DNA from: Chthonomonadaceae bacterium
GTDB lineage: Bacteria > Armatimonadota > Chthonomonadetes > Chthonomonadales > Chthonomonadaceae
Assembly: GCA_025054835.1 (NCBI GenBank)
Contig: JANWZQ010000138.1
Coordinates: 1 to 37,622, forward strand
Direction: 5' to 3'
DNA: 37,622 bases
Shown: positions 1 to 37,622 of the stretch, one piece after another
Numbering within the stretch: position 1 is the stretch's first letter
Layout: the number at the start of each line of letters is the position of its first letter
Notes under the pieces: model-generated
What the model was told of the DNA's origin: nothing
Databases searched by the model: none
What the model saw: the letters and a program-made list of their open reading frames with translations, nothing else
Translations under genes and position numbers: made by a program

Positions 1-656
1 ATCCGGCAATCAGCGGCAAGGCCACTGTGTTCATCCGCCAGCTGTACAATGCGTATCTGGCTGCAGACGCGCTTCTGGCTGAAATCAACCCGCTGGCGGT
101 CACGGACGACGGGCGTGTTCTGGCTGCAGATGCCAAACTGGACATCGACGATAGCGCTCTGTTCCGTCACCCGGACCTGGAAGCTCTGGAGGAAGAGAGT
201 TACGAGGACCCGCTCGAGGCCCGGGCCAGTCTGGCAGGCATTGCCTACGTGCGGCTCGGTGGTAACATCGGGATCCTGTGCAACGGCGCTGGCCTGACCA
301 TGGCGACCATGGATGTAGTCAAGAGCGCAGGTGGATCCCCCGCGAACTTTCTGGATGTTGGCGGTGGCGCATCCGCCGAACGCGTCAAGGCCTGTCTCGA
401 ACTGGTGCTCTCCGATCCGAACGTGCGGGGCATCCTGATTAACATCTTCGGCGGGATTACCCGGGGGGACGAAGTAGCCCGCGGTATCATCGCGGCCACA
501 GAGAGCATGACAATCACGGTACCGATTGTGGTGCGTCTGGCCGGCACCCGCGCAGAGGCCGGAGCGGAGATCCTGGCGCAGTCCCGCCTGATCCCGGCGC
601 ACACCATGCAGGAAGCCGCCATGAAGATTGTCGAGCTGGTCGGTCGTACCTCCTGA
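1..656 (+). CDS. sucC: Succinyl-CoA ligase (ADP-forming) beta subunit, 3' part
   Basis: This is the C-terminal ~218 residues of the succinyl-CoA synthetase beta subunit, the TCA-cycle enzyme that couples succinyl-CoA cleavage to ATP or GTP formation. The reading frame is open through the left edge (first full codon at base 3), so the N-terminal ATP-grasp part lies outside the window. Visible family signatures are AEINPLAV, the CNGAGL and GGSPANFLDVGGGAS stretch of the CoA-ligase domain, and NIFGGITRGDEVA near the C-terminus. The usual family length is about 390 residues. A sucD alpha-subunit gene does not follow, although sucC-sucD is the common order; the next gene, 6 bp on, is a small membrane protein. 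Family assignment is firm. Confidence 0.95.
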   Translation, partial: PAISGKATVFIRQLYNAYLAADALLAEINPLAVTDDGRVLAADAKLDIDDSALFRHPDLEALEEESYEDPLEARASLAGIAYVRLGGNIGILCNGAGLTMATMDVVKSAGGSPANFLDVGGGASAERVKACLELVLSDPNVRGILINIFGGITRGDEVARGIIAATESMTITVPIVVRLAGTRAEAGAEILAQSRLIPAHTMQEAAMKIVELVGRTS

Positions 657-662
657 ACGCGC

Positions 663-1106
663 ATGCTGCTCCTGCTGGTCCACCTGGCTGCAACGCTCTT
701 CATGACGGGTGTGATCTGGTTTGTTCAGATCGTGCACTACCCGCTCTTCGGCAAGGTAGGCACTGCCGGCTACACGGAGTACGCTGCCGCGCACAGCCGG
801 CAGACGACGTGGGTTGTCGCCCCCCCGATGCTCATAGAACTGATCACAGCTGGCCTGCTGGCCGTGCATCCACCGGAGCCGATCGCTCTCTGGCAGGCCC
901 GGTTCGGCCTCGTGCTGGTGGGCATTGTCTGGATTTCCACGCTCTTCCTGCAGGTCCCACAACATAACGTGCTGGGCCACGGGTACGACCCGCGGGCACA
1001 CACACGCCTCGTCCAATCCAACTGGGTACGCACTGTCTGCTGGACGGTGCGCTCCCTGCTCGTCCTCTGGATGGTTGCTTCCTGCTTTCCCCGGGGCAAC
1101 ACGTAG
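663..1106 (+). CDS. Small integral membrane protein of unknown function
   Basis: A 147-residue protein with four likely membrane helices (about residues 2-24, 46-67, 78-98 and 121-141). Polar residues lie next to helix 1 (IVHYPLF), and the loop after it (TEYAAAHSRQTTWVV) is rich in His, Arg and Thr. The loop between helices 3 and 4 has QVPQHNVLGHGYD. Membrane-flanking histidines can bind metal or haem, but nothing here proves that. The ATG lies 6 bp after the sucC stop with no clear Shine-Dalgarno, which suggests translational coupling. I do not recognise a named family. The gene looks real because it continues the sucC transcript and has consistent hydrophobic periodicity. Confidence 0.75.
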   Translation: MLLLLVHLAATLFMTGVIWFVQIVHYPLFGKVGTAGYTEYAAAHSRQTTWVVAPPMLIELITAGLLAVHPPEPIALWQARFGLVLVGIVWISTLFLQVPQHNVLGHGYDPRAHTRLVQSNWVRTVCWTVRSLLVLWMVASCFPRGNT

Positions 1107-1111
1107 AATCC

Positions 1112-1140
1112 TTGCAACATTTGTCTCTCTGCGCTATCAT
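1112..1140 (+). promoter_or_regulatory. Sigma70-like promoter for the DUF1549/DUF1553 gene
   Basis: TTGCAA (1112-1117), a 17-bp spacer and TATCAT (1135-1140) give a reasonable housekeeping promoter about 70 bp upstream of the ATG at 1212. It separates the exported-protein pair from the sucC transcript. Read by eye only. Confidence 0.5.
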
Positions 1141-1211
1141 ACGTTAGCATGACATACTCGTCTTCGGCAATGTAGCCCCGGCACCGTGGTCCGCCCCGGA
1201 GGTTGTGCGCA

Positions 1212-3731
1212 ATGGCACCAATCAGATGGAACAGGATAACGCACGCACCCCTGTCGCCCATACGCAGAGCAACGCTGGCGCTGCTCTGCGTGCTGGCTCA
1301 CTCCGGGCCCGGAGTGAGCGCTGCACCTCCCCCCGGTCGGGGAACCACCGCCGGCAATCCCGTGATGCTCCCGGCACTGAGGGCCATCACGGTGACCCCG
1401 GTAAAGATCGTCCTCTCCGGCCCTTACGACGAAGCGCGCGTGCTGGTTGACGGCGCTTTCGTAGACGGCACAGTCCGCGACCTGAGCGCCGAGACCTCCA
1501 TGACAGTGGCCGACTCCAGAGTCGCTACTGTGGACGACAAAGGGATTGTCCGGGCGAAAAGTGACGGCCATACGGTGCTCTCGGTCCGGGTGCGCGGGCG
1601 TTCCGCATCGATCCCCGTCACAGTGCAGGGCGTCAGGAACGCGCGTCCCCCCCGATTTGTCACCGACGTGATCCCTGTACTCACCCGTGCGGGATGCACC
1701 GGCGGCGCCTGTCACGGTGCGAATTCCGGCAAAGGGGGCTTCCGGCTCTCTCTACTGGGATACGACCCGGACTGGGACTACCTCTCGCTCACCCGGCTTG
1801 GCGGAGCCCGCCGGATCACGCCCTCGGCGCCAGAAAACAGTTTGATCCTGCGCAAGCCCACTCTGGCTGCCCCCCATAAAGGGGGCAAGATCTTCACACC
1901 GGAATCCCCGCTGTATCGGATCCTGCGCGACTGGATCGCCGGTGGCATGCCCGCGCCGGACGCCAGGGAGCCCCGGGTCGTTCGTCTGGAAGTGACGCCT
2001 GCGGTGCGCACCATGGCGCCCGGGCAGACGCAACGCATCCGCGTGCGCGCACACTACTCGGACGGAACTATCCGGGATGTGACAGGACAGACTCTCTTCT
2101 CTGCCAGCGACGAGACTGTCGCCCGGGTCACGCCGAGTGGGGAGGCGCGTGTGGTTGGTCCCGGTGAAGGCGCAGTGATTATCCGATATCAGGGTCTGGT
2201 AGCCACAGCACGCCTGCGCGCTCCCTTTGCACCGCCGAAGAACGTCGCCGCGCAGCGCAGGTTCCGCAATCCGATCGATCTGCTGGTACAACGCAAACTC
2301 GATGCGCTCGGGCTGGAGACCTCCCCCCGTTGCACGGACGCCGAGTTCCTGCGTCGCGCCATGCTGGACATCACGGGCATACTCCCCACTCCTGAGGAGG
2401 TCCGGGCCTTCCTCGCCGATAAAGACCCGGCGAAGCGAGAGAAACTGGTGGATGCTCTTCTGGAACGCCCCGAGTACGTGGATTTCTGGGCTCTCAAGTG
2501 GGGCGATATCCTGCGCGCATCCCGGAATGTGCTGGGCGAACGGGGCATGTACGCGCTCAATCACTGGATCCGACAGAGCGTTGCCGAGAACAAGCCGTGG
2601 GATCGTTTCGCCCGCGAGATCCTGCTGGCGCAGGGTAGTCCGTTTGAGACAGGTCCGGTCAACTTCTACCGGTCTGCGACTACCCCGGAGGCCCTGGCCG
2701 AAACCACAGCACAGGTGTTCCTCGGAGTGCGTATGCAGTGTGCCCGTTGCCATAATCACCCCTTCGAGAAGTGGACTCAGAACCAGTACTACCAGATGGC
2801 GGCATTTTTCGCACGCGTCCGTTCGAAAGACGGTGACCGTCCGGGGGAACGCACCATTTTTCTGGCCCGCAACGGAGAAGTACATCACCCGCGCACCGGT
2901 CAGCCAGCTCCCCCGACACCTCTGGACGCCCGACCGATTCCGGCAGACTATGATGGAGATCGTCGTGAGAAGCTGGCGGAGTGGTTAACATCGAAGCATA
3001 ATCCTTTCTTCGCGCACGTACTGGTCAACCGTGTCTGGCGCCACATGATGGGGCGCGGCCTTGTGGAACCAGTAGACGACCTGCGCGCGACCAATCCGGC
3101 AAGCAACGAGGAGCTCTTCAACTACCTGGCCAGCGATTTCGCTGCCAGCGGATTCAACGTCAAGCGTCTGATCCGTAACATCGCGCTTTCCGAGACGTAC
3201 CAGAGGTCCTCCATCCCGACCCCGGGCAACGCACGCGACACGAAATACCATTCGCACTACGCCTTCAAGCGCCTCGGCGCGGAACAACTGCTGGATGCCA
3301 TCGCAGCGGCAACCGGCGTTCCTGAGAAGTTCAATGGCTATCCCTCCGGAACCCGCGCGGCGCAGCTGCCCGACTCCACAGTCGCCTCCTACTTTCTGGA
3401 CCTGTTCGGACGGCCTGCCCGCAATATCCCCTGTGAGTGCGAGCGGACTGATGAGCCGAACCTCGGCCAGATTCTGCACCTGATGAACAGCAAGGGGATC
3501 AACACACGTCTGTCTTCTCGCGAGGGTCGCGTGGCAAAGTTGATTGCTGCGAAGGCGCCTGATGACCGGTTGATCGAGGAGCTCTATCTCGCTTCCGTGT
3601 CCCGTCCGCCATCGAAGGAGGAACGTCAGAGAGCCACGAAGGCACTCGCAACCGCGAAAGATCGGCAGAAGGCGGCGGAAGACATCCTGTGGGCGCTGCT
3701 CAACTCTACAGAGTTCCTGTTCAATCACTGA
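1212..3731 (+). CDS. Exported DUF1549/DUF1553 protein with two Ig-like (BIG2) domains
   Basis: An 839-residue exported protein of the planctomycete-type cytochrome-like class (PSCyt/PSD families, DUF1549 and DUF1553). The ATG at 1212 is preferred over an in-frame TTG at 1203 because GGAGG ends at 1202, leaving proper spacing only for the ATG. A signal peptide covers about residues 1-38. Two bacterial Ig-like domains follow (about 45-125 and 255-340), separated by a segment with a C-x4-CH motif near residue 161 and the typical GKGGFRLSLLGYDP stretch. DUF1549 spans about 345-550 and includes a CARCH (CxxCH) motif near 510 followed by NHPFEKW. DUF1553 spans about 590-815 (NRVWRHMMGRGLVEPVDD). 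CxxCH suggests covalent haem, but haem binding in this family is not established by sequence alone. Natural substrates are unknown. The WD40 gene follows within 24 bp. Confidence 0.9.
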   Translation: MAPIRWNRITHAPLSPIRRATLALLCVLAHSGPGVSAAPPPGRGTTAGNPVMLPALRAITVTPVKIVLSGPYDEARVLVDGAFVDGTVRDLSAETSMTVADSRVATVDDKGIVRAKSDGHTVLSVRVRGRSASIPVTVQGVRNARPPRFVTDVIPVLTRAGCTGGACHGANSGKGGFRLSLLGYDPDWDYLSLTRLGGARRITPSAPENSLILRKPTLAAPHKGGKIFTPESPLYRILRDWIAGGMPAPDAREPRVVRLEVTPAVRTMAPGQTQRIRVRAHYSDGTIRDVTGQTLFSASDETVARVTPSGEARVVGPGEGAVIIRYQGLVATARLRAPFAPPKNVAAQRRFRNPIDLLVQRKLDALGLETSPRCTDAEFLRRAMLDITGILPTPEEVRAFLADKDPAKREKLVDALLERPEYVDFWALKWGDILRASRNVLGERGMYALNHWIRQSVAENKPWDRFAREILLAQGSPFETGPVNFYRSATTPEALAETTAQVFLGVRMQCARCHNHPFEKWTQNQYYQMAAFFARVRSKDGDRPGERTIFLARNGEVHHPRTGQPAPPTPLDARPIPADYDGDRREKLAEWLTSKHNPFFAHVLVNRVWRHMMGRGLVEPVDDLRATNPASNEELFNYLASDFAASGFNVKRLIRNIALSETYQRSSIPTPGNARDTKYHSHYAFKRLGAEQLLDAIAAATGVPEKFNGYPSGTRAAQLPDSTVASYFLDLFGRPARNIPCECERTDEPNLGQILHLMNSKGINTRLSSREGRVAKLIAAKAPDDRLIEELYLASVSRPPSKEERQRATKALATAKDRQKAAEDILWALLNSTEFLFNH

Positions 3732-3755
3732 CGGCCTGCAAGCAGGGTAGCGCGT

Positions 3756-4802
3756 ATGTGGATCCGTATATCGCAACGGTTGCAAAGGGCGTTCTGTCTG
3801 CCCGGGTTGCTCCTGTGCCTCGCGCCCGTTTCCGCCCGAACCCCTGTGCAGCAACCGGCTGAAGCCCGCCAAACTGCGCCCTCTGTGCCTCGTAAATCCC
3901 CTGCTCCTGTGACCGCGCTGGCGTTTGCGCCGGACGGGAAGACGCTTGCGGTCGGTGTTTTCCGGGAAGTACAGTTCTGGGACACAGAGACCTGGCAGAA
4001 GAAGGGGGTGTGGAAAGGACACAGCGATGCCGTGCGATCGCTGGTCTTCTCCCGGGATGGCAAATGGCTTGCAGCGGGGGGTGGCCTGCCGGGTGTCTCG
4101 GGCGATGTGCGCCTGTGGGACACCGCAGGCAGGCGTGAGGCCCGGTTACTTGGCGGGCACACCGATAGCGTCAATGCAGTCGCCTTCAGCCCGGACGGTA
4201 GCATGCTCGCCTCGGCAAGCGCGGATCGCACAGTACGCCTCTGGGATGTAGCCTCCGGGAAAGTGGTACGCACGTTGAGCGAGCATGCGGACGCGGTCTG
4301 GGGTGTGGCTTTTAATGCCGATGGGAAGCACCTCGTCACTGCGGGAGCGGATCGCAGTATCAAAGCATGGGAGGTTGCTACCGGCAAGCGGCTCTACTCC
4401 GTGGAAGCGCACACGGAACCTGTTCACGATGTGGAATTCGGGCCAGACGGCAGGCAGCTGATCACAGCCGGCGCAGACCGGCAGGCGAAGATGTGGAATT
4501 TCAGCGCGACCGGTTGCAACCATGTGCGCACACTCGGGGGACACGGGCAGGTCGTGTACGCCGTGGCCGTTTCTCCCGACGGCAGCCTGCTCGCCACCGC
4601 CTCCGGTGACAGGTCGGTGCGCCTCTGGCGTACGGGCAACGGTGAGCTTCTGGCTACTTTCACGGGCGCCCGGGACTGGCTCTACTCGGTCGGCTTCAGT
4701 CCGGACGGCAAGCAGGTCGCTGCCGGAACTTACGACGGCATGGTGCTGATCTGGAGCACGGGTGACCGGAAGCAGGTTGCCGCGCTTACCACAGGCCGTT
4801 GA
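3756..4802 (+). CDS. Exported seven-bladed WD40 repeat protein
   Basis: A 348-residue protein with an N-terminal signal peptide (about residues 1-27, hydrophobic LPGLLLCLAPVSA) and seven WD40 repeats filling the rest. The seven repeat ends can be read as QFWD, RLWD, RLWD, KAWE, KMWN, RLWR and LIWS, most with the usual GH about 30 residues earlier and FSPDG-like strands. Seven repeats close one beta-propeller, normally a protein-binding scaffold. It starts 24 bp after the DUF1549/DUF1553 gene on the same strand. WD40 proteins are known companions of that family, so the two probably act together outside the cytoplasm; the partner role is inference. Confidence 0.9.
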   Translation: MWIRISQRLQRAFCLPGLLLCLAPVSARTPVQQPAEARQTAPSVPRKSPAPVTALAFAPDGKTLAVGVFREVQFWDTETWQKKGVWKGHSDAVRSLVFSRDGKWLAAGGGLPGVSGDVRLWDTAGRREARLLGGHTDSVNAVAFSPDGSMLASASADRTVRLWDVASGKVVRTLSEHADAVWGVAFNADGKHLVTAGADRSIKAWEVATGKRLYSVEAHTEPVHDVEFGPDGRQLITAGADRQAKMWNFSATGCNHVRTLGGHGQVVYAVAVSPDGSLLATASGDRSVRLWRTGNGELLATFTGARDWLYSVGFSPDGKQVAAGTYDGMVLIWSTGDRKQVAALTTGR

Positions 4803-4803
4803 G

Positions 4804-4825
4804 GCACACCTTCCCCGTTGTGTGC
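4804..4825. terminator. Short inverted repeat between convergent genes
   Basis: GCACAC (4804-4809) and GTGTGC (4820-4825) form a 6-bp stem with a 10-nt loop in the 30-bp gap between the convergent WD40 and gdhA genes. There is no T-tract on either side, so it is at best a weak bidirectional terminator. Confidence 0.3.
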
Positions 4826-4832
4826 AAGGATA

Positions 4833-6347
<1,515 letters not shown>

Positions 6348-7040
6348 ATGCTGTTTGATCCGCTCTATCTGGTGTTCGCGTTGCCGCCGTTGCTGCTCGG
6401 TCTCTGGGCACAGTGGCGGGTTCACAGCGCGGTCAGCCGTTACTCGGAGGTTGTTACGGCATATGGCCTGACGGGAGCGGAAGTCGCCCGCCGTCTTCTG
6501 GATGCCGCCGGGCTCTATCATGTGCAGGTTGAGCCGGTACCCGGTCACCTGACGGACCACTACGATCCGCGCACCAAAACGCTGCGGTTGAGCGAGGCGG
6601 TGTATGGCGCGCCGACGGTGGCCGCCGCCGGTATCGCCGCGCACGAGATGGGTCATGCTCTACAGGACGCGCAGAACTACGGCCCGCTGGTGCTGCGCAG
6701 CGCGATGGTTCCCACCGTTCAGTTTGGCAGCTGGCTCGGCCCGCTGCTCTTCATGATCGGTCTGTTCACCAATATGATCGGTCTGGCCTGGCTGGGACTG
6801 CTGCTCTTCGGCGCGGTCGCTGCCTTCACCCTGGTGACCCTGCCTGTGGAGTATGACGCATCCCGGCGAGCTAAAGCGTTACTGCATGCACACGGGCTGG
6901 TGAGCCGGGCGGAACTGCGTGGCGTGGATGCTGTTCTGGACGCTGCAGCTCTTACCTACGTCGCTGCCGCCGCACAGGCGATCGGGAACCTGCTGTACTA
7001 CGTGGTGCTGCTGACCGGCGGCGGGCGTAGCCGCGACTGA
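6348..7040 (+). CDS. YugP-type membrane zinc metallopeptidase
   Basis: A 230-residue membrane protein of the neutral zinc metallopeptidase family (PF04298, Bacillus YugP type). The zinc motif HEMGH is at residues 99-103, within the usual AAHEMGHALQ context, and the glutamate is the catalytic base expected for zincins. Hydrophobic segments lie at about residues 4-20, 120-165 (two closely spaced helices) and near the C-terminus (AIGNLLYYVVLL). An AAGGAGGA ribosome site lies just before the ATG. Physiological substrates of the family are not well defined; a role in membrane protein turnover is likely. The stop at 7040 faces the YyaL-type gene, whose stop lies 8 bp away, leaving no room for a separate terminator. 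Confidence 0.9.
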   Translation: MLFDPLYLVFALPPLLLGLWAQWRVHSAVSRYSEVVTAYGLTGAEVARRLLDAAGLYHVQVEPVPGHLTDHYDPRTKTLRLSEAVYGAPTVAAAGIAAHEMGHALQDAQNYGPLVLRSAMVPTVQFGSWLGPLLFMIGLFTNMIGLAWLGLLLFGAVAAFTLVTLPVEYDASRRAKALLHAHGLVSRAELRGVDAVLDAAALTYVAAAAQAIGNLLYYVVLLTGGGRSRD

Positions 7041-7047
7041 CGGGTGC

Positions 7048-9123
7048 TCACGCGCTCAACAGTCGCTGCAGGTCCTCCGGTGCGGTGACCGGTTCCCGGC
7101 AGACGAACCGCTCACAGACATATGCGGTCGGTTGCCCGTCTCGCAACTCGCGATGCCGCAGAAGCGGGACAGGATAGTCATCGGGAACCGGTTCCCTGGC
7201 CACAGCGATGATCCTGTTGGGCCGATACTCCCGGTATACGACCTGCAGGAGGGCCTGTGTGCGTGGATCTGCAGGTTCCCCCACAATGACGACCTCTTCT
7301 GGCGTGGCGAGGTAGAAGTCCAGTACGCCCAGCATGCGCGCGAAACTGTACGGGTGCCTCTCCATGAGGGTTGCTATCCGACGCAGGGCTTTTGCGGCGA
7401 GCTGACGGTAGCTGTCGTCCCCGGTGAGCGCGCTGATCCTGAGCAGGACTTCCATCGCGACAGAGTTGCCGCTCGGGATGGCGTTATCGTCCCAGTCTTT
7501 CAGGCGATGGATCAGAGCCTCGTGGTCGTTGCTGGTCGCAAAGAAGCCATCCCCCTGCGGGTCCTGGAACAGCGCGAGCATGGTCCGGATCAGCTCCTGC
7601 GCGAAGGTAAACCACTGCACGTCTCCGGTTGCGGCGTACAGGTGCAGCAGTCCATCGGCGTAGAAGGCGTAGTCTTCCAGATACGCGTTCAACTTTGCCT
7701 GCCCGTGACGGCAGGTGCGCAACAACCGGAGAGGGTTTCCGGGCACCACAAGGGTGTCATGCACGAACCGTGCGTTGCGTTCCGCCGCCCGGAGTAGCGT
7801 GCTCTCCTGGAAAATCGCGCCGCACTCCGCAAACGCGGCCAGCATCAGGCCATTCCATGCGGTCAGCACCTTATCGTCCAGTCCGGGCCGAACACGTTGC
7901 TCGCGATGCTGAAACAGGCGGACACGCCCTTCATCCAGGATGCGCGCTGTCTCCTCCTCACGGAGGCCGAACAGGCGAGCCGTCTCGGGCACGTCCATCA
8001 CCACGCGCAGGACGTTGCGCCCTTCCCAGTTGCCATGATGGGTAATGTCGTAGTAGGCGCAGAACACCGTGCCGTCACGCTCTCCCAGAACCTGCTTGAC
8101 TTCATCGGGGGTCCAGACGAAGAAGCGCCCCTCTTCCCCTTCGCTGTCCGCATCCTGCGCGGAGTAGAACTCTCCCTGCGGACCGGTCATCTCGCGCAGA
8201 ACGTAGTCCAGGATCTCTTCCGCCACGCCACGATAGAACGATTTGCCAGTCGCCTGATAGCACCGTGCGTAGACCTGCGCGAGCTGCGCGTTATCGTAGA
8301 GCATTTTTTCGAAGTGGGGCACCAGCCACTCCGCATCTGTACTGTAACGATGGAAGCCTCCACCCAGCTGATCGTAAATGCCGCCAAGCGCCATGCGCTG
8401 CAACGTCTTCTCGACCATTGCCAGTGGCTCCTGCCGCCGACTGCGCGCATGGAAGCGCAGTAGAAAATCGAGGTTGGCTGGCTGTGGAAACTTGGGCGCA
8501 TATCCAAAGCCGCCGTGGTGTGGATCGAACTGTCGCGCAAGCGTCTCAAACGCCCGTTCCAGCACCTGTCCGGTGAGTACTGTCTCGGTTTGATGCGCTG
8601 CCAGATCTGTGCTTTCTTTCAAATGGCGCAGCACCTCTTCCCCTTGCTGGATCACCTCGACCCGGCGCTCACGCCACGCTTCTGCCACCGCCTCGAGCAC
8701 GCGTGGAAATCCGGGTCGGCCATACCGGTCCTCCGGTGGGAAGTACGTGCCAGCATAGAAGGGCCTGCCTTCCGGGGTCAGGAAGACTGTCATCGGCCAG
8801 CCTCCCTGTCCGGTCATCAGTTGCACCGCCTGCATGTAGATCGCATCGATGTCCGGGCGCTCTTCACGGTCCACTTTGACGTTGACGAAGTGCCGGTTCA
8901 TGATGTCAGCGATCGCCTCGTTTTCAAAGCATTCACGCTCCATAACATGACACCAGTGGCAGGCCGAATAACCCACCGAGAGCAGGATGGGTTTGTCCTC
9001 TTCTCTGGCGCGCGCAAAGGCCTCTTCACCCCATGGATACCAGTCCACGGGATTGAACCGGTGCTGCAGCAGGTAGGGACTGGTCTCCTGCGCCAGTCGG
9101 TTGGTCCGCCCGGGGGTTGTCAT
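7048..9123 (-). CDS. Thioredoxin-fold protein of the YyaL/SSP411 (DUF255) family
   Basis: A 691-residue protein with an N-terminal thioredoxin-like DUF255 domain and a C-terminal (alpha/alpha)6-barrel region resembling N-acylglucosamine 2-epimerase and cellobiose epimerase folds. The start TNRLAQETSPYLLQH is the hallmark of the family, followed by SACHWCHVM with a CxxC pair at Cys55 and Cys58, and VDREERPDID and GGWPMTVFLTP downstream. The later segment contains GGGFHRYSTD, HFEKMLYDNAQL and LDDKVLTAWNGL. ATG 9123 is chosen over an in-frame start at 9171 because GGAAGGAG sits correctly in front of it. Biochemical function of the family is unproven; a redox or sugar-related role is usually suggested. 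It is a single gene on the minus strand. Confidence 0.92.
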   Translation of the reverse strand: MTTPGRTNRLAQETSPYLLQHRFNPVDWYPWGEEAFARAREEDKPILLSVGYSACHWCHVMERECFENEAIADIMNRHFVNVKVDREERPDIDAIYMQAVQLMTGQGGWPMTVFLTPEGRPFYAGTYFPPEDRYGRPGFPRVLEAVAEAWRERRVEVIQQGEEVLRHLKESTDLAAHQTETVLTGQVLERAFETLARQFDPHHGGFGYAPKFPQPANLDFLLRFHARSRRQEPLAMVEKTLQRMALGGIYDQLGGGFHRYSTDAEWLVPHFEKMLYDNAQLAQVYARCYQATGKSFYRGVAEEILDYVLREMTGPQGEFYSAQDADSEGEEGRFFVWTPDEVKQVLGERDGTVFCAYYDITHHGNWEGRNVLRVVMDVPETARLFGLREEETARILDEGRVRLFQHREQRVRPGLDDKVLTAWNGLMLAAFAECGAIFQESTLLRAAERNARFVHDTLVVPGNPLRLLRTCRHGQAKLNAYLEDYAFYADGLLHLYAATGDVQWFTFAQELIRTMLALFQDPQGDGFFATSNDHEALIHRLKDWDDNAIPSGNSVAMEVLLRISALTGDDSYRQLAAKALRRIATLMERHPYSFARMLGVLDFYLATPEEVVIVGEPADPRTQALLQVVYREYRPNRIIAVAREPVPDDYPVPLLRHRELRDGQPTAYVCERFVCREPVTAPEDLQRLLSA

Positions 9124-9223
9124 CTCTGCCGACTCCTTCCAACATGCATTGCTAGTTATGACGATTGGCAACTCTGCGACGTTGCTTCTTGCAGCGTTTG
9201 ATCCGGCGGCATACCGACACAGA

Positions 9224-9249
9224 AGGGCTGCCTGAGATCAGGCAGCCCT
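9224..9249 (-). terminator. Hairpin downstream of the dockerin-type secreted protein
   Basis: A 10-bp perfect stem (AGGGCTGCCT with AGGCAGCCCT, loop GAGATC) lies 42 bp after the stop of the gene at 9291. On the minus strand it is followed by TCTGTGT, a poor T-tract. It probably ends the minus-strand transcript and could also insulate the YyaL-type gene. Confidence 0.6.
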
Positions 9250-9290
9250 GGCAGGTTACGGGCCTGTTACGGCACTCCGATATGCTGTCT

Positions 9291-10601
9291 CTACGGCGCG
9301 CCGGACAGATCGAAGTTACGGATCAGCAGATCGAGATCCAGAACGTCCACAGCGCCATCGCAGTTGAAATCCGCCACGCCATTGTTCCACCCGGGATCCC
9401 CGGAAGACGTGTCGAACGACTCGATCAACGCACTCAGATCCAGCACATCCACAAAGTTGTCGTTGTTCGCGTCACCGCCCAGCAACGTGCCCACGCGCAC
9501 GCCTGTGACGTCGCCCGCGGCAGCATCCAGAGGTACCGCGTTGGCCAACCACTTCGGTCCCTTGACCCACAACGTGAAGTGTTGAATGGGCACATCCGTG
9601 AGAGACCATGCGCCAGATGCTGTGGGTGTGACGGTCCGGGTGATGGTAGGCAACCCGTCATCCGGCCGGAGCTCAAAGACCAGCGGAACGTTGGGGGAGC
9701 ACTGTTCCAGTGCTACCGTGCCGCTCACGCGTACCCGCGGAAACTCGTTATGATTGCCGGGGGAGGCCTGCCCATCAAAGACGCAGAAGCGGTTCATCCC
9801 GTTGACGATGACCTCGTCCATGATCTCATTGGGATCGAACGGGTACGGGCCATTGCCAGATCCGAACACATCCATGGCGATCCACTTGCGATTGGGAAGC
9901 CGGATGCACAGGTCGGGGGTGAACACATCGTTGCCCATCTGCACTCCCCCGAACTGCCGGGCGTAGACGCGGCCGGTTACTGCATCCCCCTGCTCCGAGA
10001 AGATCCCGAAAGCATCCACGACCTGCTGCACCTTGGTCGCCCAGATGGACCCGGGGCCGGTCTCGATCACTCCATCATCATTGAGATCCAGATCCTCACC
10101 CAGGTCGAATTCCTGCCCGGGCTTCATTCGCACGAGGAAGTAGGTTTGCGCGTTATTCTCGATGGTGTTGTCCGGCGGATTGGGCGGATCTGTGTAGTTG
10201 ACGAAAGGCCGCACGAGGACACGCGTGTCCGGATGTGGAGGAGGCTGAAGCACCGCGGTGGTGTCGCGATGCAGGAGCAGACGATTCGCGCCGGTTGTGA
10301 GCCCATCGTAGTTGATCACCTGCTCGATGCGCCCGGTCCGGATGCGCGCAGGGGGGATCGGCACATCATCTTCGTGCGTGTCGCCCTCCACGATGATCAG
10401 ACGCAACCCGTTCATGCTCTCGTTGGGCGTATCGCTCAGGTACTCGATGTACTCTCGCCCGAAGTCATTGGCTCCGGGGGGGTTGGCCAGGATCTCGTTG
10501 ATGCGGACCTCAGCGCGGGCCGCGCAGGCCAGTAACATGGCCAGCGCCCCGATCCATACAGCAGCGTACCCGCTGCACCGGTGGCCAGATTGTTTGATCA
10601 T
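9291..10601 (-). CDS. Secreted lamin-tail-like protein with C-terminal dockerin-type module
   Basis: A 436-residue exported protein. A signal peptide (about 1-30) precedes a region starting VRINEILANPPG, typical of lamin-tail-domain-like secreted proteins. A central segment has acidic DLNDDGVIET, then a beta-rich stretch (about 290-365) reminiscent of a CNA-B/Ig-like domain. The C-terminus (about 373-436) carries two calcium-loop repeats, GDANNDNFVDVLDLSAL and ADFNCDGAVDVLDLDLL, which is the dockerin type I pattern. Dockerins bind cohesins, or may serve as stable calcium-binding tails where no cohesin exists. The first ~250 residues are clearly paralogous to the next gene upstream (10725-11534). 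The ATG has AGAGGGA in front of it. Function unknown; probably cell-surface or extracellular. Confidence 0.8.
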   Translation of the reverse strand: MIKQSGHRCSGYAAVWIGALAMLLACAARAEVRINEILANPPGANDFGREYIEYLSDTPNESMNGLRLIIVEGDTHEDDVPIPPARIRTGRIEQVINYDGLTTGANRLLLHRDTTAVLQPPPHPDTRVLVRPFVNYTDPPNPPDNTIENNAQTYFLVRMKPGQEFDLGEDLDLNDDGVIETGPGSIWATKVQQVVDAFGIFSEQGDAVTGRVYARQFGGVQMGNDVFTPDLCIRLPNRKWIAMDVFGSGNGPYPFDPNEIMDEVIVNGMNRFCVFDGQASPGNHNEFPRVRVSGTVALEQCSPNVPLVFELRPDDGLPTITRTVTPTASGAWSLTDVPIQHFTLWVKGPKWLANAVPLDAAAGDVTGVRVGTLLGGDANNDNFVDVLDLSALIESFDTSSGDPGWNNGVADFNCDGAVDVLDLDLLIRNFDLSGAP

Positions 10602-10664
10602 AACGTGTTCCCTCTTGACAGTGAAGTGATGCTGTCCACCACCTCATGAAACGGCAGACAGAAC

Positions 10665-10704
10665 GTGAGGCCGTACTCCCCGGCACCGGGGAGCACAGCC
10701 TCAC
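10665..10704 (-). terminator. Large hairpin between the two paralogous secreted-protein genes
   Basis: A compound stem with outer arms GTGAGGC (10665-10671) and GCCTCAC (10698-10704), and inner arms CTCCCCGG and CCGGGGAG separated by only CA. It lies 21 bp beyond the stop of the PEP-CTERM gene at 10725 and upstream of the dockerin-type gene. It is likely a terminator or a partial one that lowers expression of the second gene. Confidence 0.6.
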
Positions 10705-10724
10705 AGATCAACAGCTCTATGCGA

Positions 10725-11534
10725 TCACGCCTTGCGACGGCGCAACGCCAGCAGACCGGTCACCCCCAGACCTGCGATCAGTGCCATCACACCCGGCTCC
10801 GGCACGTTAGCAGAACCCGGGGTGAGGCGATAGGAGCCACGGAAGGGCGCGCCAGTTGCCGTAATGACTTCGGCCGGATCGATATCGAACGGCCCAACAG
10901 GAGAAGCTGACAGGACGTCGAACGCGATCTTCGTGCCATCGGGCAGGAGCGCGTAGGCGTCCGGCGTGAAGATCTGCTGTGCAAACGACGTCCCGCCCAG
11001 GTCATCCGCGTAGTTGGCGCTGAGCGGGTTGGGCAGATCCTCGCTGTAGAAGATCGCGTCGAACACGCTCGTCCACGGCGTGAGATCCAGCACGCCGTCG
11101 TTGTTGGTGTCGAGATCCAGTCCAACCGCACCGGTGAAGCCCAGTGCCAGAATGTAAGTCTGCCCTCCGTTCTCAATGTCCGGCACAAAGTCCTGCACAC
11201 GCACGGTCGTACTTGGATCCGGTGGGGGCAGGAGCGTGATGTTGCTATCCCGATGCAACAGCAGACCGTTGCTACCTGTGGAGAAGCCCGTGTAATTGAT
11301 CGCCTGATCCACCACGCCGCGTGCAGTTCCTTCTCCCTCCACGACCAGCAACCAGACGTTGTTCAGGCTGTAGTTGGGTGTGTTGCTGATCAGTTCGATG
11401 AACTCGTAACCGTTGTCGCTACCCGGGGGGTTAATCAGGAACTCGTTGATCCGTAGTTGTGCATTTGCGAAGCTGTGGCAGGCCAGAGTGAGCAGTCCGG
11501 CGAGACCAATCTGTGACAGGGTACGAAAAGCCAT
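10725..11534 (-). CDS. PEP-CTERM-anchored lamin-tail-like secreted protein
   Basis: A 269-residue exported protein with a signal peptide (about 1-25), a lamin-tail-like region beginning LRINEFLINPPG, and a classical PEP-CTERM tail: VPEP, a hydrophobic helix (about 246-263) and a terminal RRRKA. PEP-CTERM tails are sorted by exosortase in bacteria with extracellular matrix; no exosortase gene is in this window. Residues shared with the downstream paralogue include RINE, NPPG, LLLHRD, the acidic DLDxNxDGV loop, FTPD and the PFD segment. The ATG has GGAGG nine bases upstream and a good promoter lies at 11739-11767. Function unknown; likely a matrix or surface protein. Confidence 0.85.
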   Translation of the reverse strand: MAFRTLSQIGLAGLLTLACHSFANAQLRINEFLINPPGSDNGYEFIELISNTPNYSLNNVWLLVVEGEGTARGVVDQAINYTGFSTGSNGLLLHRDSNITLLPPPDPSTTVRVQDFVPDIENGGQTYILALGFTGAVGLDLDTNNDGVLDLTPWTSVFDAIFYSEDLPNPLSANYADDLGGTSFAQQIFTPDAYALLPDGTKIAFDVLSASPVGPFDIDPAEVITATGAPFRGSYRLTPGSANVPEPGVMALIAGLGVTGLLALRRRKA

Positions 11535-11738
11535 GTTTGCATGCCTCCGATGCCAGAATGGAACGTACTGAAGCAGAGTGTTGGATGCCCCGGTTGCAGG
11601 GAACTGCGTGGGGGCATGTTAGATGGGGCACGTCGACAGTCAGCAGGACGATCCCGACCTGACCCATCTCCGGCGCCATGCGCCGTCACGGGTACTGCAT
11701 CAAGGCCACTGGACTGCTAACCAGGGGAATTCGACTAG
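11535..11738. other. 5' leader of the PEP-CTERM protein gene
   Basis: About 200 bp between the promoter at 11739-11767 and the minus-strand ATG at 11534. It would form a long untranslated leader. I see no compelling ORF or strong fold in it. Confidence 0.3.
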
Positions 11739-11767
11739 AGTTTACAGGCTTTCGTGATGCCTGTCAA
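11739..11767 (-). promoter_or_regulatory. Sigma70-like promoter for the PEP-CTERM protein gene
   Basis: On the minus strand TTGACA (11762-11767) is followed by a 17-bp spacer and TAAACT (11739-11744). The -35 box is a perfect consensus. It points toward the gene starting at 11534. Confidence 0.6.
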
Positions 11768-11927
11768 TCTCACTGCTGGAAGCTATTGTTAATAAAAGGT
11801 TAAGTTTTATGAATACATCAGTCTACATTTCTTCCATCTGTGATCCCATCCGAACGTGCAATCAACCTCTACGTTATGTCAGCAACACGTCTTCAACCAT
11901 CATGGCAGTGCCAATGAGAAGCCGAAA

Positions 11928-11972
11928 TTTAACCAAAAATTAACATTTTCTTAACATTCCGGGTGTCATAAT
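11928..11972 (+). promoter_or_regulatory. Pho-box-like triple repeat and -10 box before the first pilin-like gene
   Basis: Three 8-bp repeats, TTTAACCA (11928), ATTAACAT (11939) and CTTAACAT (11950), recur every 11 bp, followed nine bases later by CATAAT (11967-11972), a -10-like box. No consensus -35 is present, as is usual for promoters activated by OmpR/PhoB-family regulators. Period and repeat match the published Pho-box design (PyTTAAPyPy(T/A) three times with 3-bp gaps in cyanobacteria; TTAACA-type repeats in Bacillus). The surroundings (11770-11990) are strikingly AT-rich. Regulator identity is inference. Confidence 0.55.
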
Positions 11973-12052
11973 CTTCCTCCGACTTTACCCGACCCGGAAA
12001 GTGTGTGTAGATGCGGGCACAACGCCCCTGAACGAGAGGTGAGGAGACGCCG

Positions 12053-12895
12053 ATGAGGCAGAAAGCTTTCACGTTGATCGAGTTACTCGTTGTCATCGCC
12101 ATCATCGCCATTCTGGCGGCGATCCTGTTCCCGGTGTTCGCACAGGCGCGCGAGAAGGCGCGACAGGCCAGCTGCCTGTCCAACATGAAGCAGCTGGGTA
12201 CAGCAGCCCTGATGTATGTGCAGGATTACGATGAGCGCATGCCCTCCGATGCCTACGATAATGCCCGGGGCGCCCCTGACGGCGACTGGGGCAAGGACTA
12301 CTGGGTGTTCCACTTCCGTCCCTACATTCGCTCGAATGTGGGCAACATTCAAACCGGCGCCGGAAGCATCTACACCTGCCCCAGCCTGCGCCAGCTGACC
12401 GTGCTCGACGAAAGTTACGTTTCGGACTACGGACTGCCTCCGAACTACCCGCAGATCGCATGGGGACTGGTGCCTAGCCCTGACGGCCTGTATCGCTACT
12501 ACTGCAGCTACGCGATCAATGAGCATCTGGTGGATCTGCCGCCTCCCTCATGGCCCCGACAGGACATCGAAGGTCCGGAGCTCGCCCGCTGGGAGGCACC
12601 CGCGGTGAACTTCCTGTTCCTTGAGGCCAACAAGTCGGAGCTGGAGGGTGATGAGCTCGCCGGGCAGTATGTCTCGTTCCCGAACGGCTGGGTCGGACAG
12701 ATGATTGCGCACAACGAAGGCAGCAATTTCACCTATCTGGATGGGCATGCCAAGTGGCATCGCATTGTCATTCGCAACAACGACGCCCGGGTAGCCACAA
12801 ACTGGATCTTCCCGCCCGGACAACGCAACGCCCGGGATGACTGTGGCCCCTGGACGGCGCCGACCTACGACGACAACCCCTGCCCGCAACGCTGA
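12053..12895 (+). CDS. DUF1559-type pilin-like protein with H-x9-DG motif
   Basis: A 280-residue protein with a type IV prepilin / type II pseudopilin N-terminus: a short basic leader, then [20 protein letters not shown] with the conserved Glu5 of the mature protein. It continues [16 protein letters not shown], a version typical of Armatimonadota and Planctomycetota. The C-terminal part contains H-x9-DG (His in IAHN, then YLDGH), the processing-associated motif of this expanded family. A leader peptidase would cleave before the Phe. The ATG is preceded by a strong GAGGTGAGGAG. These proteins are usually present in dozens of copies and their roles are unknown. The phytase gene follows on the same strand after a 13-bp hairpin. 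The second copy in this window starts at 18892. Confidence 0.9.
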
Positions 12896-12900
12896 TGCTG

Positions 12901-12939
12901 GAACGGCTTCTACTCCACACTGGTCGGTAGAAGCCGTTC
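12901..12939 (+). terminator. 13-bp perfect hairpin between pilin-like gene and phytase
   Basis: GAACGGCTTCTAC (12901-12913) pairs perfectly with GTAGAAGCCGTTC (12927-12939) around a 13-nt loop. It starts 6 bp after the stop codon. TCTCGG rather than a T-tract follows, so it may be a leaky terminator, a transcript-stabilising stem or a factor-dependent stop. Confidence 0.5.
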
Positions 12940-12958
12940 TCTCGGAAAACTCTGTGCC

Positions 12959-14098
12959 ATGCTCTGTGCCGTGTCTCGTCTCTGGCCTGCACGCTCTCTG
13001 CTGTGTGCGACTCTGCCCTTGCTGTTTCTATCGGATCAACCGGCCGACGCACCTCTGACCGCAACTCCGGTTCTGGCCACACAGCCCGTGAGCACCGATC
13101 CGGACGATCCTGCCATCTGGGTGCATCCAGACCGTCCCGAACGTTCCCTGCTGCTGGGCACCAACAAGACTGCGGCACCGGACGGTGCGCTTTACGTCTT
13201 CGACCTGCGCGGGCGCGTCCGTCAGGTGATCCGCGGGCTGGATCGCCCCAATAACGTGGACGTGGAGTATGGCCTGCGCCTGAATGGCCAGCCTGTCGAT
13301 ATTGCGGTTGTCACCGAGCGCCTGCAACGGCGATTGCGTGTGTATCGCATCTCCCCGCGAACAGGTCAGCTGCAGGACATCACGTCCTTCGGAAACACGC
13401 AGGTTTTCACCGGGGAGCCCGGGGAGCAGGGCGCGCCGATGGGCATCGGGCTCTATCGGCGTCCGAAAGACGGTGCGATCTTCGCCATTGTCTCGCGCAA
13501 GGAGGGCCCGACAGAAGGGTATCTCTGGCAGTATCGCCTGCAGGATGATGGTCGGGGTAGAGTCGCAGCTGTGCTGGTCCGGAAGTTCGGGCGCTTCAGC
13601 GGCCGGGGCGAGATTGAAGCCATTGCTGTGGACGATCCACCCGGCTACGTCTACTATGCCGACGAGGGGGACGGTATTCACAAGTGGTATGCCGACCCGG
13701 ACCATCCGGATGCTGATCGGGAGCTGGCTCACTTCGGGAAAACGGGCTTCCAGGGCGATCGGGAGGGCATCGCGATTTACGCCCAGGCTGACGGCACTGG
13801 ATACGTGCTCTGCACGGATCAGTTGCCGGGAAACAGCGCGTACCACCTGTTCCGGCGCGAGGGAGAGCCGGGCAATCCGCACGACCATTCCCGAACCATC
13901 CGTATCGTTCTTGGCGGAGCGGACGAGACTGACGGACTGGACGCCACAGCGGTGCCACTCGGCCGCGCCTTCCCCGGTGGGCTCATCATCGCCATGAACA
14001 GTGGGAAGAAGAACTTTCTGGTGTTTCGTCCCGAGGATTTCGGCCTGACAGCACGACCTGCAGCGCTACGGGGAAGCAGAACGAAATCCCATCCGTAG
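12959..14098 (+). CDS. Secreted beta-propeller phytase-like 3-phytase
   Basis: A 379-residue protein with a signal peptide (about 1-30) and a region matching the beta-propeller phytase (BPP) family, which hydrolyses phosphate from calcium-phytate outside the cell. Family signatures in order are DPDDPAIWVHP (47-57), GTNK, LYVFDLRG, RPNNVDVEYG, the GEIEAIAVDD calcium/active-site region, YYADEGDGIHKW, GDREGIAIY and the C-terminal DETDGLD. Length fits the ~350-residue propeller plus signal. It sits 64 bp after the pilin-like gene on the same strand, separated by a hairpin, and its 3' end overlaps the convergent MFS gene by 33 bp. Start: the ATG at 12959 lacks a good ribosome site. Phytase activity is likely but not certain, since related propellers act on other phosphates. 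Confidence 0.85.
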   Translation: MLCAVSRLWPARSLLCATLPLLFLSDQPADAPLTATPVLATQPVSTDPDDPAIWVHPDRPERSLLLGTNKTAAPDGALYVFDLRGRVRQVIRGLDRPNNVDVEYGLRLNGQPVDIAVVTERLQRRLRVYRISPRTGQLQDITSFGNTQVFTGEPGEQGAPMGIGLYRRPKDGAIFAIVSRKEGPTEGYLWQYRLQDDGRGRVAAVLVRKFGRFSGRGEIEAIAVDDPPGYVYYADEGDGIHKWYADPDHPDADRELAHFGKTGFQGDREGIAIYAQADGTGYVLCTDQLPGNSAYHLFRREGEPGNPHDHSRTIRIVLGGADETDGLDATAVPLGRAFPGGLIIAMNSGKKNFLVFRPEDFGLTARPAALRGSRTKSHP

Positions 14099-15295
14099 CA
14101 GCACTGCGCTTGCAGTAGCAGTGCAGGCTCCCACAACAAACGGCACCGCTGGACTGAGATCGAACAGAAGCCCTGCCACAACACTGGCGGGCAGCACGGC
14201 CAGTCCGGTCACCATGTGGTAGGCGCCGATCTGTGTGGCACGCCGGGCCTCGGAAGCGAGATCGGCAGCCAGTGCACGCTGCGTTCCCTGTGTGAGCGTG
14301 TAGTACAGGCCGTAGAGCAGAAACAGGGGCCAGATCATCCACTGCCGGTTTGCCAGAGCAAACCCCGCGTAAACGACTGCAAATACCAGATATCCTGCCT
14401 CGATCAGAGGGCGACGCCCGAACCGATCGGAGAGCGCGCCCGCTGCATACCCCAGCAGTGCCTCTACCACGTTGAAGGCCGCATAGAGCCAGAGCAATTG
14501 CTCGGCAGAGAATCCCAGCGTGCGCGCACGTAGAATCAGGAAAGCATCGCTACTGTTGCCCAGTTGAAACAGCAGCACAATGAACAGAAACCGACGGTAG
14601 TCTGGAGAGAGCTCCTGCCACACCGGGATCACTGCAGGGGCGGGATCTGGCGCACGGCCTCCGGGCTTCTTCGTATCTGGCTCCCGGACGAACGCCAGCA
14701 GGGTGAGGACGGCGAGTGTTCCCGGCACTGCTGCACAGGCAAATAACCCGCGCAGGTTGTGCGCTAGATGCGCCTCTCCATGGGGCAATGCGCGTAAGAT
14801 AGCAATCCCCAGAAGCGGGCCAATGACAGCACCTGTGGTGTCCATCGCGCGGTGCAGGCCAAATGCCCTGCCACGTGCGGCTGGCGGCGTAGTTTCTGTA
14901 ATGAGGGCATCCCGGGGAGCCGTGCGCAACCCTTTGCCGGCACGATCCAGAAAGCGCAACAGCAACACAAACGGCCACGAGACAGCCAGTGCCAGCAGAG
15001 GCTTGGTCACTGCACCAAGAGCGTAGCCCATCACAGTCAACGGCTTGCGCCTGCCGGAGCGGTCAGAAAGCCATCCAGAGACCAGGCGCAGAAGGCTGGC
15101 CGTGCTTTCTGCAACCCCCTCAATCAGCCCGACAGCTGCTGCCGGAGCCCCCAGAACGACGGTCAGAAACACAGGTACCTGGGTGTAGATCATCTCCGAG
15201 GAGATATCCGTTAACAGGCTCACCACGCCCAGCGCCACAACGGTCTGGCTCAGGCCACGCCGCGCAAATGCTTGATTGCCCCTGCTGTCTTCCAC
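14066..15295 (-). CDS. Major facilitator superfamily transporter
   Basis: A ~409-residue membrane protein of the MFS class with about 12 predicted helices. Two copies of the MFS motif A loop are readable, GWLSDRSGRRKPL after helix 2 and GALSDRFGRRPL in the second half, and the first helix region has SLLTDISSEMIY typical of a broad MFS efflux group. The likely start is GTG 15295, which follows GGGGAGGAG; a TTG at 15322 is in frame but upstream of that site. The substrate cannot be inferred. The 3' end runs 33 bp into the convergent phytase gene. It is divergent from the Fur-family gene with a shared 130-bp control region. Confidence 0.88.
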   Translation of the reverse strand: MEDSRGNQAFARRGLSQTVVALGVVSLLTDISSEMIYTQVPVFLTVVLGAPAAAVGLIEGVAESTASLLRLVSGWLSDRSGRRKPLTVMGYALGAVTKPLLALAVSWPFVLLLRFLDRAGKGLRTAPRDALITETTPPAARGRAFGLHRAMDTTGAVIGPLLGIAILRALPHGEAHLAHNLRGLFACAAVPGTLAVLTLLAFVREPDTKKPGGRAPDPAPAVIPVWQELSPDYRRFLFIVLLFQLGNSSDAFLILRARTLGFSAEQLLWLYAAFNVVEALLGYAAGALSDRFGRRPLIEAGYLVFAVVYAGFALANRQWMIWPLFLLYGLYYTLTQGTQRALAADLASEARRATQIGAYHMVTGLAVLPASVVAGLLFDLSPAVPFVVGACTATASAVLLRMGFRSASP

Positions 15296-15337
15296 ATCGC
15301 TCCTCCCCGGATACGTGTGCAACAGGCCCCGCTCTCA

Positions 15338-15370
15338 CGATTGACAATCGCTCCAAAGCTAGGGTAAGGT
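15338..15370 (+). promoter_or_regulatory. Possible promoter and operator of the Fur/PerR gene
   Basis: TTGACA at 15341-15346, an 18-bp spacer and TAAGGT (15365-15370) give a promoter with a perfect -35 and weak -10. A small palindrome CGATT-GAC-AATCG (15338-15350) covers the -35 box and could be an autoregulatory site. No match to the classic Fur or PerR box was seen. Confidence 0.35.
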
Positions 15371-15425
15371 ATCGTACTATTGTGACATGAGATCCCATGA
15401 AAGCCTGACTTCTGGATAACGCTCG

Positions 15426-15821
15426 ATGCGTAACACGCGCCAACGCGCGGCCGTTCTCGCCGCACTGCACCAGATAGATGAGCACCCTACGGCTGATCAG
15501 ATCTTTCGTGAGGTCCGTAAGACGCTACCGCACATCAGTCTGGGTACTGTGTACCGCACGTTAGACCTGCTGGAGCAGGAGGGCATGATCCGCGTGCTGG
15601 ACTTCGGTCCTCGTAGGCGCCGCTACGACATTGCGACGGACCATCACGCGCATGTGGTCTGCCTGGCCTGCGGGCGGATCGTTGACGTTCCGGCGTCCAC
15701 GCCAGCTGTTCCGGTGCAGTCTATCTCTGCAGTGACAGGGTTTCGTATCACAGGCCACCGCACGGAGTGGTACGGCTACTGCCCGGATTGTATCCGGTCT
15801 GCTGTCTCCTCGGGAAGTTGA
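15426..15821 (+). CDS. Fur/PerR family metalloregulator
   Basis: A 131-residue transcription factor of the Fur superfamily, with an N-terminal winged helix (HPTADQIFREV, then SLGTVYRTLDLLEQEG as the recognition region) and a C-terminal metal-binding dimerisation domain. The metal site residues resemble Bacillus PerR more than Fur: His of HPTAD, Asp of RYD, the HxH of HHAH and Asp of IVDV. Structural zinc would be held by two CxxC pairs (CLACG and YCPDC). PerR proteins sense peroxide through iron-catalysed histidine oxidation, but Fur, Zur and Mur relatives cannot be excluded. The N-terminus is shorter than most by about 15-20 residues. No strong ribosome site precedes the ATG. It is divergent from the MFS gene. 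Confidence 0.9.
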   Translation: MRNTRQRAAVLAALHQIDEHPTADQIFREVRKTLPHISLGTVYRTLDLLEQEGMIRVLDFGPRRRRYDIATDHHAHVVCLACGRIVDVPASTPAVPVQSISAVTGFRITGHRTEWYGYCPDCIRSAVSSGS

Positions 15822-15917
15822 TCGCCAGAGCGTCCATCCCGGTCATACCCGGCAGTTCCACGGGGTAGCAATCTCAGAATTTCGCGTACACACTCTCACT
15901 CGGCAAGGAGTCGTGCC

Positions 15918-16583
15918 ATGTCTCAGAGAGCTCTCATCGTGTGGGGAGGCTGGGAAGGTCACCAGCCGCAACAGGTTGGCGCGTTTCTGGCAAGTCTCCT
16001 GCGCGATGACGGATTTACAGTCGAAGTCTCCAGTACGCTGGACACTTTCCGGGACCTGCATAAGCTACTGGATCAGGATCTGATCGTGCCCGTATGGACG
16101 ATGGGGCGGATCAGCCACGAGCAACTGGATCCGGTCTTGAAAGCGGTACAGAGTGGTGTTGGCATTGGTGGATGTCACGGGGGCATGTGCGATGCATTCC
16201 GTGAAGCCACCGACTGGCAGTTCATGACGGGTGGTCAGTGGGTTGCTCATCCGGGCAACGATGGAGTGGAGTACACGGTGCGTATCACGGATCCGAACCA
16301 TCCAATCACACGGGGGATTTCCGACTTCACCGTGCGCTCTGAACAGTACTACATGCATGTGGATCCGGCCAACACTGTACTGGCCGTCACGCGCTTTCCC
16401 GCGCCAGGGGTAGGCGGGCCCCACACTGCCAATGGCCCGGTAGACATGCCCGTTGTCTGGACGAAGATGTATGGCAATGGCAAAGTCTTCTACTGCTCTC
16501 TGGGGCACACGGTCAACGTGCTGGAGCAACCGGAGGTCAAGGAGATCATGCGGCGCGGACTGCTCTGGGCTGCCCGAACCTGA
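15918..16583 (+). CDS. ThuA-like domain protein
   Basis: A 221-residue cytoplasmic-looking protein of the ThuA-like family (PF06283), which has a class I glutamine amidotransferase-like fold and is named from trehalose utilisation operons. Visible features are the opening RALIVWGGWEGHQP, GVGIGGCHGGMCDAF in the nucleophile-elbow position, the MTGGQWVAHPG segment, DPNHPITRGISDF and YCSLGHT near the C-terminus. A cysteine lies in GGCHGG, but many ThuA proteins lack a proven catalytic triad. An AAGGAG site precedes the ATG. Its neighbours do not include sugar transport genes, so the substrate is unknown. Confidence 0.88.
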   Translation: MSQRALIVWGGWEGHQPQQVGAFLASLLRDDGFTVEVSSTLDTFRDLHKLLDQDLIVPVWTMGRISHEQLDPVLKAVQSGVGIGGCHGGMCDAFREATDWQFMTGGQWVAHPGNDGVEYTVRITDPNHPITRGISDFTVRSEQYYMHVDPANTVLAVTRFPAPGVGGPHTANGPVDMPVVWTKMYGNGKVFYCSLGHTVNVLEQPEVKEIMRRGLLWAART

Positions 16584-16591
16584 ATACAGGC

Positions 16592-16617
16592 CAGGAGGGT
16601 TGCGTATCACGCTCCTG
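16592..16617 (+). terminator. Weak hairpin after the ThuA-like gene
   Basis: CAGGAG (16592-16597) and CTCCTG (16612-16617) can pair around a 14-nt loop just after the stop codon at 16583. No T-tract follows. Possible terminator before the antisense tRNA-Leu gene. Confidence 0.3.
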
Positions 16618-16638
16618 TCCGGGCTCTGTGCACCCGTA

Positions 16639-16721
16639 TGCCGAAGGTGGGAGTCGAACCCACACAGGGTTGCCCCTAATGGTTTTTGAGACCACCGCGT
16701 CTGCCATTCCGCCACTTCGGC
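16639..16721 (-). tRNA. tRNA-Leu (CAA)
   Basis: On the minus strand an 83-nt cloverleaf can be drawn: acceptor GCCGAAG with CTTCGGC and discriminator A, D-arm GCGGAATGGCAGACGC, anticodon loop CTCAAAA giving anticodon CAA (reads UUG), a long variable arm with GGG-GCAA-CCC typical of class II tRNAs, and T-arm GTGGG-TTCGACT-CCCAC. The 3' CCA is not encoded. It has its own promoter at 16734-16763 and is divergent from tRNA-Lys. Confidence 0.96.
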
Positions 16722-16733
16722 ACGACGTTGTGT

Positions 16734-16763
16734 ATTATACGCCGATCGCCCCGAGCCTGTCAA
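16734..16763 (-). promoter_or_regulatory. Promoter of tRNA-Leu
   Basis: On the minus strand TTGACA (16758-16763), an 18-bp spacer and TATAAT (16734-16739), both perfect consensus boxes, lie 12 bp upstream of the mature tRNA-Leu 5' end. Confidence 0.85.
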
Positions 16764-16802
16764 CCACGTCCTGCCTCCTTCCGGGACGAGCGCCCCATCG
16801 CC

Positions 16803-16831
16803 TTGACATTGTCCTCACGGACGGGTATACT
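16803..16831 (+). promoter_or_regulatory. Promoter of tRNA-Lys
   Basis: TTGACA (16803-16808), a 17-bp spacer and TATACT (16826-16831) lie 18 bp upstream of the mature tRNA-Lys 5' end. Near-consensus housekeeping promoter. Confidence 0.85.
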
Positions 16832-16849
16832 CATCCAATAGCAGGTATC

Positions 16850-16922
<73 letters not shown>

Positions 16923-16975
16923 TTGTCCCTGTATGATCTTCTGCCCGGTTTGCAGACACATCGTTCCCTCCTATG

Positions 16976-16995
16976 CACCGGGTCAGAACCCGGTG
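16976..16995 (+). terminator. Hairpin downstream of tRNA-Lys
   Basis: CACCGGGT (16976-16983) and ACCCGGTG (16988-16995) form an 8-bp perfect stem around the tetraloop CAGA, 54 bp past the tRNA. No T-tract follows, so termination efficiency is uncertain. Confidence 0.5.
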
Positions 16996-17071
16996 ACGTA
17001 CTCCGCAACCATGGCGGTCCAGGGGCGACTGAGAGACTACCTGTCGAGTTGTATCCAGCAGGAGGATCACC

Positions 17072-18100
17072 ATGATCCGCACCTCTCGCGTGGTCCGTAT
17101 CGCTTTTCCTGCCCTGCTGGCCTGGATCCTCTCCCTGTCCCCTGCCGGATCCCAGAGTAACCGCACGGGCGGCCTCTTCTCCCTGCAATTCCGCCGTGCA
17201 TGGGATCTTCCTCTGAATGAGCCTGCAAAACTGATCGAAATTGCCCCGGTTGGCACCGACCCGAACAACCGTCTGATCCTGCTGGTGGGCGGCAGAAACA
17301 AGGACGATTACAAGCGCAAGTTGCTCGTCCTGAAGTGGAACGGACTGCAGTTCGACATGGAGTATGCATCGCCGGAGTTCCTCGGCAGTGCGGTAGATAC
17401 GTTGCTGGCAGGTCCTTTTCTTCCCGATATGAAACCCGCAAAAGAGAAGCGCACGGGCAGATCCAGCGGTCACCAGATCGTCACAACCAGAAGCGTGTTC
17501 GCTGTTGCAGGTACGCTCTACAGCAGACTGTTCGACGCTCCTGCCGACATTCACGCGGCTCTATTTCTGGACAAGCCCCCCGCTCGACTTGTCGTTGGCC
17601 GGGGTGATAACGCTACTGCGTATGAGATGAACGACTCCGGGGTATTTCCTTCCACGTTTGAGCCCCCCGGCGACGGTGCAGGCTATGTGCGTTTCGGCGT
17701 TGGCACGCAGGAACCACCGCTGATTTTCCGGAACGGTCAGCGTTATGTACAATCCCACTGGGGAAAGGATGGACGCTGGGTTCTCTGTCTGCAACCCGGT
17801 AATCCGGCCAGGCAGGCGGAGGCCCCGGAACACGCTACTGTCGGTGACCGCCTGGTGGTCTATACACCGCGTCCGGACAGGCGTACCCTTTCATTCTGGC
17901 GCACCCGACCGGAAGATCTGGAGGAAGCGTGGCGCAGTGAGCCCCTATCAGGTCGCGTGCTGGACGTGCGCGTCGGTGATCCACGCAACGACGGCCAGAT
18001 CGGGATCCTGGTCCTTACTGCGACGAATAACGACCGTGACCGGCATTTGCACTTCTTCGTGTTAGCTACAGGCATTCAGTTCCCTGTCACCTCGCGATAG
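17072..18100 (+). CDS. Exported protein of unknown function
   Basis: A 342-residue protein with a signal peptide (about residues 1-27, FPALLAWILSLSPAGS). The rest is predicted soluble and beta-rich. Stretches such as KLIEIAPVGTDPNNRLILLVGG and VLDVRVGDPRNDGQIGILVLTA look like repeat units pairing a short hydrophobic strand with an acidic Asp/Asn turn, similar in style to FG-GAP/VCBS propeller blades; this is a resemblance only. A GGAGG ribosome site precedes the ATG. The next gene, 38 bp on, also encodes an exported protein and is likely co-transcribed. I do not recognise the family. Confidence 0.75.
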   Translation: MIRTSRVVRIAFPALLAWILSLSPAGSQSNRTGGLFSLQFRRAWDLPLNEPAKLIEIAPVGTDPNNRLILLVGGRNKDDYKRKLLVLKWNGLQFDMEYASPEFLGSAVDTLLAGPFLPDMKPAKEKRTGRSSGHQIVTTRSVFAVAGTLYSRLFDAPADIHAALFLDKPPARLVVGRGDNATAYEMNDSGVFPSTFEPPGDGAGYVRFGVGTQEPPLIFRNGQRYVQSHWGKDGRWVLCLQPGNPARQAEAPEHATVGDRLVVYTPRPDRRTLSFWRTRPEDLEEAWRSEPLSGRVLDVRVGDPRNDGQIGILVLTATNNDRDRHLHFFVLATGIQFPVTSR

Positions 18101-18138
18101 GCCCTGACCCGATAGTTCTTCCTCGCAAAGGAGCGACT

Positions 18139-18687
18139 ATGAACATGTGCAGCTCTCGTAAATCTCTGCTCTGTCCCTGTCCGCCGTCGCGCCCGGCGCA
18201 TCCTCTGTGGCTTGTCCTGCCTGCTCCAGTAGCCCTGCTCGCCGTTCTCTTCCACGTCTCCTGCACCAGCGCTCAGACGGTGCGAAGCAGTCTCCTTTCT
18301 GACGATCAGAGGACTCTGTTGCAGAAGCAGTTCCTGAGCCGGCGCCAGTTGAAAGCGCTCTACTACGCGGTAGTTCAGTATGCTGCGGATAATCAGGGTA
18401 AACTGCCATCCCTGAACGCGCCCGCACAGCTAAAGCAGCAACTCAAGCCCTATCGCCTGCATGCAGCGGCTCTGTCCTGCCCCTTCACGCAGGAAGCCTA
18501 TCGCGCCAATGCCCGACTGGCAGGAAAACCGCTGGACAAGGTCAAAAACCCGGCAGATACGTTGCTCTTCTGGAGCCCACGTTCCATGCCAGATGGCAAC
18601 TACCTTGTTCTGGATGCTGCCGGACGTGACCGGAGAGTCGGTCCAGAAGAGTTCGCTCGTTTGAAGCGCACCAGTGGTATTCCCTGA
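18139..18687 (+). CDS. Exported protein with a pilin-passenger-like segment
   Basis: A 182-residue protein preceded by AAAGGAG. The N-terminus has a long signal sequence (about residues 1-46, hydrophobic VLPAPVALLAVLFHV, then a TSA cleavage-like site); a lipobox is not convincing because the -3 residue before Cys is His. The mature part contains LKALYYAVVQYAADNQGKLP, which resembles the segment following the pilin helix in DUF1559-type proteins (compare [20 protein letters not shown] in the gene at 12053), and ends with a short beta-rich NYLVLDAAGRDRRVG. It lacks a prepilin leader. This resemblance is by eye. Role unknown; possibly a secreted pilin-like partner. Confidence 0.7.
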   Translation: MNMCSSRKSLLCPCPPSRPAHPLWLVLPAPVALLAVLFHVSCTSAQTVRSSLLSDDQRTLLQKQFLSRRQLKALYYAVVQYAADNQGKLPSLNAPAQLKQQLKPYRLHAAALSCPFTQEAYRANARLAGKPLDKVKNPADTLLFWSPRSMPDGNYLVLDAAGRDRRVGPEEFARLKRTSGIP

Positions 18688-18754
18688 TCCTGTTTCTGCT
18701 GGCAGGGGACTTCCCGGCTAAAACTGCCAAAAATTCCAGAGTTACAGATCTTTT

Positions 18755-18788
18755 CTTCATCTTTTCTTAACATTCACACGGGTATAAT
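18755..18788 (+). promoter_or_regulatory. Pho-box-like repeats and -10 box before the second pilin-like gene
   Basis: CTTCATCT (18755) and CTTAACAT (18766) repeat at 11 bp, and TATAAT (18783-18788) follows nine bases after the second repeat. The last repeat and its distance to the -10 are the same as in the site at 11950-11972, and the bases TTTTCTTAACATTC are shared. The third repeat expected further upstream is poor. The ATG is at 18892, so the leader is about 100 bp. Confidence 0.5.
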
Positions 18789-18891
18789 CTCATCCGCCAG
18801 TGGCCCATGGCAGGCCAGTATGCAGAAAGCCCTGTCAAGGCTGTCCCATCTCCAACAGTACCGTTCTATCTTTCACTTCTGGAGGACGCAC

Positions 18892-19739
<848 letters not shown>

Positions 19740-19740
<1 letters not shown>

Positions 19741-19937
19741 TGCATCGCATGAACCGCACAGTACTCAGGCGCGCCCTTTTGCTTGCGCCTCTGCTCTCGC
19801 TTCTGTTCCTGCTCGGGGCATGCAGTTCGAAACAGGAGAAAGTGAGCACCGAGCCCACCAGCGCAAACCCGAACCCGACACCGGGCATGGAAGCGGCCCG
19901 GGGTAGGTCCCTGAGAGTGGGGCGTGAGGGAGAATAG
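19740..19937 (+). CDS. Small lipoprotein
   Basis: A 65-residue lipoprotein: signal peptide ending in LLGACSS (lipobox LGAC), then a short polar, Pro- and Thr-rich tail. The start ATG overlaps the stop TGA of the pilin-like gene by one base (TGATG), so translation is probably coupled; a second in-frame ATG at 19749 is an alternative. After Cys the mature peptide is only about 40 residues, too short for an enzyme. Small lipoproteins directly after DUF1559-type genes are a recurring arrangement, so a chaperone or anchoring role is plausible but unproven. Confidence 0.7.
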
Positions 19938-19981
19938 CCGGGATCCTGCTCCTACGGGCTCTATTGAGCGGGCTGATGCCC

Positions 19982-20010
19982 TTGACAGAAAAACGTAAGC
20001 GCAGTATACT
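19982..20010 (+). promoter_or_regulatory. Near-consensus promoter upstream of accB
   Basis: TTGACA (19982-19987), a 17-bp spacer and TATACT (20005-20010). Predicted initiation near 20017 lies just before an intrinsic terminator at 20021-20053. Confidence 0.75.
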
Positions 20011-20020
20011 GAAACCACAC

Positions 20021-20053
20021 AGGGGGCAGGCGCTATAGCTGCCCCCTCTTTTT
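20021..20053 (+). terminator. Intrinsic terminator / attenuator in the accB leader
   Basis: A 9-bp stem, AGGGGGCAG (20021-20029) with CTGCCCCCT (20039-20047), loop of 9 nt, followed by CTTTTT. This is a textbook rho-independent terminator. It may end the lipoprotein transcript, and it also lies only a few bases after the promoter at 19982-20010, so it could attenuate accB or end a ~40-nt RNA. A long-range pair AACCCTCT (20066-20073) and AGAGGGTT (20124-20131) lies between it and accB. Confidence 0.8.
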
Positions 20054-20146
20054 ACCCTTGCTACGAACCCTCTTTCCACAAGCTGCTTTCGCCAATAATC
20101 CGCCGTGCGCGCCCAAACGTGTGAGAGGGTTAACTTCTGAGACAGG

Positions 20147-20677
20147 ATGGTTTCCCCGATGGCGCTACTGGGTTTTGAGCTGGAAGAGATCGCACGTGTG
20201 ATTGAGATACTGGAGAAGCGCGAACTGGATGAATTGATTTTTGAGGCAGACGGTCGATCCCTGCGCCTGCGTGGCCCCAGGAGGGAACGCCCGGCCGTGT
20301 CACTGGCTCCGACATCACATCCGCAGGTACCTGCTGCCGGGCCTGCCCCCACAACGCCACCCAGACGCCACGCCGCTTCGCGATCCCATTCCATTTCTTC
20401 GAATGGCGCCGCAAGCGCCGACGCGCTTCCCGCAGATCAGATCGCGCTCACAGCACCAATGGTCGGCGTTTTCTACCGATCGGACCGGCCCGGAGGGCCT
20501 CCCTTTGTCAACGTTGGAGAGCGTGTTGCTGTTGGTCAGACCATCGGCCTGATTGAGGCCATGAAAGTCTTCTCGGAAGTTCCAGCGGAACACGCCGGGA
20601 TCGTTGTCGCGATCCCGGCTCAGGATGGGCAACTCGTGCAGGCCGGCACACCTCTGATGATCCTGCAACGCGAGTAG
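20147..20677 (+). CDS. accB: Biotin carboxyl carrier protein of acetyl-CoA carboxylase
   Basis: Carries the biotin that AccC carboxylates and that transfers CO2 to acetyl-CoA, the first step of fatty acid synthesis. The 176-residue protein has the family layout: an N-terminal helical segment (FELEEIARVIEILEKRELDELIFEADG), a Pro/Ala-rich linker (about 48-100), then the biotinyl domain (about 103-176) with TAPMVGVFYRSD and the biotin-attachment motif EAMKV (Lys140). The ATG at 20147 has no clear ribosome site; Met5 at 20159 is an alternative. accC, usually next, is absent; a homoserine dehydrogenase gene follows after 24 bp, beginning with a 14-bp palindrome (20678-20691). Confidence 0.93.
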   Translation: MVSPMALLGFELEEIARVIEILEKRELDELIFEADGRSLRLRGPRRERPAVSLAPTSHPQVPAAGPAPTTPPRRHAASRSHSISSNGAASADALPADQIALTAPMVGVFYRSDRPGGPPFVNVGERVAVGQTIGLIEAMKVFSEVPAEHAGIVVAIPAQDGQLVQAGTPLMILQRE

Positions 20678-20701
20678 CGCGCTCGAGCGCGAGGTTACGC
20701 T

Positions 20702-22018
20702 ATGAACGGCACAAAGCAATCGACATGGCGCAAGGATCGAATTGACATCGGAATTCTCGGGTTGGGAGTTGTCGGCTCCGGTACCGTGCGGCTTCTGCAG
20801 CAAAATCGAGAAGAGATTGAACGAAAGGTTGGCCTGCCCATCCACATCAAGCGGATCGCTGTGCGCGACCTTTCCAAGAAGCGGTGCGTCCGCATTGACA
20901 CACAACTGCTCACCACCAATGCGTATGACGTTCTCGATGATCCGGAGATCGATATCGTCTGCGAACTGATTGGTGGCGTGGAGCCAGCACGGGAGTTCGT
21001 GCTGCGTGCGCTGCGTAACGGCAAGCAGGTTGTCACGGCCAACAAAGAGATGATTGCCAAGGAAGGGCAGACACTCATGGAAGAGGCTGCCCGGCAGGGC
21101 CTCGATTTCCAGTTCGAAGGCAGCGTTGCCGGAGGTATCCCGATCATCCAGCCGATGAAAAACGCCCTGGCCGGCAACCGGATCAACGAGGTGCTCGGCA
21201 TTATCAACGGGACCACGAACTACATCCTCACCCGCATGACCCGTGAACAGGCCGATTTTCAGGATGTGCTCCGGGAAGCACAGGCGCATGGGTATGCTGA
21301 GTCCGACCCGACCAGCGACATCGAGGGATACGACGCGCAATATAAAATCGCCATTCTCTCCTCCATCGCCTTCACAAGCCGGATCAACGTGCACGATGTT
21401 TACGTGGAGGGGATCACGAAGATCACCCGGGCGGACATCGCGTACGCTGCGGAGCTCGGCTACGTGATCAAGCTGCTGGGCATCGGGCGTCGGGTTGGTG
21501 AGGACCGCGTGCAGGTGCGTGTACACCCGGCTCTGATCCCGGCTCAGCACCCGCTTGCCGCCGCCAACGATGTGTATAATGCCGTACTGGTAAAAGGCGA
21601 ATCTGTTGGCGACGTGATGTTCTACGGGCGCGGCGCAGGAAGCGGCCCCACAGGGAGCGCAGTTGTCGGTGACATCATCGATGTGGCCCGTAATCTCCGT
21701 TACGGATCTACGGGCCGTGTCTCCTGCACATGCTTCCAGCAGAAAGCGATGCAACCTATCGAGGAAGTGGTCACACGGCACTACCTGCGCATGGACGTTC
21801 AGGACAGGCCCCGGGTGCTCGCAGCCATTGCCAGCGTACTGGGAGACTTCGACATCTCCATTGAGTCGGTCATGCAGAAGGCAACGCATGGCGATCAAGC
21901 CGAGATTGTCTGGATCACGCATGAGGCACCCAACTACAACGTCGCACGCGCACTGGAAACTATTTCCCGGTTGCCCGTTGTCAATCACGTGTATAACTGG
22001 TTACGCGTCGAGCAATAA
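20702..22018 (+). CDS. hom: Homoserine dehydrogenase
   Basis: Reduces aspartate semialdehyde to homoserine, the branch point to threonine, methionine and isoleucine. The 438-residue protein has an N-terminal Rossmann domain (GLGVVGSG, 20-27), the catalytic/dimerisation domain with TANKEM, EGSVAGGIPII and the GTTNYILTRM active-site region, and a C-terminal ACT domain (about 355-435, YLRMDVQDRPRVLAAIASVLGDFDISI) for allosteric feedback by an amino acid. The monofunctional form with an ACT domain is common in Gram-positives and many others. The ATG is preceded by GAGG. It is co-oriented with accB and the DUF1854 gene, 17 bp upstream of the latter. Confidence 0.95.
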   Translation: MNGTKQSTWRKDRIDIGILGLGVVGSGTVRLLQQNREEIERKVGLPIHIKRIAVRDLSKKRCVRIDTQLLTTNAYDVLDDPEIDIVCELIGGVEPAREFVLRALRNGKQVVTANKEMIAKEGQTLMEEAARQGLDFQFEGSVAGGIPIIQPMKNALAGNRINEVLGIINGTTNYILTRMTREQADFQDVLREAQAHGYAESDPTSDIEGYDAQYKIAILSSIAFTSRINVHDVYVEGITKITRADIAYAAELGYVIKLLGIGRRVGEDRVQVRVHPALIPAQHPLAAANDVYNAVLVKGESVGDVMFYGRGAGSGPTGSAVVGDIIDVARNLRYGSTGRVSCTCFQQKAMQPIEEVVTRHYLRMDVQDRPRVLAAIASVLGDFDISIESVMQKATHGDQAEIVWITHEAPNYNVARALETISRLPVVNHVYNWLRVEQ

Positions 22019-22035
22019 TCTGTTCAGGAGGGATA

Positions 22036-22581
22036 ATGTCCCGGGGAGAGCCTGATGCACGGAGTGCGCCTGCGCCACTGCAGGAAGACAACGCGTTCCA
22101 GCTCAGGATGCTGGATCCGAAACGCGTGAAAGTCTTCCGTGTGGCCGGTATCACACGCCTCACGCTTGAAAACGAACGCTCTTACACACGTGTCTCTGTG
22201 GCACGTGCATTTCCCCTCTCGGACCCCGGTCATTACATCGGCTTTCTGGACGCCTCCGGAAAAGATGTCGGTATGATCTATGATCCGGAGCTACTCGATC
22301 ACGAGTCCCGCCGCATTGTCGAAGAGGAACTGGAACGGCGTTATTTCGTTCCCGTTGTGGAACGCGTCCTCTCGGTCCGCGAAGAGTTCGGAACCATCTA
22401 CTGGCGTGTGGAGACCGATCGGGGGGAAAAGGAGATCGTTGTGCGCAATCTGCGAGACAACCTGCAGGAGCTCTCCCCAACGCGCCTGATTGTCACTGAC
22501 ATCGAGGGCAATCGCTTTGAGTTCCCGGACATCACCCGGGTCGACGGAAAGACCCAGAGCATTATCATGCGTGGTCTCTGA
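22036..22581 (+). CDS. DUF1854 family protein
   Basis: A 181-residue soluble protein matching my recollection of DUF1854 (PF08909): an N-terminal variable part, then RLTLENERSYTRVSVARAFPLSDPGHYIGFLD, a KDVGMIYDPELLDHESRRIVEEELERRYFVP segment and EEFGTIYWRVETDRG. In other bacteria DUF1854 proteins often neighbour an ABC transporter and cyanophycin enzymes, neither of which is in this window. GGAGG lies correctly before the ATG. It follows hom by 17 bp and probably ends that transcript. The function is not established. Confidence 0.8.
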   Translation: MSRGEPDARSAPAPLQEDNAFQLRMLDPKRVKVFRVAGITRLTLENERSYTRVSVARAFPLSDPGHYIGFLDASGKDVGMIYDPELLDHESRRIVEEELERRYFVPVVERVLSVREEFGTIYWRVETDRGEKEIVVRNLRDNLQELSPTRLIVTDIEGNRFEFPDITRVDGKTQSIIMRGL

Positions 22582-22585
22582 ACGA

Positions 22586-22675
22586 ACAGGGGCGTGTCTG
22601 CTGCCGATAGCATATGGGGCCGGATCCCGAAAGGGAGATGTACACGGCCCTCTATCTGCCGGAGACACGCCCTGT
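22586..22675. other. 90-nt nested stem-loop element with GAAA tetraloop
   Basis: Starting 4 bp after the DUF1854 stop, nested complementary arms can be read: outer ACAGGGGCGTGTCT (22586-22599) with AGACACGCCCTGT (22663-22675), 13 bp plus one bulged G; GATAG (22606-22610) with CTATC (22652-22656); GGGCCG (22617-22622) with CGGCCC (22645-22650); and TCCC (22625-22628) with GGGA (22633-22636) closing GAAA. It could terminate both convergent transcripts or be a stable RNA. A T-run (CTTTT) occurs only 12 bp past the element on the plus strand. Confidence 0.55.
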
Positions 22676-22714
22676 CAACCGTTCTGAACTTTTAGAAGAG
22701 ATACGAAGAAGATC

Positions 22715-22918
22715 TCAAGAGGCGATCGCGACGTTCTGCGCCTGCCGTCCTTTAGGGGTTTCGATCGGCTCGTAGTTGACGATCTGCCCTTCACGCAAGG
22801 ACTTGAAGCCATTGACCAGGATCGCGGAGTAGTGCACGAATACATCTACCCCGTCCTCGGCTTCAATGAAGCCATATCCTTTTGCATCATTGAACCATTT
22901 CACTCTGCCTGTTGCCAT
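22715..22918 (-). CDS. Cold-shock domain protein (CspA type)
   Basis: A 67-residue nucleic-acid-binding OB-fold protein that melts RNA secondary structure at low temperature or during growth. RNP1-like KGYGFIE and RNP2-like VFVHYSAI are present in the usual positions, and the length matches CspA. The ATG at 22918 is preferred to in-frame upstream starts because the protein opens [11 protein letters not shown] as in the family; GAGAAGGAG lies 11 bp upstream. It is read leftward, away from the Fe-S carrier gene. The mRNA likely has a long leader (see 22930-23012). Confidence 0.95.
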
Positions 22919-22929
22919 AATGCCCACTG

Positions 22930-23012
22930 CTCCTTCTCCAACTTCCCCGGAAAGCGCGAGGGGCTCGCGCCGGACAGTCCTGACCTCCGGGCCAATCCAA
23001 TCAGGAGGAGGA
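22930..23012 (-). promoter_or_regulatory. Folded cold-shock mRNA leader with anti-Shine-Dalgarno run
   Basis: On the minus strand, upstream of csp, TCCTCCTCCT (23003-23012) can pair with the ribosome site GGAGAAGGAG (22930-22939), and a perfect 7-bp hairpin GCGCGAG-CCC-CTCGCGC sits between (22954-22970). Such pairing would close the ribosome site under one condition and open it in another. Long regulatory leaders are known in csp genes. No promoter was identified with confidence. Confidence 0.4.
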
Positions 23013-23078
23013 TCGATGTGCCGGGGCCAAACCGGGGCGCACTTTCGTGCGTGCATGAAGCGTGCCATTGCCCGGTAG

Positions 23079-23190
23079 AATCGGCAGAACGTCGTAAAAA
23101 AAAGCGATCGCCGGAGCATAAAACCGGCAAAGTTAACAGGATCGTCGCCATGCACGCAGCGCCGTACCTGACCGAACATCCTGCGGCAAC
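23079..23190. other. Unassigned part of csp / Fe-S carrier divergent region
   Basis: No supported gene. On the minus strand a GCCGG-CCGGC stem followed after six bases by an eight-T run (23096-23103) is terminator-like but imperfect. The csp promoter should be in or near this part; I could not call it. Confidence 0.25.
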
Positions 23191-23219
23191 TTGCATTTTA
23201 GTGCCAGATCGCGTATAAT
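23191..23219 (+). promoter_or_regulatory. Promoter of the A-type Fe-S carrier gene
   Basis: TTGCAT (23191-23196), a 17-bp spacer and TATAAT (23214-23219), a perfect -10. Transcription should start around 23226, inside the palindrome at 23219-23233, giving a ~155-nt leader before the ATG at 23383. Confidence 0.7.
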
Positions 23220-23233
23220 TTAGCGTGGCTAAA
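23219..23233. promoter_or_regulatory. Operator-like palindrome over the transcription start
   Basis: TTTAGC-GTG-GCTAAA, a perfect 6-bp inverted repeat with a 3-bp centre, overlaps the end of the -10 box and the predicted start site. The placement is that of a repressor site. The cognate regulator is unknown; it does not match the SufR-type CAAC/GTTG or a Fur-box pattern. Confidence 0.5.
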
Positions 23234-23260
23234 CTAACAACGACATGTTCATTGCCTGAC

Positions 23261-23357
23261 GCTCTGATACGCTCGCCGCGTGCCAGAGCATCGTGATGAC
23301 CGGGTATAGAACCAGTCTGTGGGCCGCCCAGCGGCTCTCCTGAATGTCAGGACAGAC
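23261..23357 (+). ncRNA. Candidate cis-regulatory RNA leader of the Fe-S carrier gene
   Basis: Two consecutive folds can be read. Hairpin 1 (23261-23289): GCTCTG with CAGAGC, one A/C mismatch, then TACGC with GCGTG (one U-G pair) and loop TCGCC. Fold 2 (23315-23357) can form a three-way junction: GTCTGT with ACAGAC, enclosing GCCGC-CCA-GCGGC and CCTGA-ATG-TCAGG with no gap on the 3' side. The ribosome site AGGAG (23369-23373) follows 11 bases later. Read by eye; no known riboswitch class recognised. Confidence 0.4.
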
Positions 23358-23382
23358 ACTAACGCAACAGGAGCATAACCGG

Positions 23383-23802
23383 ATGGCGACTCTGGAAGTA
23401 GGAAACAACGGCGTGGCTCTCAGCGCACGCGCCGCAGAGGAAATCTCTACATTGATGGAACGGCAGGGCAAAGCGGGGGCGGCCCTTCGCGTTTTCGTGC
23501 AGGGCGGTGGATGCTCTGGCTTGAGCTACGGCATGGCCATCGATGACACCATCGAGGAGAACGATCTCGTCTTCGATAACTTCGGCGTGAAGGTGGTGGT
23601 CGACCCGATCAGCATTAACTACCTGCGTGGTTCCTCGATCGACTACGTGGAAGACGTGGCCATGGGGGGCGGCTTTAAGATCGATAACCCCAATGCGGTA
23701 CGCTCCTGTGGATGCGGGTCCTCGTTCTCAACGGAGGATGGCGAAGAAGCCGGCGGATGTGGCTCCGGAGGATGCGGTTCCGGCGGTTGCGGCAGTTACT
23801 GA
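23383..23802 (+). CDS. A-type iron-sulfur carrier (IscA/ErpA/HesB family)
   Basis: A 139-residue A-type carrier that receives a [2Fe-2S] or [4Fe-4S] cluster from a scaffold and delivers it to apoproteins. The three conserved ligands are present: Cys44 in GGGCSGLSY, and Cys109 and Cys111 in SCGCGSSF. The usual core is ~110 residues; here the protein ends in a Gly/Cys-rich tail of three GGCGS repeats with Cys126, Cys131 and Cys136. The ATG at 23383 is chosen because AGGAG lies nine bases before it; a further in-frame ATG at 23344 lies inside a predicted hairpin loop. No other isc or suf gene is nearby. Whether it is IscA, SufA or ErpA by function cannot be told. Confidence 0.93.
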   Translation: MATLEVGNNGVALSARAAEEISTLMERQGKAGAALRVFVQGGGCSGLSYGMAIDDTIEENDLVFDNFGVKVVVDPISINYLRGSSIDYVEDVAMGGGFKIDNPNAVRSCGCGSSFSTEDGEEAGGCGSGGCGSGGCGSY

Positions 23803-23831
23803 AGTCCGGAGCCCCGGGTCAGACTTCACAC

Positions 23832-23875
23832 GCCCGTCAGAGACACAGTGCTTCCGCAACAGGTCTCTGACGGGC
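23832..23875. terminator. 12-bp hairpin between convergent genes
   Basis: GCCCGTCAGAGA (23832-23843) and TCTCTGACGGGC (23864-23875) form a perfect 12-bp stem around a 20-nt loop, between the stops of the Fe-S carrier (23802) and the GlcE-like gene (23888). No T-tract; probably a bidirectional terminator. Confidence 0.6.
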
Positions 23876-23887
23876 CTCACTACTTCA

Positions 23888-25150
23888 CTACAGGCGTCCT
23901 AGAAAACGCCCCGGACTGAATACCCCTTCGGGATCCAGTGCTTTCTTGAGCGCCCGGTGCAGATGAAAGTCACCACGAGGCGTGCCCCATACGGCAACGT
24001 CTCCTGCGCTCAGGACGGAAGACGGCAGGCGCGTCCACAACACATTCGTACCTTCAGGAAGCATGTTGAGTAATGTTGTCGGAGCCTGCGCGTCATTCTG
24101 TGTGCCAATGGATAGAGTTCCCGTCATGCAGTGAGCCGTCAGAGCCAGGTTGTCACATTGCTCCAACCGTTCTATAGTGGGCAACAGGTCGGTTAGCAAG
24201 CAAGAAGCGCGCAACCCCAGCGCGCAGTTCAGACGCGCCTGTCGATCTCGCAACATCGCAATCTGATCCTCTGGCACGACTTCCGCGGGTGTTTTCACGC
24301 CTGCTTCTGCAGCAATCCGGGCGCACTCCGCGTATTGCCACTCAGCGCGAGAGGATGTTCCATGCACCCCCAGGATCAAGGAAGGCACGCCTTCCAGTTC
24401 ATTCGTCGCTACCAGAAACGTTACGGCCAGATTTGCTGCGTGGATCTGAAGACCGGTCCGCACTGCCGTTGCCAGATCGGGAGCAACGAAGCGCCACGTC
24501 ATCTGCTGCTCTGGCAGGGGGCGGATCCGGAACGTCAATTCCGTTACAATTCCCAGAGTTCCCCAGGCACCGGTAAACAACTTGCACACATCGTAGCCGG
24601 CCACGTTTTTGACCACGCGTCCCCCCCCACGCACTACCTCGCCGCCGGCCATAACAGCACGTACCCCGATCAGCAGATCACGGGGCGCGCCGTAAGCTGC
24701 TCGCCAGAAACCGGTCGCATTGGTGGAAACGATCCCGCCCACGGTAGCCCGTTCCGGCAATGGCACGTCCAGAGGCAGGAACTGATGCCGTGTCTGCATC
24801 GTCCTCTGCAACGCACTCAGCGTGATGCCAGCACCACAGGTGATGGTCATATCGTCCGGCTGGTAGTCCTCGACCCGATCCAGTCGTGTGGTATCCATCA
24901 CCAGCAGCAGGCGATCTACGGGAGGTGGATACCCGGTATGGATCTGTGTGCCTCCCCCGCGGGGCAGAATGGCTCCACGCGCACGCTCCACACAACGCAC
25001 AAGCGCGCAGACCTCCGCTTCACTGCCCGGCGTTGCAACCAGCACATCCGGCCATCCATCAGGCAGACCGGACAGCATGGCCGGCTCGCTACGAACGTAT
25101 GCCTCCCCGACCAGGTCGCGCACCATCCTGGAGAACTCCTGTATGTCCAT
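23888..25150 (-). CDS. FAD-binding oxidoreductase, GlcE-like (glycolate oxidase subunit)
   Basis: A 420-residue flavoprotein of the FAD-linked oxidase (PCMH-type) family closest to the glycolate oxidase GlcE subunit. Visible FAD-domain signatures are RGGGTQIHTGYPP, MTITCGAGITLSALQ, LPERATVGGIVSTNATG and GGRVVKNVAGYDVCKLFTGAWGTLGIVTE, the last being characteristic of GlcE/GlcD. The C-terminus has LDPEGVFSPGRF. GlcD and GlcF are not adjacent, so partners must be elsewhere. The ATG at 25150 has a weak ribosome site. It diverges from the response-regulator gene. Confidence 0.88.
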   Translation of the reverse strand: MDIQEFSRMVRDLVGEAYVRSEPAMLSGLPDGWPDVLVATPGSEAEVCALVRCVERARGAILPRGGGTQIHTGYPPPVDRLLLVMDTTRLDRVEDYQPDDMTITCGAGITLSALQRTMQTRHQFLPLDVPLPERATVGGIVSTNATGFWRAAYGAPRDLLIGVRAVMAGGEVVRGGGRVVKNVAGYDVCKLFTGAWGTLGIVTELTFRIRPLPEQQMTWRFVAPDLATAVRTGLQIHAANLAVTFLVATNELEGVPSLILGVHGTSSRAEWQYAECARIAAEAGVKTPAEVVPEDQIAMLRDRQARLNCALGLRASCLLTDLLPTIERLEQCDNLALTAHCMTGTLSIGTQNDAQAPTTLLNMLPEGTNVLWTRLPSSVLSAGDVAVWGTPRGDFHLHRALKKALDPEGVFSPGRFLGRL

Positions 25151-25344
25151 ACGCTTCTGTCCCGTTTCGCGCCGAAATCAACAGCTCCCATGTGTGGCAT
25201 AAAGGCAGCAGGAATTCTGCGATCCGACCTCGTATGTGTTGATAATTGTCTCCATTCCTAGAGCAGAAGCAACACTCACTGCTCCGAACTTCTACCACCT
25301 TCCAGACTGACAGAGCCGTCAGACATCTGCCACAGGAGGTCGAG

Positions 25345-25737
25345 ATGCCTCAGGAGAAACCGCCCACACTGCTCGTGGTAGACGATGAGCCACTGATGAC
25401 GGAATTGCTCCAGCACATGATGTCCCGGGAGGGATATCAGGTCCTCACAGCCCACAACGGTGTGGAGGCCCTGCAGATTGTGCGCCGGGAAGGATCTCAA
25501 GTAGATCTGATCCTGCTGGACATCAGTATGCCCGATATGGACGGGCTACAGACGGCCCGGGCGTTGCAGCAAGAAATGCCCGGCATCCCTGTGCTTATTG
25601 CCACAGGCTTCGGAGACGTTCTCGCAGAGCATGCGTTTCCGGCCAATGTTGCAGGCGTTGTGAGCAAACCCTATCAGGGAAAAGTCATCGCCGCACGTAT
25701 CAGCGAAATCCTCAGGTCTACCAGCGGCGGTAGTTGA
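25345..25737 (+). CDS. Stand-alone response regulator receiver protein
   Basis: A 130-residue CheY-like receiver domain with no output domain. The phosphorylation machinery is complete: acidic pair in LLVVDDEP, phosphoacceptor Asp in LILLDISMPDMDG, the switch Thr in LIATGFG and the Lys in VVSKPYQ. Start chosen at 25345 because AGGAGG lies five bases upstream; a longer frame to 25246 lacks such a site. It is 9 bp upstream of the nuclease gene on the same strand. No histidine kinase gene is in the window, so the signal is unknown. Confidence 0.92.
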   Translation: MPQEKPPTLLVVDDEPLMTELLQHMMSREGYQVLTAHNGVEALQIVRREGSQVDLILLDISMPDMDGLQTARALQQEMPGIPVLIATGFGDVLAEHAFPANVAGVVSKPYQGKVIAARISEILRSTSGGS

Positions 25738-25746
25738 GAAAGTGAT

Positions 25747-26553
25747 ATGCCAGAAGACGCCAGCGCAATTCCTCAGATGCACGCAACCGACGGCCGCAAG
25801 CCAGTACTCAGCCCTACCCGGATCACCACCTATCTGGAATGTGCGCTGAAGTACCGTTTCATCTATGTGGATCGGGTCGGTCGCTATTTTTTGCGGGCTC
25901 GTTCCTACCATAGCTTCGGCAATACGTTGCATCAGGTACTGCAGTCGTTTCACGCCGGAGGCGGCAAGCAGTCCGTAGAAGAAATGACCCGGGAGCTTGC
26001 GCACCGATGGATTTCCGCCGGATACGTATCCAGAGCACAGGAACAGCAGCATCGTGAGCTGGGGCAGCAGATCCTCACCACGTATCATCAACAGCAACAG
26101 GAACGCGACGGAACTCTGGTACGGACGATCGCCACGGAGAAAACGATCACCTGCGATATGGGGCCCTTCAAGCTCCTCGGAAGGGTAGATCGCATCGACG
26201 AGCACCCCGATGGCACCCTGGAAATTATCGATTACAAGTCCGGTCGTCTGGAAACAAGTCCGGAACAGGTTGCCGGAGACCTTGCCATGAACATCTACCA
26301 GTTAATCCTGTCGCGGCTCTACCCGGACCGGGCCATTCTGGGCACAATCTACTGCCTGCGCTCCGGGGTTCAGGCATCCGCTTCGCAGACAGCAGAAGAA
26401 CGCGAAGCGTTCGCACAGGACATTCTGGCACTCGGGCAGGAGATCCTGTCTCGCGACTATTCTACCGTGTTCCCGATACCGCTCGCTATCTGCCCCGACT
26501 GTGACTTCCTGCCAATCTGCCAGCAATACTGGGAAGAACACGGGCGCGGTTGA
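25747..26553 (+). CDS. RecB-family PD-(D/E)XK nuclease with Fe-S cysteines
   Basis: A 268-residue protein of the PD-(D/E)XK nuclease superfamily, close in style to Cas4, AddB C-termini and other RecB-like nucleases (PF12705). Motif order: SPTRITTYLECALKYRF (motif start with Cys32), GNTLHQVLQSFH, GRVDRID and the catalytic LEIIDYKSG, then the C-terminal CPDCDFLPIC (Cys249, Cys252, Cys258), the C-x2-C-x5-C pattern that with the N-terminal Cys binds a [4Fe-4S] cluster. It probably acts in DNA repair; no CRISPR array or cas gene accompanies it. The 9-bp gap to the response regulator suggests an operon. Confidence 0.9.
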   Translation: MPEDASAIPQMHATDGRKPVLSPTRITTYLECALKYRFIYVDRVGRYFLRARSYHSFGNTLHQVLQSFHAGGGKQSVEEMTRELAHRWISAGYVSRAQEQQHRELGQQILTTYHQQQQERDGTLVRTIATEKTITCDMGPFKLLGRVDRIDEHPDGTLEIIDYKSGRLETSPEQVAGDLAMNIYQLILSRLYPDRAILGTIYCLRSGVQASASQTAEEREAFAQDILALGQEILSRDYSTVFPIPLAICPDCDFLPICQQYWEEHGRG

Positions 26554-26602
26554 AAACAGAGGCTGCAGAATGGTCGCCAGCACGCCGGGTGTACGGGCGC
26601 CT

Positions 26603-28606
26603 TTACTTCGACAGCAAAAGCGTTAGGGGTTGAGAGGCATGGGATACGTAGTCCAGGTCGCCCGGGCTCACACGCCCCACAATCAGGAACTCGAATTCTC
26701 CTGCTGCGACGTTCGCATCTGCTTTTAGCGTGATCTTCGCACTGCTCTGCTTCTCCGGGATCTCTGCTGCTGCCGCAGTTACCCCGGGTGGCAATCCCCG
26801 CACGTCCAGAAGCACCCTGCCATCGAAACCGGCGCGGCGCGTCACGGTGACCGCGACGTCAATGCTCTGACCGGCAGTGAGCGCAATCCGGGCCGGCGAT
26901 GCCTCCAGCAGAATATCTGGCGCACCGGCAGTTGCAACAGTTGCAAAGCGAGAGGGTTGAAGTCGGCGCACCACGTTGTCCCCCTCTTTCACATAGGCCT
27001 CGATCATGGGCCTGCCTTGCCGTCGCAATGCTCGCCCCTGTGCTATGCTTTCTCCAGAGATTGCGAACGCCCCGGCCTGCACAATGCCATCATCTGGAGC
27101 AGCCAGCACCAGCCAGATCTCGTTACGTCCTTTTGGTATCACGGGCTTTCCCAGCACCGTTACACCGGGAGGCAGACCTGCAATCTGCAGCAAGACGTCG
27201 CCATCGAAGTCATGGCGCCGCTCCAGAGAAATTGCAAGGGGTACACGCCCCCCGGAAAACACTACCGGGCGATCCGGGGCGAAGGACAGGCCAAAATCGG
27301 GCTCTGCAGGCAGTGCCGACAACCGGTAGAAACACTCTTTACCCTGTCGCCCGCTCAGGTCGGTCACGCGCAACAGATATTCCCCGGTCTGAGCCGGGGT
27401 GAACTCCAGACGCGGATCCCTGCCGGCGGCATCATCGTTGGAGACCAGCTCCTTGCCAGCAGCGTCCAGCACACTGATCTGTGCGTCCATCCGCGAGCCG
27501 AGACGTCGTGCCGCTACCTCAAACACCCATTTCTGCCCGGCGCTCAGGGCGAAACGGTAGTGATCCTGCCGGTCCGCAGTGCCCGCTTTCTCAGAGTAGA
27601 TCCTGCCGTTGATAACCGCTGGCAGCGCAATCGCCTGTGCGGCGGTAATTCGATCGTTGGGTTCTGCCTCTGTGATCTCTGGCACATCCCCGGCCATCAT
27701 CCAGAACGTATGCGCGGATCCCTCTGGCAGAGGCAGAGTGACTTCGAATGGCTCTGCTGTGGCCTCGGACGGCAGAGTCACCTGTGCTGTGCGCGCTGGC
27801 CCCAGATTGTACCCATCCAGTATGAGATCCACTGTAGTACCGACCCGCCCTCCGACAGGAAAAACAGTGGTCACAAGCGGGATTGCGCCAATGGTGAGCC
27901 GGTAATGGTACTCACCTCCTCCACGATAACTCAGGTCACGCAGGCGGACGATGTAGTCGCCGTCCTGAGCCACGTTATGTGCGAGCAACGAGTCGGGCGC
28001 CGCGAAGTCCTGTTCAATCGCCACCTCGCGTCCTCTGGCGTCCATCACGGTCAGCACAGACTCCAGAGGGGAACCAGTGCGTGCCGCGACAACCTGGCAC
28101 ACCAGCGTCTGTCCAGCTTTTGCGCGGACACGAAAGCAATCCACATCCTCCCCGGGGTCAAGCTTTCCCTGGACTGTCACTGGCGTGGAGACTTCTTCCG
28201 CAGTTGCAGGAGTGTTGTTCGGCTCCTTCTCTGCTTTCTGAGGCCATGGGTCCACCACAAAAAATCCGAGGTTAGAAACACCCCACGGCGTGAGAACACG
28301 AAAAGTGCGAATGCCCGGCATCGCGTCCGGAGCAATCCGCACTTTTGCAACTAGCTTGCCAGTCGGGTTTCGCATGTTCTCCGGTGGCTTTTCACCGGTC
28401 AGGCTCTCTACCTCGATTCCCCCACCATCGAACAATATTCCCGTAGCCTGCCCGACGTGAACCCCGGTGAGCGTCAGCTCTACTGTGGATCCCTTCTGCC
28501 CACCGGTCGGTGAAACAGACGTAACCCGGGGTAGAACTACCTGCGCGTACGTCCCGTGGAGAACACAGGTCAGCAACCCGGCAGTGATCAGCAGTCGTGA
28601 CTTCAT
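26603..28606 (-). CDS. Secreted protein with IPT/TIG and PPC domains
   Basis: A 667-residue protein (start at the ATG 28606; an in-frame TTG at 28630 is earlier) with a signal peptide (about 1-22), an IPT/TIG-like domain opening VTSVSPTGGQKGSTVELTLTG (about 30-110), and two pre-peptidase C-terminal-like domains (about 125-245 with EKEPNNTPATAEEV, and about 305-435 with ITEAEPNDRITAAQAI). A second TIG-like segment lies between them (PLVTTVFPVGGRVGTTVDL). The C-terminus is beta-rich and lacks a peptidase. Such proteins are abundant in Planctomycetota and Armatimonadota; the function is unknown, probably adhesion or matrix. The gene begins 13 bp after the fabF stop, so it may be transcribed with the fatty acid genes. 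Confidence 0.85.
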   Translation of the reverse strand: MKSRLLITAGLLTCVLHGTYAQVVLPRVTSVSPTGGQKGSTVELTLTGVHVGQATGILFDGGGIEVESLTGEKPPENMRNPTGKLVAKVRIAPDAMPGIRTFRVLTPWGVSNLGFFVVDPWPQKAEKEPNNTPATAEEVSTPVTVQGKLDPGEDVDCFRVRAKAGQTLVCQVVAARTGSPLESVLTVMDARGREVAIEQDFAAPDSLLAHNVAQDGDYIVRLRDLSYRGGGEYHYRLTIGAIPLVTTVFPVGGRVGTTVDLILDGYNLGPARTAQVTLPSEATAEPFEVTLPLPEGSAHTFWMMAGDVPEITEAEPNDRITAAQAIALPAVINGRIYSEKAGTADRQDHYRFALSAGQKWVFEVAARRLGSRMDAQISVLDAAGKELVSNDDAAGRDPRLEFTPAQTGEYLLRVTDLSGRQGKECFYRLSALPAEPDFGLSFAPDRPVVFSGGRVPLAISLERRHDFDGDVLLQIAGLPPGVTVLGKPVIPKGRNEIWLVLAAPDDGIVQAGAFAISGESIAQGRALRRQGRPMIEAYVKEGDNVVRRLQPSRFATVATAGAPDILLEASPARIALTAGQSIDVAVTVTRRAGFDGRVLLDVRGLPPGVTAAAAEIPEKQSSAKITLKADANVAAGEFEFLIVGRVSPGDLDYVSHASQPLTLLLSK

Positions 28607-28619
28607 AACGGAACGGCTA

Positions 28620-29888
28620 TCAGGCAACAAACCGCTTCAGGATGATGGTTGCGTTGTGCCCTCCGAACCCGAACGAGTTCGACATGGCCACCTCTACTTC
28701 CATACGGCGCGCCTCATTGGGTACGTAGTCCAGATCACACTCCGGGTCCGGGTTTTCCAGATTAATTGTGGGAGGGACAATCTGATCCCGGATTGCCAGT
28801 GCGCACACAATGGCTTCTACAGCCCCGGCCGCACCGATTAGGTGTCCGATCATCGACTTGGTCGAGCTGATCGCTACCCGGTAGGCATGATCCCCCAGCA
28901 CGCTTTTGATTGCGCAGGTCTCGTTCTTGTCGTTGAGCTCTGTCGAAGTCCCGTGCGCATTGATGTAGCTAACTTGCTCGGGCGCAAGAGCAGCGGCACA
29001 CAACGCGGCACGCATGGCGCGCGCGGCACCTTCACCGCGCTCTGCAGGTGCTGTGATGTGGTATGCATCTCCGGAAGCGCCGTAGCCGACCACCTCGGCG
29101 TAGATACGGGCACCTCGCTCCTGTGCGGATTCCAGGCTCTCCAGTACCAGAGCGCCGGCCCCCTCCCCCATGACGAACCCATCACGGTCTCGATCAAAGG
29201 GGCGGCTCGCGCGCTCGGGATCCGCGTTGCGGGTCGTCATGGTACGCGCAGCACAGAAGCCGGCCATACCGAGGGGCGTGATACAGGCCTCTGCTCCACC
29301 AGCAATCATCACGTCGGCATCGCCCCGACGGATCACCTCATAGGCCTCGCCAATGTTGTTCGTTCCGGTCGCACAGGCAGTCGTGATGCAGGAGTTCGGC
29401 CCTCGTGCACCCAGCACAATAGAGGTCATGCCGGCCCCCATGTCGCAGATGATCCCCGGTATCAGGAACGGGCTGATCCGCGACACGCCCTGTTGCAACA
29501 GCACCTGATGTTGCTCCTCGATCGTGGCCAGTCCCCCGATGCCGGAACCGATGAATACTCCTACACGGTCCCGGTTGGCATCGTCGATCACCAGGTGCGC
29601 ATCCTCTACAGCCATCCGGGAGGCCGCAACAGCGAACTGCACGAAGCGATCCATCCGGCGGGCATCCCTCCGGTCCATGAAAGGCGATGGGTCCCATTCC
29701 CGGATCTGTGCAGCGATGCGTGTTGGGTACAACCGTACGTCGAACCCGGTGATGGGCGCAACGCCGGAACAACCGGAAAGGCACCCTTTCCAGAAGGTTT
29801 CCACATCCAGCCCCATCGGGGTTACGGCGCCGACGCCTGTGATCACCACACGCCGTTTCCCCGGAACGCTCGCTCTCTCTCCGCTCAT
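28620..29888 (-). CDS. fabF: 3-oxoacyl-ACP synthase II
   Basis: Condenses malonyl-ACP with acyl-ACP in each elongation round of type II fatty acid synthesis. The 422-residue protein opens RRVVITGVGAVTPMG and has the Cys-His-His triad of the KAS I/II class: Cys172 (TTACATG), His312 (NAHGTST) and His349 (KSMIGHLIGAAG), plus the C-terminal NSFGFGGHN glycine-rich loop. Length is standard. It is last in the core operon, 75 bp after acpP. The ATG directly abuts AGGGGAG, with GAGG at better spacing a few bases upstream. Confidence 0.97.
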   Translation of the reverse strand: MSGERASVPGKRRVVITGVGAVTPMGLDVETFWKGCLSGCSGVAPITGFDVRLYPTRIAAQIREWDPSPFMDRRDARRMDRFVQFAVAASRMAVEDAHLVIDDANRDRVGVFIGSGIGGLATIEEQHQVLLQQGVSRISPFLIPGIICDMGAGMTSIVLGARGPNSCITTACATGTNNIGEAYEVIRRGDADVMIAGGAEACITPLGMAGFCAARTMTTRNADPERASRPFDRDRDGFVMGEGAGALVLESLESAQERGARIYAEVVGYGASGDAYHITAPAERGEGAARAMRAALCAAALAPEQVSYINAHGTSTELNDKNETCAIKSVLGDHAYRVAISSTKSMIGHLIGAAGAVEAIVCALAIRDQIVPPTINLENPDPECDLDYVPNEARRMEVEVAMSNSFGFGGHNATIILKRFVA

Positions 29889-29963
29889 CTCCCCTTTACC
29901 TCGCCCAACAACGATGCAGGTCGCAAGCCAGATACCACGTTCCCGCGGTGCTACAACACTCCG

Positions 29964-30203
29964 TCAGTCGCGGATACGTGAATCGATATATTCGACAACC
30001 TGCTGGACCGTAGGTAGCTTCTCGGCATCCTCATCCGGTATGTCGATCCCGAACTCTGCCTCCAGGTCCATCATGATCTCCACCACGTCCAGCGAGTCGG
30101 CGCCGAGATCATCCTGTATGTCTGCCGTCAGGGTCACCTGGTCCTCACTGATATCCAGCTTGTCCACCAGAACCTTTTTCACGCGCTCAAACGTGTTGCT
30201 CAT
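29964..30203 (-). CDS. acpP: Acyl carrier protein
   Basis: A 79-residue acidic carrier protein that shuttles growing acyl chains on a 4'-phosphopantetheine arm. The attachment site is Ser37 in GADSLDVVE, in the conserved position after DDLGA. The four-helix pattern and acidic helix II (MMDLEAEFGIDIPDEDAEKL) are typical. It lies between fabG and fabF with a 26-bp gap to fabG. Function is firm. Confidence 0.98.
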   Translation of the reverse strand: MSNTFERVKKVLVDKLDISEDQVTLTADIQDDLGADSLDVVEIMMDLEAEFGIDIPDEDAEKLPTVQQVVEYIDSRIRD

Positions 30204-30229
30204 CCCTCTTGTCTCCTCATATGATTGGG

Positions 30230-30973
30230 TTACGTGAACAGGCCACCGTCAATGGTGATGACGTCGCCCTGAATATACGCGGCATCTTCCGAACAGAGAA
30301 AGACGACCACGCGTGCCACATCCTCCGGGGTGCCAAAGCGCCCCAGCGGTATCTGTTTCAGGATGCTCTCGCGATACTCCGGTTTCAGCGCCTCGGTCAT
30401 GTCGGTTTCGATGAACCCCGGCGCGACCGCGTTGACGCGCACGTTGCGAGAACCCAGTTCCCTGGCAAGCGACTTGGTCAGTCCCACCAGACCGGCTTTG
30501 GACGCGCTGTAGTTTGCCTGCCCCGCAGCGCCAACACGCCCGATGACCGATCCGACGTTGACGATGACTCCCCCACGCTGACGGATCATCAGGGGGGTGA
30601 CAGCGCGCGCGCAGAGAAACGCACTTTTCAGATTGGTGTTCAGAACGACGTCCCAGTCTTCCTCTTTCATGCGCATCAAGAGGACATCCCGGGTGACTCC
30701 GGCGTTGTTCACCAGAATATCGATCGTCCCGAACCGCTCTCTGGCCGCCTGCACCATTGCCTCGACCTGCGCCGCGTCGCTCACATCTGCCTGAACTGCA
30801 AAGGCCTCCTGTCCTGTGTCAGTGATGCACGCCACCACCTGCTCTGCGGCATCCGCGTTCCGGTGATAGTTCACAGCAACTTTCGCGCCCTCTCTGGCCA
30901 GAGCCAGTGCAATGGCGCGCCCGATCCCTCTGCCCCCACCCGTCACGATGGCGGCTCTGCCCTGTAGCTTCAA
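30230..30973 (-). CDS. fabG: 3-oxoacyl-ACP reductase
   Basis: NADPH-dependent reductase of the short-chain dehydrogenase family acting on 3-oxoacyl-ACP. The 247-residue protein has TGGGRGIG (cofactor loop, 11-18), NNAG, and the catalytic tetrad Asn114, Ser142, Tyr155 and Lys159 (YSASK). The start is taken as the TTG at 30973, which overlaps the fabD stop (TTGA) and gives the family-typical MKLQGRAAIVTGG opening; an ATG at 31009 would add 12 residues inside fabD. The rare start plus overlap implies translational coupling. Order fabD-fabG-acpP-fabF is conserved in many bacteria. Confidence 0.96.
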   Translation of the reverse strand: MKLQGRAAIVTGGGRGIGRAIALALAREGAKVAVNYHRNADAAEQVVACITDTGQEAFAVQADVSDAAQVEAMVQAARERFGTIDILVNNAGVTRDVLLMRMKEEDWDVVLNTNLKSAFLCARAVTPLMIRQRGGVIVNVGSVIGRVGAAGQANYSASKAGLVGLTKSLARELGSRNVRVNAVAPGFIETDMTEALKPEYRESILKQIPLGRFGTPEDVARVVVFLCSEDAAYIQGDVITIDGGLFT

Positions 30974-31932
30974 TCCTGTTCGCCCTCGTTCTCTCGCAAT
31001 ATGGCACATGCCTCCTGCAGGCTCTCGGGATCCTGCACGCTCACTGCGCGCACAGAGCGATCCATCCGCTTCATCAAGTTGGTCAACGTGCTACCACTCC
31101 CGAACTCCAGAAACGTATCAATTCCGTCAGCCAGCAACAGTTGCATGGACTCTTCCCAGCGCACACTGCCACTCACCTGCCGGGTCAACCCACCGGTTAG
31201 ATCGTCCGGCATCTCCACGTAGCGCGCCGAGATGTTCGATACGATGGGTACCTGTGGCTTCCGGAAGGTCGTGCGCACCAGATAGTGAAATAACGCATCC
31301 CCGGCTGTCACCATCAAGGGAGAGTGAAATGCTCCGGAGACCTGCAGGGGCACCACACGCTTTGCTCCCAGTTCCAGAGCGACTGCTCCGGCCTTTTCCA
31401 CGGCAGCGACTTCCCCGGAAATGACGACCTGTCCCCCACCGTTGTAGTTGGCTACAGTGACCAGGCCGGCTCCGGATCTGCGCGCCACCTCACAGGCATG
31501 GCGAGCCGTTTCTGCATCGAGCCCGAGGATGGCGGCCATCGTTCCAGAGGTGCGCGCAGCGGCATCCCGCATCAACTCGCCCCGCTTGCGCACCAGACGC
31601 AGACCGTCCTCGAAAGTGATCACTCCTGTCGTTGCTAGAGCCGCGTACTCACCCACACTGTGCCCGGCCGCCGCGTCCGGCCGCAGAGGATGCACCGACT
31701 GAAAACAATCGTGCGCAACGACACTGGTCACGTATAACGCCGGTTGCGCGTTCTCGGTCTGGATCAGCACGTCCTCAGGCCCATAAAAGCAGAGTGCCGA
31801 CAGATCGAAGCCCAGTATTTCGCTAGCCTGCGCGAAACGTTCTCGCGCCAGCGGAAAGGCCTCATAGAAGGCTTTTCCCATGCCGACTCGCTGCGAACCC
31901 TGCCCCGGAAACAGAAATGCAACCTTCCCCAT
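30970..31932 (-). CDS. fabD: Malonyl-CoA:ACP transacylase
   Basis: Transfers malonyl from CoA to ACP, feeding elongation. The 320-residue protein opens KVAFLFPGQGSQ and has the nucleophile Ser92 in GHSVGE, the Arg of VRKRGELM and the catalytic His203 (SGAFHSPLM). The ATG at 31932 fits the family and lies 4 bp after the fabH stop; a longer frame to 31986 overlaps fabH and is unlikely. Its stop overlaps the fabG start. Core operon member. Confidence 0.97.
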   Translation of the reverse strand: MGKVAFLFPGQGSQRVGMGKAFYEAFPLARERFAQASEILGFDLSALCFYGPEDVLIQTENAQPALYVTSVVAHDCFQSVHPLRPDAAAGHSVGEYAALATTGVITFEDGLRLVRKRGELMRDAAARTSGTMAAILGLDAETARHACEVARRSGAGLVTVANYNGGGQVVISGEVAAVEKAGAVALELGAKRVVPLQVSGAFHSPLMVTAGDALFHYLVRTTFRKPQVPIVSNISARYVEMPDDLTGGLTRQVSGSVRWEESMQLLLADGIDTFLEFGSGSTLTNLMKRMDRSVRAVSVQDPESLQEACAILRENEGEQD

Positions 31933-31936
31933 TGCT

Positions 31937-32968
31937 CTAATCCCGGTTCCAGCGAATGACATTGACTGCCCATGTGAGCCCCGCACCGAACCCCACGGTC
32001 ACAACCAGATCTCCGCGACGCACGCGCCCCTGCTGCATGGCCTCTGTCAGGGCTATCGGCACCGAAGCTGCGGAGGTGTTGCCGTAACGATCCACATTCA
32101 CCATCACCCGCTCCATCGGGATCTCCAGACGCTCGGCAACTGTCTCCAGGATACGCAGGTTCGCCTGATGCATCACCAGCAGGTCCACGTCAGACGGGCG
32201 CAGACAGACACGCTCCAGAGCAGCACGCACCGCTTCCGGCACGATCTGTACGGCAAACCGGTACACTTCCTGCCCGCGCATGGCGATACAGTTCGATCGC
32301 TGCTCCAGGACTTCCGGCGTGACCGGCGTGCGCGTCCCCCCTGCCGGGATCCACACGGACTCCAATCCAGCACCATCCGCCCCCAGCACCGAGGTTAAGA
32401 TCCCTTCCTCTGGCGCGCAGGGCGTGAGGACCGCTGCGCCAGCTCCGTCTCCGAACAGGATGCAGGTAGCACGGTCCTGCCAGTTGACCTGACGTGCCAG
32501 CATATCCGCCCCGATCACCAGAACACGCTGCATGGCACCCCGCTGGATGAAACTGGCCGCAGTCTCCAGAGCGTAGCAGAACCCGGAACAGGCTGCAGCC
32601 AGGTCGAATGCGGCGGCTCGCTGCGCACCCAGCGCATGCTGCACTACACAGGCCGTTGCGGGCCAGATGTAGTCCCCGGAGGTTGTCGCTACCAGCACCA
32701 GATCCAGTTCCCACGCATCCATTCCAGCATTTTGCAGAGCACGGCGTGCGGCTTCAATCGCCAGATCAGAGGTAGCCGTGCCGGGATCTGCGACCCGGCG
32801 CTCCCGGATCCCGGTGCGCGTACGAATCCACTCGTCGCTGGTTTCCACCATCCGGGCGATTGCGTCGTTGGTCACCACGCGTTCCGGCACGCAAAAACCG
32901 AGCCCCACAATGCCGGCATTCCAGGGAAAACGAGGTGGGAGTGGGTTACCGGACTCCCTGTGGTTCAT
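31937..32968 (-). CDS. fabH: 3-oxoacyl-ACP synthase III
   Basis: Starts fatty acid synthesis by condensing acyl-CoA with malonyl-ACP. The 343-residue protein has the KAS III triad Cys127 (AAACSGF), His267 (VMHQANLRI) and Asn297 (YGNTSAASVP). The ETSDEWIRTRTGI segment is also diagnostic. The N-terminal ~16 residues before AGIVGLGFCVPE are an extension. Substrate choice (acetyl-CoA or branched acyl-CoA) cannot be told. It lies between plsX and fabD, the usual place. Confidence 0.97.
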   Translation of the reverse strand: MNHRESGNPLPPRFPWNAGIVGLGFCVPERVVTNDAIARMVETSDEWIRTRTGIRERRVADPGTATSDLAIEAARRALQNAGMDAWELDLVLVATTSGDYIWPATACVVQHALGAQRAAAFDLAAACSGFCYALETAASFIQRGAMQRVLVIGADMLARQVNWQDRATCILFGDGAGAAVLTPCAPEEGILTSVLGADGAGLESVWIPAGGTRTPVTPEVLEQRSNCIAMRGQEVYRFAVQIVPEAVRAALERVCLRPSDVDLLVMHQANLRILETVAERLEIPMERVMVNVDRYGNTSAASVPIALTEAMQQGRVRRGDLVVTVGFGAGLTWAVNVIRWNRD

Positions 32969-33019
32969 TCGAGTTCACGTCCTTCATGCGCCGCGCGCAC
33001 CTGCACTGTACTGCTCCTT

Positions 33020-34036
33020 TCAAACGGGTGGGGGTGGAGTTAGCGCCTCATGGATCCGCGTCCGGATGGTGTCTACTACATTGTTTTGCAGGGCACGTTC
33101 CGCGGCGTGACAGGCATTTTTAACCGCATATGCATTGGAACGCCCGTGGCCGATGATACACACGCCGTTCACGCCCAGCAGAGGCGCTCCCCCGCGCTCT
33201 GCATAGTCAATGCGGCGCTTCAAGCGGCGTAGAGAAGGTCGCAGAGGCAGGAGAAACGGTTTGAGGAACAGCGCCCTGTCCAGCTCCTGTTTCATCAGGC
33301 TCAGGATCATCTCCGCCACGCCCTCGCTGGTCTTCAGGAAGACGTTGCCAACGAAGCCATCACATACCGCAACGTCGACGCATCCCTGATAGATATCTCC
33401 TCCCTCCACGTTTCCGACAAAGGCAAAGTCGGTCTCGCCATTCATCTGCCGGAAAAGCGCGTGTGTGCGCTTCACCAGATCGTTACCCTTGCTGGACTCC
33501 TCCCCGTTGGAAAGCAGTCCCACCCGGGGGCGCGCTACACCGAGCACATGCTGTGCGTACACTGCCCCCATAATGGCAAATTCGAACAGGTTGTTCGGGT
33601 CACAGTCCGGGGTCGCGCCTGCGTCCAGCAAAACAACCGTGCCTTTCAGGCTGGGAAGAGGGGTTGCGATGGCGGGCCGGTCAATACCCGGGATCCGCCC
33701 CAGTGTCAGCAGAGAGACTGCCATTGCCGCACCGGTATTCCCGATAGAGACCAGCGCATCGGCCTGCTCCTGCTTGACCAGTCGCGCGGCCACCACAATG
33801 GAAGCATCCGGTTTCTGTCGGTAGGCGACAGTAGGCGACTCGCCCATTTCAATGACCTGAGAGGCTGGAACGACCTGTACTCTGGCCCCGTCCGCACGGC
33901 GCAGCTCAGGCTCCAGCACAGAGGGGTCTCCCACCAGCAAGTAGGAAGCTCTGGAGTGACGCGCTGCCTCCAGCACGCCCTGCACCACTACCCGGGGGCC
34001 CAGATCCCCCCCCATAGCGTCTACCGCAATTCGCAT
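33020..34036 (-). CDS. plsX: Phosphate acyltransferase
   Basis: Makes acyl-phosphate from acyl-ACP for PlsY in phospholipid synthesis. The 338-residue protein begins MRIAVDAMGGDLGPRVV, the family signature, and contains GESPTVAYRQKPDASIV, SIGNTGAAMA, LLDAGATPDCDP and the C-terminal GAPLLGVNGVCIIGHGRS region. The ATG at 34036 is preferred over in-frame 34057 because the family starts exactly here and GGGGAG precedes it. Between rpmF and fabH, as in many bacteria. No FapR gene is present between rpmF and plsX. Confidence 0.97.
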   Translation of the reverse strand: MRIAVDAMGGDLGPRVVVQGVLEAARHSRASYLLVGDPSVLEPELRRADGARVQVVPASQVIEMGESPTVAYRQKPDASIVVAARLVKQEQADALVSIGNTGAAMAVSLLTLGRIPGIDRPAIATPLPSLKGTVVLLDAGATPDCDPNNLFEFAIMGAVYAQHVLGVARPRVGLLSNGEESSKGNDLVKRTHALFRQMNGETDFAFVGNVEGGDIYQGCVDVAVCDGFVGNVFLKTSEGVAEMILSLMKQELDRALFLKPFLLPLRPSLRRLKRRIDYAERGGAPLLGVNGVCIIGHGRSNAYAVKNACHAAERALQNNVVDTIRTRIHEALTPPPPV

Positions 34037-34068
34037 CGCTCCCCGCTCAGGCCTCACGACACGCGACG

Positions 34069-34275
34069 CTAGCTCTGTTCTGAACCGCTCTCGTCCGGCA
34101 CAGCAAAGACCTGACGCCCCCGGTATCGCCCGGTGCTCTCATCCACGTGATGGAGTAGTGTCACTGCACCCGGCTGCTCGAAGCTGGGCACGATGGCAGG
34201 ATGATGTTTCAGCTTGTAGTGCGTACGGCGCTTGCGCGTCCGCTGGTTGGAGTGACGACGTTTTGGCAGAGCCAT
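34069..34275 (-). CDS. rpmF: Ribosomal protein bL32, zinc-free form
   Basis: A 68-residue large-subunit ribosomal protein with the conserved MALPKRRHSNQRTRKRRTHYKL opening split here as MALPKRRHSN and RKRRTHYKL. The two CxxC pairs that bind zinc in the C+ form are missing; the C-terminal half has no cysteine, so it is the C- form. It is slightly longer than the usual ~60 residues. Located between the DUF177 and plsX genes, the standard position for rpmF. Confidence 0.96.
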   Translation of the reverse strand: MALPKRRHSNQRTRKRRTHYKLKHHPAIVPSFEQPGAVTLLHHVDESTGRYRGRQVFAVPDESGSEQS

Positions 34276-34325
34276 GATATCCTGATTACCTTTCTACAGA
34301 CGTGACAGAGCGCCAACAAAACGGC

Positions 34326-34892
34326 TCAGGCGCTCCGGGGCTTTTCGCGTTGAAGCAACTCTCCGAGTTTGGCGAGCGCCGGGTTGATCGGCGCCTCGTC
34401 CTCCCGCCCTGGATCCAGTACGCAACGCAGGACCTCCTCTGGCCGCAGATGACAGTGTGCGCACCGCCCATCACAGTCCTGCGGAGGCAGAGGCCGGGTT
34501 GGCTGGTCCAGCAACAGATACTGACGCAACAGTTCGGTCAGATCGAATACGGGGCCCTCAAACAGCAGAGCTGCTGCAGGGCTCTCGTCTTCCTCGATCA
34601 CCTCTACCTGACAGGGTGTTCGTGGCCCGCCCGATCGACGCAGTTCGAACTGTTCTTCGATCGCCAGTGCTACCGGGCGCTCGAAGTATTCGGCGCAACG
34701 ACTGCACTGCAGCACAACACGCGTGGCCACATTGCCGTTGATCAGCAACGTCCCCCCGGTGTTCGTGAATGTGATACGCCCGGCGATGGGCTGCGTGCAT
34801 TCGATGTCCTCGTCCACCAGAGGCGGTTCCTGCACATCGTAGGGCACACTCGCGCCAACTTCCAGTAAGATTTCCGTTATATCCAGACGCAT
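34326..34892 (-). CDS. DUF177 (YceD) family protein
   Basis: A 188-residue protein of the YceD/DUF177 family, nearly always just upstream of rpmF and implicated in 23S rRNA or ribosome maturation. The start is the ATG at 34892, preceded by AAGGGGG; the frame extends further upstream only as a shadow of the coiled-coil gene. Visible features are the early LDITEILLEVG, the CSRCAEYFERP pair near residue 78, a run of acidic residues and the late CDGRCAHC motif followed by NPALAKLGELL. The Cys pairs suggest zinc binding. In plants and E. coli the family affects rRNA accumulation. Confidence 0.92.
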   Translation of the reverse strand: MRLDITEILLEVGASVPYDVQEPPLVDEDIECTQPIAGRITFTNTGGTLLINGNVATRVVLQCSRCAEYFERPVALAIEEQFELRRSGGPRTPCQVEVIEEDESPAAALLFEGPVFDLTELLRQYLLLDQPTRPLPPQDCDGRCAHCHLRPEEVLRCVLDPGREDEAPINPALAKLGELLQREKPRSA

Positions 34893-34938
34893 TTCAGCCC
34901 CCTTGCAGGAAGGACAGCGCACCTGATGTTGCGAGAGA

Positions 34939-35718
34939 TCAACGCTCTCGTTCCAGAAGCTCCCGCCCGCACTGCACCTGGTGGATCGCTTTCCCCAGCA
35001 CACCTTCCAGATTGACCAGTACGTCGTGCGCGTACTCATCTGCGCCACGCAGAATGGCACGCGCTTCTTCTTCCGCACGCATCTGGATGTCCTGCGCGAT
35101 GGCCTGTGCCTGCTGGACGATTGCGCTGTCGGTAACCATCTGTTCTGCACGCGCACGCGCCTCCGCCAGCATCTGCTCGCTGGCCCGGGCAGCCTCTTCT
35201 TGCTGGAGCTGTGCCTCACGTCGTGCAGCCTCAACGATCTGTCGGGCCTCCTGGTGAGCCTGCTCTCGAATTTGCTGGGCTTCCCTGTGCGCCTCCTCGC
35301 GCAGGTGTGCAGCCTGCGCCTTGATGTTCTCGAACTCCTGCAGCGCTGCTTTGCGCGCGTCTTCCACAATGGTGCCTGCCTGCTCACGAGACGCCTCCAC
35401 GAGGCGCTCTGACTCGCGTGCCAGTTTCGACGCACGCTTCATTTCTTCGGGCAGGTTGGCACGGATCTTCATCAGGGTCATGTGGAACTGATCTTCCGGA
35501 AACAGGCGCAGAGGCCCGATCCGACGGCAGTTCTCCACCATATCCTCCAGTTCCGTCAACAACCGGAAGATATCCACCCCCCCGTGTGTGGGGGGTACGA
35601 AGCGCGCAGCCTCACCGTTCCTGGTCCCCGAAGTCTCCCTTTCCTCCACAGCAGGCGCGTTGCCGTCAACGCCTGTCCCGGGCGTCTGTGACCTTTTGTT
35701 GTAAGCGTTGTTCAACAC
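34939..35718 (-). CDS. Coiled-coil protein next to coaD (DivIVA-like / ATP-synthase-b-like)
   Basis: A protein of up to 259 residues. A conserved N-terminal part (about 46-95) reads GGVDIFRLLTELEDMVENC and FPEDQFHMTLMKIRANLPEEM, followed by a long charged coiled coil (about 95-215) rich in A, R, E and Q. Similar proteins occur beside coaD in Firmicutes and relatives and are called DivIVA-like or ATPase in databases; function is unproven, possibly a scaffold. The start is uncertain: GTG 35718 overlaps the coaD end by 53 bp, and GTG 35649 is an alternative lying just after coaD. Neither has a convincing ribosome site. Residues before ~46 look unconserved. Confidence 0.75.
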   Translation of the reverse strand: MLNNAYNKRSQTPGTGVDGNAPAVEERETSGTRNGEAARFVPPTHGGVDIFRLLTELEDMVENCRRIGPLRLFPEDQFHMTLMKIRANLPEEMKRASKLARESERLVEASREQAGTIVEDARKAALQEFENIKAQAAHLREEAHREAQQIREQAHQEARQIVEAARREAQLQQEEAARASEQMLAEARARAEQMVTDSAIVQQAQAIAQDIQMRAEEEARAILRGADEYAHDVLVNLEGVLGKAIHQVQCGRELLERER

Positions 35719-36160
35719 AGTTCGGCACCAACCCTTCCACCGACCCGCCGAGGCGGGCGATCTCTTTGACGATGCTCGAGCTCAGATAAGAGTGCTCGGC
35801 CCCCGTCATCAGAAAAACGGTTTCCACTTTATCACTGAGACGACGGTTCATTAACGCCATCTGAAGCTCATACTCGAAGTCTGATACCGCGCGCAGGCCT
35901 CTAACAATCACGGTCACGCCCTTTTCCAGGGCGAAATGGACCAGCAGGCCATCGAAGGTACCGATGGACACGTTTGGCCACGGGCTGCACACCTCGACCA
36001 GCATTTCCACGCGCTCTTCAATCGTGAACAGAGGCGTTTTGCTGGCGTTATGCGCCACAGCGACGATCACGTCCTCGAACAGGGTCGCTGCGCGCCCGAT
36101 GATGTCCAGATGCCCGTTGGTGACCGGGTCGAAGCTCCCCGGTACCAGCGCCCGTGTCAT
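35666..36160 (-). CDS. coaD: Phosphopantetheine adenylyltransferase
   Basis: Catalyses the penultimate step of coenzyme A synthesis, converting 4'-phosphopantetheine and ATP to dephospho-CoA. The 164-residue protein has GSFDPVTNGH with the nucleotidyltransferase TNGH motif (14-17), IVRGLRAVSDFEYE and the YLSSSIVKE loop in place of the ISSTxxR-type motif. Length is standard. The ATG lies 3 bp after the recG stop; usually rsmD lies between recG and coaD, and it is missing here. The 3' end may overlap the coiled-coil gene. Confidence 0.96.
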   Translation of the reverse strand: MTRALVPGSFDPVTNGHLDIIGRAATLFEDVIVAVAHNASKTPLFTIEERVEMLVEVCSPWPNVSIGTFDGLLVHFALEKGVTVIVRGLRAVSDFEYELQMALMNRRLSDKVETVFLMTGAEHSYLSSSIVKEIARLGGSVEGLVPNCVEQRLQQKVTDARDRR

Positions 36161-36163
36161 GGC

Positions 36164-37622
36164 TCACCCCACGCCGATCAATTCGCTCCCCAGTTCGGTC
36201 CGCTGTAATGCCCCCCGCAGTCCTCGATGCTCCGGCCGGGTCAGCTCCGGATCGGCATCTACCAGACTGAACGCCGTCTCCCGGGTTTCTGCGAGGATAT
36301 CGATGTCGCGGACCATGTCCGCAATCTGCAGCTCCGGCATGCCGCTCTGCCGCGTGCCGTAGAACTCACCCGGTCCTCGCAGACGCAGGTCCTCTTCCGC
36401 GATCCGGAATCCATCGCGCGTCTGCGTCATGATCTCCATCCGGGCCTGCCCCTCTTCGGTCTTCGGATCGGCGATCAGGATGCAGTAAGAGGCATGCTCT
36501 CCACGCCCCACACGCCCGCGCAACTGGTGCAACTGCGCCAGACCGAAACGGTCTGCGTCTTCAATTACCATCACCGAGGCGTTCGGCACGTCGATCCCCA
36601 CCTCGATCACAGTTGTCGATACCAGTACATCGATCTCATGGGCTTTGAAGCGAGCCATCACGGCGTCTTTCTCATCCGGGCGCATCTGCCCGTGCAACAG
36701 GCCAACCCGATACTGTGGGAACACAGCGTTGGCAATATGCTCGCACAGTCGCGTTGCACTCTGCGCCTGCAGCTTCTCGCTCTCCTCCACCAGCGGACAC
36801 ACGATGTAGACCTGTCGCCCTTCGTCCAGCAGGCGCTGCGCGGCTGCGTATACCTGCGCCCGTTTGGACGAGGGTTTCCAGTGTGTCACAACGGGTTTGC
36901 GCCCCGGTGGCAGCTCGTCCAGCACAGAAACATCCAGGTCCCCGTACAGCGTCAGCGTCAGCGTGCGCGGTATCGGCGTGGCGGTCATCACCAGCACATG
37001 GGGTCGGTGCCCTTTCAGGGCCAGCGCCTGACGTTGCAGCACGCCAAAACGGTGTTGCTCATCGATCACCACCAGACCGAGGCGGGCGAATTCCACGCCC
37101 TCCTGTATCAGCGCATGCGTGCCGACCACAACCCGTGATTGCCCGCCTATTAACCGCTCGCGCACCTCGCGTCGTGCCCGCCCCGTCTGGCTGCCTGTTG
37201 CCAGTTCCACTGCAATCCCCAGAGGCTCCAGCAGACGGCGCAGGACAATGGCGTGTTGCTGGGCGAGAATTTCAGTCGGTGCCATCAGCGCGGCCTGATA
37301 GCCATTCTCCACTGCCATCAACATCGCCGCCAGGGCAACCATTGTCTTGCCGCTGCCCACGTCGCCCAGAACCAGACGGTTCATCGGAAGGCCACTGGCG
37401 ACATCACGGGCAATGTCCGCGATCGCTCGCTGCTGCGCCCCGGTCAATTCGAACGGAACAATCTGTTTCAGGCTCGAGCGCAAACGATCCAGATCCACCC
37501 GGAGTGGAATACCCTGCATGAGACGGGTATTGCGATGCCGACGCACTGCCAGAAGCACCTGCATACGGAAGAATTCCTCGAACACCAGGCGCCTTCGGGC
37601 CGCGACCAGTTCCGCTTCACTG
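36164..37622 (-). CDS. recG: ATP-dependent DNA helicase RecG, C-terminal part
   Basis: Remodels stalled replication forks and Holliday junctions. The frame is open through the right edge (first readable residues SEAELVAARRRLVFEEF), so the N-terminal wedge domain is outside the window. About 486 residues are visible: Walker A GDVGSGKT, motif III region MTATPIPRTL, the DEQHRFG box, the C-terminal helicase domain with LLHGQMRPDEKD, ATTVIEVGIDVPNA-like STTVIEVGIDVPNAS, and QLRGRVGRG, ending in the TRG-like GEFYGTRQSG segment. It is the first gene of the minus-strand operon as far as the window shows; any promoter lies beyond the edge. Confidence 0.96.
   Translation of the reverse strand, partial: SEAELVAARRRLVFEEFFRMQVLLAVRRHRNTRLMQGIPLRVDLDRLRSSLKQIVPFELTGAQQRAIADIARDVASGLPMNRLVLGDVGSGKTMVALAAMLMAVENGYQAALMAPTEILAQQHAIVLRRLLEPLGIAVELATGSQTGRARREVRERLIGGQSRVVVGTHALIQEGVEFARLGLVVIDEQHRFGVLQRQALALKGHRPHVLVMTATPIPRTLTLTLYGDLDVSVLDELPPGRKPVVTHWKPSSKRAQVYAAAQRLLDEGRQVYIVCPLVEESEKLQAQSATRLCEHIANAVFPQYRVGLLHGQMRPDEKDAVMARFKAHEIDVLVSTTVIEVGIDVPNASVMVIEDADRFGLAQLHQLRGRVGRGEHASYCILIADPKTEEGQARMEIMTQTRDGFRIAEEDLRLRGPGEFYGTRQSGMPELQIADMVRDIDILAETRETAFSLVDADPELTRPEHRGLRGALQRTELGSELIGVG

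Follow-up and report, generated by a model that had tools for sequence, protein, structure and literature searches.

Upstream of a pilin-like gene in the genome of a Chthonomonadaceae bacterium (assembly GCA_025054835.1, genome G000, here called the host; 3.71 Mb, 97% complete), three short TTAA repeats lead up to a -10-like hexamer, and a secreted phytase is encoded behind the pilin. Is this element the binding site of a phosphate-starvation regulator, and what would a pilin-like gene be doing under its control? The locus lies in the window, that is, the whole 37,622-nucleotide stretch analysed here.

A triple direct repeat in a promoter layout

An earlier note on this DNA had described three 8-bp TTAA repeats at exact 11-bp steps, ending nine bases before a -10-like box. 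When the coordinates were reread, all of them were exact: TTTAACCA occupies 11928-11935, ATTAACAT 11939-11946 and CTTAACAT 11950-11957, with the linkers aaa and then ttt between them, and the nine bases TCCGGGTGT separate the last repeat from the -10 element. The features of the locus, and of a second one in the window, are as follows.

11928..11957, + strand: predicted Pho box, three 8-bp repeats at 11-bp steps (direct reading; match to a pst-trained profile)
11967..11972, + strand: -10 element CATAAT, 12 bases past the last TTAA and 10 past the 7-mer CTTAACA (spacing peak over 59 sites)
12053..12895, + strand: pilin-like gene with N-terminal methylation motif and DUF1559 (Pfam)
12901..12939, + strand: perfect 13-bp inverted repeat between pilin and phytase, arms 12901-12913 and 12927-12939 (folding z -3.2, no T-run)
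12959..14098, + strand: secreted beta-propeller phytase, PF02333 (Pfam)
18750..18789, + strand: second, weaker predicted Pho-box promoter, one clear TTAAC box and TATAAT at 12 bases (pst-trained profile)
18892..19740, + strand: second pilin-like gene, behind the promoter at 18750..18789 (methylation-motif search)

A pattern search of the whole host genome found the perfect triple TTAAC-N6-TTAAC-N6-TTAAC only once, at this site. With up to two mismatches the genome contains 17 matches, as compared to none for the reversed pattern, and with up to three mismatches the window contains four, all at or adjoining the 11928-11957 site (shuffle mean 0.05). Moreover, for the 300 bases 5' of the pilin gene, 0 of 200 dinucleotide shuffles scored as high for two boxes plus a -10 element. 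A generic sigma-70 scan did not report a promoter at 11928-11972, because this promoter lacks a -35 hexamer, as expected for an activated one.

The possibility that A+T-rich intergenic DNA simply generates such repeats gains some substance from relatives, in several of which the reversed pattern also matches often; in G004, for example, the triple pattern gave 27 matches vs 19 reversed. As the triple pattern alone does not discriminate in several relatives, sites in these genomes were judged by a sequence profile and by their distance to the -10 element. For the host, the reversed-pattern and shuffle controls, together with the recovery of the site by a profile trained on pst promoters, have already refuted this explanation, and we regard its probability as practically nil.

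Host boxes precede mostly pilin-like genes

The host encodes 60 proteins with a pilin methylation motif. Of 11 distinct pattern sites in the genome, six are found no more than 350 bases upstream of a pilin-motif gene on the same strand. When 59 pilin upstream regions were inspected directly, nine carried two TTAA-like boxes 11 bases apart and, 11 or 12 bases further on, a -10-like hexamer (0.05 in shuffles). Genome-wide, the host box thus marks mostly pilin-like genes, and the pilin at 12053-12895 is therefore probably a true member of the regulon and not a gene that merely happens to precede the phytase.

Several further sites were seen. On contig C73 (L022:11630-15355), four TTAA boxes stand before a gene for a GntR/periplasmic-binding-type regulator, behind which a DUF1559 pilin and then a sulfatase are encoded; by gene order this is another predicted pilin-hydrolase unit. 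Genes for Alginate_exp (PF13372) outer-membrane channels are also preceded by boxes, both in the host (L025:7857-7883) and in G002 (L280). Two Pho-box-like sites, L265:940-986 on C75 and L029:7395-7432 on C138, have no clear target gene, the former being followed by a possible short lipoprotein frame of about 60 aa.

The element recurs at pst operons of relatives

The host genome alone could not reveal a link to phosphate, because no member of the PstS, PstC, PhoU, Pit or Na/Pi cotransporter families was matched in its 97% complete assembly, with the PstC search positive in 14 of 14 control genomes. The usual phosphate-sensing partner is hence either missing from the host or located in a gap. 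Since every cell must import phosphate, we tentatively favour an assembly gap over a true loss of pst.

Among 20 relatives, 17 had PstC above the cut-off. In all 16 genomes with readable upstream DNA, TTAA direct repeats were present upstream of the pst operon or of a pst-linked unit, such as a porin-pstS unit leading into the operon; in G006, the pst region runs to the contig edge. For G003 and G018 the linkage between box and pst is an inferred one, as the boxed unit is located at a contig end and the remaining pst genes are on a different contig. In most of these relatives the boxes are 11 or 12 bases from the -10 element, as in the host. Only two clear boxes were found at pst in G001, G002 and G011, and a good -10 element at the usual spacing is absent at pst in G016 and G017. 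Across 59 collected sites, -10-like hexamers peaked 11 and 12 bases past the last TTAA (21 and 11 sites, respectively, with a background of about 3). The genes carrying boxes across genomes encode Porin_O_P proteins, PstS, GDPD, PF04185 phosphoesterases and purple acid phosphatase.

Regarding gene order, the pst units of several relatives open with a porin-like gene (L226:4236-5834, and similarly in L232, L237, L239 and L242). The porin of L226:4236-5834, whose gene is preceded by a box, combines SLH and phosphate-selective Porin_O_P domains. One box match in G002 (L248) falls inside a coding region.

A profile, R1, was trained on the pst promoters of 14 relatives and contained neither host sequence nor any pilin promoter. 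Applied to the host genome, R1 gave 10 matches with modest E-values of 0.001-0.5, among which the 11928-11957 site ranked second (E 0.0026). Seven of the 10 precede pilin-like genes, namely the 11928 site, the 18750 site in the window, single sites on C89, C139 and C177 and two on C163; the others belong to a GDPD gene on C150 (PF03009, E 1.4e-52), to the gene that follows a boxed pilin on C38, and to an orphan position on C75. Under uniform placement the share before pilins corresponds to P of about 2e-16, a value that is optimistic because intergenic DNA is A+T-rich, although the shuffle control agrees in direction. The pst promoters of G002 and G009, being part of the training set, necessarily ranked first in their own genomes, and further matches there included pilins and PF04185 phosphoesterases.

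In sequence, a Pho box is marked by at least two direct repeats spaced 11 bp apart, by a distance of about 10 bp to the -10 element, and by its occurrence upstream of phosphate-transport genes in the same organism or in related ones. At 11928-11957 there are three such repeats, the spacing reads CTTAACA-N10-CATAAT, matching the peak over the 59 sites and most pst promoters, and the element precedes phosphate-transport genes in 16 relatives. As judged from these sequence comparisons, the element is very probably a cyanobacterial-type Pho box of the host's phosphate-starvation regulator, the same high confidence applying to our explanation as a whole. The earlier note had compared the layout to that of PhoB/PhoP-class promoters. 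This assignment is strengthened by the pst operons of relatives but needs to be refined with regard to the type of box, which is that of SphR (CTTAACCT) and not the CTGTCAT of E. coli.

A candidate regulator and kinase

Two OmpR-type response regulators were found in the host, along with a weak match in a 1,048-aa frame. One of the two, a 227-aa protein encoded on C47, adjoins a PAS-HisKA kinase and shares 64-68% identity with regulators that five relatives encode at their pst loci, as compared to 38-41% for the other OmpR-type regulator. Against the NCBIfam PhoB model (TIGR02154) the C47 regulator scored 263.4 bits, below the cut-off of 296.2, and we therefore call it PhoB-class by its homology to the pst-locus regulators. 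Its DNA-binding domain aligns with that of E. coli PhoB, and the alignment takes in the recognition-helix stretch RTVDVH; the HIRRLR of E. coli PhoB corresponds to HVRWLR or a similar sequence in the host clade. Such an altered recognition helix would fit the altered sequence of the box.

The same regulator might bind the box in response to a signal that is no longer phosphate, placing the pilins under a WalR/RpaB-like control of the envelope or of surface growth with pst as just one target. Consistent with this idea, the C47 regulator scored slightly higher against YycF (270 bits, cut-off 340) than against PhoB, most host boxes precede pilin-like genes, and Pst and PhoU are absent from the host assembly. 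However, the best models of the adjoining kinase are PnpS (380 bits, cut-off 400) and PhoR (310 bits, cut-off 334), which, although both remain below their cut-offs, rank ahead of WalK. Homologous regulator genes are found at the pst loci of five relatives, and genes for GDPD, phytase, PF04185 phosphoesterases and purple acid phosphatase have the box in front of them as well. Given these findings, we consider a changed signal quite improbable and retain phosphate starvation as the predicted input.

Pilin-like genes are paired with phytase and phosphatase genes

The description of the downstream genes as a pilin-like protein followed by a secreted phytase was confirmed by Pfam. The pilin ORF, which is preceded by a purine-rich Shine-Dalgarno-like stretch, exceeded the gathering scores of both DUF1559 (38.1 vs 23.3 bits) and N_methyl (35 vs 21.2 bits), and the phytase ORF, beginning 63 bases past the pilin stop, exceeded that of PF02333 (162.6 vs 21 bits, E 1.7e-47). 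Relatives of the phytase include L087 (Chthonomonadales) and L104 (Armatimonadota), which together with the DUF1559 pilin repertoire point to Armatimonadota; since Bryobacteraceae sequences are equally close to the phytase, the enzyme may have moved between phyla.

The inverted repeat at 12901-12939 is possibly a partial terminator or an mRNA processing element, and owing to its presence, full co-transcription of pilin and phytase is likely rather than certain. If the hairpin ended transcription, the box would drive the pilin only and the phytase would have its own promoter. The perfect 13-bp arms and the folding z of -3.2 speak for such a terminator, whereas the stem lacks a T-run and a promoter scan found no sigma-70-like promoter between the two genes. 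In addition, the pilin-phytase order with a box before the pilin recurs in seven genomes, so that a pilin-only promoter appears unlikely to us, and we continue with a shared promoter for both genes.

A pilin-like gene directly upstream of a phytase was found in no fewer than nine genomes besides the host (L104, L107, L116, L122, L123, L125, L127, L143 and L145). The two-box plus -10 layout is present upstream of seven of these nine pairs, with scores equalled by at most 2 of 200 shuffles; for the L145 pair, the boxes are clear and the -10 element is poor. In L087, the phytase has no adjacent pilin and the box stands directly before the enzyme gene (R1 E 1.4e-6). Similar pairings involve other phosphatases: boxed pilins precede a PF04185 phosphoesterase in G002 and on host contig C163 (there behind a second pilin), and a purple acid phosphatase and a metallophosphoesterase in G003. 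By sequence, DUF1559 pseudopilin genes thus make up a large share of the predicted Pho-box regulon, which is unexpected. The portions of the DUF1559 literature available to us make no mention of phosphate. The general type II secretion operon of the host (T2SSE, T2SSF, T2SSG) is encoded on C127.

A model for the locus

We propose that under phosphate starvation the PhoR-type PAS-HisKA kinase encoded on C47 would phosphorylate the neighbouring PhoB/SphR-class regulator of 227 aa. Monomers of the regulator would then line up head to tail on the three TTAAC repeats, each occupying one 11-bp turn of the helix and together covering the -35 region. The bound regulator would recruit a sigma-70-type RNA polymerase to the CATAAT -10 element and thereby activate both the pilin-like gene and the phytase gene. 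Of the two products, the pilin-like one is probably a pseudopilin that passes through the type II secretion machinery encoded elsewhere in the genome, and may aid the export or display of the phosphate-releasing enzyme. The model builds on features read directly from the genomes: the repeats and their spacing, the conservation at pst operons, the homology of the regulator and the recurrence of the pilin-phytase order. From these we infer regulator binding, induction when phosphate is low, read-through of the hairpin into the phytase, and the function assigned to the pilin. A broader idea, possible but rather doubtful at present, is that the phosphate-starvation regulon of this family recruited DUF1559 pseudopilins scattered through the genome, every one of them dedicated to the export or display of the secreted enzyme encoded beside it. 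DUF1559 pilins in general would then be interchangeable tips, specific to their substrates, on one shared type II secretion machine, and the regulator suited to each enzyme would switch the corresponding module.

For a bacterial group that has been little studied, the analysis yields a Pho-box consensus (TTAAC-N6 repeats, 11 or 12 bases to the -10 element) and a candidate phosphate regulon; in the open-access literature searched, we found no paper combining 'Pho box' and 'Armatimonadetes'. Likewise, the abundant and functionally unknown DUF1559 pilin-like genes gain a testable role, a subset of them apparently being under phosphate-starvation control and standing next to genes for phytase or phosphatases.

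Comparison with known systems

In Synechocystis and other cyanobacteria, the SphR Pho box consists of at least three 8-bp repeats of the CTTAACCT type with 3-bp linkers and precedes pst and phosphatase genes (PMC1906773). The element described here shares the repeat length, the linkers, the phosphatase targets and, in relatives, the pst targets, but it is found in a genome with Armatimonadota-like gene content, where it stands mostly before DUF1559 pilin-like genes. In the PhoB boxes of E. coli, the last unit lies 10 bp before the -10 element (PMC1906773; PMC4415409). This distance, the 11-bp direct repeats and the PhoB-like winged-helix domain are common to both systems, whereas the host repeat is CTTAACA instead of CTGTCAT, and Pst and PhoU were not found in the host assembly. 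The PhoP box of Bacillus subtilis, which consists of TTAACA repeats and belongs to a PhoP/PhoR-type system, resembles the host element in its TTAACA core, its 11-bp steps and its type of two-component system. The nearest functional parallel may be seen in Pseudomonas aeruginosa, where components of the Hxc type II secretion system accumulate together with the secreted phosphatase LapA under phosphate limitation (PMC9769906), an arrangement that the pairing of DUF1559 and phosphatase genes resembles by analogy. Whereas P. aeruginosa employs a complete, dedicated system, the host has single, scattered DUF1559 pilin-like genes, several of them paired with phosphatases, apart from the general type II secretion operon.
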